From positions 1 to 64,000 of IMG/VR virus record IMGVR_UViG_3300047552_002060: a stretch of DNA of 64,000 nt; one strand, given 5' to 3'. The position numbers and the translations under genes are program-made. This stretch comes from a virus. Numbering within the stretch: the first letter of the stretch is position 1; each line of letters opens with the position of its first letter. Under the pieces are notes generated by a model. It did not search any database and had not been told where the DNA came from. It was given only the letters and a program-made list of their open reading frames with translations. Shown piece after piece: positions 1 to 64,000 of this stretch.

Positions 1-54
1 TGGGATATAACCCGCAGTACAAACAACGCAGTAAAAAAAGAAAGAAGACAAAAT

Positions 55-513
55 ATGGTTAAGCAGAAAGATGCCGTCTACAGTGCTGTTTGTGAGGTTC
101 GTGGTACCACCGAGTTCAGCGAGGCGGCCGAGCTCACAAAGGAAGAGCGAAGCACTGTTCAGACTGCTCTTCTCGAGGGGTTCAAGAGTGGCGACATCGC
201 GTATCAGGGTGATGTCTCTGACTCGGCCAAGCTGAGCAGCTATGTCAGCGGCTTGGTCAGCAACTGGCTCCGCAAGGATCGCCGCTTGAATGGCAATGTC
301 GCATACGTCGCCAAGAACCCGGGCACGCGCACCGGTGCTGGCGATGAGGCATTGAAGGCGATGCGTCTTCTGCTGTCGGCGACCTCAGAAGATGAGGCAC
401 GCCTGGAAATTCAGGCGGAGATCGACCGGCGTGTTGCTGAGCTGAAGCCCAAGAAGACTATCAATGTCGATGCTCTTCCCGAGAACCTGCGTCATTTTGT
501 CTCAGGCACCTGA
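55..513 (+). CDS. hypothetical protein, 152 aa
   Basis: A complete ORF begins at ATG 55 after an A/G-rich leader that can act as ribosome binding site. The predicted protein is soluble and mostly helical, with charged segments and a basic patch around residues 70-80. No signal peptide, membrane segment or catalytic motif is visible and I do not recognise the family. Codon use is more GC-rich than in the small genes that follow. A strong hairpin sits just after its stop, so it probably ends a transcript. Confidence 0.8.
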   Translation: MVKQKDAVYSAVCEVRGTTEFSEAAELTKEERSTVQTALLEGFKSGDIAYQGDVSDSAKLSSYVSGLVSNWLRKDRRLNGNVAYVAKNPGTRTGAGDEALKAMRLLLSATSEDEARLEIQAEIDRRVAELKPKKTINVDALPENLRHFVSGT

Positions 514-530
514 CGCTTAAGACAAAATAA

Positions 531-566
531 TAATGTCAGGATGGCCACAACTCCATCCTGACATTA
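531..566. terminator. strong hairpin, probable terminator
   Basis: Perfect 14-bp inverted repeat: 531-544 pairs with 553-566, leaving an 8-base loop. It lies between the convergent genes ending at 513 (plus) and near 602-657 (minus). A T tract on the plus side is missing, so termination may depend on the stem alone. Confidence 0.6.
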
Positions 567-581
567 TACTGACACTGCTAC

Positions 582-599
582 GGCGGCGCGTGCGCCGCC
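582..599. terminator. second GC-rich hairpin between convergent genes
   Basis: GGCGGCGC (582-589) pairs perfectly with GCGCCGCC (592-599) across a 2-base turn. It directly follows the first hairpin and lies at the 3' end of the minus-strand protease gene, so it may stop that transcript. There is no clear U tract. Confidence 0.4.
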
Positions 600-656
600 T
601 ATTAATGAGCCAGCAATGCTTTAATATTTGCTAATGGTACGGCGAGTCCGACGTGG

Positions 657-1289
657 TCATAGTCGACCATTCATGCTTAGAATGCCGACTATCTTGCCAT
701 TATAGAAGACTGGACAACCGCTATTGCCAGAATGAGTTGCAGCACTGATAACCTCAAGATTATCAGACCTGAGACCTGAGAACCAACCTGTTGTTATAAT
801 AGGTACCGAGAAACCATTAGGATGGCCTATCACCATTACGGGAGCGCCTCTAGTTGGCATCTCTGTGGCAATAGGTGCCACGGGACCGATAATACAATCT
901 GCTTCAACTAGAGAGACATCAGAAGCATCGTCTTCTGAGACGAAGTGGGCTGGACACGTCCCTTTAACGCCGTCAACTTTCATATCTAGAGCGACAACAA
1001 TCTTGAGTGGCAGCTCATTCTTTAGTGGCCTACCAATTTGTATCTTGCCTACATGAGTTGCAGTTAAGATCAGTGAATGACCTGCGGGCGTATGTCCAAT
1101 CACTACACCTGAACCATAATAACCGCCTGATTTTGCACCTTCTTCGCGAGTTATAACTGTAAAGTCCACATTGAAGCGAACCACAGAAGCGGTTAAATTA
1201 CTAACAAACTGTTCATTGCCAAAATCTAAATTTTGAACAGTGGCACAGCTGCAACTACAAAAGACAAGAAAAAGAAGTATATATCGCAT
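657..1289 (-). CDS. exported trypsin-like serine protease (lipoprotein), 3' end frameshifted
   Basis: Trypsin-fold protease by motif. From the ATG at 1289 it has a hydrophobic leader with a Cys-rich lipobox-like end (residues 1-15), then GSG at 59-61, catalytic His79 in TATHV, a likely Asp124 in SDVSLVEAD, and Ser190 in SGNSGCPVF. A GTG at 1331 would add 14 residues before the leader, so the ATG is preferred. The frame stops early at 657. One base over, the same strand encodes VDYDHVGLAVPLANIKALL down to 602, which looks like the missing C-terminal strand and helix of this family. A one-base shift near 669-671 would restore 602-1289. It may act in the host envelope. Confidence 0.75.
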   Translation of the reverse strand: MRYILLFLVFCSCSCATVQNLDFGNEQFVSNLTASVVRFNVDFTVITREEGAKSGGYYGSGVVIGHTPAGHSLILTATHVGKIQIGRPLKNELPLKIVVALDMKVDGVKGTCPAHFVSEDDASDVSLVEADCIIGPVAPIATEMPTRGAPVMVIGHPNGFSVPIITTGWFSGLRSDNLEVISAATHSGNSGCPVFYNGKIVGILSMNGRL

Positions 1290-1324
1290 AGTAATAACAT
1301 TATACAATATAGGACACTCGGGCG

Positions 1325-1526
1325 ATGACACCTACTTACAAGATTGTGCAATTCTTTGCTGACCCAGACATAACTTCACAGGTGGTCGCTAAAGGTCTCT
1401 CTCTAGAAAAAAGCCCGTGAATGGTGTAACGATCCCGAGACATCTAGTCGCACAGCAACTTCAAAAGAGGCCCAAGATCTCACTGAGGAAGTTGGGCGAT
1501 GGTTTGACGGGTATGAAGAAGAGTGA
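1325..1526 (+). pseudogene. small conserved phage protein split by a +1 frameshift
   Basis: ATG 1325 opens a frame reading TYKIVQFFADPD and VVAKGLSLEK that ends at TGA 1418-1420. One base further on, the sequence continues as ARE-WCNDPETSSRTA and RWFDGYEEE to TGA 1524. Together these give a roughly 66-residue protein of a type common in phages (KIVRF ... GLTLEEA ... DPETSSRT ... WFDGYEE). The break falls in a run of six A (1407-1412); five would restore the frame. It could be a sequencing error, a decayed gene or +1 frameshifting. Function is unknown. Confidence 0.6.
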
Positions 1527-1557
1527 CCCACTCTTGCTTACAAGTCCATATTGGCAA

Positions 1558-1677
1558 ATGCGGCGTTTCTTTTCAAGAAATAAATTATTCGAAGTAATGT
1601 TTGTATTGAAGTTAATCAGCTATACAACTTATTACAATCTGCATGACAATGATGGCCAGCGTCTTTTTCCCATGTAA
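1558..1677 (+). CDS. microprotein, 39 aa, LKL-core type
   Basis: Short basic and hydrophobic protein with the core LFEVMFVLKLIS, like those in a set of tiny proteins scattered through the window (see findings). There is no clear ribosome binding site, so the call rests on the shared core and on the otherwise empty space. Confidence 0.4.
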   Translation: MRRFFSRNKLFEVMFVLKLISYTTYYNLHDNDGQRLFPM

Positions 1678-1682
1678 TCTCA

Positions 1683-1692
1683 TCCGAATCAA
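1683..1692 (+). promoter_or_regulatory. CCGAA-type motif upstream of 1715
   Basis: TCCGAATCAA followed by ATATTCGATAAAGGA lies about 25 bases before the gene at 1715. It is a variant of the recurrent TTTTCCGAAA motif and closely matches the block at 49330. Confidence 0.3.
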
Positions 1693-1714
1693 TATTCGAT
1701 AAAGGAAAAATCCC

Positions 1715-1909
1715 ATGTTGCCAACTAAATTGACTAATGGAAGAATTCCAGCATTTACGGCGTGCCCATTTAAAGCAACTTGCTCAACCTTGCGCGAAGG
1801 AAAGTGCCATCATCGCGATACGGAGCATCCGGTTGCCTTTAGCTGTGCAACTGCTCGAGGATTTGATTTGATGGAGCGATATGATATGGAGAAGATCCGT
1901 GAAGATTAA
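1715..1909 (+). CDS. small Cys/His-containing hypothetical protein, 64 aa
   Basis: ATG 1715 follows an AAGGA ribosome binding site. Four Cys (in ACPFKATC, KCHH and SCAT contexts) and two adjacent His suggest a small metal-binding fold. Its end overlaps the start of the P-loop kinase gene by about 11 bases, which suggests translational coupling. Family not recognised. Confidence 0.7.
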   Translation: MLPTKLTNGRIPAFTACPFKATCSTLREGKCHHRDTEHPVAFSCATARGFDLMERYDMEKIRED

Positions 1910-2366
1910 GGTGATGCGAGGCATTCCTGGCAGTGGTAAGTCTACACTTGTCAGTAAGATGGCGCTTGAAGCATACGAAACAAGAAAAGATGACAAGTAC
2001 GGTATCGCAATCTGTTCGGCCGATAAGTTTTTTATGGGCCCGAATGGATACGATTTTAAGCCTAATAAACTTGGAGAAGCGCACAAAGAATGCCTGCGAG
2101 ACTTTATTTTCGCTGTTCAAAATAAGATGTCTCTTATCTTTGTCGATAATACTAATATCAATATTGAGGATGCTAGTCCGTATATTGCTATTGGTGAAGT
2201 CTATGACTACGAAGTTGAAGTGATCCAGGTCAATGTCTCCGATGTGAAGATCGCTGCGGATCGCAATGTTCACGGAGTGCCTTATAGCAAGATCCTCGAG
2301 ATGTATCATCGACTCACCAATATTCCTATTCCTCATCGTTGGAAGTTCACGTTTGTTAACCATTAA
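1899..2366 (+). CDS. P-loop kinase, polynucleotide-kinase-like
   Basis: The N-terminus carries a Walker A motif, MRGIPGSGKST, of the kind seen in T4 PNK-like and NEDD4BP2-like P-loop kinases. A Walker-B-like strand, SLIFVDNTN, follows at about 80-88, and a C-terminal HGVP-x2-KILEMYHR segment fits a lid or substrate region. I chose GTG 1899 because GGAG sits 8 bases upstream and the product then begins MKIKVMRGIPG; ATG 1881 and ATG 1914 are alternatives. Likely substrates are a polynucleotide 5' end or a nucleotide; the sequence does not decide. At 155 aa there is no fused phosphatase domain. Confidence 0.8.
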   Translation: MKIKVMRGIPGSGKSTLVSKMALEAYETRKDDKYGIAICSADKFFMGPNGYDFKPNKLGEAHKECLRDFIFAVQNKMSLIFVDNTNINIEDASPYIAIGEVYDYEVEVIQVNVSDVKIAADRNVHGVPYSKILEMYHRLTNIPIPHRWKFTFVNH

Positions 2367-2377
2367 GGGAAGAACAC

Positions 2378-2590
2378 ATGCCTACTATCGTTGTTGACAT
2401 TGGACATTATTTTGCTCGTACGAACCGGTTTCCTCCAAAGCGCGGAATGGTCTCTGTACTTTTTCAAGTAGGAGATCAGCCGGTTCGAGCATCTGGATTT
2501 AATTTCGAAGTAGCCGTAAATGTAGTTAAGAAGACTGCTCGAAAGATGAAAGTAAATACTATTACTTTGCTGGACATTAATCCACTTTAA
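2378..2590 (+). CDS. hypothetical protein, 70 aa
   Basis: Starts 11 bases after the kinase gene with AAGGGAAGA as ribosome binding site. The product alternates short beta and helical segments (TIVVDIGHYF, VSVLFQVGD, VAVNVVKKTARKM), so it looks like a small alpha/beta fold. Not recognised. Confidence 0.7.
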   Translation: MPTIVVDIGHYFARTNRFPPKRGMVSVLFQVGDQPVRASGFNFEVAVNVVKKTARKMKVNTITLLDINPL

Positions 2591-2599
2591 TTGGTGAAA

Positions 2600-2707
2600 G
2601 GGCGGGACAGGCTAGTCCAACCATAAAGGAATAGGCGTATGGCACCGAAAGGTGACCGACCGAAACGGAGTGGGTTCGTAGGCTGGGTTCGACTCTCGGG
2701 CCGCCCA
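2600..2707 (+). ncRNA. tRNA-like structured RNA of about 108 nt
   Basis: GGGCGG at 2600 pairs with CCGCCC ending at 2706 to close the element. The 3' part looks like a tRNA half: T-arm CTGGG-TTCGACT-CTCGG (two wobbles), then a 7-base acceptor strand and A. The middle holds a CACC-GAAA-GGTG tetraloop hairpin and no ordinary anticodon arm, and the length is about 30 nt above a normal tRNA. It shares an AAGGAATA-GGC-TA core with the RNA at 5332. It could be a decayed or interrupted tRNA or a separate RNA class. Confidence 0.4.
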
Positions 2708-2711
2708 AATC

Positions 2712-2819
2712 ATGACTCAAAATGAAAAGTATGAACTTTTAAACTTCTTTGCGCTTATAAGAAGATTAAGGCTGGTCTCAAAAGACGCATATCAATTATT
2801 CGTTCGTAGGTATTTATAA
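2712..2819 (+). CDS. microprotein, 35 aa, LKL-core type
   Basis: Complete ORF directly after the structured RNA. The core LLNFFALIRRLRLVSKDA resembles the C-terminus of the membrane protein at 10429 (MYLLNLISKDTF). Basic and hydrophobic with a polar tail. No strong ribosome binding site is seen. Confidence 0.45.
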   Translation: MTQNEKYELLNFFALIRRLRLVSKDAYQLFVRRYL

Positions 2820-2830
2820 AGGCAAAATCG

Positions 2831-3067
2831 ATGAGTAAACTTACACCAGAACAGATAAAGTTTAATCAGAGTCTTTGGCACTGGTATCCATTGGGCCAAC
2901 TGGATGCTATTTGGCATCTTTTAGAAAACCTAAATCACCATACTGATACGAAGTATCATAAAGAAATAGATACTGTACTTTGTGCTCTCGAGAAGTTAGA
3001 TCAAAAGGTACGTCAAGACCGATATCCTTTTAAGAAGAAGCAGAATAAGCAAAAGCGAAAATCATGA
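2831..3067 (+). CDS. hypothetical protein, 78 aa
   Basis: Helical protein with a Trp/His-rich middle (SLWHWYPLGQ, IWHLLENLNHH) and a very basic Lys-rich C-terminus suited to nucleic-acid contact. It overlaps the next gene by 4 bases (ATGA). Family not recognised. Confidence 0.65.
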   Translation: MSKLTPEQIKFNQSLWHWYPLGQLDAIWHLLENLNHHTDTKYHKEIDTVLCALEKLDQKVRQDRYPFKKKQNKQKRKS

Positions 3068-3441
3068 TAAATCAATATCACCTCGAGAAGTGGAACGAAT
3101 TACCAAACAAGACTAAAAAAGAGCTACAAGCCTCTAATCCTAAAAAGGAAGTAACTCAGAAGCAATCTGTCTATGCTAGTAAGTTGACAGATATTGTCAA
3201 AGAAGCTAAGGAATTTGCCAAGCATTGGGGAAAGACCATTCAAGATGTTGAGCTCGAGCATTCATCCTATCAGTATGAGTACTCAGAGAGCTATTCATCT
3301 ATGTTAGAGATGTGTGTTCAAGGTTTAGAGACAGACGATCAATACTATGCGCGGCTGAATGAGTATTATGAAGCGAATAAGCTCCGAGAAGAGTATGACC
3401 GTCGAGAATTTGAGCGTCTCAAGACAAAATTCAGCAAATAA
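3064..3441 (+). CDS. hypothetical charged helical protein, paralogue of 15393-15740
   Basis: 125 aa. The middle and C-terminus (EAKEFAKHWGKTIQDVELEH ... EYDRREFERLKTKF) match the protein at 15393-15740 in order and spacing (DFAIEHGVDLKDVTLHL ... EYERLKAKY). Both are highly charged with a C-terminal helix. Function unknown; the duplication suggests a retained role. Confidence 0.7.
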   Translation: MINQYHLEKWNELPNKTKKELQASNPKKEVTQKQSVYASKLTDIVKEAKEFAKHWGKTIQDVELEHSSYQYEYSESYSSMLEMCVQGLETDDQYYARLNEYYEANKLREEYDRREFERLKTKFSK

Positions 3442-3718
3442 GTGGCTAATCTCATTAGCTATATTGTTCAATAGCTTAGATGCTCTTTTTACATTCTTTG
3501 CTATAAAGTTTGGAGCTATAGAGAATAACCCACTCATGCGAGTAATACTTGAGATGGACGTAACATACTTCCTGTATGTAAAGTTAATAGCAGTGAATTT
3601 GTTGATCTTGGGCGTTGGATTCTTCTATCATCGTCACGGGGTGAGTAGGATCGGACTTACAATTGTAGCATGCTCATATGCAATTCTGAATATATATCAC
3701 ATGGTCAATCTCAATTAA
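3395..3718 (+). CDS. integral membrane protein, DUF5658-like
   Basis: Three or four hydrophobic helices with the signature DALFTFFAIKFGAIENNPLMR, which fits the DUF5658 type (D-x-lT ... E-x-NPl). Function of that family is unknown. The end of the preceding gene overlaps its start. I prefer ATG 3395 (purine-rich AGAAGAG just upstream) to ATG 3359, which adds 12 polar residues. Confidence 0.65.
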   Translation: MTVENLSVSRQNSANKWLISLAILFNSLDALFTFFAIKFGAIENNPLMRVILEMDVTYFLYVKLIAVNLLILGVGFFYHRHGVSRIGLTIVACSYAILNIYHMVNLN

Positions 3719-3719
3719 T

Positions 3720-3875
3720 ATGGCGATGAAAATAGCTACAACTCAGCTAGAAAGCGCAATAAATTTCTGTATCTTCTGGTCGATTCTCTTTAGAGGTGGT
3801 AGAGTGTATTTCAACCTTACTCATTTGTTTATTTCTTTTAATAAGTGGAATAGTACAACCAAAAAGGAAGGATAA
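3720..3875 (+). CDS. microprotein, 51 aa, hydrophobic core
   Basis: Starts 1 base after the previous stop. Core NFCIFWSILFRGGRVYFNL is followed by a second aromatic stretch and a Lys-rich tail, like the other microproteins. Function unknown. Confidence 0.45.
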   Translation: MAMKIATTQLESAINFCIFWSILFRGGRVYFNLTHLFISFNKWNSTTKKEG

Positions 3876-3879
3876 CTAC

Positions 3880-3954
3880 ATGTACGTTTTTCTGATGGTA
3901 TTGGCTCTCATCGTTGCTGGTGTTGTTTTTAGTGACCAATCAGGTCACGGGTAA
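3880..3954 (+). CDS. 24-aa membrane peptide
   Basis: ATG 3880 follows a very good ribosome binding site, AAGGAAGG. The product is almost one membrane helix (YVFLMVLALIVAGVVF) with a short polar end. The last codons contain a perfect hairpin (GTGACC-AATCA-GGTCAC, 3932-3948), which may mark a transcript end or processing site before the tRNA-like element. Confidence 0.5.
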   Translation: MYVFLMVLALIVAGVVFSDQSGHG

Positions 3955-3961
3955 GCTGTTC

Positions 3962-4036
3962 GGCAAAAGGTCTGCTAGCGACCACGGTAAAGGATCAGCC
4001 ATCTGATCTAAAGAGGTTCGAATCCTCACTTTGCCA
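3962..4036 (+). tRNA. tRNA-like gene, non-canonical (anticodon unclear, CAT or CCA)
   Basis: 75 nt. GGCAAA pairs with TTTGCC plus discriminator A (6 bp and one mismatch). There is a T-arm GAGG-TTCGAAT-CCTC (4 bp) and a D-like hairpin GGTC-TGCTAGC-GACC. The anticodon stem GATCA/TGATC encloses a 6-base loop, or GGATC/GATCT an 8-base one, rather than 7, so the anticodon cannot be set with confidence. It may be a degenerate tRNA. Confidence 0.4.
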
Positions 4037-4037
4037 T

Positions 4038-4241
4038 ATGAATAAAGTCGACATACACATCTTCCTCAAACCCTGTCCATTCTGTAAACAATCACTCTTT
4101 CCCGTGAATAAGACCCACTGTTCATGGCTCGAGTGTCGTAATGAGCAGTGTGATTTTCTAAGGCGCTCATTAGAAGATATTGAGCCGTTCGATGAGACTT
4201 TTGAACCAATACCATACACAGAAGGATACCATAAGAAATGA
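4038..4241 (+). CDS. small zinc-ribbon protein, Lar-like
   Basis: 67 aa with LKPCPFCKQ near residue 10 and a second Cys pair (ECRNEQC), the arrangement of Lar-like phage zinc ribbons (LKPCPFCG...). Lar-type proteins relieve restriction, but most members are unproven. Overlaps the next ORF by ATGA. Confidence 0.65.
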   Translation: MNKVDIHIFLKPCPFCKQSLFPVNKTHCSWLECRNEQCDFLRRSLEDIEPFDETFEPIPYTEGYHKK

Positions 4242-4327
4242 TGATTGACATATTTACAGGAATGTGGTGCTTGCTTGTAGTCATTGGTATTCTTACTTGG
4301 ATTGGGCGCTCTTTACCCAAGGATTAA
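4238..4327 (+). CDS. 29-aa single-helix membrane protein
   Basis: ATG 4238 overlaps the preceding stop (ATGA), so it is probably translated by coupling. One hydrophobic helix (WCLLVVIGILTWIG) with a charged end. Role unknown. Confidence 0.5.
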   Translation: MMIDIFTGMWCLLVVIGILTWIGRSLPKD

Positions 4328-4361
4328 CTTGGTAGAATGGTTCCATAATTAAGGAATTAAT

Positions 4362-4769
4362 ATGGAACTTAAACTTACTAGAAAGTGGCTCACCGCCAAC
4401 AGTACAATCAGCGAACTTACAGTAGATGGCGCCTTTGAGTGCTTCACACTCGAAGATCATTTTCCTACACCATATGTAAAGACGCCCGGCAAGACCTGTA
4501 TTCCGCTTGGTCGATATGAGGTCATTGTCAATATGTCAAATAGGTTCAAGGTAGAGATGCCTCTACTTCTCAATGTTCCTCAGTTTGCTGGTATTCGCAT
4601 TCATCCTGGCAATGTTGCTGGAGATACAGAAGGCTGTCTGTTACCAGGTCGTATTCGTGGAACGGATAAAGTACTTGAGAGTAAGCTTGCTTATGAGACT
4701 CTCTTTACTAAGATTAAAGCAGCGATTGCTAAAGGTGAGAAAGTCTTTATTACTGTGGCTCTTGGATAA
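4362..4769 (+). CDS. DUF5675 family protein
   Basis: 135 aa. Matches the DUF5675 pattern: residues 1-35 KLTRKWLT..STISEL...FTLED, then GKTCIPLGRYEV, PLLLNVPQFAGIRIHPGN and DTEGCLLPG. The conserved His, Asp and Cys in IRIHPGN and DTEGC suggest a catalytic or metal site, but the family's activity is not established; it is frequent in phages and prophages. Start fixed by AAGGAA upstream of ATG 4362. Confidence 0.8.
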   Translation: MELKLTRKWLTANSTISELTVDGAFECFTLEDHFPTPYVKTPGKTCIPLGRYEVIVNMSNRFKVEMPLLLNVPQFAGIRIHPGNVAGDTEGCLLPGRIRGTDKVLESKLAYETLFTKIKAAIAKGEKVFITVALG

Positions 4770-4772
4770 CTT

Positions 4773-5024
4773 ATGAGTGAAGACTTAATCTACAGACTAA
4801 AGAAACGAGCAGAGATTCGTAGGCAGATCTCCACTCGTAAGAGTGTCCAAGAAGGGAAGCCTGATCGTATTGCTGATTTGTTAGAAGAAGCAGCGAATGC
4901 TCTTAGTTTTTTAGCAGAACTGGCTGAAGAAGACTGTAGCTATGGAGATAATTGTCCAACTTTTGGAAGTAGACATGGTAAGTGTATATACTGTAAGGCA
5001 AGACAAGCGTTAAAGAAAACATAA
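4773..5024 (+). CDS. hypothetical protein with C-terminal Cys cluster
   Basis: 83 aa. A helical N-terminus with DRIADLLEEAANAL, a segment often seen in small phage proteins, is followed by four or more Cys (EDCSYGDNCPTF, GKCIYCKA) that could bind zinc. It is the last ORF before the RNA block at 5040-5438. Confidence 0.65.
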   Translation: MSEDLIYRLKKRAEIRRQISTRKSVQEGKPDRIADLLEEAANALSFLAELAEEDCSYGDNCPTFGSRHGKCIYCKARQALKKT

Positions 5025-5039
5025 AAATAACGAGCCTTG

Positions 5040-5240
5040 CCCGATCACCACGGGCTAGTGTGACACGCACGAAATGAAGCCGGATAGTTACCGGAGTGTG
5101 GTTGGGGTCTTACCGAACCCTGGGCTGGCAACGCCCCAAGTACCGTAAGTACTGTTCTACTGTGAAAAGGTGACAGAGGTATACTGAAAGTCAGGTATGA
5201 AACCATGAGGCTGATACCCGGGTTCACCATGTGAACACCG
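5040..5240 (+). ncRNA. structured non-coding RNA candidate upstream of tRNA-Ala
   Basis: No convincing ORF, GC-richer than its flanks, and it folds into a chain of local hairpins: GCCCG-ATCACCA-CGGGC, CCGG-ATAGTTA-CCGG enclosed by CGCAC/GTGTG, GGTT..AACC, GGGC-TGGCAAC-GCCC, AGTAC-CGTAA-GTACT, ATACTGA-AAG-TCA(G)GTAT and GTTCAC-CAT-GTGAAC. I found no RNase P, tmRNA or group I intron core signatures. It ends about 15 bases before tRNA-Ala and may be co-transcribed with it. Class unknown. Confidence 0.55.
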
Positions 5241-5256
5241 ACTACCTGAAGCAGAT

Positions 5257-5329
5257 GGGGTTTTAGCTCAGCTGGGAGAGCGTCGGATTTGCATTCCGAA
5301 GGTCAAGGGTTCGATCCCCTTAAACTCCA
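5257..5329 (+). tRNA. tRNA-Ala(UGC)
   Basis: 73 nt with complete cloverleaf: acceptor GGGGTTT/AAACTCC (one G-U), D-arm GCTC..GAGC, anticodon stem TCGGA/TCCGA with loop TTTGCAT giving UGC, T-arm with TTCGATC, discriminator A. CCA is not fully encoded. Confidence 0.93.
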
Positions 5330-5331
5330 AT

Positions 5332-5438
5332 TGAATGGTAGCTTATGGCGTAGAAGGAATAAGGCATACGCGAGTCGTAAAAGCACCGGTCTCCTTATGC
5401 CCGGGAGAATCTGATGCGGACCTCAGACCATTCGACCA
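5332..5438 (+). ncRNA. tRNA-like structured RNA of about 107 nt
   Basis: GAATGGT (5333-5339) pairs perfectly with ACCATTC (5427-5433), and an ACCA-like end follows. Inside are GGCAT/ATGCC and TCTGA/TCAGA stems, but the T-loop consensus is missing, so it is not an ordinary tRNA. The AAGGAATAAGGCATA core matches the RNA at 2600. Located directly between tRNA-Ala and a small ORF. Confidence 0.4.
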
Positions 5439-5441
5439 TAG

Positions 5442-5645
5442 ATGATTAGAAGAATACTTAATAGACTCTTACGTTTATATCGTATAACATCACAACTGCA
5501 TTTAGGAATTTGCTATAGAAATGAACTTCTATATGTGATGGCCCAACTTGAACTGATACCTAAAGTATTAGACATGAAGAACGGTATTTATCTTGGTGTT
5601 GGTATGCCGACGCCTAGGGTCTTAAGAAGGTGGTATTCATGGTAG
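5442..5645 (+). CDS. small basic protein, 67 aa, LKL-like
   Basis: Basic and amphipathic (RILNRLLRLYRITSQLHLG) with a second hydrophobic helix ELLYVMAQLELIPKV. It starts 4 bases after the RNA element. Similar in character to the microprotein set; no known domain. Confidence 0.45.
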   Translation: MIRRILNRLLRLYRITSQLHLGICYRNELLYVMAQLELIPKVLDMKNGIYLGVGMPTPRVLRRWYSW

Positions 5646-5788
5646 ATGAGATAGATCGACTTCATACTGATATCACACGTCGATACAACTTAATCTGTTT
5701 AATGTTAAAATTTAAGTTGATCAAAGAACCTAATTGGTTTGATATTGAATACGCTCTAAAAAAGAGTCTTATGCCTAAATGGAAATGA
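5639..5788 (+). CDS. microprotein, 49 aa, LKL-core type
   Basis: Overlaps the preceding ORF by 7 bases. Core NLICLMLKFKLIKEPNW, basic C-terminus. No other domain visible. Confidence 0.45.
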   Translation: MVDEIDRLHTDITRRYNLICLMLKFKLIKEPNWFDIEYALKKSLMPKWK

Positions 5789-5819
5789 AAGACCTCGAAG
5801 AAGAAAGCAAATTGAAGTT

Positions 5820-5905
5820 GCTCTTGTCGCATAGTTGGTCGAGTGCACCAGTTTTGTAAACTGGATCCCTAAAGGACATCGTGAGTTCGAATCTCACCGA
5901 GAGCT
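5820..5905 (+). tRNA. class II tRNA with UGU (Thr) anticodon
   Basis: 86 nt. Acceptor GCTCTTG/CGAGAGC, anticodon stem CCAGT/ACTGG with loop TTTGTAA (UGU), T-arm GTGAG-TTCGAAT-CTCAC, discriminator U. Between the anticodon and T arms is a 16-base variable arm with a TCC/GGA stem, a class II feature normal for Leu, Ser and Tyr but not Thr. G1-C72, C2-G71 and G35-U36 fit bacterial threonine identity, so Thr is the best guess. Confidence 0.85.
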
Positions 5906-6052
5906 ATGTCGCGACACTATATTCCTCCTGTAACTATGGCAGAGCGCTTCAATAAATTGTGGTTCTTCATTTCTTTCTTGAACCAATTGAGCCTCATCTC
6001 TCGTCTAACGCGAACTAAAGCACATACAAAAATAGTTCATAACTCAACATGA
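5906..6052 (+). CDS. microprotein, 48 aa, hydrophobic core
   Basis: Starts at the base after the tRNA. Core FNKLWFFISFLNQLSLISR. The second ATG (5936, MAERFNKLW) is also possible. Overlaps the next gene by 4 bases (ATGA). Confidence 0.45.
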   Translation: MSRHYIPPVTMAERFNKLWFFISFLNQLSLISRLTRTKAHTKIVHNST

Positions 6053-6225
6053 AAGTAAAGATTAAGCAGATAAACACGCCTCGAATCAACTCAGACTACT
6101 GGGATGAAGAGTGGTTTATTTCCATAGACAGGAAAACAATTGCTGTAACTTGGACTGAAGAAGATGCCAAACTATTAGTTAAAGCACTTCGACAACTTAA
6201 GAAGAAAAAACTTATCCGAAAATAA
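6049..6225 (+). CDS. hypothetical protein, 58 aa
   Basis: Small alpha/beta protein: an acidic aromatic stretch (DYWDEEWFISID) followed by a basic helix LLVKALRQLKKKKL. Start overlaps the previous stop. Not recognised. Confidence 0.55.
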   Translation: MKVKIKQINTPRINSDYWDEEWFISIDRKTIAVTWTEEDAKLLVKALRQLKKKKLIRK

Positions 6226-6233
6226 AAGATAAT

Positions 6234-6494
6234 ATGCGAATTCTATTGGTTTTGTTTGTGACCTTCTTGATTACAGTAGTTGAAATTGTGCTTACAAGAA
6301 GTTTTTGTAAGGACCCTTTTCCAGGATTGTTGGCGGCTATTCTCTTTGCCCCTCTTTGGTTTTTGATTCTTATCGTGCCAGTCTTAAGGATAAGCTATAA
6401 GGTGAGGACTCAAGAGCCAGACTATATACAAATGCAAGTCGTTAATGATATTGCTGCTATTAGACGTAGCAGTGGGAATAAGCAAACATGGTAA
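6234..6494 (+). CDS. small integral membrane protein
   Basis: 86 aa with two hydrophobic helices (residues 3-21 and about 31-52) and a polar C-terminal tail that is probably cytoplasmic. Overlaps the next gene by 7 bases. Role unknown. Confidence 0.6.
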   Translation: MRILLVLFVTFLITVVEIVLTRSFCKDPFPGLLAAILFAPLWFLILIVPVLRISYKVRTQEPDYIQMQVVNDIAAIRRSSGNKQTW

Positions 6495-6823
6495 AAAAGA
6501 AAGTAAAAGTACCAGTTAAGATACAAGACCCACTCTATTACAACTTTTTCGAAGTAATGCATTATCTTGAGGAAGTTCATAAGAAGAATTTCCGAGATTA
6601 TGCTGGAAAGTTTGGTAAGAATAGTGATATGGAGAAACCATATCAAGATTTCTGGCATTGGATGATTGACATTAATGATGTCCAAAATGGTGGATGGGTT
6701 TGTTTGCCAGATTTGTCTTATTTAGACGATCCTGAGGTTCCCACCTGGAAGAAAGAGATTATCGAATATTTCCATTTATTTCTAGGCAATGAATATGATG
6801 AAAGGATGTTAGCTTCGTGGTAG
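6488..6823 (+). CDS. hypothetical acidic/aromatic protein, 111 aa
   Basis: Soluble protein rich in aromatics (YYNFFEVMHYLEEVH, DFWHWMIDINDVQNGGW) and acidic residues. It looks like a compact helical domain common in large phages, but no function is known to me. Confidence 0.7.
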   Translation: MVKKKVKVPVKIQDPLYYNFFEVMHYLEEVHKKNFRDYAGKFGKNSDMEKPYQDFWHWMIDINDVQNGGWVCLPDLSYLDDPEVPTWKKEIIEYFHLFLGNEYDERMLASW

Positions 6824-7200
6824 CTAAATACGACCGACTAGCCACAATTCCTCTGAAAGATGTACTAGATGCTATAGCTAATAAGAAGCCACTTGTTCAC
6901 CAAGGAGTAAAGTGTGATACGTTTGGTATTCGTCTATTGACGTATCGTGTTCACGGTACAAATTGTTGTGTTCTTGGTTGTAAGGTAAAAGGCGAATACT
7001 TCGCTATTGAGACTCTTTCTAATCTTCATACTCCTCTTTATCATCTGAATTTATATGGAGTTGCTGATGGAAGAGAAGTGATGCTTACGTCTGATCATCG
7101 CATTCCTAAGAGTCGAGGTGGAAGCAATAGCATTGATAATAGACAGCCTATGTGTTGTCCACATAATGCTAAAAAGGGTAATAAGCTTATCTATCTTTGA
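6817..7200 (+). CDS. HNH endonuclease
   Basis: 127 aa from a GTG start overlapping the previous stop. The C-terminal half is an HNH fold: TSDHRIPKSRGGSNSIDN (residues 91-108) with catalytic Asp93-His94 and Asn108, then CCPHNAKKGN with metal-binding Cys113/114 and His116. Extra Cys at 50-55 may complete a zinc site. A small stand-alone form; either a homing enzyme or a phage DNA-processing nuclease. Confidence 0.8.
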   Translation: MVAKYDRLATIPLKDVLDAIANKKPLVHQGVKCDTFGIRLLTYRVHGTNCCVLGCKVKGEYFAIETLSNLHTPLYHLNLYGVADGREVMLTSDHRIPKSRGGSNSIDNRQPMCCPHNAKKGNKLIYL

Positions 7201-7208
7201 AAGAAAAT

Positions 7209-7688
7209 ATGGCCAGACATTTATCGATGAGGTTGTCTCAACGTCGAGTCTTTAACGGACTATATGATTTAGCATGTTGTAAAAATGCTGCCCCAAAGAT
7301 TAATATTGCTACATCGTTGGATGAAATTGACTGCCCTAAGTGTAAAGAGATAAGCAAGAATAGATATTGGTTCTATCATTCAAATTGCGGTTGTTGGCAA
7401 CAAGTATTCTACGATCATGAAAATATTCAATGTGAGCAATGTTATTATGCGAACTTGAATGCTAGTAATGAAGTTAAAAAGCAATTAAGTGATTTGTATC
7501 ATTTTTGTATCTTTTGTGGAAAAGAAGGTACGCAACGCTCTTTAAGAGCGTATTTAACTTGCGAAACATGTGACGCTGTATTGACAGATTGGCTTTTAGA
7601 GCATACAGATAAAATTACACAAATAGAAGAACTACAAAAACAAAGAGCAGCATTACAACACACAATTCGACTACACAAATCCAAATGA
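7209..7688 (+). CDS. Cys-rich multi-zinc-ribbon protein
   Basis: At least five CxxC units (DCPKCKE, QCEQCYY, FCIFCGKE, TCETCDA) plus NCGCW predict two or three zinc ribbons, then a C-terminal coiled coil (ITQIEELQKQRAALQHTI). ATG 7209 is preferred; a TTG at 7197 overlaps the upstream gene. It may bind nucleic acid or act as an adaptor. Confidence 0.65.
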   Translation: MARHLSMRLSQRRVFNGLYDLACCKNAAPKINIATSLDEIDCPKCKEISKNRYWFYHSNCGCWQQVFYDHENIQCEQCYYANLNASNEVKKQLSDLYHFCIFCGKEGTQRSLRAYLTCETCDAVLTDWLLEHTDKITQIEELQKQRAALQHTIRLHKSK

Positions 7689-7987
7689 TACTTCCCAAAC
7701 TACATATTTACGGACAAACCTATTTCCATGAGAAGGCTTTTATTGTAGGAAATAGAGAGGCTCTGGTGCACCTCAGAGATGCTATTGATGCTGCGTTGGC
7801 TAATGAAGCCGGAACAACTTTAGCCTATGTGGCAGATGGTGAAGGCTACGATGTAGAAGTATATCAAGAGAATAGTGATACCTTCTGGGAAGATGCTCTG
7901 CGACCTTATACTGATGAAGTAGCCAGAGATACACGCGAAGAAGCAATTACCCCATGGCATCTACACGCGAAGTTTTATTCGAGATGA
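7685..7987 (+). CDS. hypothetical protein, 100 aa
   Basis: Alpha/beta protein with FIVGNREALVHLRDAIDAAL and YVADGEGYDVEVY, a pattern seen in several uncharacterised phage proteins. Overlaps both neighbours by 4 bases. Confidence 0.65.
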   Translation: MILPKLHIYGQTYFHEKAFIVGNREALVHLRDAIDAALANEAGTTLAYVADGEGYDVEVYQENSDTFWEDALRPYTDEVARDTREEAITPWHLHAKFYSR

Positions 7988-8448
7988 ATATCTTTGTATT
8001 AGATTTAAACCCAGCATTGGCTGCGCAATATCAAGCAGATAAACATGTAATTAAAATGACGCTTGAGAGTGCGCAACTCTTATGCTCACCTTTTGAGCCA
8101 GAGGATGGCGCACCATACAAGCGAACTCATTATAATCATCCCTGTGCTAAGTGGGTCAGAGAAGATGAGTTTAATTATACTTGGTTGCTCACACATGCTT
8201 GGGCATTAGGAGTCGAGTACACTTATCGCTATGGCAAGCGGCACAGATGTGTTCCTGTGATCGACTGGTGTTATCAGAACATGTATAAACTTGCTCTACC
8301 GCGAGAGAAACTCTCTCCGTTTGCTCAAGCGATGCCTGACATCTATAAAAATTCAGACCCAGTAGTTGCTTATCGCTCGTATTACATAAATGAGAAGAAG
8401 AGAATGGCGCAATGGAAGGTAAGAGAAAGGCCGGACTGGTATCCATGA
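7984..8448 (+). CDS. conserved phage protein, MNIFVLD family
   Basis: 154 aa. Signature motifs: MNIFVLDLNP, QADKHVIKMTLESAQLLC (likely active-site region with D, K, H, E), NHPCAKWVRE, TYRYGKRH, SPFAQAMPD and AYRSYYINEKK. Relatives are often annotated as pyrimidine-dimer DNA glycosylase-like by fold, which I could not test. ATG 7984 overlaps the preceding TGA and begins exactly at the conserved MNIFVLD, so the upstream ATG 7954 is rejected. Confidence 0.75.
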   Translation: MNIFVLDLNPALAAQYQADKHVIKMTLESAQLLCSPFEPEDGAPYKRTHYNHPCAKWVREDEFNYTWLLTHAWALGVEYTYRYGKRHRCVPVIDWCYQNMYKLALPREKLSPFAQAMPDIYKNSDPVVAYRSYYINEKKRMAQWKVRERPDWYP

Positions 8449-8918
8449 TAGAAGATTGTGAACTCTTAAATAGGCTGTGTTGGCTGCTTAATAAGCGATT
8501 CTTGGCCGAGCAAGAGTATGCCCGAGCCCAATGGCAAGTTGCCTACTACAGAAGGATTAAGGGCAAAATAAAGCATGGGCATGCTGTGTTTGACCCAGAT
8601 ATTGAGGTGTCGCGGTCCTTAGAGTCTATATCCAAGAAGATAGAGATTGTTAGATTGAAGTGCCTTAAGAAGCAGGAACAACTCCTCAAGGCCAAGAAGA
8701 AGCTTGCGGCACCAATAGGTCGTCTAGCTAAGACACTTAAGGCAGATTTTTGCTATAAGGATGGAACCATAAATGCTATTCAAGTCAAAGTTCCTATTCC
8801 ATCTGATCCTTCTCACACTTGGCGCAATTTATACTTAGAAAAAATTGACATAATAGATAGAGCTGAAGAATATATGTTCTCTAAGATCCTAGAGAAGGAA
8901 TTGACCTATGAAGACTAA
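8445..8918 (+). CDS. coiled-coil hypothetical protein, 157 aa
   Basis: Long basic coiled coil (about residues 60-105, SISKKIEIVRLKCLKKQEQLLKAKKK region) followed by a smaller globular end. ATG 8445 overlaps the previous stop (ATGA). Not recognised. Confidence 0.65.
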   Translation: MIEDCELLNRLCWLLNKRFLAEQEYARAQWQVAYYRRIKGKIKHGHAVFDPDIEVSRSLESISKKIEIVRLKCLKKQEQLLKAKKKLAAPIGRLAKTLKADFCYKDGTINAIQVKVPIPSDPSHTWRNLYLEKIDIIDRAEEYMFSKILEKELTYED

Positions 8919-9246
8919 GAAAGACCCAGTAGATGCGCTCAAGATCAGTGCAGAGAGCAAGAAGATTCTCAAAGAGATCCGGACTGAGATGTTTAAGGCA
9001 GTGGAAGATCTCGAGAAAGAGAATGAGCAGCTGAAGACTTCTCTTAAGTTTTTGCGTGAAAAGAGTGATAAAGACGTGCTTCGCCTGATCGCTTGGGCTT
9101 TGGGTAAATCTGTCGCAGAGGTAAACAGGATGAAAGTGAATAAGCTTAGGGAGTGCTGGCGTCTTCGTGACCTGCCAGATCTGAATATCGTTTCTATTGA
9201 TCCTGTGACAAAGAAGTCATTTACACTGATTAAGTTGAGCAACTGA
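8908..9246 (+). CDS. coiled-coil hypothetical protein, 112 aa
   Basis: N-terminal coiled coil (KILKEIRTEMFKAVEDLEKEN), then a small basic C-terminal domain. Overlaps the preceding gene by 11 bases; it could form a heteromer with it. Confidence 0.6.
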   Translation: MKTKKDPVDALKISAESKKILKEIRTEMFKAVEDLEKENEQLKTSLKFLREKSDKDVLRLIAWALGKSVAEVNRMKVNKLRECWRLRDLPDLNIVSIDPVTKKSFTLIKLSN

Positions 9247-9278
9247 CCTACGGTAGAATCGTAGAGAGGCAATTCGTA

Positions 9279-9419
9279 ATGCGACAGAAGTGTGAAGAAT
9301 GTGGTGACTACAAGCATTGTAATGAAGATAGTATTTGTTTTGATTGTGTCCAAGATAGACAAGATCTTCAGGACTGGCTTCCTGAAGATGAAGAAGATGA
9401 ATCAGAAGATAAAGAATAG
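9279..9419 (+). CDS. tiny acidic zinc-finger protein, 46 aa
   Basis: Two Cys pairs (KCEECGDYKHC and CFDC) make a plausible zinc knuckle; the C-terminus is almost all Asp/Glu. GAGAGG lies 11 bases before the start. Function unknown. Confidence 0.55.
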   Translation: MRQKCEECGDYKHCNEDSICFDCVQDRQDLQDWLPEDEEDESEDKE

Positions 9420-9428
9420 GCGCTCTTA

Positions 9429-9860
9429 ATGCTTCTTATCTTAGAAAAAGCTCTTGTCTATGGCCATCTAGGTTTTCTTATTGAAATTTGGTTCACGGGC
9501 ATACATAGTTTTTTCTTTAGAAAAGATAAGAGTGCCACCGCAAAGACATACCTTCCGATGTGTTTGGTATATGGTATAGCAGCGTTAATATTAGAGAGTA
9601 TATCTCAAATTCTTCCATGGCCTTTTTATTTAAAGGCTTTTGTTTATGTTTTAGCAATATATGTCATGGAAGGTTTCAGTGGATGGGTGCTTAAAAAGCT
9701 TATAGGCCGGATTCCTTGGGACTATGGTATAAGTCATTGGACACCTTTCGGCCTTATTAATTTAAAGTACGCTCCGTTTTGGCTATTAGTTGCGATGGCC
9801 TTTGATCCTATCACTGATTTTCTTACTAAGTTGTTACGCCACCTATCATCGGTAACTTAA
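9429..9860 (+). CDS. membrane protein, putative ABC-transporter type IV (CmpB) family
   Basis: 143 aa with four predicted membrane helices. MEGFSGWVLKKLIGRIPWDY followed by a Gly/Ile/Lys-Tyr helix fits the DUF1113/CmpB-type pattern (E-x2-tGW-x6-G-x2-WDY ... G-x-I). The family is annotated as transporter permease on weak grounds; in a phage it may be an unrelated membrane effector. Confidence 0.6.
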   Translation: MLLILEKALVYGHLGFLIEIWFTGIHSFFFRKDKSATAKTYLPMCLVYGIAALILESISQILPWPFYLKAFVYVLAIYVMEGFSGWVLKKLIGRIPWDYGISHWTPFGLINLKYAPFWLLVAMAFDPITDFLTKLLRHLSSVT

Positions 9861-10036
9861 TGTTGATCAAACAAGAATATTCTTTAACTAAAAAACTTTC
9901 GGCTAAAATAATTATGGGCAATTTGTCTATACGTCAAAGGCTATTATTAATTTGGTGGATAATTCTTGGCAAAGTAGTTACTTTTGACGGCGATACAGTG
10001 TTGTCAACTTGTGCTGAACTAATAGAAGATAGCTAA
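9860..10036 (+). CDS. microprotein, 58 aa
   Basis: Starts on the last base of the previous stop. Hydrophobic core RQRLLLIWWIILGKVV with a polar C-terminus; fits the scattered microprotein set loosely. Confidence 0.45.
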   Translation: MLIKQEYSLTKKLSAKIIMGNLSIRQRLLLIWWIILGKVVTFDGDTVLSTCAELIEDS

Positions 10037-10040
10037 AATA

Positions 10041-10406
10041 ATGCTAATTAAGCAAGTAATTGTAATGAGGAAAGACCTCAAGATGCGCAGGGGAAAAGAG
10101 ATTGCCCAAGGCTCGCATGCTTCCAACCACATCCTGATGGAAGTCGGCTTCTTGGGAAAGAATCCTAGCAAAGAACTCATAGAATGGCTCAATACGGGAA
10201 CAACTAAGGTCTGCGTAAGAGTCGACTCTGAGCAAGAATTAATGGATATCTTTAATGCTGCTAAAAATGCTGACCTAGATGTTCATCTAGTCACTGACGC
10301 TGGTCGTACTGAGTTCAATGGAGTTCCGACTAAGACTTGTCTAGCTATCGGTCCTGATGACGCTGACGAGATCGACAAGATAACTGGACACCTGGCACTG
10401 TACTGA
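10041..10406 (+). CDS. pth2: peptidyl-tRNA hydrolase, PTH2 type
   Basis: 121 aa, full length for PTH2 enzymes, which release tRNA from stalled peptidyl-tRNA. Recognisable blocks: KQVIVMRKDLKMRRGKEIAQ with active-site His26, GTTKVCVRV, VTDAGRTEF (86-92) and KTCLAIGPDDADEIDKITG. Type 2 enzymes are typical of archaea and eukaryotes and uncommon in bacteria. With the phage tRNAs in this region, it may recycle them during infection. Confidence 0.88.
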   Translation: MLIKQVIVMRKDLKMRRGKEIAQGSHASNHILMEVGFLGKNPSKELIEWLNTGTTKVCVRVDSEQELMDIFNAAKNADLDVHLVTDAGRTEFNGVPTKTCLAIGPDDADEIDKITGHLALY

Positions 10407-10428
10407 AACCACGATTGCGATCGCATTT

Positions 10429-10797
10429 ATGCTTATAACCGCACCAGAGTCTACGCTTACTTATATCGTCTATGGCTATGTCGGTATAGGCATCTTATTG
10501 ATGATAGCGCTGTTGACCGATGAGGAGATGACTAAAGACTGGCTAGATGCTGGCTTTGCTCTAATAGTTGGACCTATCTGGGCTTTTATCCTCGTACTTC
10601 TCTTGACGATAAAGATCATCGAGAATGGAAAAGAGAAGGTCTCTCTCTTTAAGCAAAGAAAACGAGATAAGAAGAGAACGGCCAACTCAAAACAATTATC
10701 ACTCATTCGTCGAATGTACTTATTAAACTTAATCAGCAAAGATACATTTGTAGAATGTAAGAATATAACCGTGAGAAAAAATGATTCTGGTCACTAA
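10429..10797 (+). CDS. two-helix membrane protein
   Basis: 122 aa. Membrane helices at about 9-28 and 42-61, then a basic cytoplasmic region ending LIRRMYLLNLISKDTF, which resembles the core of the microproteins. Overlaps the next gene by 17 bases. Confidence 0.6.
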   Translation: MLITAPESTLTYIVYGYVGIGILLMIALLTDEEMTKDWLDAGFALIVGPIWAFILVLLLTIKIIENGKEKVSLFKQRKRDKKRTANSKQLSLIRRMYLLNLISKDTFVECKNITVRKNDSGH

Positions 10798-11095
10798 AGA
10801 TATTTTTCTTGATGTTAAGAAGATAGTAGACATACATGTAAACGCCAATATTTTAACAAATATTATCAATGATAAAGTAGTCGAGACACCTCAATATAGA
10901 ATAGATATATGGGCTGATGCCATATTAGCTGGTTCAGCTCAACAGTATTCTATGAATACATATTTTGCTTCAAAAGAAGAAGCTTACGCTTGCTATCGAG
11001 AACTGATACGGCAAATAATTGACTCAGGCGAATATCCCGAGATGAATAATAAATTGTTAGACAACGTATTAACCACAAAGGAAGAGACCAAATGA
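10781..11095 (+). CDS. hypothetical protein, 104 aa
   Basis: Soluble alpha/beta protein, acidic, with a SKEEAYACYRELIRQI helix near the end. Overlaps both neighbours; no known domain. Confidence 0.6.
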   Translation: MILVTKDIFLDVKKIVDIHVNANILTNIINDKVVETPQYRIDIWADAILAGSAQQYSMNTYFASKEEAYACYRELIRQIIDSGEYPEMNNKLLDNVLTTKEETK

Positions 11096-11274
11096 AAGGT
11101 AGTTATCCTCGTACAAAGGCGATTCGTGTTGATAGGCGTGCTCGTGCTGCTGAAGTTCAGGCGGCTAATGAGCGCACACCAGAAGAACAGCTCAGGCATC
11201 TAGACATGCTCGGACTAACGGCAACCAAAGAGCGGGCAAAGATCGCAAAGAAGCTCCAAAAAGAAAAGAATTAA
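11092..11274 (+). CDS. small basic protein, 60 aa
   Basis: Very Lys/Arg-rich, helical (YPRTKAIRVDRRARAAEVQ), no Cys. Could bind nucleic acid. ATGA overlap with the previous gene. Confidence 0.6.
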   Translation: MKGSYPRTKAIRVDRRARAAEVQAANERTPEEQLRHLDMLGLTATKERAKIAKKLQKEKN

Positions 11275-11312
11275 GAATACTAATGTGGTAATGTTTAAGG
11301 ATGTTCTTGAGC

Positions 11313-11402
11313 ATGATCAGACTATTATGGAGAGCTATTAAGTTAGCTCTCCATTTCTGTATTTGGGCTTTTTATCATTTCCGAATCTACACTTACTTAT
11401 GA
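11313..11402 (+). CDS. microprotein, 29 aa
   Basis: Amphipathic and aromatic (LLWRAIKLALHFCIWAFYHF) from ATG 11313; its stop overlaps the next start (ATGA), which suggests coupling. Same style as the other microproteins. Confidence 0.4.
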   Translation: MIRLLWRAIKLALHFCIWAFYHFRIYTYL

Positions 11403-11761
11403 ACATCTATGTCATACATACTCTGAGAAGTGACTGGTATCTTGCAGATGTCTGCGACTATATATTTGCCTCTCTAGAGGGAGCAAAGAAGTGGACTGCA
11501 TATTACATAGAGAATAAGACAGAGCGAGATATCTATATCTCTACCTTTGAAGAGTGCCAACGTCTAGTCGAGGACAATGACATGAAGCCAAAGGCTATGC
11601 TTCAAGCGCTGAGTGACCTACATGACACTGCTACGGCGCATCGGGCACCGTTTTTCTCGATGGAGAAGTGGTTCTATGATGGAGTAGGGATCAGGAAGAA
11701 GGCCGTGGAGACAGCATTCGAATTGGTAAGTGGTACATTAAACAGGTTCTTGTCCCCGTGA
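11399..11761 (+). CDS. hypothetical protein, 120 aa
   Basis: MNIYVIHTLRSDWYLADVCD start, then a helical segment and FFSMEKWFYDGVG. ATG 11399 chosen because it overlaps the preceding stop; the longer TTG start at 11363 is less likely. Family not recognised. Confidence 0.55.
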   Translation: MNIYVIHTLRSDWYLADVCDYIFASLEGAKKWTAYYIENKTERDIYISTFEECQRLVEDNDMKPKAMLQALSDLHDTATAHRAPFFSMEKWFYDGVGIRKKAVETAFELVSGTLNRFLSP

Positions 11762-11925
11762 TTGATTGGAAGCAGTTAGCCGAAGAGGCCCAAAAATTAG
11801 AGATTGCTATCGCTAGATGCGCAAGAGTGACTGCGTTATTAAAGATGTCTTCAAAGAAAAACCCGTACTATCCACTAGTACGGGTTCTCTCTTTACTACA
11901 TGTTGTAGATTGGCCTATGTATTAA
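11758..11925 (+). CDS. possible microprotein, 55 aa
   Basis: GTG 11758 overlaps the previous stop. Core RCARVTALLKMSSKK resembles FYRCLALLKLGD at 55408. Its second half overlaps the terminator hairpin at 11861-11885, so transcription through it may be incomplete; this lowers confidence. Confidence 0.3.
   Translation: MIDWKQLAEEAQKLEIAIARCARVTALLKMSSKKNPYYPLVRVLSLLHVVDWPMY
11861..11885. terminator. bidirectional terminator between convergent genes
   Basis: Perfect 10-bp stem ACCCGTACTA/TAGTACGGGT with loop TCCAC. On the plus side TTCTCTCTTT follows; on the minus side a TTTTCTTTGA tail follows. It separates the plus-strand run from the GIY-YIG gene ending at 11922. Confidence 0.8.
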
Positions 11926-12551
11926 ACTTGAGCATATTCCCAAGAATATCCTTTATGCTGTTTACGTCCATTCTTACCTAAAATACAAGCTCTAATCATC
12001 GTAGGATCAAACCTGGGATCTTGAGATGTATACTCTAAGAAGATCTTCTCGCCTGTTTTTATATTAGTACCAATTACTGGTTTATATTGAGCTATTTGTT
12101 TTTCATGATGACGTTGTTTTGTCTTATCTGTGTCCATTGCTGCTTTTGTAGCAGCTCGATGTTTTGCGGCCCATTTAGGATCAGCACTGCGTTGCCGCAA
12201 CTTTGCTTTAGTTGCGGCACTATGATGCTTACCAGTATTAATCTTTCTAAGATGCTCTTTTTGAGCTTCAGAACAGATTCTTCCCGATTTCCCTTCACCA
12301 CCAAATGTCTTATTAACCAATTCTTCTCCCCAAATTATTGCTGTCTTAATTAAGAATCGTTCATAGGCCAAGACTACATCTTCATTTTCATGCTGAAAGA
12401 CAATTTCAATCTTTCTTCCACCGGCTTCTGAATAAACTTGACGCCATTCAGCACTTCTATCTTTGATAGAGTAAGCTCTATCGTCTTTTCCTTTACCAAT
12501 ATAGAAAAGATTGTTATTATCTAATCGTCTATGTTCATAGATATAAAACAT
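11922..12551 (-). CDS. GIY-YIG homing endonuclease with NUMOD3-like region
   Basis: 209 aa. N-terminal GIY-YIG domain: FYIYEH ... LFYIGKGKDDRAYS, catalytic Arg region EWRQVYSE and Glu in AYERFLIK. The middle has NUMOD3-like DNA-binding repeats (GKHHSAATKAKLRQRS). The C-terminus (GTNIKTGEKIFLEY ... CILGKNGRKQHKGYSW) looks like a helical DNA-binding module. It lies 3 bases downstream of the ribonucleotide reductase gene on the same strand, a frequent homing target in phages. Confidence 0.88.
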   Translation of the reverse strand: MFYIYEHRRLDNNNLFYIGKGKDDRAYSIKDRSAEWRQVYSEAGGRKIEIVFQHENEDVVLAYERFLIKTAIIWGEELVNKTFGGEGKSGRICSEAQKEHLRKINTGKHHSAATKAKLRQRSADPKWAAKHRAATKAAMDTDKTKQRHHEKQIAQYKPVIGTNIKTGEKIFLEYTSQDPRFDPTMIRACILGKNGRKQHKGYSWEYAQV

Positions 12552-12554
12552 AAT

Positions 12555-15017
12555 TTATCCACATTTAGAATAACCGCAATCTAAACAAGATACACATCCT
12601 TGTTGATAACTTAGATTATTAGAAGAGCACTGTGTGCAAACTTTTTCAGTTGTTTTTGTACCATCTGCGATATACGATTTACTAAGTACACGAGCAACTA
12701 CCGTAGAGAAAGAAAACATATCTGAATATTTATCTTTACGTAATTGTTCTACAATATATTGAATCGGCACTCCATGACGAAGTGAAGTAGACAGTGTTCG
12801 ACTTAATGAACCATAGAGTGGATTATCAAAAAGATCCACCACATTTTCAAACGTTTCTTCATCATTCAATATGAGGTTATAAGTGGAAGGTCCGGTCTTA
12901 TTTGAATGCTTAACAAGTTTTCCATGTTTTTCTTTCTTTCCAACTTCAATGTTTGCTGCTAATCCACAAAAAATCTCATATGGTTTTCCATGAAGCAAAC
13001 CAACAAGAATAACGTATTCTTCACCTTTAACTTTAGCTCTATGAATGTCACAAGGTAGAGATTTAGGTCGCTTAGGAGCATGCGTTTCTTGAATAGCTTC
13101 AATAGTGCCTGAACTTGTAGGTTTCTCAATTAGAACTCCTGATCTACTCTTATCGCGATAAATAGTAATTCCCTTACATCCATCCTTCCAACCCTTCATA
13201 TAAATATCTTTTACAGTATCAACAGTTGTATCTGAAGGAACATTGGTCGTATTGGAAATACTATGATCAACCCATCGCTGAGCAGCAGCTTGCATTTCTA
13301 CCTTTTTTAACCAATTGATATCATTAGCAGTGGATCCATAATAAGGACTGTCTTTTATATCAGACTTTGGATCTTTTCCATTAATACGAGCCCATTCTAA
13401 ATGACCATGATGAAAGACTTCAAATTCAGTCCACTTATCGCCTTGAGCATCAACGAAATCAGCTCTATCTGAAGCATTCATGTTTTTCTTGCGACGAGTG
13501 TAATTAAGACGAAACGCCGGCTCACATCCTGATGTTGTCTGACACATAATCGACATAGAACCAGCAGGAGCAATAGTGAGATTCGCTATATTACGTCTTC
13601 CAAACGATTTATACATTTTTTGAATTTCTAAAGGACACTCAGCAAGTACTTTAGAAACAAACGGATGATCCTTCTCTTTTGATAAGGAGAAGACGTTGAA
13701 AGCACCACGTTCTTTTGCCATAATAACAGAAGAAGTGTATGACTGAATTGCGAGTACTTTATGGATTTTCTCAGTCATGAGAATGCTTTCTTCACTGCCG
13801 TAACTCATGCCTAAGGCAGCTAAAGTATCGCCTAGACCTGTTTCGCCTAGACCGGTTCTTCTTCCATTGCTAGTAGTTTTAAGAATATTTTTCCATAAAT
13901 TAAGTTCAATTGCTTTTACTTCGTCTCGCTCAGGATCTTGCTCAATCTTATTGATGATCTTGTGAATCATTTCTAATTCAAGGTCGATCATGTCGTCCAT
14001 AAGACGTTGAGCTGTAATAGTAGTTGCCTTAAACTTTTCAAAATCAAAATAAGCTGTTGATGTGTATGGATTTACCACAAATTTAAAGAGATTTTGAAGA
14101 AGTAAACGGCACGAATCTAAAGGACATAGGGGCAATTCACCACAAGGATTGGTACTGGAAGTTCGATATCCAACATCTGCGTAGCAATCCGCTGGAGAAT
14201 TAGTAATAATTGTATCCCAAAACAATACTCCAGGTTCAGCGCTTTCCCAAGCGGCAAGCATCATTTGGTCCCAAACCGCTTTTGCTTTTACTTCTCTTAC
14301 AATTGAAGGAGTTGCGGAGTCTATGGGCCACTGTTGGGTATACGTAGTGTCGTCACAAACTGCTCGCATGAAAGCATTAGAGACCCTTATAGAAACATTC
14401 GCCCCGGTAACTCGAGTCTTATCTCGCTTAATATTAATAAATGTTTCAACTTCAGGATGGTGGACAGAAATGCTCAACATTAAAGCTCCGCGTCGACCAT
14501 TTTGAGCCACCTCACGAGTGGTATTTGAGAAACGATCCATAAAAACAGCAATACCATCTGTGGTTTTAGCCGCATTTGACGTAGAAACACCCTTTGGACG
14601 AATATTTGAGATATCATGACCTACGCCGCCTCGCCGTTTCATGATTTGAGCTTGTTCTTGATCGGCTCTAAAGATACCACCATAAGAATCTTGCGCCGGT
14701 TCGATAACAAAGCAATTACTAATACTTTGAAGTTGAAAAGGATTTCCGATACCAGACATCGGACTACCTTGCGGAATAATAGTCCAATCTTGAAACAAAT
14801 TAAAAATAGTTTCTTCAGAAAGCGGATTGGGGTATTTACTTTCAATTCTAGCGAATTCTTTTGCTAGTCGTCGATGTGTATCTACAGGTGTTGATTCATA
14901 GAAGATTTCATTGTTTTGAAGAGCATATTTATCAGTAAAAGTATTTGCCGCTAATTCATCTTGTTTGAAGTAAATCAATGAGGCATTTAAAACTTCTTGA
15001 CGCGTAAATTCAATCAT
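12555..15017 (-). CDS. nrdJ: ribonucleotide reductase, class II (B12-dependent)
   Basis: 820 aa. Reduces ribonucleotides to deoxyribonucleotides for phage DNA synthesis. Visible: Cys102 in SISNCFVIEP, RRGGVGHDISNIRP, NGRRGAL, and the active-site NPCGE at 290-294 (Asn290, Cys292, Glu294). The C-terminus ends in a CTQCSSNN ... CLDCGYSKCG zinc/redox tail typical of NrdJ. One large chain without a small-subunit partner nearby and without an N-terminal ATP cone supports class II, which needs adenosylcobalamin from the host. Confidence 0.93.
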   Translation of the reverse strand: MIEFTRQEVLNASLIYFKQDELAANTFTDKYALQNNEIFYESTPVDTHRRLAKEFARIESKYPNPLSEETIFNLFQDWTIIPQGSPMSGIGNPFQLQSISNCFVIEPAQDSYGGIFRADQEQAQIMKRRGGVGHDISNIRPKGVSTSNAAKTTDGIAVFMDRFSNTTREVAQNGRRGALMLSISVHHPEVETFINIKRDKTRVTGANVSIRVSNAFMRAVCDDTTYTQQWPIDSATPSIVREVKAKAVWDQMMLAAWESAEPGVLFWDTIITNSPADCYADVGYRTSSTNPCGELPLCPLDSCRLLLQNLFKFVVNPYTSTAYFDFEKFKATTITAQRLMDDMIDLELEMIHKIINKIEQDPERDEVKAIELNLWKNILKTTSNGRRTGLGETGLGDTLAALGMSYGSEESILMTEKIHKVLAIQSYTSSVIMAKERGAFNVFSLSKEKDHPFVSKVLAECPLEIQKMYKSFGRRNIANLTIAPAGSMSIMCQTTSGCEPAFRLNYTRRKKNMNASDRADFVDAQGDKWTEFEVFHHGHLEWARINGKDPKSDIKDSPYYGSTANDINWLKKVEMQAAAQRWVDHSISNTTNVPSDTTVDTVKDIYMKGWKDGCKGITIYRDKSRSGVLIEKPTSSGTIEAIQETHAPKRPKSLPCDIHRAKVKGEEYVILVGLLHGKPYEIFCGLAANIEVGKKEKHGKLVKHSNKTGPSTYNLILNDEETFENVVDLFDNPLYGSLSRTLSTSLRHGVPIQYIVEQLRKDKYSDMFSFSTVVARVLSKSYIADGTKTTEKVCTQCSSNNLSYQQGCVSCLDCGYSKCG

Positions 15018-15086
15018 TATTTCCTCGTATTTAGTAGAGAGATTTTACCCCGGATGAGATGCTAGAAGCAGGGATTAAATGGAGAA

Positions 15087-15389
15087 ATGTATAATAAAAT
15101 CATGAGATATAAAAATAAGATGAACGAGATCACAATCAAGATAGACAGAGGATTCGGCCTGGATCCTAATGATTCTACAATCTTATGGGAAGAGAAAGAA
15201 AGATTAAGAAAAGAACTTGAAGAGACAAAGGCAATATTGAGTGATTGTCTAGAAGAACAAGGCTCTAAGCCCATGATTGATAAACTGACGGCAGAGATAG
15301 CTCGTCTACAAGATGTAGTTGTATCTCTTCGAGTACAACTTGATTATAACGTCGATGGCGATGCTAGATACACAGCAAATATGGAGTAA
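15087..15389 (+). CDS. coiled-coil hypothetical protein, 100 aa
   Basis: GGAG 3 bases before ATG 15087. A long heptad stretch (LWEEKERLRKELEETKAIL and TAEIARLQDVVVSLRVQL) predicts a two-stranded coiled coil. It is divergent from the reductase gene, so promoters for both must lie within 15018-15086. Confidence 0.6.
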   Translation: MYNKIMRYKNKMNEITIKIDRGFGLDPNDSTILWEEKERLRKELEETKAILSDCLEEQGSKPMIDKLTAEIARLQDVVVSLRVQLDYNVDGDARYTANME

Positions 15390-15392
15390 TTT

Positions 15393-15740
15393 ATGACTAA
15401 ATCTAAAACAGACATTCTTATTACAGAAACCAAAGTTCTTTACAATGATAGCTATATGGCTAGCGATTTTTTAAAAGAAATGACGGATTTTGCTATAGAA
15501 CATGGTGTTGATCTAAAAGATGTGACATTACATTTGTCAGCTTATGACGGAGATCACTCCTATCTTTCTTTAAGTAGGCCAGAGACAGGCGCGGAGAAAG
15601 AGAAACGATTGGCGAGGAATAAGAAGGCTAGAGAATTTAAGCAGAAGTTCAAGCAAAAACAAGAAGAAAAAGAAAAGAAAGAGTATGAACGACTCAAAGC
15701 AAAGTATGCTTGGATGGACAATGAAGCCAATTTTAATTGA
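15393..15740 (+). CDS. charged helical protein, paralogue of 3064-3441
   Basis: 115 aa. DFAIEHGVDLKDVTLHLSAY and the C-terminal EYERLKAKY align with the protein at 3064. The C-terminal third is a highly charged helix (KKAREFKQKFKQKQEEKEKK). Function unknown. Confidence 0.65.
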   Translation: MTKSKTDILITETKVLYNDSYMASDFLKEMTDFAIEHGVDLKDVTLHLSAYDGDHSYLSLSRPETGAEKEKRLARNKKAREFKQKFKQKQEEKEKKEYERLKAKYAWMDNEANFN

Positions 15741-16161
15741 GGTCTATTCAGACGGCTCAGGAAATACCTTTGATTCTGATGGTGGATATGGCTGGCGCAT
15801 CGTCGTAGATGGTGTCTTCTTAGAAGAAGGCAACGGATACTTGTCAAAGGCTACGAATAATACAGCTGAGCTCTCTGCTGCACTCTTTGGACTACAACGA
15901 ACTGAATCCATTATCCTTCAAAATCAATGGCAATTAGCAAAAGTAGTTCTTATATCTGATTCACAGCTTGTCCTTGGGTATGCTTCTAATAAGTGGCGCT
16001 GTAAGGCAGAACATCTTAGGCCTCTTAGAGACGAATTACAACAAGTGTATAACCGTTTAGATGCTGAAACGCGCTGGGTTAAAGGTCACAATGGTGACCC
16101 CAATAACGAAGCTTGCGATAAGCTAGCTAAGACTGCCAGAGAAGGAAAGGGACACGTATGA
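15721..16161 (+). CDS. rnhA: ribonuclease HI
   Basis: 146 aa, the usual size. Degrades RNA in RNA:DNA hybrids, here probably primers. Catalytic residues are all present: Asp11 (YSDGSG), Glu50 (NNTAELSA), Asp80 (ISDSQL) and Asp133 with His123 (VKGHNGDPNNEACD). ATG 15721 is chosen because the enzyme begins there and GGATGG precedes it; the longer frame from 15685 adds 12 residues that overlap the upstream gene. Confidence 0.92.
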   Translation: MKPILIEVYSDGSGNTFDSDGGYGWRIVVDGVFLEEGNGYLSKATNNTAELSAALFGLQRTESIILQNQWQLAKVVLISDSQLVLGYASNKWRCKAEHLRPLRDELQQVYNRLDAETRWVKGHNGDPNNEACDKLAKTAREGKGHV

Positions 16162-16289
16162 AAAAATGTGAACATGAGTGGGAAGAAGTCTACTATGACA
16201 GTCACAATGGTGTACATGATTATAAGTGTAAAAAGTGTGGAGATTATATTCAGACTACAAGACCTGATCTTCACGGTATTTATAAGTAA
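16158..16289 (+). CDS. 43-aa zinc-ribbon peptide
   Basis: KKCEHEWEE and YKCKKCGDY give a Cys/His set resembling half a zinc ribbon common in small phage proteins. Starts on the stop of the RNase H gene. Confidence 0.6.
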   Translation: MKKCEHEWEEVYYDSHNGVHDYKCKKCGDYIQTTRPDLHGIYK

Positions 16290-16315
16290 AGCTAAGAAGA
16301 ACAAAGGAGACGTTT

Positions 16316-16531
16316 ATGAGTCTACGTACATGTATATATTGTCGAGGTTGCGTATGGGGAGACAAACAAGAGAGTACGAGAGTCTGCGATACTTGTAGGG
16401 AACAGATAAAGAAGTTTGACGAAGATACGATTAATTGGTTGATGACGGTAATCGATGGACGCATTTACGCTGAGCTCGACAACCATACCGACAGATATAG
16501 CCATGAATCAAGTGATAGAGGATATTACTGA
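16316..16531 (+). CDS. small zinc-finger protein, 71 aa
   Basis: AAGGAGAC ribosome binding site. TCIYCRGCVWG and VCDTCRE make a four-Cys zinc site; an acidic helical C-terminus follows. Overlaps the next ATG by one base. Confidence 0.65.
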   Translation: MSLRTCIYCRGCVWGDKQESTRVCDTCREQIKKFDEDTINWLMTVIDGRIYAELDNHTDRYSHESSDRGYY

Positions 16532-16722
16532 TGAAGATCTGGGCAATAACATATGGTGATGGATTTGAGTTCTCAGGTGTCATCGTGGAAGCTTATGACG
16601 ATGAAACAGTCGCCGATCTCAGATGCATGGAACTTAATAAGAAGTGGACTGAGCGCGGTAGCCAATATGGTGGATACGATGTCCAAGAATATGAACTCAA
16701 TAAGCGCGATGAAACTCTATGA
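16531..16722 (+). CDS. hypothetical protein, 63 aa
   Basis: Small beta-rich protein (KIWAITYGDGFEFSGVIVEAY) with an acidic helix. Common size class in phage accessory blocks; not recognised. Confidence 0.6.
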   Translation: MKIWAITYGDGFEFSGVIVEAYDDETVADLRCMELNKKWTERGSQYGGYDVQEYELNKRDETL

Positions 16723-16898
16723 AAAAATATTTTCTTTTAATAGCTGGTGATCAATACTATCCTTGTAGTGGTACACGAGACTGGAAAGAAACTTTTGAAA
16801 CTTACGCCGAGGCTGAGATCGCTGCTGAAGCTATGTCTTGCGATTGGTATGACATTGTAGATTTACAACAATGGATAGGTAGTGATGAAACTCTATGA
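16719..16898 (+). CDS. hypothetical protein, 59 aa
   Basis: Pattern KKYFLLIAGDQYYP ... TFETYAEAE ... DWYDIVDLQQW is a recurring small phage protein type of unknown role. ATGA overlap upstream. Confidence 0.65.
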   Translation: MKKYFLLIAGDQYYPCSGTRDWKETFETYAEAEIAAEAMSCDWYDIVDLQQWIGSDETL

Positions 16899-17202
16899 AA
16901 TTCTAGTCCCTACAATCTACGGGGATACAATGAAACCTATTCGAACAAAGCATCATAAGAAATGGGATGAGCGCGTTAAAAAGCTCTCTGGTGGACTTAC
17001 GATTCTAACTCCTGGCAAGGGAGTGTGGGTTCACGAAGGAAAAGACTACATCGAACGCGTCATTCCCGTACGAATCATGTGTGAAGAAAAAGTAATAAAG
17101 AAGATCGTTGAGATCACATTGCAACACTATCGCCAAAAGGCAGTAATGTACTATGTCATTTCGAGCGAATGTTTTATCGTCAATGCAAAGGAAGACCAAT
17201 GA
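16885..17202 (+). CDS. hypothetical protein, 105 aa
   Basis: Begins MKLYEILVPTIYG and has a GLTILTPGKGVWVHEGK segment, a family often seen in phages near nucleotide genes. It overlaps the next gene by ATGA, so it is co-translated with thyX. Function unknown. Confidence 0.7.
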   Translation: MKLYEILVPTIYGDTMKPIRTKHHKKWDERVKKLSGGLTILTPGKGVWVHEGKDYIERVIPVRIMCEEKVIKKIVEITLQHYRQKAVMYYVISSECFIVNAKEDQ

Positions 17203-17861
17203 CAACTGTTAAACTTATCAGCATGACTCAATCTGAAGTGTTTGTAGAAGGTAAACAACTCTCACCAGAACAGCTCATCGAGTATACTGCTCGAGTCTCT
17301 AATCCTGCTGGTCAAGAGAAATATACAGACTCTTTTAAGCTTCTTAAGTATCTTATTGAGAACAACCACATCTCACCATTAGAGATGGTTGACTTCACGG
17401 TAGAAATCGAGACTTCACGAGCTATTGCTGCTCAGATACTTCGGCACTGGTCATTCTCATTTCAGGAATTCAGCCAGCGATATGCGCAGGCAGCTGACTA
17501 TGTCCAGTATCCTGCTCGTAGCCAAGACTCCAAGAACCGCCAGAACTCTATCGACAACATGTCAGATGAAGACAAGCGGTGGTTTTTTGACGCTCAAGTG
17601 AAGGTGTGGTCTACATCAAAGGATCTCTACGATGAGGCCTTGGCCAAGGGGATTGCGAAAGAACAGGCCCGATTCCTACTACCCCTGAATACAAAAACCC
17701 GTCTATATATGAAAGGGAACGTCAGGGATTGGTATTTTTATCTACGTCTACGTTCTGCAAATGGAACACAGAAAGAACACATGGATATTGCGAAAGCAAT
17801 TATTGACCAGGTATTTAAGCCCAACTTCCCGAATATCGCTGCTGTAGCTGGCTGGATTTAA
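17199..17861 (+). CDS. thyX: flavin-dependent thymidylate synthase ThyX
   Basis: 220 aa from ATG 17199. Makes dTMP from dUMP using FAD, NADPH and methylene-folate. The ThyX signature RHR-X7-S is present as RHWSFSFQEFSQRY (Arg82, His83, Ser92, Arg94), with Trp at the third position. KEQARFLLPLNTKTRLYMKG and RDWYFYLRLR form the C-terminal dUMP/FAD region. The longer frame from 17169 is rejected since 17199 overlaps the upstream stop. Confidence 0.93.
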   Translation: MTTVKLISMTQSEVFVEGKQLSPEQLIEYTARVSNPAGQEKYTDSFKLLKYLIENNHISPLEMVDFTVEIETSRAIAAQILRHWSFSFQEFSQRYAQAADYVQYPARSQDSKNRQNSIDNMSDEDKRWFFDAQVKVWSTSKDLYDEALAKGIAKEQARFLLPLNTKTRLYMKGNVRDWYFYLRLRSANGTQKEHMDIAKAIIDQVFKPNFPNIAAVAGWI

Positions 17862-18394
17862 ATTTTAGGTTTCGTCCATGAAAGATCAGGAGTAAGTTTT
17901 CGAATAGCTTCTGATCGTTCATCGCTGGAACCTTTGGTGGGAACATAAACAATGCGATGTGTCGTAACCGGAATATTTTTTGCTCTAAGTTCATGAGCAA
18001 TATTTCCGGTTCCACCTGGATGGTCTGCTTCTCCGACCATAAATACATCGTATGTCGGCTCTTTGGAAGGTCTTTTATTAATATGATCTGTGGCAGAATA
18101 GACAAGACCAACACCAGGTTTGTCAGACCACCAACCCTGATCTTTTAATTTATGAACTATTGTTCCTGTATGGACTCCGCCTGATGGATTAACTTCGACG
18201 CCAAATCGCTTTAAATCTTTGGCTGTAAGTCCATTCATACCACGATATAAAGGGATCCGTGGAGCAGGTTCTGTACTTGGGGTACTTACTGGCTTAGTTC
18301 CAAGTGGAGAATTATTTTGAATACCATATGCCTTAGATGTACTTTTTTCTAAAGTCCATTGACCATTAGAAGCAATTTTAAGAAACTCACTCAT
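17858..18394 (-). CDS. possible ADP-ribosyltransferase-like virion protein
   Basis: 178 aa. The N-terminal tag ASNGQWTLEKS matches the C-terminal KGGQWNLDKT of the next upstream gene, followed by a Pro/Ser-rich linker. The main domain has IPLYRGMNG, GLVYSATDHI and late acidic residues, reminiscent of R-STS-E ADP-ribosyltransferases, but I cannot place the catalytic Glu with certainty. The minus strand and shared tag suggest a protein packaged in the virion. Confidence 0.55.
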   Translation of the reverse strand: MSEFLKIASNGQWTLEKSTSKAYGIQNNSPLGTKPVSTPSTEPAPRIPLYRGMNGLTAKDLKRFGVEVNPSGGVHTGTIVHKLKDQGWWSDKPGVGLVYSATDHINKRPSKEPTYDVFMVGEADHPGGTGNIAHELRAKNIPVTTHRIVYVPTKGSSDERSEAIRKLTPDLSWTKPKI

Positions 18395-18397
18395 GAC

Positions 18398-19231
18398 TTA
18401 ATCAACCAAAACGCCATCTTTAGTACACTGGCATTTCTTAGCATGGCACTTAGAGCAGAGTTTCTCGCTGCCTGAACGTCCATCTTCGGTCTTATCTAGG
18501 TTCCACTGACCACCTTTATTCAGAGAGACTTTCTCTCCGCAGCTTCGGAGTAATGGAAGGACACTTTGCGACGGCGGTGGCGGAGGTGGAGTGCCATTAA
18601 CCGTCTTTTCAAACGACTGATTGGCGTAATCTTTCTTAGCAGTCTCTTGCTTGAAGATGTCGTTTTTAATAATCGGCTTCTGTGCTTGTGCTTTGATCTT
18701 ATCAATGCCTGTAAGTTTCTTTGCGGGAGCTGCTGGAGTTACTTTTGGCGTCACACTTGGAGTAAAGTCTGCGAGCATGTTCGCTCGAGCAGATCGTTCA
18801 GTTGTACTCGGCATCTTGGGCGCTGGCTCAGCTGCTTTTGGTGCTACTGCCTTGGATGATTCGTACATGGCATGCTGCTGAGCTTGTGCTTTAGGTGAAA
18901 GGAGAGCTTTCTCGAGGTCATCGACAACATCTTCACTTTTAACAACTACATTTGCTGCGCCAGGCTTAAAACCGGCATTAGCAGCAGAATTTAAGTGACT
19001 AGTTAAAGTAGCATGAAGTTGCTTGCCCTGAGGATGGTTGCTCATAGCAGTAATAAAGGGAGCGTGATTCATATGGGCAGTAATAAACTTGCCACGTTCT
19101 GCACTGCCTTTGGGTAGAGCTTTTAAACCACCCATAAAACCTTCAACTGTACCATGTAGACCTGAATCGGCCTTAACAAGCTCTTCTTTGACTTCTTTAA
19201 ACTTCGCAATAAGTAGGTCTAGATTTTCCAT
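18398..19231 (-). CDS. putative virion protein with Pro/Ala-rich linker and zinc tail
   Basis: 277 aa from ATG 19231 (301 aa if ATG 19303 is used). Helical N-terminus (LDLLIAKFKEVKEELVKADS), a long Ala/Pro/Lys linker including a run of six Pro, the GGQWNLDK tag and a Cys-rich end (CSKCHAKKCQC). The shorter start is preferred because the extra 24 codons contain the TTTTCCGAAA motif that serves the opposite gene. Precedes and may pair with the ADP-ribosyltransferase-like gene. Confidence 0.6.
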   Translation of the reverse strand: MENLDLLIAKFKEVKEELVKADSGLHGTVEGFMGGLKALPKGSAERGKFITAHMNHAPFITAMSNHPQGKQLHATLTSHLNSAANAGFKPGAANVVVKSEDVVDDLEKALLSPKAQAQQHAMYESSKAVAPKAAEPAPKMPSTTERSARANMLADFTPSVTPKVTPAAPAKKLTGIDKIKAQAQKPIIKNDIFKQETAKKDYANQSFEKTVNGTPPPPPPSQSVLPLLRSCGEKVSLNKGGQWNLDKTEDGRSGSEKLCSKCHAKKCQCTKDGVLVD

Positions 19232-19262
19232 AAAATCATTATAACCTGTCAATAAGTTAGAT

Positions 19263-19272
19263 TTTCCGAAAT
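19263..19272 (+). promoter_or_regulatory. TTTTCCGAAA motif, candidate phage promoter
   Basis: Exact TTTTCCGAAA about 70 bases before ATG 19341, with GATTCA about 18 bases after the CCGAA core. Same motif at 33870, 34404 and 36841. Confidence 0.45.
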
Positions 19273-19340
19273 AAATTTGAAATGATTCAATGGATTTAAA
19301 CATTTAACCCACAGCAGCAAAAAGAAAGGCAATAATAAAA

Positions 19341-19688
19341 ATGGCAAATAATAATAATAACAATAGTAATACTGGCGATCTCGAGAACAAGAATTTGGTA
19401 GTTATCACCCCCGAAGACGTTCAAGAGTGTGCGAAGTTCTTCCAATTCTTCGAGATTCCTGTGCCTGCGCCTCTGCAGAGTGCGTTGGACTCCTTCATCA
19501 AGGAGCCTAACTTGCAGAATCAGCAAGAGCTTAAGTTTCAGCTCTCCGACATCATCAAGAACAGCACTCACCCCGTGTTCCAGGATGAAGTGTTTGCACA
19601 GGTAAAGCCAGAGAATGCTCTGGCAAATGATGAGATGGTCTTCGAGCGCCAGCTTGAGGCTCAGCTTACTGGCAAGTCTGATGACTAA
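19341..19688 (+). CDS. hypothetical protein with Asn-rich N-terminus
   Basis: 115 aa beginning MANNNNNNSNTG, then VVITPEDVQECAKFFQFFEIP and an acidic helical rest. Codon use is GC-richer than the flanking microgenes, as in 55-513, which fits strong expression. Not recognised. Confidence 0.7.
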   Translation: MANNNNNNSNTGDLENKNLVVITPEDVQECAKFFQFFEIPVPAPLQSALDSFIKEPNLQNQQELKFQLSDIIKNSTHPVFQDEVFAQVKPENALANDEMVFERQLEAQLTGKSDD

Positions 19689-19854
19689 TACTTGTGGCAT
19701 ATGTTACGACACAGGATGGATCGATAGTCTTGAAAATAGGATTTTCGATCCATGCCTGTGTCGTATCGGTCAAAGCAGAGCAGCACTTGTATTCCTTGAT
19801 AACTTTCTTTTCTTCTACAAGAAGCTTTTCACATCCAAGAACAGGCTTATATGA
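19681..19854 (+). CDS. small DnaJ-type zinc-knuckle protein, 57 aa
   Basis: TCGICYDTGW plus DPCLC resembles half of a CxxCxGxG zinc domain; the C-terminus is aromatic and basic (LFFYKKLFTSKNR). Tandem paralogue of the next gene (CxxC-x2-GW ... CxC). Confidence 0.55.
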   Translation: MTNTCGICYDTGWIDSLENRIFDPCLCRIGQSRAALVFLDNFLFFYKKLFTSKNRLI

Positions 19855-20012
19855 CTAGCATTTGTACACGGTGTGAAAATGGATGGGTAAGAAGTCACCA
19901 TACCGGCGCTTGGAATACATGTTCTTGTAAGAAAGGACAGGCAGTTGTATCAAAGCTCTGCTTTATTCGTTTTTATCGTAGATTGTTTCGAAGCCAAACA
20001 AATAGGTTGTAG
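19851..20012 (+). CDS. small zinc-knuckle protein, 53 aa, tandem paralogue
   Basis: ICTRCENGWV and NTCSCKKGQ followed by FIRFYRRLFRSQ. Same layout as the gene before it, with which it overlaps by ATGA. Confidence 0.55.
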   Translation: MTSICTRCENGWVRSHHTGAWNTCSCKKGQAVVSKLCFIRFYRRLFRSQTNRL

Positions 20013-20015
20013 ACA

Positions 20016-20210
20016 ATGAAATCTAGAGGTGGCCTTTGGTCTAAAAATGGGCAATTCGCTGACGATGTCTTCGATCTTTTTGTCAACTTATATGCCAAGT
20101 TGTTTAACTATAAGTATTCCACGCGTTATAATTATAACCTCCTTGGCCAAAAAACTCAAGAAGAAGATCGAAGACTTGTGCGGCCTAACCTCATTGGGTT
20201 GGGAGGATAG
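20016..20210 (+). CDS. small hypothetical protein, 64 aa
   Basis: Begins MKSRGGLWSKNGQF, then an amphipathic VFDLFVNLYAKLF helix and a basic tail. A longer overlapping frame exists (from 20092). Moderate support. Confidence 0.4.
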   Translation: MKSRGGLWSKNGQFADDVFDLFVNLYAKLFNYKYSTRYNYNLLGQKTQEEDRRLVRPNLIGLGG

Positions 20211-20341
20211 GCAAGATAAGGCCAACCAGATCCTTTCCTCTAATGAGTGGAAGCAGCGACTTTGCAACGAATTGATAGGCTTATCATTTCGAGAGCTCGA
20301 GAAGGTTCTAATCGGTATCGCCAATGAGCGTCAGAAAAGAG
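20092..20341 (+). pseudogene. 5' part of a gene probably joined to 20324-20626 by frameshift
   Basis: This frame reads plausible protein up to about 20335 (LAKKLKKKIEDLCGLTS, NEWKQRLCNELIGLSFREL, LEKVLIGIANERQK) and then turns into low-quality Arg-rich sequence until 20604. The frame one base over continues with good sequence (KELKTIKLKTVRPQGSVGIL). Removing one A from CAGAAAAGAG near 20331-20336 would fuse both into one protein of about 175 residues. Its start is not clear. Confidence 0.35.
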
Positions 20342-20626
20342 TTGAAAACGATCAAACTGAAGACGGTGAGACCGCAAGGAAGCGTGGGCATTCTGGCAAA
20401 TCCTTGCGGAGAGATCCCATTGGGACCGCCACAGACAAACCGCCTTCGCGACGTACTCTCGCAGAAATCCTGGCGCAAGTATACGCACCAAGACAGGATG
20501 CGAACCATATTTCGCAATTCGAGCGGTCAACTCTACGAGCAAGACCTTCTGTTTGTGAAGAGATACTTCCGAACTCTGCTGATGGAGATGATTGCACCGA
20601 ATAGTGAATGGGCCAAATGGTTATAA
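20324..20626 (+). CDS. hypothetical protein, 100 aa
   Basis: Basic protein with VRPQGSVGILANPCGEIPLG and a C-terminal helix EQDLLFVKRYFRTLLMEMI. It may be complete from ATG 20324 or be the 3' part of a frameshifted gene starting upstream. Not recognised. Confidence 0.5.
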   Translation: MSVRKELKTIKLKTVRPQGSVGILANPCGEIPLGPPQTNRLRDVLSQKSWRKYTHQDRMRTIFRNSSGQLYEQDLLFVKRYFRTLLMEMIAPNSEWAKWL

Positions 20627-20724
20627 CCGTTGATGTCTGGTGGAAACTTCGTCCTATGTTTACGCTCATATGGAAGCTTGACTTGATAAGTCTTAACACT
20701 TACAATCAATTCATCTGGACTTAA
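20608..20724 (+). CDS. microprotein, 38 aa
   Basis: Overlaps the end of the previous gene by 19 bases. Core RPMFTLIWKLDLISLNTY. Part of the LKL-core set. Confidence 0.4.
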   Translation: MGQMVITVDVWWKLRPMFTLIWKLDLISLNTYNQFIWT

Positions 20725-20829
20725 ATGTACCATCGACAACGATTCTTTACAACTTTATTCTTACTAAAGTTGATCAGTGAAGGAACTCTAATACGTTTTC
20801 TTTTCAAGCACAAATATCTTGAAGGGTAA
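20725..20829 (+). CDS. microprotein, 34 aa, LKL-core type
   Basis: Starts at the base after the previous stop. Core RFFTTLFLLKLISEGTLIRF is among the clearest examples of the shared pattern. Confidence 0.45.
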   Translation: MYHRQRFFTTLFLLKLISEGTLIRFLFKHKYLEG

Positions 20830-20846
20830 AATACACTCGACTCCAC

Positions 20847-20875
20847 AAGATCAGATCTAGTACAGATCTTCTTTT
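20847..20875 (+). terminator. possible terminator before the ligase gene
   Basis: AAGATC/GATCTT flanks an inner AGATC/GATCT repeat, followed by CTTTTAATT. The stem is short and AT-rich, so it is weak. The rest of 20830-20929 shows no ORF and should hold the ligase promoter. Confidence 0.35.
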
Positions 20876-20929
20876 AATTGAGATCAACACAGTCAATTCC
20901 TGATCTCCCTAACCATAAGGCTAAATAAA

Positions 20930-22036
20930 ATGAAGCTTCCTAAGCTGTTCAAGATATCCTCAACAGGAGCAAAGCAAGAGTGGGAGATATCAACCGAAGG
21001 TAATGTAATTGTGACGCGTTGGGGTCAAGTTAACGGAAAGATCCAAGAGACTCGGGACGAGATCAAAGAAGGTAAGAATCAAGGTCGCAGCAATGAGACC
21101 ACCGCGTCACAGCAGGCAGAAGCGGAAGCCACCAGTCAATGGGAAAAGAAGCTCAAGAAGGGATATGTAAAGTCGCTTGATGCTGCGGAAGCTGGTGAGA
21201 TTGATGATGTTATCACGGGCGGTGTCGAACCCATGCTGGCTAAGCGATTCGATGAGCATGGAGATAAGGTCGTCTATCCTGCTTATGTTCAACCTAAGCT
21301 GGACGGTCATAGGTGTATTGCCATAGTTGATAAGAATGGACACTGTACTCTATGGAGTCGTACTCGTAAGCCAATCACCGGTCTTCCACATATCGTCAAG
21401 GCTATTGAGAACTCTGGCGCTAAGTATACCGTACTTGATGGAGAACTCTATAATCACAAGTACAAGTCTAATTTTGAAGAGTTGACTAGCTTTATCCGCA
21501 ATCCTGAGCCAAAGGAAGGACATGAAGTAGTCGAATATCATATCTATGATATAGCAGTAAATACTCTATCTTTCAAAGAGCGGCTGGCAGAACTTTACAA
21601 GCTATCTGTCTATTCGCCACTTGTGTTAGTACAGACTCAGAAGGTTGTAGATGAAGAAGAACTCATGATCATGTTCGAGAACTTTCTTAGTCAAGGATAT
21701 GAGGGTGCTATGGTCCGCAATATGGCCGGTAAATACGTCAATAAGCGCTCTACTGATCTTCTGAAGATTAAAGAGTTTCAGGATGCTGAGTTCAAGATTG
21801 TGGATGTTGAAGAGGGGCGAGGTAAGCTAGCAGGCAAGGCTATCTTTGTATGTGCCAATGAGCAGGGCACTAAGTTCAAGGCCAAGATGAAAGGTGATCA
21901 GGATGAGCTGGCGAAGTACTGGAAGAAGCCCTCTCTCGCTATAGGTCGTATGCTCACTGTACAGTTTCAAGGTCTGACGGGAAAGAACGGTGTCCCTAGG
22001 TTCCCTGTGGGTCTGCGATTTCGCGATGACATGTAG
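20930..22036 (+). CDS. ATP-dependent DNA ligase with N-terminal WGR domain
   Basis: 368 aa. Residues 1-75 form a WGR domain (VTRWGQVNGKIQET). From about 95 the adenylation domain has the AMP-linking Lys123 in QPKLDGHR, LDGELYNH near 168, SQGYEGAMVRN near 258 and LLKIKEF near 275. A compact OB fold ends in GRMLTVQFQGLTGKNGVPRFPVG. It seals nicks in phage DNA replication or repair. A WGR domain on a small ligase resembles eukaryotic-virus and some phage enzymes and may help bind nicked DNA. Confidence 0.92.
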   Translation: MKLPKLFKISSTGAKQEWEISTEGNVIVTRWGQVNGKIQETRDEIKEGKNQGRSNETTASQQAEAEATSQWEKKLKKGYVKSLDAAEAGEIDDVITGGVEPMLAKRFDEHGDKVVYPAYVQPKLDGHRCIAIVDKNGHCTLWSRTRKPITGLPHIVKAIENSGAKYTVLDGELYNHKYKSNFEELTSFIRNPEPKEGHEVVEYHIYDIAVNTLSFKERLAELYKLSVYSPLVLVQTQKVVDEEELMIMFENFLSQGYEGAMVRNMAGKYVNKRSTDLLKIKEFQDAEFKIVDVEEGRGKLAGKAIFVCANEQGTKFKAKMKGDQDELAKYWKKPSLAIGRMLTVQFQGLTGKNGVPRFPVGLRFRDDM

Positions 22037-22072
22037 GTTGATTATCTGGGATAATAGATATCAAGGACCTAT

Positions 22073-22315
22073 ATGAACATCAAATACCCACTAAATCGTT
22101 ACACTATAAAGTTTGACTCAGAAAAGAAGCTATTCTTGTTGGTAGATAAAGAAGGAAATGTGGTTGGAGAGAATACTAATGGCCGAGAGCTAGGGCGAGA
22201 TGCTTGGGGTTGGGGAGCACAAGAAGTCTGTTATGACTATGATCTAAACCTAGATGAAAAACTGCCATTGATGTCTACCTATGAGAAATTCAAAGCGCGA
22301 AGTCGAATGTCTTAA
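22073..22315 (+). CDS. hypothetical protein, 80 aa
   Basis: Soluble beta-rich start (YTIKFDSEKKLFLLVDKEGN) with a Trp/Gly segment DAWGWGAQ. Overlaps the next gene by about 35 bases. Not recognised. Confidence 0.55.
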   Translation: MNIKYPLNRYTIKFDSEKKLFLLVDKEGNVVGENTNGRELGRDAWGWGAQEVCYDYDLNLDEKLPLMSTYEKFKARSRMS

Positions 22316-22577
22316 ACGTTTACAGGAGCTCTCTCCTGTATATGACGAACTACTCCAGTTCCTAGATCAAGAGTTCCTTATATCTAAGGAAGAACTGAAG
22401 GTTATCAAGAATTCACCTGAAAAGAGTAAGCTGCTACAGGCAAAACTTGCTCTTCTTTCTGATGAACGCAAGCTTCAACTTGTCGAATATATTTGGCAAG
22501 TTTTGCCTGTAGAGAGAATTTCTGTAACAATTGTGTCTGAACGCGCTATGAAAGAATTTGCGTATGGAGATACTTAA
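22281..22577 (+). CDS. helical hypothetical protein, 98 aa
   Basis: Charged and helical throughout (VYDELLQFLDQEFLISKEEL). The 35-base overlap with the previous gene is large, so the real start may be further in. Last base overlaps the next start. Confidence 0.5.
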   Translation: MRNSKREVECLKRLQELSPVYDELLQFLDQEFLISKEELKVIKNSPEKSKLLQAKLALLSDERKLQLVEYIWQVLPVERISVTIVSERAMKEFAYGDT

Positions 22578-23202
22578 TGAAATCTAAAGCTGAACAGCAA
22601 AAAGAGTGGGCCAAAATAATCCAGAAAAGTATAAGGCGGCCCAGCGTCGGCATTATTTAAAACATAAAGAAAAAATACTTCTTAAGACAAAAGAGTATGT
22701 AAAAAACTTGTCACTTGAAGAATTAAATAATCTTAAAGAAAAGAAGAAAATTCTTTGTGCTGCCTGGTATAAACAAAATCAATCTAAAATCTTAGAAAAA
22801 GCTAAAGTTTATCAAACTCAGCGACGACAAGTTGACCTTAATTTTAAATTAAGGTGTTATTTACGCAGTCGTTTAAGTCATGCTATCAAGAATGGCCAAA
22901 AAATCGGTTCTGCTGTTGAAGATTTAGGTTATTCTTTAGATGACCTAAAGAAACACTTAGAATCTCAGTTTTATCCTAATTCAATTACGGGAGAGGTAAT
23001 GAGTTGGGATAACTATGGTAGGGACGGTTGGGAAATTGATCACATTGAGCCATTGGCTAAATTTGACTTATCTATAAGAGAGCATTTTTTAAATGCTTGT
23101 AATTATAGAAATCTTCAACCACTCTGGTGGCAAGATAATGCTCAAAAAAGTGACAATATCGTAACTGATAGAGGTTTTAAAGAGTTCGTTGCGGAGATAT
23201 AA
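22577..23202 (+). CDS. HNH homing endonuclease, frameshifted near the start
   Basis: C-terminal HNH motif: WEIDHIEPLAKFDLS, FLNACNYRNLQPLWWQDNAQKSD, with catalytic DH and the NLQPLWW-DN-KSD signature of phage HNH enzymes. The N-terminal basic helices (KYKAAQRRHYLKHKEK) are typical. From ATG 22577 the frame reads KSKAEQQKEWAK and then breaks. One more A in the A4 run at 22613-22616 would give the usual EWAKNNPEKYK. The intact frame alone starts at about 22606. Likely inserted between the neighbouring genes by homing. Confidence 0.75.
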
Positions 23203-23204
23203 TC

Positions 23205-23837
23205 GTGGAATATTCGAGTGATCTAGAGGCAAAGCTAGCTGCTTATTTTATAGAGAACTATCCCTTTTTTACTGGGGATATCATTAGGATCAATGAAGAT
23301 GTAGATGATGTCATTGAGGCTAGTGATCTTTATTTACCTCTCAATTTAAATAGTCTTAATCAATATAAAGCAAAGCATAATTATGCGGCTTTTCATCTAA
23401 AAGTCGACTACGTCAAGTTGATCAATCGTTCTACTCCAATGAGAGATATTATTCAACTTAGAGGAGATATACATTACGTAATAGAGGAATTTCGACCAGT
23501 GATTCAAGACATGGCGACTTATTACAGTGACAAACCAATGCTCGCTGATGAAGTTTCTGAGTCACCTCTCTATGTGTGGTCAGGTGAAACACCAGCCGAT
23601 TCCATTAGGAAAAAGCAGGCACTTAGTAAATTTAAGTATTTCACTGTAATCGCATTCATCTCAAGCTCAGTCACCTTCGCCAAGATTCCTCCGTCTCTCG
23701 TAAAAGAGATGGATATGATGTTTGATGTGATGGCCGATCGTCTTAAAGAGACATTGGACGAGAAACTAGCCTCTAATATCCTTTCGATTTTGAAGAAATC
23801 TAGATCGGAAATTCGAAATAAGTATATTTCTCCATGA
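23205..23837 (+). CDS. hypothetical protein, 210 aa
   Basis: GTG start. Mostly helical with an acidic N-terminal half and a C-terminal helix bundle (VKEMDMMFDVMADRLKETLDE). No signal, membrane span or motif. Overlaps the next gene by ATGA. Confidence 0.65.
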   Translation: MEYSSDLEAKLAAYFIENYPFFTGDIIRINEDVDDVIEASDLYLPLNLNSLNQYKAKHNYAAFHLKVDYVKLINRSTPMRDIIQLRGDIHYVIEEFRPVIQDMATYYSDKPMLADEVSESPLYVWSGETPADSIRKKQALSKFKYFTVIAFISSSVTFAKIPPSLVKEMDMMFDVMADRLKETLDEKLASNILSILKKSRSEIRNKYISP

Positions 23838-24043
23838 GCGAATCAAAAATTCGAAGTCGAGTTACTTCTTCTGATGATGAATCTTTTAGTTCTATGGGAA
23901 GTAAAAGACTTAGTAGATTGTGGTGGCGCGTTTTACGCAAAACTTATGGGGATATTAGAAGCGAAGAATTTAAACTTATCAAAAAGGCATATTTCATAAA
24001 TAATTTTGAGTCAGGTCTACACGTCTACTCCACTGAGGAATAA
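23834..24043 (+). CDS. small basic protein, 69 aa
   Basis: Ser-rich N-terminus then a basic amphipathic helix SRLWWRVLRKTYGD. It ends one base before the AAA+ ATPase start, so it is in the same operon. Unknown. Confidence 0.55.
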   Translation: MSESKIRSRVTSSDDESFSSMGSKRLSRLWWRVLRKTYGDIRSEEFKLIKKAYFINNFESGLHVYSTEE

Positions 24044-25039
24044 ATGGCAAAAAATGGAAAGTTTGAAGTAAAAAATATCACATCGTTTAGTGATCTGGTC
24101 AGTGGCAAAGTATCCATTCTTAACGAGAGTGATCTGTGCTTTCAGAATTCGACCGATATCGTCCAGCTAGCTTACAAGGAACCAGAGAATGGAACCAAGT
24201 ACGAGGTTAAGCCAGGTTTTTACACACTTGCTTCGACTGCTGCGGGTATTCAGACTTCTAAGATTGAGTTCCGTAAGCGTGACCTCCTCGAGGATGTCAC
24301 TAGCACTAGAAGCATTATTTCTGAAGCACGGCTATTCTTTAATAAGCTTGAAGTATACGAGAAGCTCAATCGACCCAAGAAACGTGGAGTATTGCTTTAC
24401 AGTGCTCCCGGTTGCGGAAAGTCTTCTTCCATTGAGAAATTTTGTGTCGATTTCTCAGTTGAAGATCCTGGTACCGTTGTGATCGTGTGGCCAACGTCAG
24501 AGATCGAGGCTGACTCAATTGCTCACTTCTTTGGCCACAGCATTGAATACACGTCTTCATGTACTCGCTTGATTCTCATCATCGAAGACATCGGCGGGAA
24601 GGAACCAGGCGAGTATCGAGGCAGTCAAGGAATTGATGCGGGTCTATTGAACCTACTGGATGGTATCGGTGTCACTTTTAAGCTTCCTACTTTTATTGTC
24701 GCGACTACGAATCATCCAGAAAGCTTGCTACAGGCGCTTGCTGACCGACCTGGCCGGTTCGACCGCCTTATTAAGCTCAATCCCCCGACACACGAGGAGA
24801 AAGTACGGCTACTAACTTTCATCGCAAAGCGTGAGCTCACGGACGAAGAAAAGGAATCAATCGGTAGAAAGGGAACAGAAGATTTTTCCGTTGCTCATCT
24901 TGAAGAGATCGCGATTCGTTCGCTTCTTCACGATAAGACATATATGGAAGTAATTCAAGAAATGATTGACCACACAAAGCTCTTCAAGAAGAATTTTGAA
25001 GAGAAGGGTAGTGCTGGTTTTGGCTTTGGCAGAGATTAA
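24044..25039 (+). CDS. AAA+ ATPase
   Basis: 331 aa. Walker A SAPGCGKSS at 120-128, Walker B RLILIIEDIGG near 176-184, sensor-1 VATTNHPE, and ADRPGRFDRLIKLN with arginine fingers of the classic AAA clade (FtsH, Bcs1, proteasomal ATPases). The N-terminal 110 residues are a specific substrate or adaptor domain. No protease domain follows, so it may remodel protein or DNA complexes alone. Confidence 0.85.
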   Translation: MAKNGKFEVKNITSFSDLVSGKVSILNESDLCFQNSTDIVQLAYKEPENGTKYEVKPGFYTLASTAAGIQTSKIEFRKRDLLEDVTSTRSIISEARLFFNKLEVYEKLNRPKKRGVLLYSAPGCGKSSSIEKFCVDFSVEDPGTVVIVWPTSEIEADSIAHFFGHSIEYTSSCTRLILIIEDIGGKEPGEYRGSQGIDAGLLNLLDGIGVTFKLPTFIVATTNHPESLLQALADRPGRFDRLIKLNPPTHEEKVRLLTFIAKRELTDEEKESIGRKGTEDFSVAHLEEIAIRSLLHDKTYMEVIQEMIDHTKLFKKNFEEKGSAGFGFGRD

Positions 25040-25046
25040 GTCGATC

Positions 25047-25124
25047 GAGTAGAGCTGGATATCCGGAAACGCCTAGAAGCACACTAGGACCCTCTAGCGA
25101 GAGTTCGATTCTCTCGTCTACTCT
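25047..25124 (+). tRNA. tRNA-Cys(GCA)
   Basis: Acceptor GAGTAGA/TCTACTC (perfect 7 bp), anticodon stem CCTAG/CTAGG with loop AAGCACA giving GCA, T-arm GAGAG-TTCGATT-CTCTC, discriminator U as expected for Cys. The variable region is long (about 10 nt) and one extra G separates T-arm and acceptor, so the structure is slightly irregular. Confidence 0.85.
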
Positions 25125-25155
25125 TGTAGTACACTTCAAACAAGGAATGAACAAA

Positions 25156-25389
25156 ATGACCACAACTTTAAACAACGCTATTCTTCGTGTAACCCGTCGT
25201 ACCGTAAAGGGCTTCACTGTTGGTGAGATCTTTGATCGTCTATCGAGCAGTGATGATCGCAACACTCCATACAACAGCGTTCGCGCTCGTGTATATGAGC
25301 TTGCGGCAGCTGGTAAGCTAGCTCATGTCGGTGAGCGTCGCGATCCCGTCTCCGGTCGGGAGAGCAAGGTGTTCGTTCGCGCGTTCTAA
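25156..25389 (+). CDS. winged-helix-like DNA-binding protein
   Basis: 77 aa. AAGGA lies 8 bases before ATG 25156, making this start better than 25147. FTVGEIFDRLSS ... SVRARVYELAAAGKLAHVGERRD ... KVFVRAF follows the helix-turn-helix plus wing order (DNA-recognition helix SVRARVYELAAAG). Probable transcription regulator. Codon use is GC-rich and the gene sits between two tRNAs. Confidence 0.65.
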   Translation: MTTTLNNAILRVTRRTVKGFTVGEIFDRLSSSDDRNTPYNSVRARVYELAAAGKLAHVGERRDPVSGRESKVFVRAF

Positions 25390-25398
25390 TAAGCGCCA

Positions 25399-25472
25399 TT
25401 CCTTGTAGCTCAAATTTGGAAGAGCGGCTGCTGTGAGGCAGTGGGTTACAGGTTCGAGTCCTGTCAAGGATT
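25399..25472 (+). tRNA. tRNA-His(GUG)-like
   Basis: TCCTTG pairs with CAAGGA (the outer pair is T-T). D-arm GCTC..GAGC, T-arm ACAGG-TTCGAGT-CCTGT. The anticodon stem GCTGC/GCAGT encloses a 6-base loop TGTGAG: U33, then GTG, then AG, which fits His(GUG) with one loop base paired away. No tRNA-His G-1/C73 pair is obvious, so function is uncertain. Confidence 0.6.
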
Positions 25473-25488
25473 TTAATAGGAGAGGAGT

Positions 25489-25611
25489 GTGATTCCTACA
25501 GAAATCAAAGAAAAGATTAAAAGTGAACTTAGCTTTGTTGGTTTTCTCTGTGGATTAGCGATCATCGCAGGAGTAGTGCTCTATGAGCACTATAAGCATC
25601 GTAAGCCATGA
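25489..25611 (+). CDS. 40-aa membrane peptide
   Basis: GTG start after AGGAGAGGAG. One hydrophobic helix (LSFVGFLCGLAIIAGVVL) with basic C-terminus. Overlaps the next start by 4 bases. Confidence 0.5.
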   Translation: MIPTEIKEKIKSELSFVGFLCGLAIIAGVVLYEHYKHRKP

Positions 25612-26375
25612 AAGCCTATCCTGTTCTCAGTCAGTTCCCGCTTCCTCCAATCCAAGGTTGGACACCTCCGAGACAATTCTCTACAGAATCGACTACATGT
25701 AAGTTCTGTCAAGAGCCGGATTTATATTGGCAATGGAGCTTCTATCTTAAGAAGTCTATACTAATAAATCCCGCAAGAAGAACATTTCATCGTTGTACGG
25801 CTTCTGGACAGAAAGATGTATTTCCCGGCTGGTGTGATAAGTGTCAAGCTGCCGATCTATTGTGGATTCGTAAGACGAATGGATTTGAGCTCACTGAGAG
25901 CTACGGATTGCCACATTCATGTGAAGTCGATCCTCCAGAAGATATATCTCATACAACTTGTAAACATTGTTCACAGAAAGATCTCCTTTGGACCTTAAGA
26001 GGTGCTCGCTATACCCTCGTTGATACTAGGGGAATCAAGCACAACTGTCCCGCTTATCCTTCCTATATGAAGGACTGGGCAGAAGCCCTACGCATGAACT
26101 ATGCTGCTGAAAAGGCATGGCTGAAAGCTATACCAGACGACACACCTTGTAAAAAATGTAAAGGCTTTGGTGTTATTATCTACACCTCTAAGAGCAAGAA
26201 AAACCTTCAAAAGTACAACTCCTCCGAACCGATACGGATGTCTCGCCCATGTGTTAAATGTAAGCAATTAGGGACCTTTACAGCATTAAAGAAGAAGGCA
26301 TATCTAAAAGACCTTAGAAAGAAATATTGGCCCTTCAGGATTGGATTCCACAAGTGGAAGAAACACAAGCCATGA
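25608..26375 (+). CDS. protein with three tandem CxxC/HxC zinc modules
   Basis: 255 aa. Three units follow one plan, C-x2-C-x3-DL-x-W ... H-x-C (or HRC): CKFCQEPDLYW, CDKCQAADLLW and CKHCSQKDLLW, each ending in a His-Cys pair 25-30 residues later. A DnaJ-like CKKCKGFGV and PCVKCKQLG pair follows, then a basic tail. Probably four zinc sites; role unknown, perhaps a nucleic-acid or protein-binding scaffold. Confidence 0.7.
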   Translation: MKAYPVLSQFPLPPIQGWTPPRQFSTESTTCKFCQEPDLYWQWSFYLKKSILINPARRTFHRCTASGQKDVFPGWCDKCQAADLLWIRKTNGFELTESYGLPHSCEVDPPEDISHTTCKHCSQKDLLWTLRGARYTLVDTRGIKHNCPAYPSYMKDWAEALRMNYAAEKAWLKAIPDDTPCKKCKGFGVIIYTSKSKKNLQKYNSSEPIRMSRPCVKCKQLGTFTALKKKAYLKDLRKKYWPFRIGFHKWKKHKP

Positions 26376-26647
26376 GCAAGTCAAAGAAAAAGATCCCGTA
26401 TAATGGTCGAGATGAGAACATCGTCAAGATCATCAAAGGTGCTACCAAGAGTGGAATCCATAAAGACTTGAAGAAGGAAGAGAATAAATATGCTTCTCGT
26501 TCCAAGGTGAAAGCGGAAGATGATTGCTGCCTACAGTGTGGCTTTCCATATCGTGAGCATCGAGGCTTGGACGCAAACGAACTAGCCGCTATGGAATGTG
26601 GATTCTGCTCTGTATCATGTATGGACTACTATAAGACCCAAGAATAA
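26372..26647 (+). CDS. hypothetical zinc-binding protein, 91 aa
   Basis: Starts on the previous stop (ATGA). Basic N-terminus, then CCLQCGFPY and MECGFCSVSCMDYY, a treble-clef-like Cys arrangement. Not recognised. Confidence 0.6.
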   Translation: MSKSKKKIPYNGRDENIVKIIKGATKSGIHKDLKKEENKYASRSKVKAEDDCCLQCGFPYREHRGLDANELAAMECGFCSVSCMDYYKTQE

Positions 26648-26655
26648 GGAAATTT

Positions 26656-26898
26656 ATGCATACACGACCATCCGAAGCATCAGTATTACGAGATCTTCTA
26701 AAGAAAGAGATGAAGGATAGCAGCAAATTTAAGGAGCTTCTCGCTGAGCTTGATGTAGAATGCGATGTGTCTAGGGATAGTGTGTGGAATGACCAATTTC
26801 ATTGTTCCATTCACGCAGTAACATTCCGCGACCATGAAGAGTCTTATATATGTCCGGTTGGGCAATTTGCCCGAGAATTGAAGAGTAGGTATGAGTAA
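26656..26898 (+). CDS. hypothetical protein, 80 aa
   Basis: Helical N-terminal part (VLRDLLKKEMKDSSKFKELL) and a C-terminal part with Cys/His (FHCSIHAVTF, YICPVGQF). Overlaps the deaminase gene by 8 bases. Confidence 0.55.
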   Translation: MHTRPSEASVLRDLLKKEMKDSSKFKELLAELDVECDVSRDSVWNDQFHCSIHAVTFRDHEESYICPVGQFARELKSRYE

Positions 26899-27253
26899 GC
26901 GACTTGAGAAACTTAAAGAAGCAGCTTATAAGGAAGCACTCAAAAGCGATGGACGCCAGCGTCATGGTGCTGTAGTCATTGGTACTGGTGGTCGTATCTT
27001 GGCCAAGGCATGTAACAACTATGACAATGGCTGCCATGCTGAAGTTCGAGCGATCAAGCGTGTTCCTCATGATGCTAAGAAGGATATAGAAGAACTCATG
27101 GTTGTCAGGGCTCGCAAGAGTCAGAAGTATGGAATGAGCAAGCCATGCCCTGAGTGCCAGGCTGCTATCAAAGCAGCAAAGATTAAGGTAGTCTACTATT
27201 CGACGAACGGAGAAGTTCTTGGATATGACACATACGACGAAGACAACATATGA
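26891..27253 (+). CDS. cytidine/deoxycytidylate deaminase-like protein
   Basis: 120 aa. Zinc-deaminase motifs: His49-Ala-Glu51 in CHAEVRAI and Cys86/Cys89 in KPCPECQ, with RQRHGAVVIG before them. Deaminates a cytosine nucleotide or nucleoside or a related base. Shorter than classic dCMP deaminases and lacks an obvious allosteric insert. A second, different deaminase is at 53903. Confidence 0.8.
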   Translation: MSKRLEKLKEAAYKEALKSDGRQRHGAVVIGTGGRILAKACNNYDNGCHAEVRAIKRVPHDAKKDIEELMVVRARKSQKYGMSKPCPECQAAIKAAKIKVVYYSTNGEVLGYDTYDEDNI

Positions 27254-27260
27254 CAGCTTG

Positions 27261-27395
27261 ATGAACAAGTACGAGTTTGCTAAAGAATCAGCTACTCGCT
27301 TTGGCTCATGGAGCGAGATGGATAAGTTTGTAAAGGAGATCTTGCGAGAGATCTCACAAGAGACAGAAAGTTGGCAGCCTGAGTATCAAGCATGA
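27261..27395 (+). CDS. 44-aa hypothetical peptide
   Basis: Short acidic helical ORF (RFGSWSEMDKFVKEIL) that overlaps the next start by ATGA. No ribosome binding site is clear. Confidence 0.4.
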   Translation: MNKYEFAKESATRFGSWSEMDKFVKEILREISQETESWQPEYQA

Positions 27396-27904
27396 AATAC
27401 CTGTCAATTCTCCTATTGCTCGCCTGTAGTCCAGTTCCCTGCTATCCAGAGAGTGGCCTGAGTAACTTTACGTCATATCAGACACCCAAAGAAGAACCTT
27501 CTCTTGAGATAATGGCCCAACTCAGGCAGGTAGAAGCATGTCTAGCTCCACTCAAGACAACATGGCTCTCTGATGAAGAAGCAAAAGCCGCAGAATGCTA
27601 CGGTAGGTCTGCTGCTTCTTTAGAGCTCAGGGCATGTATGCGGGTCGCAGTAGCACCAGATTGGTACACAAGTACGTGTACCGGCGAGCAAGTTTTCAAT
27701 TGCAGTATTGGTAACGCTCGTTGCTTAGAAAAGGGAATTACTCCTACTGCTGAATGTCCATGTAGTTGTCGGGCTCAGATTCAAGATACAACTACTATCT
27801 GGATCACGCCTAATCGCAAGCTGTTGTCTGCTTATGCAGTTACTCTTCTAACAGGCTGTCTCAGTCCATGGACACCTACTCTCGTTAAATGTTCTAACAT
27901 CTAG
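27392..27904 (+). CDS. Cys-rich lipoprotein
   Basis: 170 aa. Signal peptide LSILLLLAC with lipobox Cys12, so it is probably lipid-anchored in the host envelope. Ten further Cys, including SCRAQ and CPCSC clusters, suggest disulfides in the periplasm. It could serve superinfection exclusion or lysis; nothing in the sequence decides. Confidence 0.65.
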   Translation: MKYLSILLLLACSPVPCYPESGLSNFTSYQTPKEEPSLEIMAQLRQVEACLAPLKTTWLSDEEAKAAECYGRSAASLELRACMRVAVAPDWYTSTCTGEQVFNCSIGNARCLEKGITPTAECPCSCRAQIQDTTTIWITPNRKLLSAYAVTLLTGCLSPWTPTLVKCSNI

Positions 27905-27908
27905 ATAT

Positions 27909-27981
27909 TCCCGAGTAGCTCAATTGGTAGAGCGTCGCACTGTTAATGCGAAAGTCGTAGGTTCGAAACCTACCTCGGGAG
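27909..27981 (+). tRNA. tRNA-Asn(GUU)
   Basis: 73 nt, canonical. Acceptor TCCCGAG/CTCGGGA, D-arm GCTC..GAGC, anticodon stem TCGCA/TGCGA with loop CTGTTAA (GUU), T-arm GTAGG-TTCGAAA-CCTAC, discriminator G. Confidence 0.93.
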
Positions 27982-27992
27982 CTGTTGAGTAT

Positions 27993-28115
27993 GTGAGCCA
28001 TCTTAGATGGCATAAGAAAAAAGACCACGACATTGACCGAATCGCACGTTACCAACTGTCTTTACTTCTTTTATCATATCCTCAATCTTTATGCCGATAC
28101 GTATATTCTTTTTAA
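27993..28115 (+). CDS. possible microprotein, 40 aa
   Basis: GTG start, no strong ribosome binding site. Basic and His-rich N-terminus, then RYQLSLLLLSYPQSLC. A GCCATC-TTA-GATGGC hairpin lies in its first codons (27997-28011). Doubtful. Confidence 0.3.
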   Translation: MSHLRWHKKKDHDIDRIARYQLSLLLLSYPQSLCRYVYSF

Positions 28116-28345
28116 GCCAATTGAATAATCGAGTCCAACGTGGAGAATTGTCTCAAGGATGGCATTCGTGTTGGGCATTACTTAAATTCTTAACCTCTCT
28201 TAAACAGATTAAGTTGATAACTCCATCAACTTGGGATTCTGCTTATAGAGATGTTTGTGCTGTTTGGCAGGATTCAAAGCGAGCATTTAAATATGAAACA
28301 AAACAAAAAGAAATCTTACACACCACCTTCGAAACCTCTTCGTGA
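28091..28345 (+). CDS. hypothetical protein, 84 aa, LKL-like segment
   Basis: Contains CWALLKFLTSLKQIKLITP, similar to the microprotein core, with a basic tail. Overlaps both neighbours (25 and 53 bases), so the true ends are uncertain. Confidence 0.4.
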   Translation: MPIRIFFLSQLNNRVQRGELSQGWHSCWALLKFLTSLKQIKLITPSTWDSAYRDVCAVWQDSKRAFKYETKQKEILHTTFETSS

Positions 28346-28625
28346 CCCTGACCATATCAGTAAGAGAGGTGTATATTACTGGTGGAGTACGGAATGGCTC
28401 CGAGGCACCAATTCTGCCAACACTTCTTTTGGTCGAATTAAGGCCATTAAAGAGCGCGGAACAGTGAATCTATATATGGTAAGTAAAGATGGCAACCTTA
28501 CTTACATTCAAGGCAGCATCCAGCAAGAATTTAAGGATTGGCATCTGCAGAGAAAGATAGACTATTTCTTTCTAGCTGATGACCCAGAAGCACTGGACGA
28601 TATCATTCTTGCGTCCGATCCGTGA
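28293..28625 (+). CDS. hypothetical protein, 110 aa
   Basis: Begins MKQNKKKSYTPPSKPLRD, then KRGVYYWWSTEW and a soluble domain that ends acidic. ATG 28293 preferred to 28251. Ends 8 bases from the convergent ClpP-like gene. Confidence 0.55.
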   Translation: MKQNKKKSYTPPSKPLRDPDHISKRGVYYWWSTEWLRGTNSANTSFGRIKAIKERGTVNLYMVSKDGNLTYIQGSIQQEFKDWHLQRKIDYFFLADDPEALDDIILASDP

Positions 28626-28633
28626 GTAAGTAG

Positions 28634-29443
28634 CTATACTCCTGCTCCTGGAACACCTGTCAGCATCGGTTTCGGTACGACGACTTCCTCGTCAATCTTA
28701 ACATTCGGGTCACTCTCTTCTTTAACATGTTTATTTAGTTCAAGCTTAGGAACATTGTGACGATTAACTCTGCTGTACAGCTTGTGAACTAAGACTTCCA
28801 TATCAGCATGTGCTGGAGTTTTCTTCAGCTGCGACGATCGCAGTTTACGAAGGTTTCCTCGCTTCTTAGGTTCAACGACTTTATCTGCCAAGCCCAACTT
28901 AATAGTTTCTTCTGCAGAGAGATATAAGTCGCGCTGACACACATCTTCCCAAAAGCTCTTAGGCATCCTAGAATTGGCTGCATACACGTCATAGAGCATA
29001 TCCTGAAGACGCTTTGCCTCTTCCATCGCGATCTTCGCATCTGTATGTGTACCTTCGAAATATTCAGTGCCGTCATGAATCATAACAGTCGTGTTTGGAT
29101 AAAGATAGCGTTCGTCACAGATGGCCATAATCCATGTAGCACTACTCTGAACAATCCCACCGCCGAAAAACTTGACTTGACATGGACAAGCTAAGATCTC
29201 ATCACATAGCCGTAGCATCGAGTAGGGATCACCGCCGGCACTATTCATATATAGTTCTATGGGTTTTCCAGGGGCTTCATTCACAAGTCGATGAAGAGCT
29301 CTCACTGCGAGTTCGATCGAACGTTGAGTCACTTCTCCACACTCTTCATCGGCTTGACCTGTGTAGTCTCCGAAGTAGATACGACGGTTCTTGGTATCTA
29401 TACCGTAATCTAGAAAGTCACCTAATTCCGTTTTAAGGGCCAT
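28634..29443 (-). CDS. ClpP-like protease, probable head maturation protease
   Basis: 269 aa. ClpP/crotonase fold: IELYMNSAGGDPYSML, GGGIVQSSATW with likely nucleophile Ser100, and VMIHDGTEY with His123. A C-terminal extension of about 70 basic and acidic residues replaces any partner-binding tail. On the minus strand next to virion genes, this fits a prohead protease that trims capsid or scaffold proteins. Confidence 0.85.
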   Translation of the reverse strand: MALKTELGDFLDYGIDTKNRRIYFGDYTGQADEECGEVTQRSIELAVRALHRLVNEAPGKPIELYMNSAGGDPYSMLRLCDEILACPCQVKFFGGGIVQSSATWIMAICDERYLYPNTTVMIHDGTEYFEGTHTDAKIAMEEAKRLQDMLYDVYAANSRMPKSFWEDVCQRDLYLSAEETIKLGLADKVVEPKKRGNLRKLRSSQLKKTPAHADMEVLVHKLYSRVNRHNVPKLELNKHVKEESDPNVKIDEEVVVPKPMLTGVPGAGV

Positions 29444-29504
29444 AATTTAGTATTCTACCCCGTTTATAAGTGTTTAAAAAAGCAACAATAACCAAAAGGA
29501 CAAC

Positions 29505-29771
29505 ATGTCTAAGAAAGAAACCGTGGAAGAATTTTTGAAGCGTGGTGGGACTATAACTAAAATCCCGCCAGTAGCACCCGCAGAAGACAGCAGCAATGAC
29601 CACATTGTACCCACTACCAATGGCGGCGGAACAACTATGTTTACCCTAGGTGAGGGCGCCCTATATTATTCTGAATCTAAAGCTAAGCCCAAGAAACTCA
29701 AGAAACTTGATGAAGTTATCAATAAGTCTGCTCTTCCTGCTTCTCTATTGAAATACATGTCCAAAAATTAA
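29505..29771 (+). CDS. hypothetical protein, TVEEFLKRGG type
   Basis: 88 aa with the start KETVEEFLKRGGTITKIPP, a short motif found at the N-terminus of many small phage proteins, sometimes labelled transcriptional regulator without proof. Gly/Thr-rich middle and basic C-terminus. The only plus-strand gene within the minus-strand block; AAGGAC precedes ATG. Confidence 0.7.
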   Translation: MSKKETVEEFLKRGGTITKIPPVAPAEDSSNDHIVPTTNGGGTTMFTLGEGALYYSESKAKPKKLKKLDEVINKSALPASLLKYMSKN

Positions 29772-31456
29772 GTAGGATTTACCTTAGACACTAAGATTCC
29801 ATCGACGAATGTTAATGATCCAGCAGCTCCAGGAGTGGTTAGTTTGGCGAGAGAAGCAGTGTCATTATTATTTGTTGTTGGAAACACACCGGGAATGTTA
29901 AGTGCAACCATGGCAGCAGCAGCCAAATCTTTGAATATGAGCTTCAATTGACTCTGCTGCAGTGGTAGCAGAGTATTGTAATCTTGTAGTGGAGCTATCA
30001 GATCAGGGTCGACTCCTCCTTGGACTCCGTATAGGTAAGCCAATTGTAGTGCTTCGTCAAGATTCATAAATGTATTGGCTTGACGCTGAGTAACAGACAA
30101 TGGATCAACAATGGGCGTCGAACTTGTTATGGTTGGAGTTCCAATGTTGATTATTTGCTCTATGCCTGTTGCAACAATTTGATTGCTTATTGCAGGTACA
30201 CCCAGCTCTATAGATTGTTCGCTGCCCACTCCAACAACATTTGAAACTATCCCGGTTATTGGGGTGCCGATTAGAATATCTTGTTGGATGCCAGCTTCAA
30301 CAGCGAATATTGAAGTATTGTTAGTGGGTACACCGACAGAGATATCTTGCTGAATGCCTATTGCAGTATGTGATGTTATTGAACTGACAAGTGACAATCC
30401 TGTGTCAATCGTCTGATCAATGCCTATACCAATCGCGGGTATATAAACAGCTGCTATTGGAGTTCCAATAGTGATGTCTTGTTGAATACCAACACTCAAA
30501 AATTCTCGATCTAGAGCACGCACTGCAGATGGCGTACCGACGTTGATAACTTGTCCAAAACCACTTCCAATTACTGAAGCCGGTCCAGCAACCACCGGCG
30601 CTCCTACACTGATAGGCTCCAAGATTCCTACGCCAATAGTCGTGAGTGGATTAATATCAGCAGTAGGTGTACCGACAGCTATAGTCTGTGCGATACCTAC
30701 GCCCTGAGGTTCCTGTTGTTGAATAATTGCAGGTGTACCAATACTGATATTTTGTGCGACACCGACAGCTATAGTAGAAGCAAACAATCCAGAGGCTGGA
30801 TCACCGACAGTAATAGTTTGATCAACACCTATGCTCGTTGAGGAGAGAGAAGTTGATGTGACTGGCGTTCCGATATCTATTGTTTGATCAATACCAACAG
30901 ATTGAGCATCACCCTGCGACTGCATAGATGGAGTTCCAACAACGATATCTTGTTGGATACCAACGTTTACACATGCAATTTGAGCAGGTTGAATAACGTC
31001 AACGACTAATCCTGGCCAATTGTAGGTTCCACTGCGCGGAATTACCCAAGAACTTCCAGTAAAGACAGCATTATTCCTGATGCTAAGAGTGTAAGTATTT
31101 GTGCTGATTAATGGCCCAGAAAGCGCCAAAAGAATACTTCTTGCTCCAGCATTCCAAGTTACACTATTAATCGTCGGCGGAGTAGGTCCAGAGAGAGAGT
31201 AATCTGAGACAGTAGTGCTTACTGATTGCAGTGGAGCGGTGAATTGTATAGTAATAGTATTTACAGCTGATTCACCATAGTGCGCTGACCACAATGCTCC
31301 TTGCACGACTTCTCTATCACCGGTGATAGAAAATTGACCGCGTTTGCCCGAATTTCCATTGAAGTTTGGAGCAACATCAAAAGCCGAAGAAACTCTTTTC
31401 CAAGTATCTTGCTCCGTACTTGGCAATGCAAAATCATTGGATGCATAGGCAGTCAT
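29768..31456 (-). CDS. repeat-containing tail/fibre protein
   Basis: 562 aa. Residues 1-160 share the start NDFALPSTEQDTW with the next upstream gene and look like a beta-sandwich. Residues 164-441 carry 13 copies of a 21-24-residue unit around VGIQQDIxIGTP. The last 110 residues (FKDLAAAAMVALNIPG ... SLTFVDGILVSK) match the end of the 33487-33825 protein. Likely a trimeric fibre or spike with length set by the repeats. Confidence 0.75.
   Translation of the reverse strand: MTAYASNDFALPSTEQDTWKRVSSAFDVAPNFNGNSGKRGQFSITGDREVVQGALWSAHYGESAVNTITIQFTAPLQSVSTTVSDYSLSGPTPPTINSVTWNAGARSILLALSGPLISTNTYTLSIRNNAVFTGSSWVIPRSGTYNWPGLVVDVIQPAQIACVNVGIQQDIVVGTPSMQSQGDAQSVGIDQTIDIGTPVTSTSLSSTSIGVDQTITVGDPASGLFASTIAVGVAQNISIGTPAIIQQQEPQGVGIAQTIAVGTPTADINPLTTIGVGILEPISVGAPVVAGPASVIGSGFGQVINVGTPSAVRALDREFLSVGIQQDITIGTPIAAVYIPAIGIGIDQTIDTGLSLVSSITSHTAIGIQQDISVGVPTNNTSIFAVEAGIQQDILIGTPITGIVSNVVGVGSEQSIELGVPAISNQIVATGIEQIINIGTPTITSSTPIVDPLSVTQRQANTFMNLDEALQLAYLYGVQGGVDPDLIAPLQDYNTLLPLQQSQLKLIFKDLAAAAMVALNIPGVFPTTNNNDTASLAKLTTPGAAGSLTFVDGILVSKVNPT
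30134..30967 (-). repeat. 13 tandem protein repeats within the fibre gene
   Basis: Units such as VGIQQDIVVGTP, VGIDQTIDIGTP, VGIAQTIAVGTP and AGIQQDILIGTP recur every 21-24 codons. They are diverged at DNA level, so this is an old repeat. A single unit (VTETVDIGTP) also ends the neighbouring 31456-31920 protein. Confidence 0.85.
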
Positions 31457-31920
31457 TATGTCACCACCGGAGTTCCAATGTCAACTGTTTCAGTAACACC
31501 TGATTGAGTTGAAGCTAAATCTACATAGATTGGAATTGATGAAGCAATATTGGTAAAATATCCGTCGTAAAAAGTGTTATCGGCGACTTTTACAGTATAT
31601 GAATTTTCTATGGCCAAAGTGCTGGATAGTGTCAATCGTATGTACGACTTTCCAGATATGAAAGACACTGATGTAACTGTAGGTGCAGATGTACCATTAA
31701 TTATATAGTTACCAGCAACAGTCATGCTGCCACTAGTCAATAAAACTCGATCTGTCTGTATGTATAAAAAGGCCACACTTCCCGATGGCGAATATCGGGC
31801 ACAGAATGGAATGGGTCCAGTATTATTGCTTAATAACCAGGGTGCTAAATATACACGATGTGCGTAAGTATTTTGTTCTGTATTTGGCTGAGCAAAATCA
31901 TTTGGAGTATAAGAGGCCAC
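31456..31920 (-). CDS. tail-associated protein sharing the fibre N-terminal domain
   Basis: 154 aa. Starts with PNDFAQPNTEQNTY, parallel to NDFALPSTEQDTW in the next gene, then a beta-rich domain and a single VDIGTP repeat at the end. Its stop overlaps the start of the repeat protein (both at 31456). Looks like a short sibling. Confidence 0.65.
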   Translation of the reverse strand: MASYTPNDFAQPNTEQNTYAHRVYLAPWLLSNNTGPIPFCARYSPSGSVAFLYIQTDRVLLTSGSMTVAGNYIINGTSAPTVTSVSFISGKSYIRLTLSSTLAIENSYTVKVADNTFYDGYFTNIASSIPIYVDLASTQSGVTETVDIGTPVVT

Positions 31921-31936
31921 AAGTCAGTGTCTCCTA

Positions 31937-32941
31937 TTACAGACTCGGCGCCACTGATCCCACTGTTAACCAATGTCCAGAAACCATTCGCTCCGGATTG
32001 CCGGTTCCAGGAACCGTGCTTCCTGGAACAACTTGCGCCCCAATTGCCCAAAGATCGGGAATCCTGCCGCGTATCCCTTTATGGGAAGTCGTCGTATCCA
32101 TTACATAAGCAATAGGCAATGCATCTACAGTGGAATCTAAGTTATTAGTGGTTGTCAATACGGCCATTGACTGACCACTAGGTTTAAAGTTTGTCGTCAT
32201 GATCTGCATTGATGAAGTGGCTGCAGAATTATCTTGGGCTTTTCCACGTATTGTCCACGTACTAGATTCAGATAATGCACCGACGCCCGAATCTAAAAAC
32301 GTTGTCCACATTATGGTGCGAGCCGCATCAGATGAATGATATTCTGTTAGTGGTTCAATACAAATTGATGTAGAAAAATATCCAGTGCCATTGCGTGAGA
32401 TGAAAAATCGAAACCCGCCATTTGCATCAGTAGAAAAATGAGTTTTACCGGCGCCAGCAGTAGTAGAGATAAATTGAAATGATGTAAAAGCTGACTCATT
32501 AGTCGCTGTGGGTCTAGCTGTAGTTGAACCGCCGGTGAAAGCATTATTAGCAACTATGATAGAACCAGTCTGATCATTCGTGGGGCCGATATAATCAAAG
32601 CAAACATACCAAGGACCATCTAACAGACCAGATGGCGATTGAAGTACAAACCATGTGTGTGCAGAAGCCGCAGCAGCACGCGTCCAGTTGCTCGCCGTGT
32701 AAGAGCCTGCAAAGTTAAGTCGATCTGTAGAATCCATGCCGGCTGTTGAAGCATTGCTGCTACCAACTAGGGTCCAATAAGCACCCGAAGGTCGTGCACC
32801 CTCCGAACCATCAGTTCCAGAAACGCTTCCGGTCAGTGTAGCTCCAAAGGCCCATAACGCGCTACTAGCCGCTCTAGACGCAGTACTGGTATCGTCCAGT
32901 GCTCGATTTATCGTTGAATACCATGTTTTGCTTAAAGTCAT
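31937..32941 (-). CDS. virion structural protein, beta-rich
   Basis: 334 aa rich in Ser, Thr, Ala and Gly, no Lys-rich regions, few Cys. GPWYVCFDYIGPTNDQTG and WTIRGKAQDNSAATSS suggest a jelly-roll or receptor-binding head. Context within the minus-strand fibre group supports a tail or neck role. A TAAATATTTA motif lies 20 bases upstream. Confidence 0.6.
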   Translation of the reverse strand: MTLSKTWYSTINRALDDTSTASRAASSALWAFGATLTGSVSGTDGSEGARPSGAYWTLVGSSNASTAGMDSTDRLNFAGSYTASNWTRAAAASAHTWFVLQSPSGLLDGPWYVCFDYIGPTNDQTGSIIVANNAFTGGSTTARPTATNESAFTSFQFISTTAGAGKTHFSTDANGGFRFFISRNGTGYFSTSICIEPLTEYHSSDAARTIMWTTFLDSGVGALSESSTWTIRGKAQDNSAATSSMQIMTTNFKPSGQSMAVLTTTNNLDSTVDALPIAYVMDTTTSHKGIRGRIPDLWAIGAQVVPGSTVPGTGNPERMVSGHWLTVGSVAPSL

Positions 32942-32960
32942 GAAATTATACCTCTTTTTC

Positions 32961-32970
32961 TAAATATTTA
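32961..32970 (-). promoter_or_regulatory. TAAATATTTA motif before structural gene
   Basis: Palindromic 10-mer 20 bases upstream of the start at 32941; the same 10-mer is 21 bases before the start at 33459. It may be a late promoter box. Confidence 0.35.
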
Positions 32971-33045
32971 AAGTGTGACCACGAATAGAATGAGCTTGCC
33001 TAATTACTATTTAAACAGTAGTTGGAGTGACTACAATACTAACAA

Positions 33046-33459
33046 TTACGTCAACTTGAAGATCTTATTAGTTCCTGAGTCGGGACTCCACGTGATATCG
33101 CCGCCGTTCGTGCTGAACGGTAAGGTGACACCGGTCGTGGTATCAATGAGTACAAGAAGTGGAGAGGTAGCCGCCGTTCCTGTGTCTTTATAGATTACGA
33201 AATATCGTACAGTCGATCCACCAGCAACGGCTGTAAAAGTAACTGAAGAGCTATTAAAGACGCCGTTGACAATTGTGACACCGCTAAGTGCCTGTGGAAC
33301 ATCAATAACATTCGCGTTGACGTCCGTCCAATACTGATGTGTTGCAAGGTTGGGAGTATAGGAGCTAGACACTAGAGCAATCTTGATCGTGTCTGAGTCA
33401 AGCACGAAACTACCATGTAGAAGACCCTGCTTGCCTAGAGTATAAAGTGCATTTGCCAT
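33046..33459 (-). CDS. phage structural protein, NALY-type
   Basis: 137 aa. MANALYTLGKQGLLHGS and SDTIKIALVSSSYTP are typical of a common tail-associated phage protein with a beta-sandwich fold. GSTVRYFVIYKDTGTAATSPLLVLID fits the same family. AAGGAAA ribosome binding site on the minus strand. Confidence 0.75.
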   Translation of the reverse strand: MANALYTLGKQGLLHGSFVLDSDTIKIALVSSSYTPNLATHQYWTDVNANVIDVPQALSGVTIVNGVFNSSSVTFTAVAGGSTVRYFVIYKDTGTAATSPLLVLIDTTTGVTLPFSTNGGDITWSPDSGTNKIFKLT

Positions 33460-33479
33460 TTTTTCAATTTCCTTTTGTA

Positions 33480-33489
33480 TAAATATTTA
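33480..33489 (-). promoter_or_regulatory. TAAATATTTA motif before structural gene
   Basis: Second exact copy of the palindromic 10-mer, 21 bases from ATG 33459. It overlaps the last codons of the upstream gene. Confidence 0.35.
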
Positions 33490-33825
33490 CGACGGATCCG
33501 TTTTTGCTACTAAAATTCCATCAATGAATGTTAACAATCCAGTTGTTCCAGACGGCGTCAATTTTGCCAATGTAACGGTGGTTGATAGACCTGTAGGTAA
33601 AGCTCTCTTAATATTTAAAGCTACCATCATGGCAGCTATTAAAGACTTGAAGGGGTCCTTAACGCCTTGTTTTACCGCTTGTACCGCAGGAGTACTATAC
33701 AAGGGCATAGGATCAAGTACTGGCTGAGATATCTGGTTTTCAACACCAAATGCGAATGCTGCTTCTAGATCGCCCTCTAGAGCCACAATCCCCGTCTCCT
33801 GATCTGCTGTAATTATCAATTTCAT
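33487..33825 (-). CDS. virion protein sharing C-terminal domain with the repeat fibre
   Basis: 112 aa. The second half (AAMMVALNIKRALP, VTLAKLT, LLTFIDGILVAKTDPS) matches the C-terminus of the 29768-31456 protein. The N-terminal half is specific (LIITADQETGIVALEGD). Could be a trimerisation or attachment module. Confidence 0.65.
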   Translation of the reverse strand: MKLIITADQETGIVALEGDLEAAFAFGVENQISQPVLDPMPLYSTPAVQAVKQGVKDPFKSLIAAMMVALNIKRALPTGLSTTVTLAKLTPSGTTGLLTFIDGILVAKTDPS

Positions 33826-33868
33826 AACTATTAATATATTCTACTTCGGCTGGAGTTAACTAAGACCT

Positions 33869-33879
33869 CTTTTCCGAAA
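33869..33879 (+). promoter_or_regulatory. CTTTTCCGAAA motif, candidate phage promoter
   Basis: Exact motif 54 bases before the start at 33933, in the divergent gap between 33825 (minus) and 33933 (plus). Confidence 0.45.
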
Positions 33880-33892
33880 CAATTAATAGACA

Positions 33893-33907
33893 AGGGAATA
33901 ATTCCCT
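33893..33907. promoter_or_regulatory. palindrome AGGGAATAATTCCCT, possible operator
   Basis: Perfect 7-bp half-sites around a central A, between the CCGAAA motif and the gene at 33933. In this position it could bind a regulator or form a 5' mRNA hairpin. Confidence 0.35.
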
Positions 33908-33932
33908 ATTGAGCAGGTAAAGAAAGGCACAA

Positions 33933-34265
33933 ATGAGTAATACACCTAATTTCGAAGATGTAGTGATTGGCACACTCGGTCGTACGCTGTCTCAGCATGA
34001 TTTGATGTATCATTACGATAGTTTACACACTGAGTTGACCAGTGAGTGGAATGTCGCTTATCGTGTCCAGGATAACTTCACGACGGCTGTTCTCTTTAAG
34101 ACTGTCGGGCGTGATTCAGGAGAGTTGCGTACGGAAGATATGTTTGTAGGTGTCTCAAAGCGAAACACTCAGGACCGGAACCTTCCCATTCGTGGACGGT
34201 CACTGGCTCTCTCACGAGCAGTGCACGCATTCCTAATGGATAGACTCCAAAGTTTCAAGAGCTAA
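33933..34265 (+). CDS. hypothetical protein, 110 aa
   Basis: GC-richer codon use than the microgenes, suggesting high expression. VVIGTLGRTLSQHDLMYHYD and LALSRAVHAFLMDRLQ; soluble, no motif. AAAGAAAGG precedes ATG. Confidence 0.7.
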   Translation: MSNTPNFEDVVIGTLGRTLSQHDLMYHYDSLHTELTSEWNVAYRVQDNFTTAVLFKTVGRDSGELRTEDMFVGVSKRNTQDRNLPIRGRSLALSRAVHAFLMDRLQSFKS

Positions 34266-34267
34266 AC

Positions 34268-34399
34268 ATGACTCTCTTAGAGTTTGTAGGTGATCATCCT
34301 ATAGTAACTATACTGATTGCGATGATCGTCTGTAATACTGTTGTAGACATTGTACGCCTCATGACTCAGACTGTTGAACAAAAACACCACGAAGACTAA
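34268..34399 (+). CDS. 43-aa membrane peptide
   Basis: One hydrophobic helix (IVTILIAMIVCNTVVDIV) with a short charged tail. Starts 2 bases after the previous gene, so they are likely co-expressed. Confidence 0.5.
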   Translation: MTLLEFVGDHPIVTILIAMIVCNTVVDIVRLMTQTVEQKHHED

Positions 34400-34402
34400 T
34401 CT

Positions 34403-34413
34403 CTTTTCCGAAA
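34403..34413 (+). promoter_or_regulatory. CTTTTCCGAAA motif, candidate phage promoter
   Basis: Exact motif 48 bases upstream of the MoxR-like gene, with GATTCA 18 bases after the CCGAA core. Confidence 0.5.
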
Positions 34414-34460
34414 TCATCATAATTCGATTCACCCACAATGCAGCTAGGAGCAAATTATAA

Positions 34461-35603
34461 ATGAAGCCATCCAATATCACCGCAGTTCTTGACCTCGCTC
34501 TGAAGGCCAATCAGATCGGCGAGATTGTTAACCCGATGTTCACCGGCGATGCTGGACTTGGCAAGTCTCAGATCGTTCAGCAGTGGGTCGAAAAGCAGCG
34601 CGAAGTCGATCCCGAGTTTGGATTCGTTGATCTCCGCATCGCCTATCTGGAAGCGCCAGACCTTATCGGCTTTCCTGATACGGCCAAGGATGAGAATGGT
34701 CTCGAGCGGACAATGCATCGTCTGCCTGAGTTCTGGCCGACCTCGGGTCGTGGACTGATTCTTCTTGAGGAGCCCAATCGTGGTACGACGGGCGTCATGA
34801 ACTGCCTCATGCAGCTCCTGACTGATCGCAAGGTACACAACTATACTCTTCCACCAGGCTGGATGATTGCTGCAGCGGTCAACCCCGACTCATCCGAGTA
34901 TGATGTCAACGCGATGGATGCTGCCCTTAAGGATCGCTTTGAGGAATTCGAGGTTGAGTATGATGCCCTCACCTTCATGGAGTTCATGGAGAACAGGGGT
35001 TGGGACGCAAACATCCAGCGGTTCGTTGGCAACGGCGTCTGGGTCTACAAGACGCCAAAGGAGCTTGGCCAGAACGGCAAGTACATCAGCCCACGTACTT
35101 GGAGCAAGGTCAATGCTGCTGAGCGTGCTGGACTCAGTCAGAGCAATCGAATGCTCCACCGAATCACCGTGTGCGGCATTCTGGGCAAGGACATCGGCAA
35201 CGAGTATCATTCGTACTGCTTTGATCAGGCGCCAGTGACCGCTCAGGAGATCTTGAAGGACAAGAAGGGAGCATTCAAGCGACTCAAGGAGCACTGCGCA
35301 ACGGATACCTATCGCGGCGACATGATTCCAGTCACGGTCGACAGTATTATCAAGGCTTACGGCGGCAAGAAGGCCGTCTGTAAGGACGATCAGATCGATG
35401 AAGATACGATGGTCGAAGTCGCCAAGATTATCCCGGCTGACCAGACTGCTAACCTCATCAAGGGTTGCGGGTACGCAATCGCCAAGGGTCGTATGTCTGA
35501 CTTCTTGAATCAATTCGTTAAGGATCACCCCGAACTCATCAACATCATGAAGAGCAATATCAAGCTCAATCGCGCAACAGGTGTTGATAAGGATAAGAAG
35601 TAA
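34461..35603 (+). CDS. MoxR-like AAA+ ATPase
   Basis: 380 aa. Walker A GDAGLGKSQ (29-37), Walker B GLILLEEPN (98-106), sensor AAAVNPDSSEYDV and DAALKDRFEEFEVEYD (sensor/Arg finger) define a MoxR-type ATPase. MoxR proteins act as chaperones with VWA partners, and the gene at 36900 is such a partner (HExxH plus VWA domain). Strong GC-biased codon use suggests high expression. The C-terminal third is a helical lid. Confidence 0.88.
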   Translation: MKPSNITAVLDLALKANQIGEIVNPMFTGDAGLGKSQIVQQWVEKQREVDPEFGFVDLRIAYLEAPDLIGFPDTAKDENGLERTMHRLPEFWPTSGRGLILLEEPNRGTTGVMNCLMQLLTDRKVHNYTLPPGWMIAAAVNPDSSEYDVNAMDAALKDRFEEFEVEYDALTFMEFMENRGWDANIQRFVGNGVWVYKTPKELGQNGKYISPRTWSKVNAAERAGLSQSNRMLHRITVCGILGKDIGNEYHSYCFDQAPVTAQEILKDKKGAFKRLKEHCATDTYRGDMIPVTVDSIIKAYGGKKAVCKDDQIDEDTMVEVAKIIPADQTANLIKGCGYAIAKGRMSDFLNQFVKDHPELINIMKSNIKLNRATGVDKDKK

Positions 35604-35637
35604 GAGTTTCCACCGAAAAACGTTCTTTTCAGATTGT

Positions 35638-35714
35638 TTGACTTGGTTCTATCTTAAGAATAGAGAGAGCAGCTAAAGAGCTGCTAAGTTCTGGTTCAAG
35701 TCCAGAGAGTCGAG
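35638..35714 (+). tRNA. tRNA-like gene, non-canonical (possible Phe AAA)
   Basis: TTGACTT/GAGTCGA closes a 7-bp acceptor (two wobbles); T-arm TCTGG-TTCAAGT-CCAGA is perfect; D-like hairpin TCTAT/ATAGA. The anticodon stem AGCAGC/GCTGCT leaves a 6-base loop TAAAGA, so U33-AAA would be the reading. D-arm and loop are not canonical. Confidence 0.45.
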
Positions 35715-35781
35715 TCAGTTCAATCACAGACGAATGGGTGACACAGAGTTGCACCCTACGGTGGGTCTTAATGGAGCATAT

Positions 35782-35889
35782 ATGCAAGGTTTGTTGTATG
35801 GCTGGATAGCTCTAATCGTACTAGCGGCGCTTTTCGCTTCTGTAGGATTAGGAGTATTGATTGCTATGTTGTTCTATCGTAAGAAGTAA
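35782..35889 (+). CDS. 35-aa membrane peptide
   Basis: GGAG precedes ATG 35782. Nearly all membrane helix (WIALIVLAALFASVGLGVLI) with FYRKK end. A run of eight A follows its stop. Confidence 0.5.
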   Translation: MQGLLYGWIALIVLAALFASVGLGVLIAMLFYRKK

Positions 35890-36049
35890 AAAAAACTGGA
35901 ATGTTCCAAGAGTTGGCGTCCAGTACTGGGTTGATCTACGACGCGGGCAGATCGACAAATGGAAAAGAGAGGCTATAAAGGCCGAACGAGATCGTTCGAA
36001 TCGATTACCAGTTTATGTATGGAGAGAAAATAGTCATCTATTTCTTTAG
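35861..36049 (+). CDS. small basic protein, 62 aa
   Basis: TTG start with AGGAG 6 bases upstream, overlapping the membrane peptide by 29 bases. The reliable part begins near the A8 run and reads VGVQYWVDLRRGQIDKWKRE, helical and basic. Start could be wrong if the A run hides an indel. Confidence 0.4.
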   Translation: MLCCSIVRSKKNWNVPRVGVQYWVDLRRGQIDKWKREAIKAERDRSNRLPVYVWRENSHLFL

Positions 36050-36146
36050 AACTTTAAGATTATTAAAGTTGTCTGAGTACAGAGTTGAAGGTCTGGTGCC
36101 CACGCGGTTAATTCTGCAGTACATGCTAGAAAAAAGAGGAAGATAA
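36015..36146 (+). CDS. microprotein, 43 aa, LKL-core type
   Basis: Core IYFFRTLRLLKLSEYRVEGL is a clear example of the pattern. It overlaps both the previous ORF and, by one base, the next start (TAATG). Confidence 0.5.
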   Translation: MYGEKIVIYFFRTLRLLKLSEYRVEGLVPTRLILQYMLEKRGR

Positions 36147-36748
36147 TGAAGCGAAACTTAATTCAACTTGATAACGAGATGCTTGAGATCAAGCGAGATG
36201 CGAAGGGAAATCTCACTGTAAAGCGGCTCACACCTGAAGAACTTGTCGAGGTGCATGTACTTGAAGATAGTGTAGCAACTTTACTAGACAATGACTTCAA
36301 TAAGATCGCCAACGATACCATGGAAGGGCTTCGCAAGGAATTTAAGGCTTCTCTGCGAGAAAACATTCTGCGAGTGGTTGGTTTTACAAATAATTGGGGC
36401 AAGTGGGAAGTTGACAATTGTAACGGCCGGAATTCGCTCATCACAGAATACATTGCGCAAAAGATCAGGCAGGATATTAAGGGAGAGTTCGACAGTCTCC
36501 TCAAGGAAGACATCGAAAAGATGCTCGTCCCCATGCGAAAGCAACTCGCCGCAGAGTATAAAGAAGTCTTTGCGAGGACCGTCCGCGAATCCATGCGCTA
36601 CCAAGCACAAGAAGCGGCAAAAGAGTTCTTGACCAGTCTTCTCACTAAGGAAATCACCAAGGTACAAAAGCAAGCCATCGCAAAAGCAGAGGCTTGCTTT
36701 CTTGCCAAGAAGAAAAATGAAGACGCAGATGTAGATGCAGATGAATAA
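36146..36748 (+). CDS. hypothetical helical protein, 200 aa
   Basis: Helical, charged protein lying between the MoxR-like ATPase and its VWA partner. ITEYIAQKIRQDIKGEFDSLLKED and a C-terminal helix with Cys, ending in an acidic tail DADVDADE. Position suggests it works with the ATPase pair. Between its stop and 36900 an open frame without a normal start codon (36745-36900, containing ILRLFKSYRLQKQVDKLL) also exists. Confidence 0.65.
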   Translation: MKRNLIQLDNEMLEIKRDAKGNLTVKRLTPEELVEVHVLEDSVATLLDNDFNKIANDTMEGLRKEFKASLRENILRVVGFTNNWGKWEVDNCNGRNSLITEYIAQKIRQDIKGEFDSLLKEDIEKMLVPMRKQLAAEYKEVFARTVRESMRYQAQEAAKEFLTSLLTKEITKVQKQAIAKAEACFLAKKKNEDADVDADE

Positions 36749-36839
36749 CTTTTACAAATATCCTTCGACTATTTAAAAGTTATCGACTTCAAAAACAAGT
36801 TGATAAACTATTAAAACAAATAGCGGCCAGAAAAAGTAA

Positions 36840-36850
36840 CTTTTCCGAAA
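36840..36850 (+). promoter_or_regulatory. CTTTTCCGAAA motif, candidate phage promoter
   Basis: Exact motif 50 bases before ATG 36900, with GTTCA about 18 bases after the CCGAA core. Confidence 0.5.
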
Positions 36851-36899
36851 TTAGACGGATTCGTTCAAAGAATATTATTGAAGTTTCAATGGAGAGATA

Positions 36900-38303
36900 A
36901 TGTCATCTAGACTTCGCAGCAAGTTGGAAAAAGACCTCTTGGACAAGGAATTTGTCTCGGTTGAAGTTAAGTCACAGTGTTTGTCAACTGTGATTTACGA
37001 GTGTTGTACTAAGACACACCAGTTCATGGGTGCCGTTCTTCAGAGTCTTACTATCAATTACTCTCATCAACTTCCAACTGCTGGTATTTTGTTCAATACC
37101 GATGCTAAGCACTGGGAGATGCTGATTAATCCGTATTTCTTCTGTAAGAAGCTCAATGCTGAGCAGCGCAAGGCCGTGCTGCTTCATGAGCTTAGTCACA
37201 TTCTTCATAAGCACCCATTGCGAGTACCTTTTCTGAAGATTTCGCCACGCAAGCGAGTATTGATGAATATTGCTGCCGACATGGCGATTAACCAGTTCAT
37301 CAAGAATATCCCCGATGGCTGTCCACAATGTACACCATATGACCCCGACCATCCAACTCCATGCCCCAATGAGATGTGTCCCGGTCGCGGCATCTTCCTG
37401 CGTGACTTCTACGACATCGATGACAAGACAAAGGCTCGTATTCCATGGAAGGCCAATCAGACCATGGAGCATTATTACGAGAAGCTTCTGACTCGCTTCG
37501 AAGATCCTGACGATGGCGACGGAGATGGCGATGGCAATGCCGGTGGTGGAGCGTCAACGGGCGACCTACCCCAGACCATCGATGAGCATCTTTGGGATAA
37601 TGGCGCCGTTGAAGAAAAGGACATGCTGGACGCTACTGAGGAATTGGCCAAGCGTGCGATGGTAAAGGCTCGTCTTGATTACGATTCTCTTCCTGGCTCA
37701 GTGAAGGAACTTCTCGAGGATATCAAGGCACGGCGCGCCGAACTTAACTATAAGCAGCTCATTATGTCGGCTATGAAGCGTCACGCCAGCGGCCACGATC
37801 GCAATCATACGTGGACTCGTCCCTCTAAGCGATACGGCAATAAGGCTCGTGGAACGAAGGTAGGTGAGCTGCCGAAGCTCGACATCTATCTCGATTCCTC
37901 AGGAAGTATCAGCATCGAAGAGCTGAATGGCTTCTTAGAAGTTGTAGACCAGTTCCTTCGGGTTGGATCTCGTAAGTGTAATCTGAGTTTCTTCCATACA
38001 GCTCTCTACAAGACCGATAAATACAAGATGGGGACTAAGATTGCCCGAGAAGACATTCAGAGTGGAGGCACCGATCTCACTCCCGTATTGGCCAATATTC
38101 TCAAGAATAAAGCGGATATGGCGATCATCGTGACCGATGGTTGTTATGGGGATGTTCCGGCCGAACAGTGGATGAAGCCTGGCGAGAAGTTTCCACAAAC
38201 ATTGTTCGTCATCTCTAAAGACGGCACGGCGGATCATCCGTTGAAGCGTTTCGGGTCTGAGACGGTCAAGATTCCTGATAGCGCTACGTTTAAGAAGCAA
38301 TAA
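36900..38303 (+). CDS. metallopeptidase-like protein with VWA domain (DUF2201 type)
   Basis: 467 aa. Zinc peptidase motif HELSH at 96-100, then a Cys cluster (CPQCTPYDPDHPTPCPNEMC) near 142-160, an acidic Gly-rich linker, and a C-terminal VWA-like domain with MIDAS DSSGS (YLDSSGSIS near 330) and IIVTDGCYGD. The layout matches DUF2201 partners of MoxR ATPases. Together with 34461 it may form a phage chaperone/peptidase complex acting on host or phage proteins. Confidence 0.85.
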   Translation: MSSRLRSKLEKDLLDKEFVSVEVKSQCLSTVIYECCTKTHQFMGAVLQSLTINYSHQLPTAGILFNTDAKHWEMLINPYFFCKKLNAEQRKAVLLHELSHILHKHPLRVPFLKISPRKRVLMNIAADMAINQFIKNIPDGCPQCTPYDPDHPTPCPNEMCPGRGIFLRDFYDIDDKTKARIPWKANQTMEHYYEKLLTRFEDPDDGDGDGDGNAGGGASTGDLPQTIDEHLWDNGAVEEKDMLDATEELAKRAMVKARLDYDSLPGSVKELLEDIKARRAELNYKQLIMSAMKRHASGHDRNHTWTRPSKRYGNKARGTKVGELPKLDIYLDSSGSISIEELNGFLEVVDQFLRVGSRKCNLSFFHTALYKTDKYKMGTKIAREDIQSGGTDLTPVLANILKNKADMAIIVTDGCYGDVPAEQWMKPGEKFPQTLFVISKDGTADHPLKRFGSETVKIPDSATFKKQ

Positions 38304-38324
38304 TCTAACCTAAAGGAATAAACT

Positions 38325-38564
38325 ATGAACAAGAATAAGACGTTAAATGATTATTTTTTAGAAAATTGGTATTGGGGAGTCGTACTTGTTATCATCTGCG
38401 GCATTGTGACCCACTGGATCTGGCCAGAAATTAAGGCGCAAGACGCTGCTCTCACGAGTGCTATGTATTTTATCTGGTATCGTATCTACTCTGCCCTAGA
38501 ACTTATGTGGGATACGGTGCAAAAACTTGCGCCGGAGGACAGTGAAGTAAAGGATCTTGAATAA
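38325..38564 (+). CDS. small membrane protein, 79 aa
   Basis: One clear membrane helix (YWGVVLVIICGIVTHWIW) and an amphipathic second helix rich in Trp/Tyr. AAAGGAATAA precedes ATG. Overlaps the next gene by 8 bases. Confidence 0.6.
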   Translation: MNKNKTLNDYFLENWYWGVVLVIICGIVTHWIWPEIKAQDAALTSAMYFIWYRIYSALELMWDTVQKLAPEDSEVKDLE

Positions 38565-39210
38565 ACTTGATGATATAATTGAGTTTATGATTAAGCCAGA
38601 GACCGACATATTAGAAAAGTTTGAACAACTACTTAAATTTGCTAAAGAAGTTGCTCAAACTGAAGAGCTGGAAGAACTAGTCAAGAGTTGTCCACGCTGT
38701 GGTAAGGCCTCTGCCAATAAGTCTAATCCTTCTGGTCGGTGTTCTAGTTGCCTCAAAAAGTTAGCAGCCAATAAAAAGAAGCCAGGTCACTATCTCCATG
38801 AGCATAAAGTGGCAGACGATGCACTCCGTAGACAGAAGGGGAAAAACGGTACCGCTTCTAAGAAGTCTTCTGGTCTTGGGTCTCGTAAAGAAATCATCAA
38901 TAAAGTGCATTCTGCTGAAAAACGCACTGGACAAGTTTTGTCTCCAGACCGGAAGGACAACTCAAAAGGTTACTCCTCATCTAATGTCCGTATGGTCCCA
39001 CCGCATCTCAATAGAGGTCGACACCATGTTGACGGAAAGAAGTTAGCAGCCTGGAAAAAGAAACTCAAGAAGAACGACATCTCTGATGAAGAATTGTATA
39101 CTTACGTCTTAGCGAAAGCTACAGAGAATCAAACCGAATTAGTATCTGAACTTGAAAAGATGTCTCCCGCTGATTTGATCGCATACTTTTTCGATTCAGA
39201 TGTAGAATAA
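38557..39210 (+). CDS. zinc-ribbon protein with HNH-like DR-DN-KGY motif
   Basis: 217 aa from a TTG start. An N-terminal helical tail, then the zinc ribbon CPRCGK ... CSSCLKK (about 45-70), then a basic region with GHYLHEHKVADDALRRQ and LSPDRKDNSKGYSSSNVRMV, which resembles the C-terminal half of phage HNH/nuclease proteins (DR-DN-KGY-x3-NVR). No full catalytic set is visible. Probable DNA-binding or nuclease-related protein. Confidence 0.65.
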   Translation: MNKLDDIIEFMIKPETDILEKFEQLLKFAKEVAQTEELEELVKSCPRCGKASANKSNPSGRCSSCLKKLAANKKKPGHYLHEHKVADDALRRQKGKNGTASKKSSGLGSRKEIINKVHSAEKRTGQVLSPDRKDNSKGYSSSNVRMVPPHLNRGRHHVDGKKLAAWKKKLKKNDISDEELYTYVLAKATENQTELVSELEKMSPADLIAYFFDSDVE

Positions 39211-39249
39211 CCTTATAAATTCATATTAAATATCTCAAAGGAGCAGGTG

Positions 39250-39663
39250 ATGCTTGCTAATGTTTTGTCTTTTGTTTTTGGAGTGGTAGTTACTCTTACT
39301 GGTCTCACATTGCTGTCTCAATTTCTCCTGAAGAAGAGGAGCCAGGCATTAGCACCGACCGAATATGAAGCAGTGTCACAGACATCCTCGCCTCCTCCTG
39401 TTGAACAACCCACCACCAAGCTCTCTGTAAAAGATCGCCTCAAGAAGGCAGTTGATATTACAGCTAAACAGAGTCTACTTGATGCCCGCAAGGGACCCGA
39501 GTTCGTCATGCAGTTTAATGAGTTAGAACTCGAAAAACTTTCTGTATTGAAGACCATTCTAGCCGATGGATTTGATCCACTCATCGTCATTCGCTACAAC
39601 ACTGGTGATCAAGAGATGCTGCTGAGCAGCTATGTTCAGACGATCACCAAGGGGTTGGCTTAG
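39250..39663 (+). CDS. membrane-anchored hypothetical protein, 137 aa
   Basis: AAGGAG lies 6 bases before ATG 39250. N-terminal membrane helix (FVFGVVVTLTGLTLLSQFLL), Pro/Thr linker, then a soluble C-terminal domain (KDRLKKAVDITAKQ). Type II orientation likely. Not recognised. Confidence 0.6.
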   Translation: MLANVLSFVFGVVVTLTGLTLLSQFLLKKRSQALAPTEYEAVSQTSSPPPVEQPTTKLSVKDRLKKAVDITAKQSLLDARKGPEFVMQFNELELEKLSVLKTILADGFDPLIVIRYNTGDQEMLLSSYVQTITKGLA

Positions 39664-39665
39664 TC

Positions 39666-40070
39666 ATGGCGTTTCACATCGTCACCAAAAATTGCTTTCT
39701 TGTCTGCGAAAAGGTCACCTCAGTGATTCTAGAAGAAGTTTTTCCAGATGGAAAACCAGTTCGTAAGACTAAAAAGAAGCCCGGTCCAAAGAAGAAAGAA
39801 TCAGAAGAAGATAAGCAATTTTCAATTAACATCGCTTATTATCCAGTTAATACATCGCGCTCACAGTCATCTTCTTATAACAGCTCTTCTGGGGCAGAGG
39901 AACAATCGGTAGAATTTCGAATTATAGGAAGAAAAGAGGCAACCGCTCTCTTTAATGAGATCATTAAGGAAGTACAGGAACAGCATCCTAATGAAGCTTA
40001 TTTAGATAAGCTTGTAACTAAGATACTCTCTGAAGATGAGCTCAAAGAGAACTCAATTGAAGAAGCGTAA
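39666..40070 (+). CDS. hypothetical protein, 134 aa
   Basis: Soluble, with a Lys-rich loop (TKKKPGPKKKESEEDK) and a Ser-rich segment, then an acidic helix. May contact nucleic acid through the basic loop. Not recognised. Confidence 0.6.
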   Translation: MAFHIVTKNCFLVCEKVTSVILEEVFPDGKPVRKTKKKPGPKKKESEEDKQFSINIAYYPVNTSRSQSSSYNSSSGAEEQSVEFRIIGRKEATALFNEIIKEVQEQHPNEAYLDKLVTKILSEDELKENSIEEA

Positions 40071-40254
40071 ACTTATCAAAGAGAAACGAGGTTACATTAA
40101 TCTAATGCGTCATCGAGTTTTATTCGACTCTATATTAATAAATATAGAGCCCAGACTCAATCAGTATGTAGAGCAGGTCGATAACTCGCGCAAGGATTAT
40201 GAAGCTTATTTGTCGCCGAGTGTTCCAATAAAGACATTGAATGTCGCTCCATAA
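40036..40254 (+). CDS. small basic protein, 72 aa
   Basis: Basic N-terminus (SSKRTQLKKRKLIKEKRGY) overlapping the upstream gene by 35 bases, then a helical section. A later start at 40105 (MRHRVLFDSILINIE) is possible. Confidence 0.45.
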   Translation: MSSKRTQLKKRKLIKEKRGYINLMRHRVLFDSILINIEPRLNQYVEQVDNSRKDYEAYLSPSVPIKTLNVAP

Positions 40255-40256
40255 TC

Positions 40257-40266
40257 CTTTCCGAAT
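40257..40266 (+). promoter_or_regulatory. CTTTCCGAATC motif, variant promoter candidate
   Basis: Variant of the CCGAAA motif, 40 bases before the start at 40306. Confidence 0.35.
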
Positions 40267-40305
40267 CCAAAAGAATTTGAAAAATTAATTTGTATCGAGG
40301 TGATA

Positions 40306-41034
40306 ATGGGTACATTGCGGGACGAAAAGTATGAAAAATTAGATTATCTGTCACAACTCACTGAGATCGTTGTTAGTCCCCAAAATGAAATTTTGGGCAA
40401 TTTGCCCGAGCGGCTAAAAATTGATTTTGAGCTGTTTAGTAAGGTAAAAACGCGAGCGTGGAATCTATCACTTGGTTTTGAGGTGAATGTAACTCAAATC
40501 TTGATAGAGATTCTCTCTCTAAGAGAGAGAGAGTATATTGAAGACATAAGGAAGTGTTTCACGCTTGAAGCGTCAGAAGATTTAGAAGTTGATTTTGATA
40601 CTCAAAAGATGACTGGAACATTAGTACTAGTAAAAATCGACAATCAGCTAGATGAAAAAAAGTTGTTGGAGATGGCAATCGAAAAGGCTAAACGTCACTT
40701 GTCTTATTATTGTTGGCCTGCGAAGCGCCTTCGAGAGAAGATCTCTACGGTGTTGGATGTCTTTGAGACAGGAAGTGGAAGTGAGTGGGCTAAGACAGCA
40801 TACGGTAGATCAGGATATGAGGGAGAGCGCAAGATATGTGAAGCTCTCACTTCTGTGATTCTTGATAATAAGTGGCGTATTCGCGACACATCAATTATTA
40901 TCAAGATGGGCTCTTGGATACAAGGTTATCTCAAAGACGAAGATGAGTCAAATACTGGTCTTGTGAATCTTATTAAGCTCAAGATTATGGTCGATAAAGA
41001 CCTTCCCATTTACTCTATCGACGAGGTCAAATAA
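40306..41034 (+). CDS. hypothetical protein, 242 aa
   Basis: GAGG lies a few bases before ATG 40306; a GTG at 40300 would add two residues. Soluble, with a long helix region SLREREYIEDIRKCFTLE and a C-terminal RIRDTSIIIKMGSWIQ. No known motif. Overlaps the next gene by one base. Confidence 0.65.
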   Translation: MGTLRDEKYEKLDYLSQLTEIVVSPQNEILGNLPERLKIDFELFSKVKTRAWNLSLGFEVNVTQILIEILSLREREYIEDIRKCFTLEASEDLEVDFDTQKMTGTLVLVKIDNQLDEKKLLEMAIEKAKRHLSYYCWPAKRLREKISTVLDVFETGSGSEWAKTAYGRSGYEGERKICEALTSVILDNKWRIRDTSIIIKMGSWIQGYLKDEDESNTGLVNLIKLKIMVDKDLPIYSIDEVK

Positions 41035-41531
41035 TGCCATCTGTGTCAGAAAGATTAGCAAAAATTATAGCATCGCATATACCACAGAAGATTGTCTTTA
41101 AAGCGTATATTACTCCTAATGAGAATAGAAGGAGCAGTGTTGTTTTTGAGCCTAAAGTCGTAAAAAGTAGGGAGGTCGTTGAGGACGGTCACGATCCAGA
41201 ATTACATAAGGCTCTTTCTCATAATGTCACCGAGACATGGGACTATGGCGAAAATCGCTTCATGGTATCTACAGAGGTAGATGGTCTCTGGCGCACTATG
41301 AAATATGATGTTATTAGTAAGTATGATCAGATCAGTACGAGAAGCGATGCCACTAAGCGAAAGACAAGTAGATTTATTGATGGCATCAAACTCAGTGATA
41401 AGTATCTACCTGATTTTATCGCACAGATCTTCTTAAAGATAAATAGCGAAGCTTACAAAAAAATGTCACAAGCTGAAAAACAGGCTCTTTTCGAGCAATT
41501 TGAACCACTCCGGAGAATGTATGCTAAGTGA
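41034..41531 (+). CDS. hypothetical protein, 165 aa
   Basis: Soluble alpha/beta protein; KYDQISTRSDATKRKTSRFI is a basic, possibly nucleic-acid-binding loop. No signal. It overlaps the next gene by 11 bases, in an operon with 40306. Confidence 0.65.
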   Translation: MPSVSERLAKIIASHIPQKIVFKAYITPNENRRSSVVFEPKVVKSREVVEDGHDPELHKALSHNVTETWDYGENRFMVSTEVDGLWRTMKYDVISKYDQISTRSDATKRKTSRFIDGIKLSDKYLPDFIAQIFLKINSEAYKKMSQAEKQALFEQFEPLRRMYAK

Positions 41532-42057
41532 GCAAGACGACACAGAAGAGATTGTTGAGAAGATTGTGGTGCGACGCAAGCTCACCAATGAAGATGTCAT
41601 CAAATATGAAGCCATGGTCGAAAAGTTTATTCGCGACAGCTGCGTGAAGAATTGGAATGAGGCTCGCACTGGTGGACCTGATGCTCCTCTGGGTGCTTCT
41701 GGCTATACGATCAATGATTTGAAGCAGCACTTGCGTGCTGAAGTATGTGTGGCACTTCAAAACTTTGACCCCAACTACCGAACTAAGGAAGGTCGGACAG
41801 TCAAAGAGAGTACATTCGTCTATCAGCATCTGACGTTTAGAGTTGGTCAACTGATGAAGCGACTCACCAAGAAGCGCTGTGGATACGGTGTGCGCCACAA
41901 TCCAGTTCATCTGGTCATTGAAGATGGAGCAGATGAGTCTGCTCACTATGACGTAGACCTTGGACTCGCTATTGATAAGCGAATCGAACTTACGTATGCG
42001 CAGAAGAGTCAAGTCCAGAAGTTCTTAGACGCGAAGAGATCACGAGGCTTTCGATGA
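41521..42057 (+). CDS. possible sigma-factor-like protein
   Basis: 178 aa from ATG 41521 (GGAGA upstream). YTINDLKQHLRAEVCVALQN ... FDPNYRTKEGRTVKESTFVYQH ... RVGQLMKRLTKKR reads like sigma region 2 (DLxQ-L ... FDP ... FxTFxYxxLxxR). No region 4 is obvious, a state seen in reduced phage sigma factors. If correct it could recognise the CCGAAA promoters. Weak similarity only. Confidence 0.5.
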   Translation: MLSEQDDTEEIVEKIVVRRKLTNEDVIKYEAMVEKFIRDSCVKNWNEARTGGPDAPLGASGYTINDLKQHLRAEVCVALQNFDPNYRTKEGRTVKESTFVYQHLTFRVGQLMKRLTKKRCGYGVRHNPVHLVIEDGADESAHYDVDLGLAIDKRIELTYAQKSQVQKFLDAKRSRGFR

Positions 42058-42704
42058 AAATAGTAACAATCTCGGATACCCATAACGCCCACAGCAAGCT
42101 TACTATTCCTGATTGCGACATTCTCATTCATGCCGGGGATGAGTCTTTTCGCGGCAGGAGAGACGAGATCGAAGCATTTGTGAAGTGGTTCGATATTCAA
42201 CCGGCCAAACATCTAGTCTGGATTCCTGGTAACCACTCTCTAGGTGTAGAGGCACACTGGCCAGGTTCTGCTAATTGGATCAAGGATATAAGCCCAAGAA
42301 CTAACATCCTGATGAACTCCGATGTTACCTTAGAAGGTTTAAAGATTTGGGGAAGTCCAGTTACGCCGTGGTTTTGCGACTGGGCATGGAATGTTCAGCG
42401 GGGAGCCGATATCAAAAAGTACTGGGATAAAATCCCAAGTGATGCTTCTATCGTAGTAACACATGGTCCACCACATGGAATCTTAGATGTAGTTGAGCCC
42501 AATTCCCATTCCGCGTATCCTCGACATGCTGGATGTGAAGAGCTGATGAAGGCAATGGTACGAGTCAAGCCTAAGCTTCATGTATTTGGCCATATCCATG
42601 AAGGATACGGCGTTCATGTTACGCCTGATACTACATACGTTAACGCATCTATCATGGATGTGGGTTATGATCCTGTCAATCTGCCACTAGAGTTTAACTT
42701 ATGA
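42054..42704 (+). CDS. calcineurin-like metallophosphoesterase
   Basis: 216 aa. Full set of metal-binding motifs: ISDTHNAH (Asp8, His10), HAGDE (Asp29), GNHS (59-62), VVTHGPPHG and FGHIHEGYG near 179. The family cleaves phosphodiesters; some members act on 2',3'-cyclic phosphates. It directly precedes a cyclic-phosphate receiver-like protein and lies near an RNA ligase, so an RNA end-processing role is plausible. Confidence 0.88.
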   Translation: MKIVTISDTHNAHSKLTIPDCDILIHAGDESFRGRRDEIEAFVKWFDIQPAKHLVWIPGNHSLGVEAHWPGSANWIKDISPRTNILMNSDVTLEGLKIWGSPVTPWFCDWAWNVQRGADIKKYWDKIPSDASIVVTHGPPHGILDVVEPNSHSAYPRHAGCEELMKAMVRVKPKLHVFGHIHEGYGVHVTPDTTYVNASIMDVGYDPVNLPLEFNL

Positions 42705-43084
42705 TGATTTATCTTGATGACATGAGATCAACTCCAGAGGGTTGGCATCGATGCTTCAAGATTGAAGAAGTTCAGGAGTTGATGCAGACGAATGTCGTCA
42801 CACATCTGAGCTTAGACCACGATCTCGGAGCTTCTTACCTATGTAAGAATTGTTTTGACTTTGATCGCACTATGTGTGACGAAGAAAGTTGTACATGTAT
42901 GTGCCACAGCGTCGAGTTCTTCACTTGTCCCACTGGGTATGATCTGTGTAAGTGGATGGCCGAACTTGACTGTTGGCCGATCAATAAACCAATGGTTCAT
43001 TCTGCTAATCCAGTCGGTGCTCGCAATATGCGCGAATGCATTGAGAGGTACTGGCATGCACCAGGAACTTCGAGGAGATATTGA
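42701..43084 (+). CDS. cyclic-phosphate-processing receiver-like (cREC) domain protein
   Basis: 127 aa. YLDDMRSTPEGW (Asp6, Asp7), HLSLDHDLGA (His-x3-Asp-His-Asp) and MVHSANPVGARNM are the marks of the cREC receiver fold, associated with cyclic-phosphate RNA processing contexts. A Cys insert (CKNCFDFDRTMCDEESCTC) is unusual and may bind zinc. Overlaps the upstream phosphoesterase by ATGA. Confidence 0.75.
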   Translation: MMIYLDDMRSTPEGWHRCFKIEEVQELMQTNVVTHLSLDHDLGASYLCKNCFDFDRTMCDEESCTCMCHSVEFFTCPTGYDLCKWMAELDCWPINKPMVHSANPVGARNMRECIERYWHAPGTSRRY

Positions 43085-43305
43085 TGGATGACTTCACTCT
43101 AATACCTTTCGATACAACGAACGAGCACAAAGTACTCGAGAAGGCGCTAATTAAGGCATTATTAGAATTTCATCAACAATACGGAAGAACGGCTAGAAAA
43201 CGTTTAGACATATCGATTGCGCTTTCAGCAGTGAAGATACTTGTTCATTTGAACAATGCACTTAATGAAGCCGGGTTGAAAATCGTAAAAAACAATGGCA
43301 AATAA
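43084..43305 (+). CDS. hypothetical helical protein, 73 aa
   Basis: Mostly helical (LEKALIKALLEFHQQYG and ISIALSAVKILVHLNNAL). Overlaps neighbours by one and eleven bases. Not recognised. Confidence 0.55.
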   Translation: MDDFTLIPFDTTNEHKVLEKALIKALLEFHQQYGRTARKRLDISIALSAVKILVHLNNALNEAGLKIVKNNGK

Positions 43306-43501
43306 CTGTTCGTGTGGACATCCATGGGGCGATCACTATGATGCATCATACTGCCTTCACGATGATTGCTACTGTGGAGTGTGTCTCCTATGTGGAGAAC
43401 AGTTTATTGAGAGACCGTTGAACTTCGGTTTTTGTCCGCATTGTAAAAGATTAAAGATGACGCTTGATCAGCTCTTAAAAAAGGAACCCACCGATGCCTA
43501 A
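43295..43501 (+). CDS. small multi-Cys zinc protein, 68 aa
   Basis: NCSCGHPW-GDH, YCLHDDCYCGVCLLCGEQ and FGFCPHC give eight or more Cys/His, enough for two zinc sites. Overlaps the ClpP-like gene by 8 bases. Unknown. Confidence 0.6.
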   Translation: MANNCSCGHPWGDHYDASYCLHDDCYCGVCLLCGEQFIERPLNFGFCPHCKRLKMTLDQLLKKEPTDA

Positions 43502-44156
43502 ACATGAACACGAATTTGCGGATGACGAACAGACGAACCAGGTCCAAGAACCGGTAGACGAAGATGGACCCATCTGGGTCAATACTGTCACCGAAGACTC
43601 AGCGCGCGCTTTTGTCAAGCAGCTACAGATACAGTCACGTAAGGATCTCAGCGCTCCAATTATCATCTATATCGACTCACTGGGCGGTGATGCCTATTCG
43701 CTGCTGACCATGATTGGGGCCATGGAATGCATTCCCAATCAGATCATTACCTGCGCGATGGGCAAAGCAATGAGTGCAGGTGCGATTCTTCTGGCCTGTG
43801 GCGATGTCAGATATGCAAGCCAGCACGCGACAATCATGGTCCATGAAGCTACAGCTATGATCGGTGGACATATCGATGACATGAATATTCAGCATTCTAA
43901 TCTAACTAAGCTCAACGAGAAGCTGATGAAGCTTCTAGTTAAGAAGTGCGACTTCCGAGGCGGTGTCAGTGCACTCAAGAAGCAGCTGGCCAACTCTCGA
44001 GACTGGTATCTCGATGCCGAAGAAGCCGCTAAATTTGGCCTAATTCACCATGTGGGTGTTCCTACGTTGTATAAGAATCTTTCAATGCAATATCTTTTAT
44101 CGTCTAACCCAAGGGGAAACAATGATCAAGGATCTGGAAAGAAAGCTAAAGATTAA
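43494..44156 (+). CDS. second ClpP-like serine protease
   Basis: 220 aa. IIIYIDSLGGDAYSLL, GKAMSAGAILL with Ser94, and TIMVHEAT with His117 define the ClpP fold; the catalytic Asp is further along. It differs from the minus-strand ClpP-like protein and lies in an accessory operon, so it is less likely a capsid protease and may act in host takeover or protein turnover. Confidence 0.85.
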   Translation: MPKHEHEFADDEQTNQVQEPVDEDGPIWVNTVTEDSARAFVKQLQIQSRKDLSAPIIIYIDSLGGDAYSLLTMIGAMECIPNQIITCAMGKAMSAGAILLACGDVRYASQHATIMVHEATAMIGGHIDDMNIQHSNLTKLNEKLMKLLVKKCDFRGGVSALKKQLANSRDWYLDAEEAAKFGLIHHVGVPTLYKNLSMQYLLSSNPRGNNDQGSGKKAKD

Positions 44157-44280
44157 CGGAAAGCCAGTACAAGTAATCTGTAATCAAATCGCCTACGAAT
44201 CATTGAGTAAATTAGTTGTTTTGCCAGAGCTGCTAAAGCAATTAGAAAGCAAGGAAAACCATGAGCACGCACAGAGTTGA
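44122..44280 (+). CDS. hypothetical protein, 52 aa
   Basis: AAGGGG precedes ATG 44122; the ORF overlaps the end of the ClpP-like gene by 35 bases. Small basic/helical (KDLERKLKINGKPVQVICN). Not recognised. Confidence 0.45.
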   Translation: MIKDLERKLKINGKPVQVICNQIAYESLSKLVVLPELLKQLESKENHEHAQS

Positions 44281-45457
44281 AGTAGTCAAAATTGATGAGA
44301 TTCTTGTTCATCCGGGAGCCGATCGCCTCGAGCTCGCAAAGATCAGCGGCTGGCAAGTTGTCACCGGAAAGGGCAATTTTCAAGTTGGGAACTTAGTGCT
44401 CTATATTCCAGTTGACTCTATCCTCCCCAACTCACTCGAGATGCGCCTATTCCCGCCTGGGTCAAAGATTACCTTGAAGAAGGGTCGCGTGCGCTCAATC
44501 AAGATCCGCGGACAGATGTCACAGGGAATGATTGTCTCTCTTCAGGTAGTTAAGGAGGAGCTGATTGCTCTTGGTAAGTTTGAACAACTGCCAAATTATC
44601 GTCACGGTGATGATTTTACTAATACGCAGGGTGAAGCCTTCATTGCTGAAGGCGATGATTTTGCAGAACTACTTGGCGTAACTAAGTATGAGCCACCCGA
44701 GCCTGAGTTTGCAGGTGGACCGACTAAGGGTGCCAAGAAGGCAAGTAAGAACCAAATCAATCCTAACTTCAAGAAATATACAGACATTGAGAATATCAAG
44801 TGGTACACTAATGTCTTTAAGGAAGGCGAACAGGTGTATATCAGCGAGAAACTACATGGGACATCTGCGCGCTACGGATATGTCCCTCGTCACTATGAGG
44901 GATTCTTGGCTCCACTTAGGACAGCGGTGATGGATTTTCTCTCTAAGTGGGGTGTCGTCAAGACACACCAGTTCGTGTATGGCTCGCGAAATTGTCAACT
45001 TCACACGGGCTCAAATCAGAGCTGGTACAAGGAAGATGTCTACTCGAAGATTCTTCACCAGGAAGATATCAAGAGCAAACTACAACCTGGTGAGTGTGTT
45101 TATGGCGAGATCGTTGGCCACAATATCCAGAAGAACTATGCCTATGGCTGTAAGGAAGGAGAGCATAAGTTCTATGTCTATGATGTGATGGTAGACGGCA
45201 AGTGGCTCGATTATCCTGCCTTTGCTCGATGGTGTAGTCAACGTGGCTTCGCGCCTGTTCCTAAGCTCTATGTCGGTCCTTGGAGTCAAGAGGTTCATAT
45301 GAAGCACCGCGACGGCGAGTCCACTATCGGCGGACAGAAGATCCGCGAAGGTGTGGTAGTTAAGTCTGTCGTAGACGAAGAGTCTATCTGCGGGCGTAAG
45401 GTACTAAAGAGCATCAGTGATGCTTACTATCTAGAGGATAATAGTTCTTATCACTAG
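44261..45457 (+). CDS. RNA ligase, DraRnl (Rnl5) type
   Basis: 398 aa. The N-terminal OB-like domain (VEVVKIDEILVHPGADRLE, GWQVVTGKGNFQVG, LVLYIPVDSILP) followed by adenylyltransferase with nucleotide-binding Lys197 in ISEKLHGTSAR, FVYGSRN, GECVYGEIVGH and EGVVVKS is the Deinococcus-type RNA ligase arrangement. Seals 3'-OH/5'-phosphate RNA ends. With the P-loop kinase at 1899 and the phosphoesterase/cREC pair it could repair tRNAs cut by host nucleases. Confidence 0.9.
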   Translation: MSTHRVEVVKIDEILVHPGADRLELAKISGWQVVTGKGNFQVGNLVLYIPVDSILPNSLEMRLFPPGSKITLKKGRVRSIKIRGQMSQGMIVSLQVVKEELIALGKFEQLPNYRHGDDFTNTQGEAFIAEGDDFAELLGVTKYEPPEPEFAGGPTKGAKKASKNQINPNFKKYTDIENIKWYTNVFKEGEQVYISEKLHGTSARYGYVPRHYEGFLAPLRTAVMDFLSKWGVVKTHQFVYGSRNCQLHTGSNQSWYKEDVYSKILHQEDIKSKLQPGECVYGEIVGHNIQKNYAYGCKEGEHKFYVYDVMVDGKWLDYPAFARWCSQRGFAPVPKLYVGPWSQEVHMKHRDGESTIGGQKIREGVVVKSVVDEESICGRKVLKSISDAYYLEDNSSYH

Positions 45458-45459
45458 TT

Positions 45460-45930
45460 ATGAAAGAAATTGTATTAAATGGCAAGTATGCTAATGGTCG
45501 AAAGGCCCTAATAGATGATCAAGATTATGACAATCTAACCGACCATTCGTGGTCTGTTGGTAGCAATGGTTATCCACGGTGTACTCATGAACAAAAACAA
45601 TTTCTTATGCATGACTTCATCATGCCGCCGGTTCCCGGCATGATGGTTGATCACATTAACCAAAATAAGCTAGACAATCGTCGAGATAATTTACGGTATG
45701 TGACTAAGTCGCAGAATATGACCAATCGCCCGAAGCAAAAGAATAATACGTCTGGAAATAAGGGAGTTTATTACCTTAAATCAGGCAATAGGAGTAGGCG
45801 TTGGTTCGCTAAATTCAAGTTTAATGGAAGGTTTTATCAGTCTGAATATGTAGCTACAAAGGACGAAGCAGTTAAACTTTATGAGCAATTGGCTTCTAAA
45901 TATCAAGGTCAATACAAATCGACGGTATGA
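45460..45930 (+). CDS. HNH homing endonuclease with AP2-like domain
   Basis: 156 aa. HNH motif MMVDHINQNKLDNRRDNLR, then AP2-like GVYYLKSGNRSRRWFAKFKF and TKDEAVKLYEQLA. It follows the RNA ligase gene by 2 bases, a typical homing insertion point. AT-rich codon use contrasts with the ligase, supporting independent arrival. Confidence 0.88.
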   Translation: MKEIVLNGKYANGRKALIDDQDYDNLTDHSWSVGSNGYPRCTHEQKQFLMHDFIMPPVPGMMVDHINQNKLDNRRDNLRYVTKSQNMTNRPKQKNNTSGNKGVYYLKSGNRSRRWFAKFKFNGRFYQSEYVATKDEAVKLYEQLASKYQGQYKSTV

Positions 45931-46133
45931 CATATCGTAATATTTACTATATTCAAGATAATACAAAAAATCATAAAGAAGATGAAGTCTATGTACACAT
46001 GGCACGCTTCTTTTGTTTGTGCGACTCTCTGTTCTCGACTCAATGCAAATCTTGGAATTTTTATGTAAGTGATCTTTTAAAGTTCGCTAAACGATATAGC
46101 AGAAGACCTGCAAGGCAGGAACATCAACTATGA
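45927..46133 (+). CDS. microprotein, 68 aa, tandem set member
   Basis: Core HMARFFCLCDSLFSTQCKSWNF then FYVSDLLKFAKRYS. The next gene repeats the same plan (FPEIKAWDTYLSDLSVF). ATGA overlap with the HNH gene. Confidence 0.5.
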   Translation: MTYRNIYYIQDNTKNHKEDEVYVHMARFFCLCDSLFSTQCKSWNFYVSDLLKFAKRYSRRPARQEHQL

Positions 46134-46348
46134 TCAAACTTGCGGATATGATTAAACTTACAGATATAAGGTCTTTGCTGCCTCTCTCCCACAAAGAAAA
46201 ATGGGAGAGAGTTCATGGTGCAATTTGTGGGTTATTTACTGTAGGTGCCCATCTATTTCCAGAAATAAAGGCATGGGACACATACTTGTCTGATCTCAGT
46301 GTTTTTACGCAGAGGTGGACCCCATATGCCCGTATCAAACAAAGGTGA
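46130..46348 (+). CDS. microprotein, 72 aa, tandem set member
   Basis: KEKWERVHGAICGLFTVGAH and AWDTYLSDLSVFTQRW align with the preceding gene, indicating tandem duplication. Overlaps both neighbours. Confidence 0.5.
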   Translation: MIKLADMIKLTDIRSLLPLSHKEKWERVHGAICGLFTVGAHLFPEIKAWDTYLSDLSVFTQRWTPYARIKQR

Positions 46349-46490
46349 AACACCAGAGCTTAAAGCTGCATGGAGATTCTTTAAAGTGGTTAATGACCTC
46401 AAGTTAGCTAATATCTTTGGCATGCTTTGGAATGTTTATCCTGTTTTAACTTTTATGGAACGTCGCAATCATGCCAGACTGCAGACTTAG
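46326..46490 (+). CDS. microprotein, 54 aa, LKL-core type
   Basis: AAWRFFKVVNDLKLANIFG is a clear core. ATG 46326 chosen over the longer upstream frame. Overlaps the previous ORF by 23 bases. Confidence 0.45.
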   Translation: MPVSNKGETPELKAAWRFFKVVNDLKLANIFGMLWNVYPVLTFMERRNHARLQT

Positions 46491-46695
46491 TGATTGCCTT
46501 TACCGAAATAAAAAGAAAAATGGCGGCATGCGCGCCGTGGGTGGATGTAAGTGTGATAAATGTCCACAATGTGGGTCTTACATAAGACCTACAAGACCGG
46601 AATATCACAGAGATTGGTGCTCTTATCAGTGGTGGATTCCTCCACACCATAGGGGCAAGATGACCTCTAGACCAAGTCCTCTTTTTAAAAGATAG
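46471..46695 (+). CDS. small Cys-rich protein, 74 aa
   Basis: KCDKCPQCGSY with CRLSDC and DWC gives a zinc-ribbon-like site; basic C-terminus with Pro and Arg. Not recognised. Confidence 0.5.
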   Translation: MPDCRLSDCLYRNKKKNGGMRAVGGCKCDKCPQCGSYIRPTRPEYHRDWCSYQWWIPPHHRGKMTSRPSPLFKR

Positions 46696-46706
46696 GAGTA
46701 TTAGGT

Positions 46707-46862
46707 TTGATAAATAGGGAAAGAGCCTGTCTCTTAATCACTCGGCGCTTAATAATAGTCCTATCTAGATTAGACTTGGTTTTATATGCCACTGCGGTCA
46801 ATTTAATCTTGAGCACAATCCCACTACAAAAGTTCAGTGAATCGTGGGTAAAGAAAAATTGA
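46707..46862 (+). CDS. microprotein, 51 aa
   Basis: TTG start with GGAG upstream. RRLIIVLSRLDLVLYATAV fits the hydrophobic-core plan. Ends on the start of the next ORF (TGATG). Confidence 0.4.
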   Translation: MINRERACLLITRRLIIVLSRLDLVLYATAVNLILSTIPLQKFSESWVKKN

Positions 46863-47032
46863 TGAAAGGTTTAACAGCGATAGACATCGATGTTGCTGTT
46901 TTTAATTTTTTCAATATGATTTACTTGTTAAAACTTGCACCTAAGAGTTTAGCGACGAAAACAGATGTTCGCGTAGCAACAATAACAATGCGCTCGATAA
47001 ATCTATTATTCCTTATGAAGGGGTTCTCTTGA
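46862..47032 (+). CDS. microprotein, 56 aa, LKL-core type
   Basis: Core VFNFFNMIYLLKLAPKSLAT is one of the best matches to the shared pattern. It overlaps the previous ORF (TGATG) and the nucleotidase start. Confidence 0.45.
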   Translation: MKGLTAIDIDVAVFNFFNMIYLLKLAPKSLATKTDVRVATITMRSINLLFLMKGFS

Positions 47033-47676
47033 AAATCTTAGTCGATATGGATGGAATCATAGTAGATACGCTGCCAACCTGGCTTCAGCGTATCTACTGG
47101 TGGACTGGTGTCAAAGTAAACCCAGACGATATTACTCAATGGGACCTCATCAAAGATCCAGCTTTGAGTAAGTTACAGCCGAGTCAGATATTTGACATCC
47201 TAGATGAGAAGCATTTTACGCTCCAGTTGCCAGAGATGCCTGAGGCCACTCGATTTCTCGAAAAGTTACATGATGCCGGCCATGAGATTAACGTTGTTAC
47301 TGCTAGGTTTGGCATGAACTGTATGCCCGAGACGATCTCCTGGCTACAAGAGATGATGCCGTGGTTCAATGCTAAAAAGAAGACGTTCTTCTGCTACGAC
47401 AAGCATCGAATCACAGGAGACATCCTTATCGATGACAAGGCAGAGAATCTCGTCCGGTATAATCAAGAATATCCCAACGCCAAATTGATCACGATAGACT
47501 ATCCCTTTAATAAGGATACTCCCGCAGGAACCTTTCGGGCTCGTAAGGACGGATGCGAATGGGAGCAGATCGAATTTTATATCAGAAAGAAGTTGGCGAA
47601 GCCAACCTGTTCTTGGTGTGGTGATTCAGAAGAAATGCATGGTGGAATGGGACACTCTCACCACTTTGAGGAATAA
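47029..47676 (+). CDS. 5'(3')-deoxyribonucleotidase, HAD family
   Basis: 215 aa from TTG 47029 (AAGGGG 5 bases upstream). HAD motifs: nucleophile Asp6 and Asp8 in ILVDMDGIIVDT, VVTARFG, and GDILIDDKAEN. Closest type is NT5C-like deoxynucleotidases that dephosphorylate dNMPs. The C-terminal CSWCGDSEEMHGGMGHSHH adds a metal-binding tail. It ends where the ThyA-fold gene begins, so both probably act in one dNMP pathway. Confidence 0.82.
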   Translation: MKILVDMDGIIVDTLPTWLQRIYWWTGVKVNPDDITQWDLIKDPALSKLQPSQIFDILDEKHFTLQLPEMPEATRFLEKLHDAGHEINVVTARFGMNCMPETISWLQEMMPWFNAKKKTFFCYDKHRITGDILIDDKAENLVRYNQEYPNAKLITIDYPFNKDTPAGTFRARKDGCEWEQIEFYIRKKLAKPTCSWCGDSEEMHGGMGHSHHFEE

Positions 47677-48405
47677 ATGAACAACTATCAAACGACACAT
47701 GAAGCTTATCTAGGTACGCTGCGGGACATCTGGAACAATCCAGACTATAAGACCGCACCTCGTGGGTTGCCCATTCGAGAGAAGGTCGATTATTCTTTTA
47801 AGGTGGAAAACCCAACGTCTGAGCCAATCAAGACAGCCAATCTAGAGAGGAATAAGGTCATTGAAGACTACACACGACAAGAGGTCATACTATACAACTC
47901 AGGCACTAATAAAACTGCTGACTTTGCTAAAGCTAGTAAGTTTTGGGAAAAGTTATCGAATCCGGACGGGACTATCAATTCGGCTTATGGATTCTTAATC
48001 TGGAGGAACTACAGTTGTACGAGTAAATTTAGTGATCGAGCTATGACTCCATGGGAGTGGGCATGTGAATCACTATTGGCCGATAAGGATACACGTCAAG
48101 CTGTGATGCATTTTGCTAAGGACGAGCATAAGTGGCTAGGTAATAAAGATCAGGTCTGTACCCTTACAGGCAATTGGCTGATTCGAGACAACAAGTTAAA
48201 TTTAACAATTGTGATGAGGTCGAACGACGTAGTCAAAGGACTCGTGTACGATCTTCCTTGGTTCTGCAGTTTGATGGATAAGATGCTAGAAGACCTAAAG
48301 CCTCAATATCCTGACTTACAAAAGGGTAAGTATACGCATATTGCCCACTCTATGCATGCATACGAGAAGGATGCGGATGGCATCTTGAAGATGCTAGGAG
48401 ACTAG
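47677..48405 (+). CDS. thymidylate-synthase-fold enzyme, predicted deoxycytidylate hydroxymethylase
   Basis: 242 aa. ThyA-fold marks: AYGFLIWR, ADKDTRQAVM, catalytic Cys161 (DQVCTLTGNW), RSND at 181-184 (dUMP phosphate/base contacts) and YDLPWF. Spacing equals E. coli ThyA: Cys to Arg 20 residues, Cys to base-reading residue 31. That residue is Asp192 instead of Asn177, the change that sets T4 gp42 to dCMP. Prediction: makes 5-hydroxymethyl-dCMP. It is short at the N-terminus and lacks the usual ThyA insert. dTMP is covered by ThyX, so a plain ThyA role is less likely. Confidence 0.75.
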   Translation: MNNYQTTHEAYLGTLRDIWNNPDYKTAPRGLPIREKVDYSFKVENPTSEPIKTANLERNKVIEDYTRQEVILYNSGTNKTADFAKASKFWEKLSNPDGTINSAYGFLIWRNYSCTSKFSDRAMTPWEWACESLLADKDTRQAVMHFAKDEHKWLGNKDQVCTLTGNWLIRDNKLNLTIVMRSNDVVKGLVYDLPWFCSLMDKMLEDLKPQYPDLQKGKYTHIAHSMHAYEKDADGILKMLGD

Positions 48406-49128
48406 ATGAGTCAAGAAAAAATAGAATTAGATATCTTTCAACAAGACATTGTCAGAGGCACCGATCTAGAGTTTAAACAACTGCTAGATATTCAAAAAGA
48501 ATTAGAGCAGTTTAAGATCGGGGACATCTACATACGAGAAGTTTTCTACAAATATGCCGGGTCATCTGAGATAGAAAAGACGAACCACAACGTAGTAGCG
48601 AAATACAAAGTCATTCACGTATCTCCGCTCGGCATTCCTTGGCTTAGGAAGATTGGTAGTAATGGTAAACTGACAGGGAATATATGTACTATACAGCACA
48701 TCAACGATCTTATCAACGGAATGAAGCGTGACCATAGTCCATATGGTTCAGAAGACAAATTTGTGCCCGATCCTGCCCAATTAGATGCGATTCTTTTACA
48801 GCAAGACTTTAATCCGGTTGAGGAGGCTCAAATTAAAGCAAAACTGTTCAATGAGATCAACAAACACAATAAGAGGGTGGCAATTAATACCAGACCTAAC
48901 AAACCTGATGTAGCTGATTTTTTTAAGAACTCGAAGCCAGGTGACAAATTCTGGACCTCACCTGATGTCTTTTTCGTGATTCAATCGGTAGTCAAGGGTG
49001 CTGGTCAGTGGATCATCACCGTACTTGACGTAAATCAAACTACTGTAACATTTAACTTTAGCAGCTTCAACTTTAAACGTCTATATAGAGAGCAGCCACG
49101 ATCATTCGCAAAAGAAAATAAGATATGA
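48406..49128 (+). CDS. hypothetical protein, 240 aa, paralogue of 53172-53906
   Basis: Parallel to the protein at 53172 in order and spacing: KIGDIYIREVFYKYAG / SIGDVLIREEKYRTDG, GIPWLRKIGSNGKL / GVGYIRRLSINGRK, and GDKFWTSPDVFF / GDQFWFSHSLSR. Soluble, with a beta-rich first half. Possibly a nucleic-acid or small-molecule binding fold; function unknown. Confidence 0.7.
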   Translation: MSQEKIELDIFQQDIVRGTDLEFKQLLDIQKELEQFKIGDIYIREVFYKYAGSSEIEKTNHNVVAKYKVIHVSPLGIPWLRKIGSNGKLTGNICTIQHINDLINGMKRDHSPYGSEDKFVPDPAQLDAILLQQDFNPVEEAQIKAKLFNEINKHNKRVAINTRPNKPDVADFFKNSKPGDKFWTSPDVFFVIQSVVKGAGQWIITVLDVNQTTVTFNFSSFNFKRLYREQPRSFAKENKI

Positions 49129-49301
49129 ATAAGTGCCACTTAACAATTCAAAGTTGCTATGGCAAACGCAAGATAGGACGCAAAATTTGGTATCTTCGTC
49201 ATCACGGCCCAAGTCCATACTGTAATGACCCCGAAAATAAAAAAGCCAATAAGACAACTTGGCGTATTTTTTGGCATGCCTTACAAACTCAAACTCTCTA
49301 A
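49125..49301 (+). CDS. small basic protein, 58 aa
   Basis: Starts on the previous stop. KCHLTIQSCYGKRKIGRKIW and TTWRIFWHALQTQTL; basic, no known domain. Confidence 0.45.
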   Translation: MNKCHLTIQSCYGKRKIGRKIWYLRHHGPSPYCNDPENKKANKTTWRIFWHALQTQTL

Positions 49302-49329
49302 ACAACTTTATTTTTATTGAAGCAGACAA

Positions 49330-49340
49330 ATCCGAATTAA
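49330..49340 (+). promoter_or_regulatory. ATCCGAATTAA motif, variant promoter candidate
   Basis: CCGAATTAATATATTC about 25 bases before the start at 49364; closely resembles CCGAATCAATATTC at 1684. Confidence 0.35.
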
Positions 49341-49363
49341 TATATTCTCACAAGGAGATGTGC

Positions 49364-49813
49364 ATGTCAACTGTTCCAAATGTGACCCCAGCGTTGCCAG
49401 TGAACGAAGTATCAGCCGAAGAGAAGGAGTTTCTCGCGGAAGCTGAGGTGATGGATCTTAGTCCGATTAAGGGAAAGACCTATATGGTTGCAGTGGGTAC
49501 AGGTGATCCCAATAAGGTCAAATTTCTCTGTTCGACGGTACATGGACCATACGACTTCACTGAGATGTGTCAGGAGGTTGGCGAGACTTGGGTTCAGCAC
49601 CAGCATCACGCTAAGGTCGTAATTCTTGAGAAGGACCCAAAGAAGAAGGTCCTCCTACTTGATGCTAACACCATTGACTACATTGAAGCTCACTATGTTG
49701 ACATCATCATGGAAGAGACTCTAGCCTCATTTGAGGACAAGGAATTTACTTGTGTGGCAGGAACTATTACAGATGCTGAAGTTGATCCGACGACCGGTCA
49801 GCAGGTAAAATAA
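49364..49813 (+). CDS. hypothetical acidic protein, 149 aa
   Basis: ATG 49364 with AAGGAG 7 bases upstream; the frame opens earlier. Soluble, acidic and GC-richer in codon use. ETWVQHQHHAKVVILEKDP is a His-rich segment that could bind metal. Not recognised. Confidence 0.65.
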   Translation: MSTVPNVTPALPVNEVSAEEKEFLAEAEVMDLSPIKGKTYMVAVGTGDPNKVKFLCSTVHGPYDFTEMCQEVGETWVQHQHHAKVVILEKDPKKKVLLLDANTIDYIEAHYVDIIMEETLASFEDKEFTCVAGTITDAEVDPTTGQQVK

Positions 49814-49815
49814 TT

Positions 49816-50712
49816 ATGCTTAAGCATTTAGCATCTAGTCTCATTGCTCGCATTAATTCTAGTGGACGAATCAGAAAGATTGAGACGGAGCACAACGCAA
49901 CTCTTAAGGAAGTTGAGCGACTACGTTGGGAGAATCGACAACTCCATAAGAACGCTTCTGAATACATGGAAGCGCGAAAAGAGGTCGAGCGGCTTACAAC
50001 CCTCGTGTCAGTACTTGAGCGAGACTGCGAAGATCTCACATGTCATGCCTGCTCAAAGTGTTGTGATGCTGCCCTTGCTGATATCGAGCGTTGGAAACGC
50101 GCTGCCGTAAGCCAGAACCGTCAGTGGTCGGTGAAATGCGTGGAGGCTACAGAATTGCGTGCCGAAGTCGAGCGACTTCAGACCGAACGCCATATGCTTG
50201 AGTTACAATTTGAGTCAGCGAAAAAAGCGACTGAGGCATGGGCGGACAAATTCGAACTTAGCGAACGAGAGCGGCTTACAGCGGAGCGCGACGAAGCCTT
50301 AGCCATGGTCGAGCGTCTGCGCGAGATTCTCAAGAACGAGATGCACGAGAGTTCGTTGGCACAGGAGCGCGACGAAGCCCGTGCCGAGGTCGAGCGGCTC
50401 ACGAAGGAGGTTGGCAGAGTCATGAACGAGAAGGCGATTCAACTTGGCGCCTTGGAGGCGGAAATTACCGGCGCCCATGCCGAGATAGAGGCGCTGCTTG
50501 ACGCAGTGAAAGCTTCGCATGAGACTGGGTGCTGGGGTCCGGCTGAAGACGCCTACGCTGCGTCGGGGCGTCCAGCCCTACGGCATCGGAGCGAGGTCGA
50601 GCGACTCTGCAATATCGTGAAGAACGGAGTGATTGGACCCATCAAGACTTCAGGTGAAGGAAAGACGTTAAACAATCTGTCTACTGATAGTATTATCAAA
50701 GTTGGCCAATAG
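49816..50712 (+). CDS. long coiled-coil protein with EVERL repeats
   Basis: 298 aa, nearly all heptads, with EVERL or the close VERL pattern recurring about nine times and matching GC-rich DNA repeats of GAGGTCGAGCG type. A short HACSKCC insert may bind metal. Likely a structural or scaffold-like rod. GC content is higher than neighbours, suggesting expansion by repeat duplication. Confidence 0.65.
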   Translation: MLKHLASSLIARINSSGRIRKIETEHNATLKEVERLRWENRQLHKNASEYMEARKEVERLTTLVSVLERDCEDLTCHACSKCCDAALADIERWKRAAVSQNRQWSVKCVEATELRAEVERLQTERHMLELQFESAKKATEAWADKFELSERERLTAERDEALAMVERLREILKNEMHESSLAQERDEARAEVERLTKEVGRVMNEKAIQLGALEAEITGAHAEIEALLDAVKASHETGCWGPAEDAYAASGRPALRHRSEVERLCNIVKNGVIGPIKTSGEGKTLNNLSTDSIIKVGQ

Positions 50713-50735
50713 AAGTTAATGATCTTGAACATCGT

Positions 50736-50939
50736 ATGGATTGCAAAGATAATTCTCTAGTCCCTGGTCTCAAGAAAGCGATTAAAATTGTCGACAACAG
50801 ATTAGCTACCGCCAAAGCCTTAGACTGTGGCGAAGAGTTTACAGGTGCTATGGAACAGATTCAAGTCTTCTTGAAAGCCGAACTTTGGCGTCAAGAAAAC
50901 CCTGAAGAAGCTAAGAAATCATCGACTGTCCTAGATTAG
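50736..50939 (+). CDS. hypothetical helical protein, 67 aa
   Basis: Helical with KAIKIVDNRLATAKALDCG. Ends 6 bases before tRNA-Lys. Not recognised. Confidence 0.5.
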   Translation: MDCKDNSLVPGLKKAIKIVDNRLATAKALDCGEEFTGAMEQIQVFLKAELWRQENPEEAKKSSTVLD

Positions 50940-50944
50940 CAGTT

Positions 50945-51017
50945 GGGACCGTAGCTCAGTTGGTAGAGCAGGAAACTTTTAATTTCAAGGTCGTGGGTTC
51001 AAGTCCCACCGGTCCCA
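50945..51017 (+). tRNA. tRNA-Lys(UUU)
   Basis: 73 nt. Acceptor GGGACCG/CGGTCCC, D-arm GCTC..GAGC, anticodon stem GGAAA/TTTCA region with loop CTTTTAA (UUU), T-arm GTGGG-TTCAAGT-CCCAC, discriminator A. Confidence 0.92.
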
Positions 51018-51077
51018 TTATGTTTAAAATATCTTCCACTACGCGTTCGTCGAACTCGCGGTCTAAATGATTTCACT

Positions 51078-51146
51078 ATGACTGTTTTTCGTTTCTTTAC
51101 CTTTCTAAATTGGCTTGGACTATGCTCAAAAAGACACCTAATGTAG
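51078..51146 (+). CDS. possible microprotein, 22 aa
   Basis: FRFFTFLNWLGLCSKRH from ATG 51078; fits the F-F-x-x-L core but is very short and overlaps the next gene. Weak. Confidence 0.25.
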   Translation: MTVFRFFTFLNWLGLCSKRHLM

Positions 51147-51373
51147 AGTATGATATCAACAAGCGTTGGGAACGCGGAACGACCCACCATCCTAAGTCTA
51201 TCGCCTTGTTGAAGCGTGTTGATGAGCTTGACTGGGAACTACTTAAGGGACATTTCGACTTCAAGACTGGCGGCGATGGGGATAATGGTGAGACGTTGAT
51301 GTATCTGCTGGATATTTACTTCGAGGAGCAAGATGCCACCAAAGAAAAAGAAAGCAAGAAGCGAAAAACCTGA
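51122..51373 (+). CDS. hypothetical protein, 83 aa
   Basis: Soluble, alternating charge (KTPNVEYDINKRWERGTTHH) with acidic middle and Lys-rich C-terminus. Overlaps the next gene by 41 bases. Confidence 0.5.
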   Translation: MLKKTPNVEYDINKRWERGTTHHPKSIALLKRVDELDWELLKGHFDFKTGGDGDNGETLMYLLDIYFEEQDATKEKESKKRKT

Positions 51374-51524
51374 GCCGCAACAAGTTGAAGTGATCATTAA
51401 GGTTGTTCACGAATATAAGCCAGTTGAACACGATAATCAATACAAGCAAAGTCATCCAGACGAATATGAGTGGTCAAATTTCTGGAATGATTGGGTTCCG
51501 AAGTCTTATTTCTCTGGACGATAA
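51333..51524 (+). CDS. small protein with basic start, 63 aa
   Basis: GAGGAG 4 bases upstream of ATG. PPKKKKARSEKPEP basic/Pro start, then Trp-rich acidic end (EYEWSNFWNDWVPK). Not recognised. Confidence 0.5.
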   Translation: MPPKKKKARSEKPEPQQVEVIIKVVHEYKPVEHDNQYKQSHPDEYEWSNFWNDWVPKSYFSGR

Positions 51525-51526
51525 AT

Positions 51527-51730
51527 ATGAAGATAACACAATGGATTCGCTGTTACAACTCTAAAAATGACGAACTAGTGGATGAATGGCTCCTACATGA
51601 ATTTGAGGATCTTCCTGAATATTGGGAAGAGTGTCTTCCTATTGAGCATCCAGTGGCCTGTGTCCTCTTAGGTAAGTGCTTGAATGAGCGATTTCGTAAA
51701 TACTTTCTAGAAATGGAAGCTGAACGATAG
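51527..51730 (+). CDS. acidic hypothetical protein, 67 aa
   Basis: Helical, acidic, Trp/Tyr-rich (WLLHEFEDLPEYWEECLP). ATG 51527 2 bases after the previous stop. Not recognised. Confidence 0.5.
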   Translation: MKITQWIRCYNSKNDELVDEWLLHEFEDLPEYWEECLPIEHPVACVLLGKCLNERFRKYFLEMEAER

Positions 51731-52204
51731 ATGACTAGTCTGATAACATATCTGATCTGCCTCATTCCTTACGATACTAAAGTCTCTACATGGCCACTCA
51801 GTGGCCTAAATAGGGAATTGATGGGTATCGCTCGCTTAGAGTCATATTATGGAACTTACACTGACCATGAACCTCATATTCGTGGTCCATTCCATACAGC
51901 TTTTGGGTCATTAGGATTAAAGCCGATTACGGCCCATGATCAGTATATGAAGTCACCTAAGCTACAGAAGCAATTTCCTGGTCTACAAGATGAACAAGTA
52001 TTTCTGCGAGAATTCTGGCGTAATCGAACGCTCTACACCCAGTGTGCGAACTTCCATTGGTGGTATTTGCGACACGTAACTCCAACACTCGAGCGAGCAG
52101 TCTACTCTTGGCGCTGGGGACTTACAGCAAGTAATCAAGCCGCGGATGAGCAGATTGCCGCAGATACTTATACAATTCAATATATAGAATTGGATAAGCA
52201 CTGA
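51731..52204 (+). CDS. possible lysozyme/transglycosylase-like protein
   Basis: 157 aa. A hydrophobic N-terminus (LITYLICLIP) is followed by IARLESYYGTYTD, with a Glu in the position of SLT lysozyme catalytic acids, and FGSLGLKPITAHDQY, like the G-x-LQ-x-P-x-TA block of transglycosylases. Identity is low; no certain second catalytic residue. If right, it degrades peptidoglycan at entry or lysis. Confidence 0.4.
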   Translation: MTSLITYLICLIPYDTKVSTWPLSGLNRELMGIARLESYYGTYTDHEPHIRGPFHTAFGSLGLKPITAHDQYMKSPKLQKQFPGLQDEQVFLREFWRNRTLYTQCANFHWWYLRHVTPTLERAVYSWRWGLTASNQAADEQIAADTYTIQYIELDKH

Positions 52205-52422
52205 TGCACATTACGGACATACATAAAGCTTGTTGGCGATTTTGGTATACTATAGGTGAATTAAAGTTGGGCAACATGGCTGACTTTATTTATCGCGTTG
52301 ATATTAGAGGCCGTCATCGCCTTCACCATCCTAATTATGATTATGTAATAAACTTCGATATACGACATTATAGGACAACTATTCACTATGCCCCTCTTAA
52401 ATCGTATTCCAGTATTAGATAA
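52204..52422 (+). CDS. microprotein, 72 aa, LKL-core type
   Basis: ACWRFWYTIGELKLGNMADF core, then a His/Tyr-rich basic end. Overlaps the previous and next genes (by 1 and 35 bases). Confidence 0.45.
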   Translation: MHITDIHKACWRFWYTIGELKLGNMADFIYRVDIRGRHRLHHPNYDYVINFDIRHYRTTIHYAPLKSYSSIR

Positions 52423-52930
52423 AGGTTTCGTAGCGACCTACGATACCTCCTGTAACAGCGACAAGTTGAATGAGCTTGCTGTCGAGTTCTATAAACGACT
52501 CGATGGCAAGTTTTTATGTGAAAATAGTACACTGACGGTGATGATGAAATGCCCACTGTTCATTCAACTTAATCTTTCGCAGTTCAACTTACGAATCACC
52601 AACCTGCCGAATGTCGGCTCTGATGAACTCGAGAGCTACTATCCCAATGTCGGAGAGATCGGCTCCAGTGATCTACGTGTCTGTCAGGATATCTCGGACG
52701 ACATGAAACGCACATCCATTGCCCTACTGATGAATCACAAAGCTTATCAAGCAGATGGATGTAATCGCTTCATGTCTCAAATTCTAACGCCTATCAACAC
52801 TTATACGACCATTCTCGTTCATGGAATGTATAATGATTGGAGCAGGTTTGTATCGCAGGGAAATGCACCAGCTCCGATTGCTGCATATATGCAAGCAGTG
52901 GACCAATTAATTAAAGCAGAGTGGCGATGA
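52388..52930 (+). CDS. degenerate ThyX-family protein
   Basis: 180 aa. Aligns with ThyX in overall order: GFVATYDTS, LTVMMKCPLFIQLN, then NTYTTILVHGMYNDWSRFVSQ, which matches NTKTRLYMKGNVRDWYFYLRL of the canonical ThyX at 17199. The catalytic RHR-X7-S motif is replaced by LNLSQFNLRITN, so it should not make dTMP. It may have another reaction or a regulatory role, or pair with the real ThyX. Confidence 0.7.
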   Translation: MPLLNRIPVLDKGFVATYDTSCNSDKLNELAVEFYKRLDGKFLCENSTLTVMMKCPLFIQLNLSQFNLRITNLPNVGSDELESYYPNVGEIGSSDLRVCQDISDDMKRTSIALLMNHKAYQADGCNRFMSQILTPINTYTTILVHGMYNDWSRFVSQGNAPAPIAAYMQAVDQLIKAEWR

Positions 52931-53172
52931 AAAAAAATAAAGACCCAAAAGAACCAGAACTATCAGAAGTATATGAGACCGAGATTGAGTTCACGTGTCC
53001 AGTCCGTGGGCTAGTCAAGCAGAAAGTTAAAGTGAAGAGATATAAGAGCGTATCTAATCAGCCAGTCGAGGATATCTTGCCTAGCAAAAACATAGCAGAC
53101 AAGCTCGATCAAAAATATTCAGGCTTAATACTCGAGGATGAGAGTGTGGACTTATTAGACGGAGAGGGCTAA
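52927..53172 (+). CDS. hypothetical protein, 81 aa
   Basis: ATG 52927 overlaps the previous stop. Acidic, with one VRGLVKQKVKVKRYK basic beta region. Not recognised; operon member. Confidence 0.55.
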   Translation: MKKNKDPKEPELSEVYETEIEFTCPVRGLVKQKVKVKRYKSVSNQPVEDILPSKNIADKLDQKYSGLILEDESVDLLDGEG

Positions 53173-53906
53173 TGAAGTACGACATTACGCAAGATGACAA
53201 AGATATAATGGAGTTCGACTTTAAACATGATCGCACTCTCAAGCACCTCCGCAACTTATCATTTTACAAGTTCTCGATTGGTGATGTTTTGATCCGCGAA
53301 GAAAAATACCGCACAGATGGAAAGGATCAGTGGAGAGTGAAGGTAGCCGATTGCGGATTACCCAATAAATATCTCTACGCATATGAAAATTCTCTTGGAG
53401 TTGGATACATCAGAAGATTGAGCATAAATGGAAGAAAGTTTGTCGACAAGGCGACCTGTGTGACACAGTTTGACCCCGATCAAACACGCTTTGTCCTAGA
53501 TCCTGAGTATGCCGACCACATGCTTCTAGCGTCAGAGAATGATGACTTCGATGCTAAGTCGCGCTACGACGATATTAAGAAGAAGAAAGAGAAGGTCAAT
53601 CGCCAAAACAAAAAGATGCGTACCACTTTTGTGGATGAGGCAGCAGTCAAGAATTGGATGAAGACTTTGAAGAGGGGAGATCAGTTTTGGTTTAGTCATT
53701 CTCTAAGTCGAATCTCCAAGAATCCATATGTCATCGACGCAATTCACCTTGATATCCGGCGGCAGAGTCTATGGAATAACACCGAGACCATATCCTACGT
53801 GTCGGTAACAGGCGGGAATTATAATACGCAGCTGTATCCATCATCGTTTATAACAGGCTATCTCTTTCTCTCGAGACCTACTTTTGCCGATGAGGTCATA
53901 TCTTGA
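53172..53906 (+). CDS. hypothetical protein, 244 aa, paralogue of 48406-49128
   Basis: Shares the SIGDVLIREEKY, GVGYIRRLSINGRK and KRGDQFWFSHSL blocks with 48406. The central charged helix (IKKKKEKVNRQNKKMRTTF) is specific to this copy. Unknown function. Confidence 0.7.
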   Translation: MKYDITQDDKDIMEFDFKHDRTLKHLRNLSFYKFSIGDVLIREEKYRTDGKDQWRVKVADCGLPNKYLYAYENSLGVGYIRRLSINGRKFVDKATCVTQFDPDQTRFVLDPEYADHMLLASENDDFDAKSRYDDIKKKKEKVNRQNKKMRTTFVDEAAVKNWMKTLKRGDQFWFSHSLSRISKNPYVIDAIHLDIRRQSLWNNTETISYVSVTGGNYNTQLYPSSFITGYLFLSRPTFADEVIS

Positions 53907-54364
53907 CAAGGCTACCTACAAAAAAGCTTATTCACTTAAACAATCGTGCGATTGCTATCGCAGAACAGTCGCATGATATTCATACTAAAGTAGCAGCACT
54001 ATTGGTTAATCCACAAACTCTAGCAGTGTCATCTGATGGCTTCAATGGCTTTGTTAGAGAAGCTCCAGATACGATTCTTCCTACTGAGAGACCAGAAAAG
54101 TATGATTACCTTATTCACGCAGAAGAAAATCTGCTCTGTAATGCTGTAAGGAATGGGGTGAAGACCGATGGCTGTTTTATCTATGTGAGTATTTCGCCCT
54201 GTACAAAATGCCTGCGACTGATGTGGCAAGCAGGAATTAGGGAGTTCTACTTTAAAGAGAAGTATAGAGATTTCGATAAATGTACTTCTATGCTTGACCT
54301 ACAAGTTGATTTAAGCTTAGAAGATGGCTTCTATCATATGCTAGTAAGTAGTCGCAAACCATGA
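53903..54364 (+). CDS. deoxycytidylate deaminase-like
   Basis: 153 aa, TTG start overlapping the previous stop. Zinc site: LIHAEENLLC (His72, Glu74) and ISPCTKC (Cys100, Cys103), with KVAALLVNPQ ahead, as in dCMP/cytidine deaminases. Supplies dUMP for ThyX, or competes for dCMP with the predicted hydroxymethylase. Confidence 0.82.
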   Translation: MTRLPTKKLIHLNNRAIAIAEQSHDIHTKVAALLVNPQTLAVSSDGFNGFVREAPDTILPTERPEKYDYLIHAEENLLCNAVRNGVKTDGCFIYVSISPCTKCLRLMWQAGIREFYFKEKYRDFDKCTSMLDLQVDLSLEDGFYHMLVSSRKP

Positions 54365-54690
54365 GACCTCTTAGAGAACGACAGATAGTCAACGGAAGAA
54401 GGTCCTCTAAGGAAGAACGAGAAAGAGCCGAGCAATCGAGGCTCTTTCTAGAAGAGAAATACCGCTGTGCTCGTAAGATCTTCTGGGTATTATGGCGTCT
54501 TATGCTATATAGCCATTCAGAGAATGTGCTATTCGGACCAACTTATTTAGCCGACCGACTCACTCAAAAACACACATTTGGAACTTATGACCAATATAGG
54601 CCAGAGAGAGGCTCGAGGATGCTTGACCCGAATAGCGTATGTGATTGTCCGACTTGGTTTAGCAAATCCATGGAAGTGGACAGCCATTGA
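54361..54690 (+). CDS. hypothetical protein, 109 aa, LKL-like segment
   Basis: Basic and acidic N-terminus, then ARKIFWVLWRLMLYSHSE, like the microprotein core, and FGPTYLADRL. Operon member; overlaps upstream by ATGA. Confidence 0.5.
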   Translation: MRPLRERQIVNGRRSSKEERERAEQSRLFLEEKYRCARKIFWVLWRLMLYSHSENVLFGPTYLADRLTQKHTFGTYDQYRPERGSRMLDPNSVCDCPTWFSKSMEVDSH

Positions 54691-54695
54691 TAGAT

Positions 54696-54935
54696 ATGAA
54701 AGACAGAGTATTTTTTTGGAAAGACATCTTAAGGTGCTTCGAAATGTCACAAGACCTCACTACTAGACGCCAGATGCTCTTAAGAGCAAGTGCCGGACTC
54801 ATCAATGTATTCGCGCAGATCCTGTTGTCAGTAGGAGTAGCGTCGTGGTCCGCCGTGAGTGGATATTGGAGCTTATGCGATTTTGTAGATAGAAATGACA
54901 AATATGTCACTAAGAATATTATTAATAGGAAGTAA
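54696..54935 (+). CDS. membrane-associated protein, 79 aa
   Basis: ATG 54696 (or TTG 54687). GLINVFAQILLSVGVASWSA is a probable membrane helix; SGYWSLCDF follows. Overlaps the glycosylase-like gene by 41 bases. Confidence 0.45.
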   Translation: MKDRVFFWKDILRCFEMSQDLTTRRQMLLRASAGLINVFAQILLSVGVASWSAVSGYWSLCDFVDRNDKYVTKNIINRK

Positions 54936-55356
54936 TCCGTCGACCGCGTCATCAACAGACGAGGCGTTCTCTGCAGATACGGTCTCGGGAAGAGTGGTTA
55001 GATCGTGGATTCAGGGGATAGATGGCACGATCTTATTCGATAATATCGTATCCCAGATCACGAAAAACAACCGCCCTCTGCATCCAAATGAAATAATGTG
55101 TGCATCGGAATCCCTCTTAGAGAGAATCAATAGGATTGATCCTGATCGTTTGATCGCTCTCGGAAAGAGCGCTGCTTGGGCTCTCAATGAGCTAAAGCTT
55201 AATTTTTTAGAGATGCCACATCCGTCGGGACTCAACAGAAAGTTGAATGATAAGGCTTATGTCACTGAGAAACTTGAGTTACTTAGAGCGTATTGCAAAT
55301 CAGAGAAGATACCACTTCTTCATCACCGTACTAGCACAATTAGAACTTATAAGTGA
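54895..55356 (+). CDS. uracil-DNA-glycosylase-superfamily-like protein
   Basis: 153 aa. ILLIGSNPST is the motif A region (G-x-NPS) and EMPHPSGLNRKLND near residue 107 is the motif B region (HPS-G-NR); DRLIALGKSAAWALNE is the usual strand-helix. Function likely uracil or altered-base excision. Notable beside a predicted base-modification enzyme. Confidence 0.7.
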   Translation: MTNMSLRILLIGSNPSTASSTDEAFSADTVSGRVVRSWIQGIDGTILFDNIVSQITKNNRPLHPNEIMCASESLLERINRIDPDRLIALGKSAAWALNELKLNFLEMPHPSGLNRKLNDKAYVTEKLELLRAYCKSEKIPLLHHRTSTIRTYK

Positions 55357-55407
55357 CCCTACATATTTGTCAGTCACAGACAATTTCTTCAAATTTATGT
55401 TCAAAAA

Positions 55408-55548
55408 ATGACCAGCTTATATGACCGGCGTTACTTAGCTATATCTAGCTTCTATAGATGCTTGGCCCTATTGAAGTTAGGCGATAACAATACTCTCTGG
55501 GGGAGTTATAGTCGTTTCTATGGCAAGTATCGACAAATACTCTACTGA
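55408..55548 (+). CDS. microprotein, 46 aa, LKL-core type
   Basis: ISSFYRCLALLKLGDNNTLW is a strong match to the shared core. Ends 7 bases into the convergent minus-strand gene. Last plus-strand gene before the minus block. Confidence 0.45.
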   Translation: MTSLYDRRYLAISSFYRCLALLKLGDNNTLWGSYSRFYGKYRQILY

Positions 55549-55943
55549 AGATTCTGTAGAACGAGGCGAATTGCTGCGCCAATAGCACCTAATGCCGTGA
55601 CTGCGCCACCCAATTTGCCAATAAAGATGACACGTGACTTTAGCCATTCACTCACTGCTTTCTTGCGGATGAGCTCTAATTCAACTGGAGTGAAACGGTC
55701 ATCGATTGCTTTCACGTAGCGCTCAAGAATCTCTGTACGCTTCATATGATCTTTTAGCGACGCCGTATTCTCATTAAGAACATCTGTATTACGAATTAGG
55801 TGTGCCCTATCTTCTTCCTCACGTACAACATGTGATTCAAATTTCGCGACATGCGTGGTCAGTGTGGTGCGCAGATCATCTACCTTCTCAGCGACGTTGT
55901 CAAGTCGATCAGCGATATAGTCTATTTTAGTATTGTCGGCCAT
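55542..55943 (-). CDS. coiled-coil protein with C-terminal membrane helix
   Basis: 133 aa. Heptads cover residues 8-75 (IADRLDNVAEKVDDLRTTL), then a C-terminal hydrophobic GKLGGAVTALGAIGAAIRLVL. Shape resembles XhlA/holin-accessory proteins. Neighbour of the membrane protein at 55956, which may be a holin. Confidence 0.6.
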   Translation of the reverse strand: MADNTKIDYIADRLDNVAEKVDDLRTTLTTHVAKFESHVVREEEDRAHLIRNTDVLNENTASLKDHMKRTEILERYVKAIDDRFTPVELELIRKKAVSEWLKSRVIFIGKLGGAVTALGAIGAAIRLVLQNLQ

Positions 55944-55955
55944 GGTCTATCCGAG

Positions 55956-56291
55956 TTATTTTGTAGGAGGTGGATCATCAAGATTATCTATCTTCGATTG
56001 CCCACTCTTAGGATCTTCCTTAGTAGTTGCACCAGTACGCCAGTTACGGCCAAAGTAGAGGAATGAGGAAGCATAAAAGAACTCTAGAGCGTTGTTTATG
56101 TCTACAACACCCAATTTCCCACTCCACTTGCCGACCAACCCAAGAATAACGGTTATCGATGAGATGAAGACCAGAGTGAGAGAGACAGAGCCCAGTCCAG
56201 TCTTTGGATCTTTTACCATCGGTAAAGACAGTCCATACACATTCATGCTCCTTGTCAGAGCAAGAAATTTATTCCATAGGTCATTAAACAT
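55956..56291 (-). CDS. membrane protein, possible holin
   Basis: 111 aa with a strong helix (SVSLTLVFISSITVILGLVG), a weaker hydrophobic stretch ALEFFYASSFLYFG, and MNVYGLSLPMVKDPKTGLGS, a block typical of a phage membrane protein found near tail genes. Could be a holin or a virion membrane component. Confidence 0.6.
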   Translation of the reverse strand: MFNDLWNKFLALTRSMNVYGLSLPMVKDPKTGLGSVSLTLVFISSITVILGLVGKWSGKLGVVDINNALEFFYASSFLYFGRNWRTGATTKEDPKSGQSKIDNLDDPPPTK

Positions 56292-56377
56292 TTGAGTAGT
56301 CGCCTTGCGAAATACTAAGTAAGTATAATCTTATCATCATAATAGGTCTAACATATTACCATTTTAAAGGATAAAAC

Positions 56378-56755
56378 ATGAAACTCGCTAAACTCACAGA
56401 TGCCCGATTTCACGCCGCCTTGCAGAAACTCAATGCTCAATCTTTACCTCTTCGTGTGGCTTTTAAGCTAAAGAGTATACAGTTAAGGATCGATGAGGAG
56501 TTAAAGAAGTTTGAAGAGTGCCGACAGAGCGCTCTCAATAAGTTCGGTAAGAAGGATGCGGAAGGCAAGCTCATACTACAAGAAGATAACTCGGTCGAAT
56601 TTGAACCTGGACAGCTTCAAGCATTTGCTCACGAGCTCAATGACTTAGGTCAGATAGATATCGATCTTCCCACAGTAAAGTTAGATGATTTAGGCGACAA
56701 ATTGGAGCTCTCGATCAATGAGCTTGTCCTTCTTGATGGCATCATTGTAGAGTAA
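56378..56755 (+). CDS. DUF1617-like hypothetical protein
   Basis: 125 aa. FHAALQKLNAQSLPLRVAFKL followed by charged helix, KFGKKDAEG and acidic LELSINELVLLDGI fits the DUF1617 pattern found in phage genomes near tail/lysis genes. Plus strand between minus genes. AAAGGA precedes ATG; TATAAT at 56329-56334 could be its -10 element. Confidence 0.65.
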   Translation: MKLAKLTDARFHAALQKLNAQSLPLRVAFKLKSIQLRIDEELKKFEECRQSALNKFGKKDAEGKLILQEDNSVEFEPGQLQAFAHELNDLGQIDIDLPTVKLDDLGDKLELSINELVLLDGIIVE

Positions 56756-56768
56756 TATTCAGTTTAAT

Positions 56769-58166
56769 TTACTCGTAGACGAGCGTCCCATAGATGTTCG
56801 GGGTAGTCGGGAAGGTCTTTGGAGAGGCAGCTCTGAGAGCCGCCAAAGTTCCCACTACACCGTCAACACTGAGCTCGTTAGTGGCTCCGAGCACAGCAGT
56901 CGAGATAATGGCACAAGTCCCGCCACGGGATAACACCACACCGTTCGTATTTCCAGAGGGCGGGACATGTGTATATGGTGTCGAAATAGAGCCCCAGCAG
57001 TCGCCACGCAAAGCGCTTAGAACTGTGGTGCAGTTGACCCAAGAGCCACTAAGCGAAAGCCCAGCAGGCATATTGGCTGTACCAGACACAAACTGGACAT
57101 CTCCTGCCACGGCGAAATTTTCAAAATAAGACAGCGTCGCGGATATTCTGCCTCCGTTAACACGAAGAGCTACACCGTTCACGGTAGCATTCTTAAAATA
57201 GCACTGGGACACCTGAAGAGCTGCTGTGGTTGTGGTCGTACCAGTCGAGATAATAGCAGCTGTGGTTGTAAAAGCAGACGTGAATTTACAGCCTGTAAAT
57301 GACACACTTCCGTCAAGAGTAATAAACCCTACGTTCGTGCTGGTCCCGTTGAATGTACACCTAGAAAAAGCAGCCAAGGCGGACGGCGAGGTGGTATAGA
57401 CGCATCTCCCGCTCGACACGGACGCAGCCAGATTCTGTAGCCTGATTTGGGAGTTACCAAAACAGCTAATATGACCCAGAATAATAGCACTTGAAGTCGA
57501 TGCGCTCGCAGTCGACCCCGGAAACCCTTTGTTCCCAGTGATATTTGTAGCTGGCAAGTAGAACGAATAAGCCAGACCGGTACTCGGTGTAGAGGTGGTT
57601 GACAATACAGCCTGAGTGGCTGTATTAGAAATCACCACCGCATAAAATACGGTAGTAGAGACCATGAATTCGCATATTTGACCGGCTAAACCGTTGACAG
57701 GCCAGTTCTGAGTCGTATCATTCAAGACCCCTGACGTACTGGCAGTGGTCACTCCAGAAGCGGTGCCGCTTGCCAGTGTGGGAGCCACAGTGGCTCCTTG
57801 AATCAACAGTCCGGGACTAGCCGTAGCTGAGGTGGTAGCATAAGTAAACTTTAACCCGGCCAGATAGAACCCGTCATAGGTCCCAGCAGCCACAGAAATA
57901 GTAACTATAGCCCTGATTTCATAGTCTTGCAAGAAGTTAATAGCCGTCTGGATTTGAGCCCATGGCTTTGCTTGACTACCATCTCCAGTTGTATCGTTGC
58001 CCAATGCCACATCAATGTAATAAGTCGTGTCAGTCGTAATAACTTTAGCTGGAACCTTGACAGTGCCATCTGTGATACCATCGACAAGATCAGTGAGTTC
58101 GTTAGCTGAACTCTTATCCGTGAAAGCAGTTATGACGCGCTTCTTCGTCTTATTTGATAGTGCCAT
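56769..58166 (-). CDS. tail fibre/spike with beta-helix
   Basis: 465 aa. Residues 1-50 match the N-terminus of 58186-58458 (ALSNKTKKRV / ALSTKTRKRL), then YYIDVALGNDTTGDGSQAKPW starts a right-handed beta-helix with many Ser/Thr/Gly turns, IQTAINFL and VTISVAAGTYDG, typical of pectate-lyase-like spikes. C-terminus carries a trimer-like cap. Likely cleaves or binds host surface polysaccharide. Confidence 0.75.
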   Translation of the reverse strand: MALSNKTKKRVITAFTDKSSANELTDLVDGITDGTVKVPAKVITTDTTYYIDVALGNDTTGDGSQAKPWAQIQTAINFLQDYEIRAIVTISVAAGTYDGFYLAGLKFTYATTSATASPGLLIQGATVAPTLASGTASGVTTASTSGVLNDTTQNWPVNGLAGQICEFMVSTTVFYAVVISNTATQAVLSTTSTPSTGLAYSFYLPATNITGNKGFPGSTASASTSSAIILGHISCFGNSQIRLQNLAASVSSGRCVYTTSPSALAAFSRCTFNGTSTNVGFITLDGSVSFTGCKFTSAFTTTAAIISTGTTTTTAALQVSQCYFKNATVNGVALRVNGGRISATLSYFENFAVAGDVQFVSGTANMPAGLSLSGSWVNCTTVLSALRGDCWGSISTPYTHVPPSGNTNGVVLSRGGTCAIISTAVLGATNELSVDGVVGTLAALRAASPKTFPTTPNIYGTLVYE

Positions 58167-58185
58167 TGGAGTTGTTCTCCAAATA

Positions 58186-58458
58186 TTATAGCATTAAGCC
58201 AGCAGTAACAAGAGCGGCGAGGAGAGCATCTACCTTAGCCTCAATCGCATCAAGACGCGCTTCAGTGCCGACAAGCGGAGCAGCGTTGCTGCCAGTACCA
58301 TCCACACCGACAAGGTTTGTTGTGGTCCCAAGAGCAGCAATATGTGCCGCGGGAATTGCGTTGAAACCTGTGTCAATCGCGTCCGCTAGTTCGGTTGCTT
58401 CTGCTCGGCGAGCCATTGCTACTTCGAGACGCTTACGTGTTTTAGTTGATAGAGCCAT
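58186..58458 (-). CDS. small structural protein sharing the fibre N-terminus
   Basis: 90 aa. ALSTKTRKRLEVAMARRAEATEL then VDGTGSNAAPLVG and an Ala-rich helix. A short form of the 56769-58166 N-terminal module, probably a virion adaptor. Confidence 0.65.
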   Translation of the reverse strand: MALSTKTRKRLEVAMARRAEATELADAIDTGFNAIPAAHIAALGTTTNLVGVDGTGSNAAPLVGTEARLDAIEAKVDALLAALVTAGLML

Positions 58459-58535
58459 ATGTATCTTTCCTTTAGATATATAGGTGCCACTGGAGTCCAG
58501 GGAACCATCTACAGCTATACTATCAGACTAAGTTG

Positions 58536-58997
58536 TTAAAATAAGTTCTTTAAGTCTTGTGGAGTTGTAGCTGGAGGATCGAGCTTCCACGCTCCTTGAA
58601 TATCAGCTTCTTGTAGAGCTAACGTGACAAACTCAGAGCATATCGTGGCTTTTGGATTGGCAAATGGATTCTTCCACTTTCTCTTGAACCAACGACCAAC
58701 TTGCGGAAATATCGCTCCAAAGAGACCACCATAGTCATAGGCCTCACCTAGATAACTCTCCATGATAGTTGATATATGAGTATCAGTTAGCCCTATAACA
58801 GGATAGATAAAGACAGTATTCTTCTTCTCATATCTAGACATCGGGAGCATAACAATACCTTGAGCTTCAGCTCCCAGATACCAAAGTTTTCCATATTGTT
58901 CGATTACAAGAAAGGCATGACTGACTTCTGCATTAGTAATCCAACGCAGAAGTCGAGAAAGTAGGGTCTCTGTACGACTAAAGCCAACATAATTCAT
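58536..58997 (-). CDS. cysteine-peptidase-like protein (permuted papain/YiiX type)
   Basis: 153 aa. His27 in EVSHAFLVIE and Cys120 in ATICSEFVTLAL arranged as in permuted NlpC/P60/YiiX peptidases; AYDYGGLFG lies between. Such enzymes cut peptides in cell walls or hydrolyse other amides. Located in the minus-strand structural cluster, so it may be a virion peptidoglycan enzyme. Confidence 0.7.
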   Translation of the reverse strand: MNYVGFSRTETLLSRLLRWITNAEVSHAFLVIEQYGKLWYLGAEAQGIVMLPMSRYEKKNTVFIYPVIGLTDTHISTIMESYLGEAYDYGGLFGAIFPQVGRWFKRKWKNPFANPKATICSEFVTLALQEADIQGAWKLDPPATTPQDLKNLF

Positions 58998-59858
58998 TTA
59001 TTCGTCCTCTGATAGACAATAAAAAGCTGCCGTGGCTGCCGTTCCGATAAAAGCACTATCGTGCTCTAATTTAATTCGTATTTCCATTCCTGCTGAGGAT
59101 TTTAATTCAGTGACAGCTTGATAATTCCAAGGAAAAGTGACTGTGCTTACAGCCATGCCACGCCATGAAGTACCTCCCATTGCCGAAATTTCAGGATAAG
59201 CGCCGTTAGCTTCATTGATATAATCCATGAGAGTTTTATAAATGACTGGGTTGCCGAGTGGAATTAAAGTACCAGAAGGTACACCAGGCATAAGTTGAGG
59301 CGCAAAAACATCCACAAAGCCATAAAGCTGGAATTTAATACTATCAGTAATCACAATGTCTTTAGTAAATTGGACCTCAGCCGACTTAATTTTCAATTTT
59401 TTACCTAGTTCGGGCTTTATGACGTATTCGCTACCATTTTGGCAATAATACGTCACTTCTACTACATCTTCAGGCTGAAGCCCTAAAAAAAAGTTAATAA
59501 TACCAGAAACATAATCAACAGTGTAATCGCCACCAGTTCCATAGTGTGGATCTTGTTCTATTTTTTCTATATTGTTAACTTTCACTATAACTCGAAAATG
59601 ATTTCCGTCAATGTCTGTAAGAAAATCTTCTTGAGAAATTTTGCCGTGATAAGTATCAATAATACAATTGTTGTTAATAGCATACTGTGTATATGATGGG
59701 GAATTAATGCAAACAGCTACTTCATCTACTATTCGTATGGCTAATTGATACCAAGTTGTTTTATCACACCAATTGCCCGTAATAAAAGTCTTTCGAGTAC
59801 CTTCGGTTGGCCAAAGACTAAAAATCTGCTTTCCATCCGATGTTTTTGGAACACCCAT
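58998..59858 (-). CDS. virion structural protein, 286 aa
   Basis: Soluble beta-rich protein (VDEVAVCINSPSYTQY, DYTVDYVSGIINFFLG, FKDLQ-free) with few charged runs. Adjacent to fibre-like genes with 0-5 base spacing, so it belongs to the same operon. No known domain recognised. Confidence 0.6.
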   Translation of the reverse strand: MGVPKTSDGKQIFSLWPTEGTRKTFITGNWCDKTTWYQLAIRIVDEVAVCINSPSYTQYAINNNCIIDTYHGKISQEDFLTDIDGNHFRVIVKVNNIEKIEQDPHYGTGGDYTVDYVSGIINFFLGLQPEDVVEVTYYCQNGSEYVIKPELGKKLKIKSAEVQFTKDIVITDSIKFQLYGFVDVFAPQLMPGVPSGTLIPLGNPVIYKTLMDYINEANGAYPEISAMGGTSWRGMAVSTVTFPWNYQAVTELKSSAGMEIRIKLEHDSAFIGTAATAAFYCLSEDE

Positions 59859-59862
59859 GTCA

Positions 59863-60537
59863 TTACACCTTTGTAAAAATAAAAATTACATCAAAACTAC
59901 CCGCAGTAGAGTTGGTTGTAAATTTCAAATGTAGGCCTTCTCCGGAGCGGGCAAAAAAGGGTTTAACCAAACCATCACGTTTTGCTCTAGCAGGAAGATA
60001 GTTAGCAATCGATTGTTGATTTGCTTCAACGTCCAGTGTTCCGGGTCCCCATTCATCCGTTGATATAATCATTTTGTCTAGCGGTGTCACAATTTCTCCG
60101 GTGATTGTCGCACCCGTTTTGGCTACCATTCCTGTAGGAATAGCGTCCACAGAATCATGAGCAATTGGGGTAAGTGTTGTTCCTACTGCAGGAGCCGACG
60201 CTGAAGCAAATCTATGAAGTTGAAAGATACCTGCCACGCCAGTAACAGCAGCAGTTTGGCTATTTCGAATATAAAACTCTCTTAATTTAAGAATATATCC
60301 ACTTCCGGTTGGGTTGTAAATTGACAGTAGAGATTTATTATTTCCGACTACTGTTATAGGCGAGATAACTGTATATGTTGCCTCTTCCGCGCCCGTTGTT
60401 GTTACAGGAATTGCGACCTGATCTGCAGGCAGGACAACAGGTATAGAGGAAGATGTTGGCTGAGAACCAATAAGTAAGTTTCCATTCTCGTCATAAAGAA
60501 TTACTGCTTTAACTGGAGTACCAATTCGAAAAGACAT
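59863..60537 (-). CDS. virion structural protein, 224 aa
   Basis: Begins MSFRIGTPVKAVILYDENGN and ends in a beta-rich part (GLHLKFTTNSTAGSFDVIFI). Gly/Ser/Thr-rich, probably a fibre or baseplate part. Starts 2 bases from the next upstream gene. Confidence 0.6.
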   Translation of the reverse strand: MSFRIGTPVKAVILYDENGNLLIGSQPTSSSIPVVLPADQVAIPVTTTGAEEATYTVISPITVVGNNKSLLSIYNPTGSGYILKLREFYIRNSQTAAVTGVAGIFQLHRFASASAPAVGTTLTPIAHDSVDAIPTGMVAKTGATITGEIVTPLDKMIISTDEWGPGTLDVEANQQSIANYLPARAKRDGLVKPFFARSGEGLHLKFTTNSTAGSFDVIFIFTKV

Positions 60538-60538
60538 C

Positions 60539-61951
60539 TTATGTCACCTCCAGCCAATTTAAACTACCATAAAAATCTTCTGAAACACCTGAAAAACACT
60601 GAACAGCTAAAATCAATTCATCGCGAACACCATCAACATCAGCTGCCACGCCCAAAAAAGTCGTTAAAGGTGTTTGTATAGAGTCTATCCGGGCCGATGT
60701 ATATCCTGATGCTATAAGATGCCCACCTGAAACAGTACCAGTTCGACTTATATCATATTCAGCAATGCTATCATTAACGGCGGTCCAAGATGCTGCAGTT
60801 CCACCAGTTATAGTTGGGTTGAGTACTAATTCCCATCGAAAATTGGCACTTGTAGAAGCAAGAGCACTTAGAAAAGTGGGAAATAGGGTTGCTCGAGTGG
60901 AGACCGACTTAAGGCGTAATGAAATTAACGGCCGTTTAGTATTATTAGTAGCAAGAAGAGTTACACCTCTGTCCGCTGCTCGCGTTACACCGGTTGGTTG
61001 ATAACCTCCTTCTGAAGCAATTGAACAACAAATTGCCAACATATCTGTAGCTAAACCAGAAGCAGTACCAACTAATTCCCAGCGAACTGGCAACGCTGGC
61101 GTTCTCATATATGGTTCTGTTACAATATTAGCATGATCGAAAGCATGAACATAAGTCAATCTACCATTCAACACGAAGCCTACAAGAACAATACCAACCC
61201 CCAACCATTGAAAGTCAATGACAAGAATGTTTGCTTTTGCAACATCTAAGGCAGATAAAGTATTTAGACTCCAACTACTGCGCACTACAGTAGTTGTGAC
61301 TACGAAGCCGCTAGTATTAGATCTTTTAATTAAATTAAAATTTGTGCCATCGTGTTCTAAAAAAATGCCGTTATTATCATCATAAAATCCAACTCTTTTT
61401 TTTCGATTTGCAGAAGCTCCATTAAAATTATAAGTTATAAAAACACGTTGCCCCTTGCCAGGTTGGTAAGGAAGGTAACGTTTCGTTTGACGAATTGCTT
61501 GATCAGATGCTCCGGTAGAAACCGCCAACGTCATGCAAGATTTGTTAGAATTAAAGGTAACAGTGCCGCCGCTAACTACTTTATTAGAAAATAATAAAGC
61601 CTGATCATCATAAAGTGTCTTACCATCAAAAATTGTATATGGTTCACTGACGCGCAAACGACCAAAAGCATCAGAAGCACTGCTTTCAATCGCAGAAATA
61701 GCTATATTAACTGGATTCAAAGTAGTTACAGGTGCACTTGCAACTCGAAGATCAACTGGTTGTGAGGTAGTACCGGTTGGATCAATACGAACAGGATGGG
61801 TGCCTGTTCCAAGAACGTTTGTACCATCAGTAATCTGACTCAATACAGAGCCATCGCTATTAATAACAAGTGGATTCGTTTCTGCGCCACCTGTGTCAGA
61901 ACCCACTATCTTTGTGATTCCTGCTGCCTGTATATCAGTCAAATCAGCCAT
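60539..61951 (-). CDS. virion structural protein, 470 aa
   Basis: The N-terminal repeats TNPLVINSDGSV, QITDGTNVLGTGTHPVRI are of the same kind as in 62020 and 63283. A large middle/C-terminal beta domain (KSCMTLAVSTGASDQ, YNFNGASANRKKRVGFYDD) follows. Likely tail fibre or tip protein. Confidence 0.65.
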   Translation of the reverse strand: MADLTDIQAAGITKIVGSDTGGAETNPLVINSDGSVLSQITDGTNVLGTGTHPVRIDPTGTTSQPVDLRVASAPVTTLNPVNIAISAIESSASDAFGRLRVSEPYTIFDGKTLYDDQALLFSNKVVSGGTVTFNSNKSCMTLAVSTGASDQAIRQTKRYLPYQPGKGQRVFITYNFNGASANRKKRVGFYDDNNGIFLEHDGTNFNLIKRSNTSGFVVTTTVVRSSWSLNTLSALDVAKANILVIDFQWLGVGIVLVGFVLNGRLTYVHAFDHANIVTEPYMRTPALPVRWELVGTASGLATDMLAICCSIASEGGYQPTGVTRAADRGVTLLATNNTKRPLISLRLKSVSTRATLFPTFLSALASTSANFRWELVLNPTITGGTAASWTAVNDSIAEYDISRTGTVSGGHLIASGYTSARIDSIQTPLTTFLGVAADVDGVRDELILAVQCFSGVSEDFYGSLNWLEVT

Positions 61952-61972
61952 TTTTATATATTACCATAAATA

Positions 61973-62008
61973 AACGAGGAGTACACGTGTGAAAGTGTAC
62001 TCCTCGTT
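61973..62008. terminator. bidirectional terminator
   Basis: Perfect 14-bp stem: AACGAGGAGTACAC (61973-61986) pairs with 61995-62008, loop GTGTGAAA. Plus-side tail TTTTTATT; minus-side tail TTTATTTATGG. It sits after the 62020-63039 gene (minus strand). Confidence 0.85.
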
Positions 62009-62019
62009 TTTATTCATCA

Positions 62020-63039
62020 TTAATTTTCGACGCCTTCAATGGTGCTATAAAGATCTTGAGCCTGATTGTCTTTATTGGTTCGAATAACTAAAATTGACTC
62101 TGTGTCCGCTATTGCTTGAGGAGCAGCGAAGGTATATGCAACATTGGGATTAGCAGTGGAATTAAAGAGAACCGCTTTAGTAACTTCAGAACCGGTAGGT
62201 CCTATCTTAATCTCAATCTTCATCTTGCCAGAAGCTGACGCTACAACTTGCTGAAGCGTCAAGGTGGTGCCCGTAGTTGGAGTATAAGTGTGAGTACTTG
62301 ATGCGTTCGCGGCAACCGCGGTTGCTTGATTGAAAGCGAGCACTTCAGAACCCGGAGTCGCATTTACAACTGATACAGGAAGAGGGTTACCAGCTGAGAA
62401 CGCGGTGCCAGTTGCATCGAATAGATCAACCTTTACTTTACCCGAGGTGTCAACGCTGATTGCCTGAAGGTTCGTACCATCAGTACCACCAACCTGCATC
62501 GTGCCAAATGGAACTGCTGAGCCATCGACGCCGTTGGCAGACGTCTGAACATCCAAGCTCTGTTTTGAGTTAACGAGAGTAGAAGTAAGCGACGTACCAG
62601 CGCCGTCGCGCATATTGGCATCGACATCACCAATATTATTATTGCCAGCGGGAAGTGCAGAAGTAACGACAACTGATGCTTCACCAGTTGCGCTAATTGC
62701 TAGAGTATCTGTTCCATCAGTAACCTTAGTAAACCAACCGTTGGCCGCCGTGCCAGGAGCACCTTGCTCAGCAGTAACTACATCGGCGTTCGTTAGGGCG
62801 CGAATTGAACGAGGATCGATCTGTGCGCCAGCAACGTTAATACCAACATCAAGAGCTTGCTGACCACCGTTTGCCTGCGATGTAAGCGCATTGCCAGCGC
62901 CATCGGCATTTTTTACTGTAACTCGCCCTGAAGCGTCAACCGCAAGCGCTTGAGCAGGCGTAGTTCCATCTACGACTTTGACCGCAGCGTCGCCGTTATT
63001 CTCTGTTCTAATTGGAAGCGATGAATTGTAATCCGACAT
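62020..63039 (-). CDS. virion structural protein, 339 aa, DGT-D-L repeats
   Basis: Begins SDYNSSLPIRTENNGDAAVK. Segments like KVTDGTDTLAISATGEASV, VGGTDGTNLQAISVDTSGKV and VDGTTPAQALAVDASGRV are a beta-strand repeat with DGT-x-L-x-ID-x-G. C-terminal part has YTPTTGTTLTLQQVV. GGAG lies before ATG 63039 on the minus strand. Confidence 0.7.
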   Translation of the reverse strand: MSDYNSSLPIRTENNGDAAVKVVDGTTPAQALAVDASGRVTVKNADGAGNALTSQANGGQQALDVGINVAGAQIDPRSIRALTNADVVTAEQGAPGTAANGWFTKVTDGTDTLAISATGEASVVVTSALPAGNNNIGDVDANMRDGAGTSLTSTLVNSKQSLDVQTSANGVDGSAVPFGTMQVGGTDGTNLQAISVDTSGKVKVDLFDATGTAFSAGNPLPVSVVNATPGSEVLAFNQATAVAANASSTHTYTPTTGTTLTLQQVVASASGKMKIEIKIGPTGSEVTKAVLFNSTANPNVAYTFAAPQAIADTESILVIRTNKDNQAQDLYSTIEGVEN

Positions 63040-63062
63040 GTTATAACTCCTCTAAATATAAT

Positions 63063-63251
63063 TTAGACTGATTTTTCAGCCTCAGTAATTTTGCCTTGTA
63101 ACTCTGCTTCTTTATCTAATTGAATTTTTATATTATCTTTAATACGTTGGATTTCATCTAACCGCTCTTCAATCCGAAACTCTAGATCTGCACGCGCTGC
63201 AGCAACCTTAACCAACTCTAATTTAATTCTCTTCAATTCTAATCCAGTCAT
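63063..63251 (-). CDS. small coiled-coil protein, 62 aa
   Basis: LELKRIKLELVKVAAARADLEF and ERLDEIQRIKDNIKIQLD heptads predict a coiled coil. AGGAGA lies 5 bases before ATG. It may be a tape or fibre chaperone; not recognised. Confidence 0.65.
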   Translation of the reverse strand: MTGLELKRIKLELVKVAAARADLEFRIEERLDEIQRIKDNIKIQLDKEAELQGKITEAEKSV

Positions 63252-63282
63252 AATTATCTCCTATATTACAATACTAAATCAC

Positions 63283-63993
63283 TTAAACTGACATAAGTGT
63301 TGCTTCAAATGAACCTAAAAATGGCCTCGCATGTAAGACAGTTACGGTTATAATCTGGCCTGCACCGAGCTGCAATCCATTTATAAAATCTTGAAAATCA
63401 AAAGTTTGATTGAATGATGTCCACCAAGATCGTTTGTTAAATATGGTAGTTCCGTCTACTTTTACGCGAAAATGGGCTACAGTGTCTCCGGATACTTCTA
63501 TCTTAGATACACGCATACCATTCAGTGGAGAGATAACAGTCATCACGGTGGTTTCTACGCCAGAAGCAACACTAGTTATCTCATTATGAGTTATTGATAG
63601 GCCTGGAGTACTAGTAGCTCCGCTGATGCTGACGTTGAGTGAACCATCAGGATTGATGGCTAATGTATCTGTTCCATCGGTGATCTTGACTGGCCAACTA
63701 TTGGCGACAGTATTAGGTATACCCTGATCTACCTCTCCAACAGAAATAGAACCTGAAAAAGTAGCACTAGTTGGAAGGGGGTTATCATCGTCATACTTAG
63801 CACCAAATTGGTCTACAAGTATGACTCGCTTAGCTACAGTGGGCTCTTCTTCATATACGGCGCGCTCAAAGTCGTCCCCAGTGATAGTGGGACGTTTCTG
63901 TTCATTGGCAAATATTGCTGCAGAAGCCGCAGTGGTATAAGCTGAAAGATTTGTAAAGGTGTTGATGCTGCCAGAGATAGGCCCAACAATCAT
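63283..63993 (-). CDS. virion structural protein, 236 aa
   Basis: Contains KITDGTDTLAINPDGSLNV, shared with the 62020 gene, then a beta-sandwich (FRVKVDGTTIFNKRSWWTSF). The start at 63993 lies 7 bases from the window end, so an upstream extension cannot be excluded. Confidence 0.6.
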   Translation of the reverse strand: MIVGPISGSINTFTNLSAYTTAASAAIFANEQKRPTITGDDFERAVYEEEPTVAKRVILVDQFGAKYDDDNPLPTSATFSGSISVGEVDQGIPNTVANSWPVKITDGTDTLAINPDGSLNVSISGATSTPGLSITHNEITSVASGVETTVMTVISPLNGMRVSKIEVSGDTVAHFRVKVDGTTIFNKRSWWTSFNQTFDFQDFINGLQLGAGQIITVTVLHARPFLGSFEATLMSV

Positions 63994-64000
63994 TACAGTT

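What the first reader, a model, noticed from the sequence alone, without database searches (positions are those of the whole stretch)
5040..5240. Compact multi-hairpin RNA of about 200 nt next to tRNA-Ala, class unknown
The stretch lacks a credible ORF, is GC-richer than its flanks, and shows at least seven local hairpins, several perfect. It ends about 15 bases before tRNA-Ala. Large phages often hold ornate RNAs (such as GOLLD or ROOL) near tRNA clusters, but those are far longer, and no tmRNA, RNase P or group I core motif was seen.
Basis: partly seen in the sequence, partly recalled or inferred. Interest (0 to 1): 0.65.

Follow-up and report, generated by a model that had tools for sequence, protein, structure and literature searches.

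The report
Hairpin-rich noncoding spacer before phage tRNA-Ala
A 231-base stretch that codes for no protein, just in front of a tRNA gene in a large virus of Bacteroidota bacteria, contains more small hairpins than chance predicts, but it folds no more stably than shuffled sequence, is absent from the virus's closest known relative and has no found relatives, so it is probably a tRNA leader or spacer and not yet a demonstrated new RNA.

Summary
Bases 5025-5255 are ORF-free on the coding strand, GC-rich (52.6% against 42.8% genome-wide) and hold eight perfect hairpins of at least 4 bp (shuffle P about 0.001; top 0.5% of genome windows). Yet the whole region folds no better than its shuffles (z -0.97). 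Only the 3' domain, 5184-5254, is mildly unusual (z about -2.2). Rfam finds nothing. No homologue was found by BLAST, IMG/VR scans, or structure-aware models run on 53 phage records. Similar ORF-free stretches precede 43 of 180 tRNA calls in related phages, and most fold better than this one. The resemblance to T4 RNAD comes down to one hairpin of tRNA T-arm type, and chance matches score as high. Most likely this is a co-transcribed, lineage-specific leader/spacer cut off by RNase P, perhaps partly built from decayed tRNA arms. A stable RNA like T4's RNAC/RNAD, of unknown function, is not excluded. By-product: this phage pair carries several non-canonical tRNA-like elements missed by ARAGORN and Rfam.

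The parts
5025..5255 (+). ORF-free, GC-rich, hairpin-rich segment between ORF 4773-5024 and tRNA-Ala (the finding, with corrected boundaries)
   Evidence: RNA function not shown
5039..5055 (+). hairpin 1, 5 bp / 7-nt loop (GCCCG-AUCACCA-CGGGC)
   Evidence: centroid structure
5058..5070 (+). hairpin 2, 5 bp with one G-U / 3-nt loop (GUGUG-ACA-CGCAC)
5080..5094 (+). hairpin 3, CCGG-AUAGUUA-CCGG preceded by GAAG; resembles a tRNA T-arm (19 of 20 nt match to genuine tRNA-Thr genes) and the 5' hairpin of T4 RNAD
   Evidence: resemblance at chance level by controls
5105..5120 (+). hairpin 4 (GGGU..ACCC; the predicted fold prefers an alternative pairing, GGUU.GG..CC.AACC, at about 5100-5119)
5122..5136 (+). 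hairpin 5 (GGGC-UGGCAAC-GCCC)
5139..5153 (+). hairpin 6, 5 bp / 5-nt loop (AGUAC-CGUAA-GUACU)
5160..5176 (+). hairpin 7 (CUGU-9 nt-ACAG)
5184..5254 (+). 3' domain closed by CUG/CAG and UCAGGUA(5191-5197)/UACCUGA(5243-5249), holding hairpin GUUCAC-CAU-GUGAAC (5222-5236); the only part with a mildly unusual fold
   Evidence: -20.4 kcal/mol, z -2.18, 8 of 200 shuffles as good
5178..5185 (+). GGTATACT, possible -10 box like the GGTATAAT boxes before tRNAs in related phages (weak)
   Evidence: 3 GGTATAMTNA matches in the window against 0.76 expected
4331..4338 (+). GGTAGAAT, promoter-like box before the DUF5675 gene, with a GGTATAAT counterpart in G001 (32850, minus strand); nearest such box upstream that could drive transcription through the region
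   Evidence: inference
5256..5330 (+). tRNA-Ala(TGC)
   Evidence: counterpart in G001
5332..5438 (+). possible non-canonical tRNA-like element after tRNA-Ala: UGAAUGG/CCAUUCG acceptor-like stem, 5-bp T-arm-like hairpin with 8-nt loop, then A-CCA
   Evidence: 0.55 such hits per shuffled genome; 4 in the real one, and the other three lie in predicted ORFs; fold energy ordinary (z -0.15)

Best explanation
The segment is a lineage-specific non-coding leader/spacer in front of tRNA-Ala. It is probably transcribed on the + strand, read through from the DUF5675 gene or from a weak promoter around 5178, and cut off when RNase P makes the 5' end of tRNA-Ala at 5256. Its short GC-rich hairpins could protect or present the precursor for processing, and some of them (the T-arm-like hairpin at 5080-5094) may be remains of decayed tRNA genes. 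Shown: no ORF on the coding strand, position, hairpin count, absence in the closest relative, frequency of such gaps in relatives. Inferred: transcription, RNase P cleavage, origin from tRNAs.
For: Position directly 5' of a good tRNA gene, with the neighbouring genes on the same strand. The extensively syntenic closest relative G001 keeps DUF5675, tRNA-Ala and tRNA-Thr in order but has a protein ORF in place of the segment, so the slot turns over. ORF-free gaps of 90 nt or more precede 43 of 180 tRNA calls in related phages, duplicates included, and the window's gap ranks 27th of 43 by fold z-score; several of these gaps visibly contain GGTATAAT-type boxes and hairpins. The same spot is otherwise home to tRNA-like pieces: a candidate at 5332-5438, and a T-arm-like hairpin at 5080-5094 matching genuine tRNA-Thr genes over 20 nt.
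Against: The 4-bp hairpin count is significantly high (P about 0.001) and GC is raised, more than a neutral spacer needs. The 3' domain folds moderately well (z -2.18). No acceptor stem supports a tRNA origin. No transcript data exist.
Confidence: 0.5

Rival explanations
1. A functional, stable small RNA made from the tRNA region, analogous to T4 RNAC and RNAD: cut out of the tRNA precursor and kept, acting in an unknown way (for example as a decoy or ligand of a host tRNA-handling factor).
For: Excess of perfect hairpins and raised GC; place beside a tRNA like T4 rnaC/rnaD next to tRNA-Arg, which are confirmed late transcripts of unknown role (PMC9697503, PMC3014915). A distant relative, G072, has an ORF-free multi-hairpin stretch of about 170-178 nt directly before tRNA-Tyr whose first 83 nt fold very well (z -4.0, 0 of 200); it was the best non-self match of the structure model R2 (E 0.49-0.98).
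Against: Whole-region fold energy ordinary. G072 similarity is at chance level (sequence P 0.31; descriptor 7 hits including 2 tRNAs against 3.3 in shuffles). RNAD core absent. Absent from G001. No homologue found.
Confidence: 0.25
2. A neutral remnant: debris of decayed genes or tRNAs without any RNA function; the hairpin excess is selection by the reader plus high GC.
For: Ordinary fold energy; excess not significant at stem >=5 bp; windows elsewhere in the genome, several inside predicted ORFs, reach the same hairpin density; lineage-specific.
Against: 4-bp hairpin count beyond dinucleotide shuffles, which control for composition.
Confidence: 0.17
3. A DNA-level or cis-acting control region: promoter or attenuator for tRNA-Ala and the genes after it.
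For: GGTATACT at 5178, like the GGTATAAT boxes before tRNAs in related phages.
Against: Weak box, barely above expectation; no terminator-like site on the + strand within the segment; explains only the last 80 bases.
Confidence: 0.08

Closest known systems
T4 RNAC and RNAD (rnaC/rnaD, species 1 and 2 RNA; AF158101)
   Same: Small non-coding stretch directly beside a phage tRNA gene, same strand, made of short hairpins; one hairpin with the pattern GAARCCGG-N7-CCGG shared with RNAD.
   Different: RNAD's conserved core (GTCGTCGGACTGA...CACAGCWGAAACGGCGCAC) is absent: the RNAD model matches only 49 nt at 15.1 bits, while other matches found by the same hairpin pattern, most of them in open frames, reach 18.1 bits. 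RNAC's tRNA-like T-arm and acceptor are absent. No expression evidence here.
Bacterial and phage tRNA precursors (5' leaders removed by RNase P)
   Same: Location directly upstream of tRNA-Ala in a same-strand gene array.
   Different: Longer and more hairpin-rich than a typical leader (own knowledge); transcription and cleavage not shown.
GOLLD, ROOL (large ornate phage-associated RNAs)
   Different: About 230 nt only; no Rfam match of any kind up to E=10 apart from tRNA and a chance hit.

Membership tests
T4 RNAD (species 2 RNA) | Lies directly beside a tRNA gene, same strand | tested here: met
T4 RNAD (species 2 RNA) | Conserved RNAD core, nearly invariant in 9 Tevenvirinae sequences | tested here: not met
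   only the 5' hairpin matches, and chance hits score as high
T4 RNAD (species 2 RNA) | Accumulates as a discrete stable transcript | not testable with these tools
   no transcriptome of this uncultured phage
tRNA / tRNA-like RNA | 7-bp acceptor stem stacked on a T-arm | tested here: not met
   RF00005 to E=10, ARAGORN and the acceptor/T-arm descriptor find none within 5028-5255
tmRNA | tRNA-like ends plus tag ORF | tested here: not met
Any Rfam 15 family, including GOLLD, ROOL, group I intron, RNase P and ribozymes | Covariance-model match | tested here: not met
Conserved structured RNA of a new class | Homologues with stems kept by paired changes | tested here: inconclusive
   no homologue found in the related records searched or by IMG/VR pattern scans, so covariation cannot be counted
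RNase P-processed tRNA leader | Co-transcription with tRNA-Ala and cleavage at 5256 | not testable with these tools
   needs RNA 5'-end mapping

The most novel reading that the evidence does not exclude
Phages of this Bacteroidota-infecting group carry a fast-evolving class of 150-230-nt hairpin-chain RNAs fused 5' of tRNA genes (window 5028-5255 before tRNA-Ala; G072 90337-90514 before tRNA-Tyr), released by tRNA processing and used for example as decoys against host defences that attack tRNAs; T4 RNAD would be a remote functional counterpart.
Probability: 0.07. Interest if true: 0.7.

Novelty: new member of a known kind. Interest (0 to 1): 0.22.

Why it matters
If it is only a leader or spacer, it matters little beyond annotation. 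If a stable RNA is released, it would be a further case of the long-unexplained T4-type tRNA-region RNAs, in a phage group where the question could be approached comparatively. More useful now is the side result: in this phage pair ARAGORN and Rfam miss several tRNA-like RNAs, one of them conserved with paired changes, so the tRNA-region repertoire of such phages is undercounted.

Tried and rejected
Homology by BLAST to phage records: only tRNA-Ala matches among the rows listed. Own contig: no second copy. Hits of 14-29 nt in relatives and in IMG/VR pattern scans: those inspected are coding or chance. tmRNA, group I intron, riboswitch, OMEGA RNA and similar: no Rfam support, no IscB/TnpB among the proteins examined (the 467-aa 'HNH' protein at 36900-38303 is a DUF2201 metallopeptidase/VWA protein). 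T4 RNAD homology: looked promising (E 0.49 in 321 kb, only non-self hit) but rejected as evidence because matches found by the same hairpin pattern (77 of 103 in an open frame) score up to 18.1 bits and the motif is a tRNA T-arm. G072 candidate: same context and three hairpins in the same order, but at chance level by sequence and descriptor and without relatives of its own. Alignment of ORF-free gaps before tRNA-Ala in four other relatives: unrelated to the window. Bacteroidota promoter motif TANNTTTG: not enriched and none in the segment. A first genome-wide fold scan timed out and was redone smaller. My own gene finder was crude and missed some known genes, so its gap list is not used as evidence; only its genome GC figure is cited.

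Full report
WHAT IS THERE. The window is part of an 84.8-kb IMG/VR contig from a large tailed phage with an SPO1-type major capsid protein. Capsid relatives were found in MAGs labelled Saprospiraceae, Cytophagales and Flavobacteriaceae, so the hosts are probably Bacteroidota (inference). Between the stop of ORF 4773-5024 and tRNA-Ala(TGC) at 5256-5330 lie 231 bases without a + strand ORF. The only ORF across it, 61 aa on the minus strand, has no match in phage records. GC is 52.6% against 42.8% for the contig.

IS IT MORE THAN CHANCE. Counting perfect hairpins with stems of at least 4 bp gives eight in 5040-5240 against 3.4 in dinucleotide shuffles (P about 0.001) and puts the stretch in the top 0.5% of the genome's windows. 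But the count rests on 4-bp stems: at 5 bp the excess is not significant. The minimum free energy of the whole is ordinary (z -0.97), the 5' 125 nt are at z +0.2, and 110-nt windows across the region sit between the 19th and 85th percentile of the genome. The one mildly unusual part is 5184-5254 (z -2.18), a domain closed by UCAGGUA/UACCUGA.

RELATIVES. The best relative, G001 (172.6 kb), is extensively syntenic with the window contig, though in part rearranged; its capsid protein is 92% identical. It keeps DUF5675, tRNA-Ala and tRNA-Thr in order, but the orthologous slot holds a 117-aa ORF instead of the segment. Sequence searches of 17, 50 and 11 related records found nothing credible. Three IMG/VR pattern scans with pieces of the segment and one with the shared hairpin motif gave coding or chance matches. 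Structure-aware models of the two halves (R2, R3) found only the window itself at a convincing score in 53 records (the next best, 18.3 bits with R3 in G035, was not followed up) and in up to 768 kb of fetched sequence.

TWO LEADS FOLLOWED AND WEIGHED. First, T4 encodes two small RNAs beside tRNA-Arg, RNAC and RNAD, late transcripts of unknown function (PMC9697503, PMC3014915). RNAD shares the pattern GAARCCGG-N7-CCGG with window 5076-5094. A covariance model of nine RNAD sequences picked exactly this place out of 321 kb, at E 0.49. The control removed the significance: other matches to the same hairpin pattern, of which 77 of 103 lie in an open frame, score up to 18.1 bits, more than the window's 15.1. 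The motif is that of a tRNA T-arm, and it occurs in genuine tRNA-Thr genes of other phages. Second, the best non-self match of R2 is an ORF-free, well-folded stretch directly before tRNA-Tyr in G072 (z -4.0 for its first 83 nt). Context and order of three hairpins agree, but E is 0.5-1, sequence similarity is at shuffle level, and a descriptor fitted to both finds 7 cases, two of them ordinary tRNAs, where shuffles give 3.3. I keep it as a lead only.

HOW COMMON ARE SUCH GAPS. Of 180 tRNA calls in the fetched related phage DNA, 43 (duplicates included) have at least 90 nt of ORF-free, tRNA-free sequence upstream, with fold z-scores down to -7.3; the window's ranks 27th. Several of these gaps visibly contain hairpins and GGTATAAT-type boxes. 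A weaker box, GGTATACT, lies at 5178 in the window, and a GGTAGAAT box stands before the DUF5675 gene at 4331, with a counterpart in G001.

MECHANISM. Most economical: the segment is a spacer/leader in a same-strand array, transcribed with tRNA-Ala and removed by RNase P at 5256; hairpins may aid processing or stability, and part of the material may be old tRNA arms. Transcription, cleavage and origin are inferred. A released stable RNA of T4 RNAC/RNAD type is the main rival.

BY-PRODUCT. The phage pair carries non-canonical tRNA-like elements. Window 25046-25124 and its G001 counterpart are 84% identical in aligned columns, with matched changes in the acceptor and T-arm. Others are at window 2600-2706, 3961-4036 and 5332-5438, and in G001 a 52-nt tRNA without anticodon arm and a 103-nt mini tmRNA-like RNA.

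VERDICT. The anatomy is real but modest. Function is unproven, and the closest relative lacks the segment. Low interest as it stands; a single end-mapped RNA-seq experiment would decide.

Noticed in passing
25046-25124 (+); G001 L107 about 13498-13603 (-): Non-canonical tRNA-like element missed by ARAGORN and Rfam: acceptor stem, T-arm with TTCGATT loop, and a 5-bp arm with loop AAGCAYA (no U33). Conserved in G001 with paired changes in the acceptor (AGTAGA/TCTACT to GATAGA/TCTATC) and T-arm.
   Followed up: partly
3961-4036 (+): Cloverleaf with acceptor, D-arm and T-arm, but a 7-bp arm with CCAU tetraloop in place of the anticodon arm (fold z -2.86); not called by ARAGORN.
   Followed up: partly
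2600-2706 (+): 107-nt tRNA-like element (GGGCGG/CCGCCC ends, T-arm-like CTGGGTTCGACTCTCGG) in the slot where G001 has tRNA-Arg(TCT).
   Followed up: partly
L109 2309-2360 (-) and 2542-2644 (-), phage G001: A 52-nt tRNA apparently lacking the anticodon arm, and a 103-nt mini tmRNA-like RNA (RF00023 at E 5e-9 but below the gathering score).
   Followed up: partly
5820-5905 (+); G001 31326-31411 (-): tRNA read as Thr(TGT) but with a long variable arm (class II), in both phages; charging identity unclear.
   Followed up: no
35642-35716 (+): tRNA called with a four-base anticodon (aaag); possible frameshift or degenerate tRNA.
   Followed up: no
4331, 29459, 32952, 75330 and 77446 of the contig: GGTATAAT/GGTAGAAT boxes, some followed by an ATG within about 6-15 bases, suggesting a phage promoter type and perhaps leaderless mRNAs.
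   Followed up: no
related phages, loci L361, L367, L374, L379: ARAGORN calls 'tRNA-Pyl', a name it gives to CTA-anticodon tRNAs; such tRNAs could suppress TAG codons in capsid relatives of this phage. The calls were not inspected.
   Followed up: no
L225 (T4) 1554-1672 (-): T4 RNAD has no Rfam match in this release; its nine aligned Tevenvirinae sequences keep a core with compensatory changes in the variable stem and a T-arm-like 5' hairpin.
   Followed up: partly
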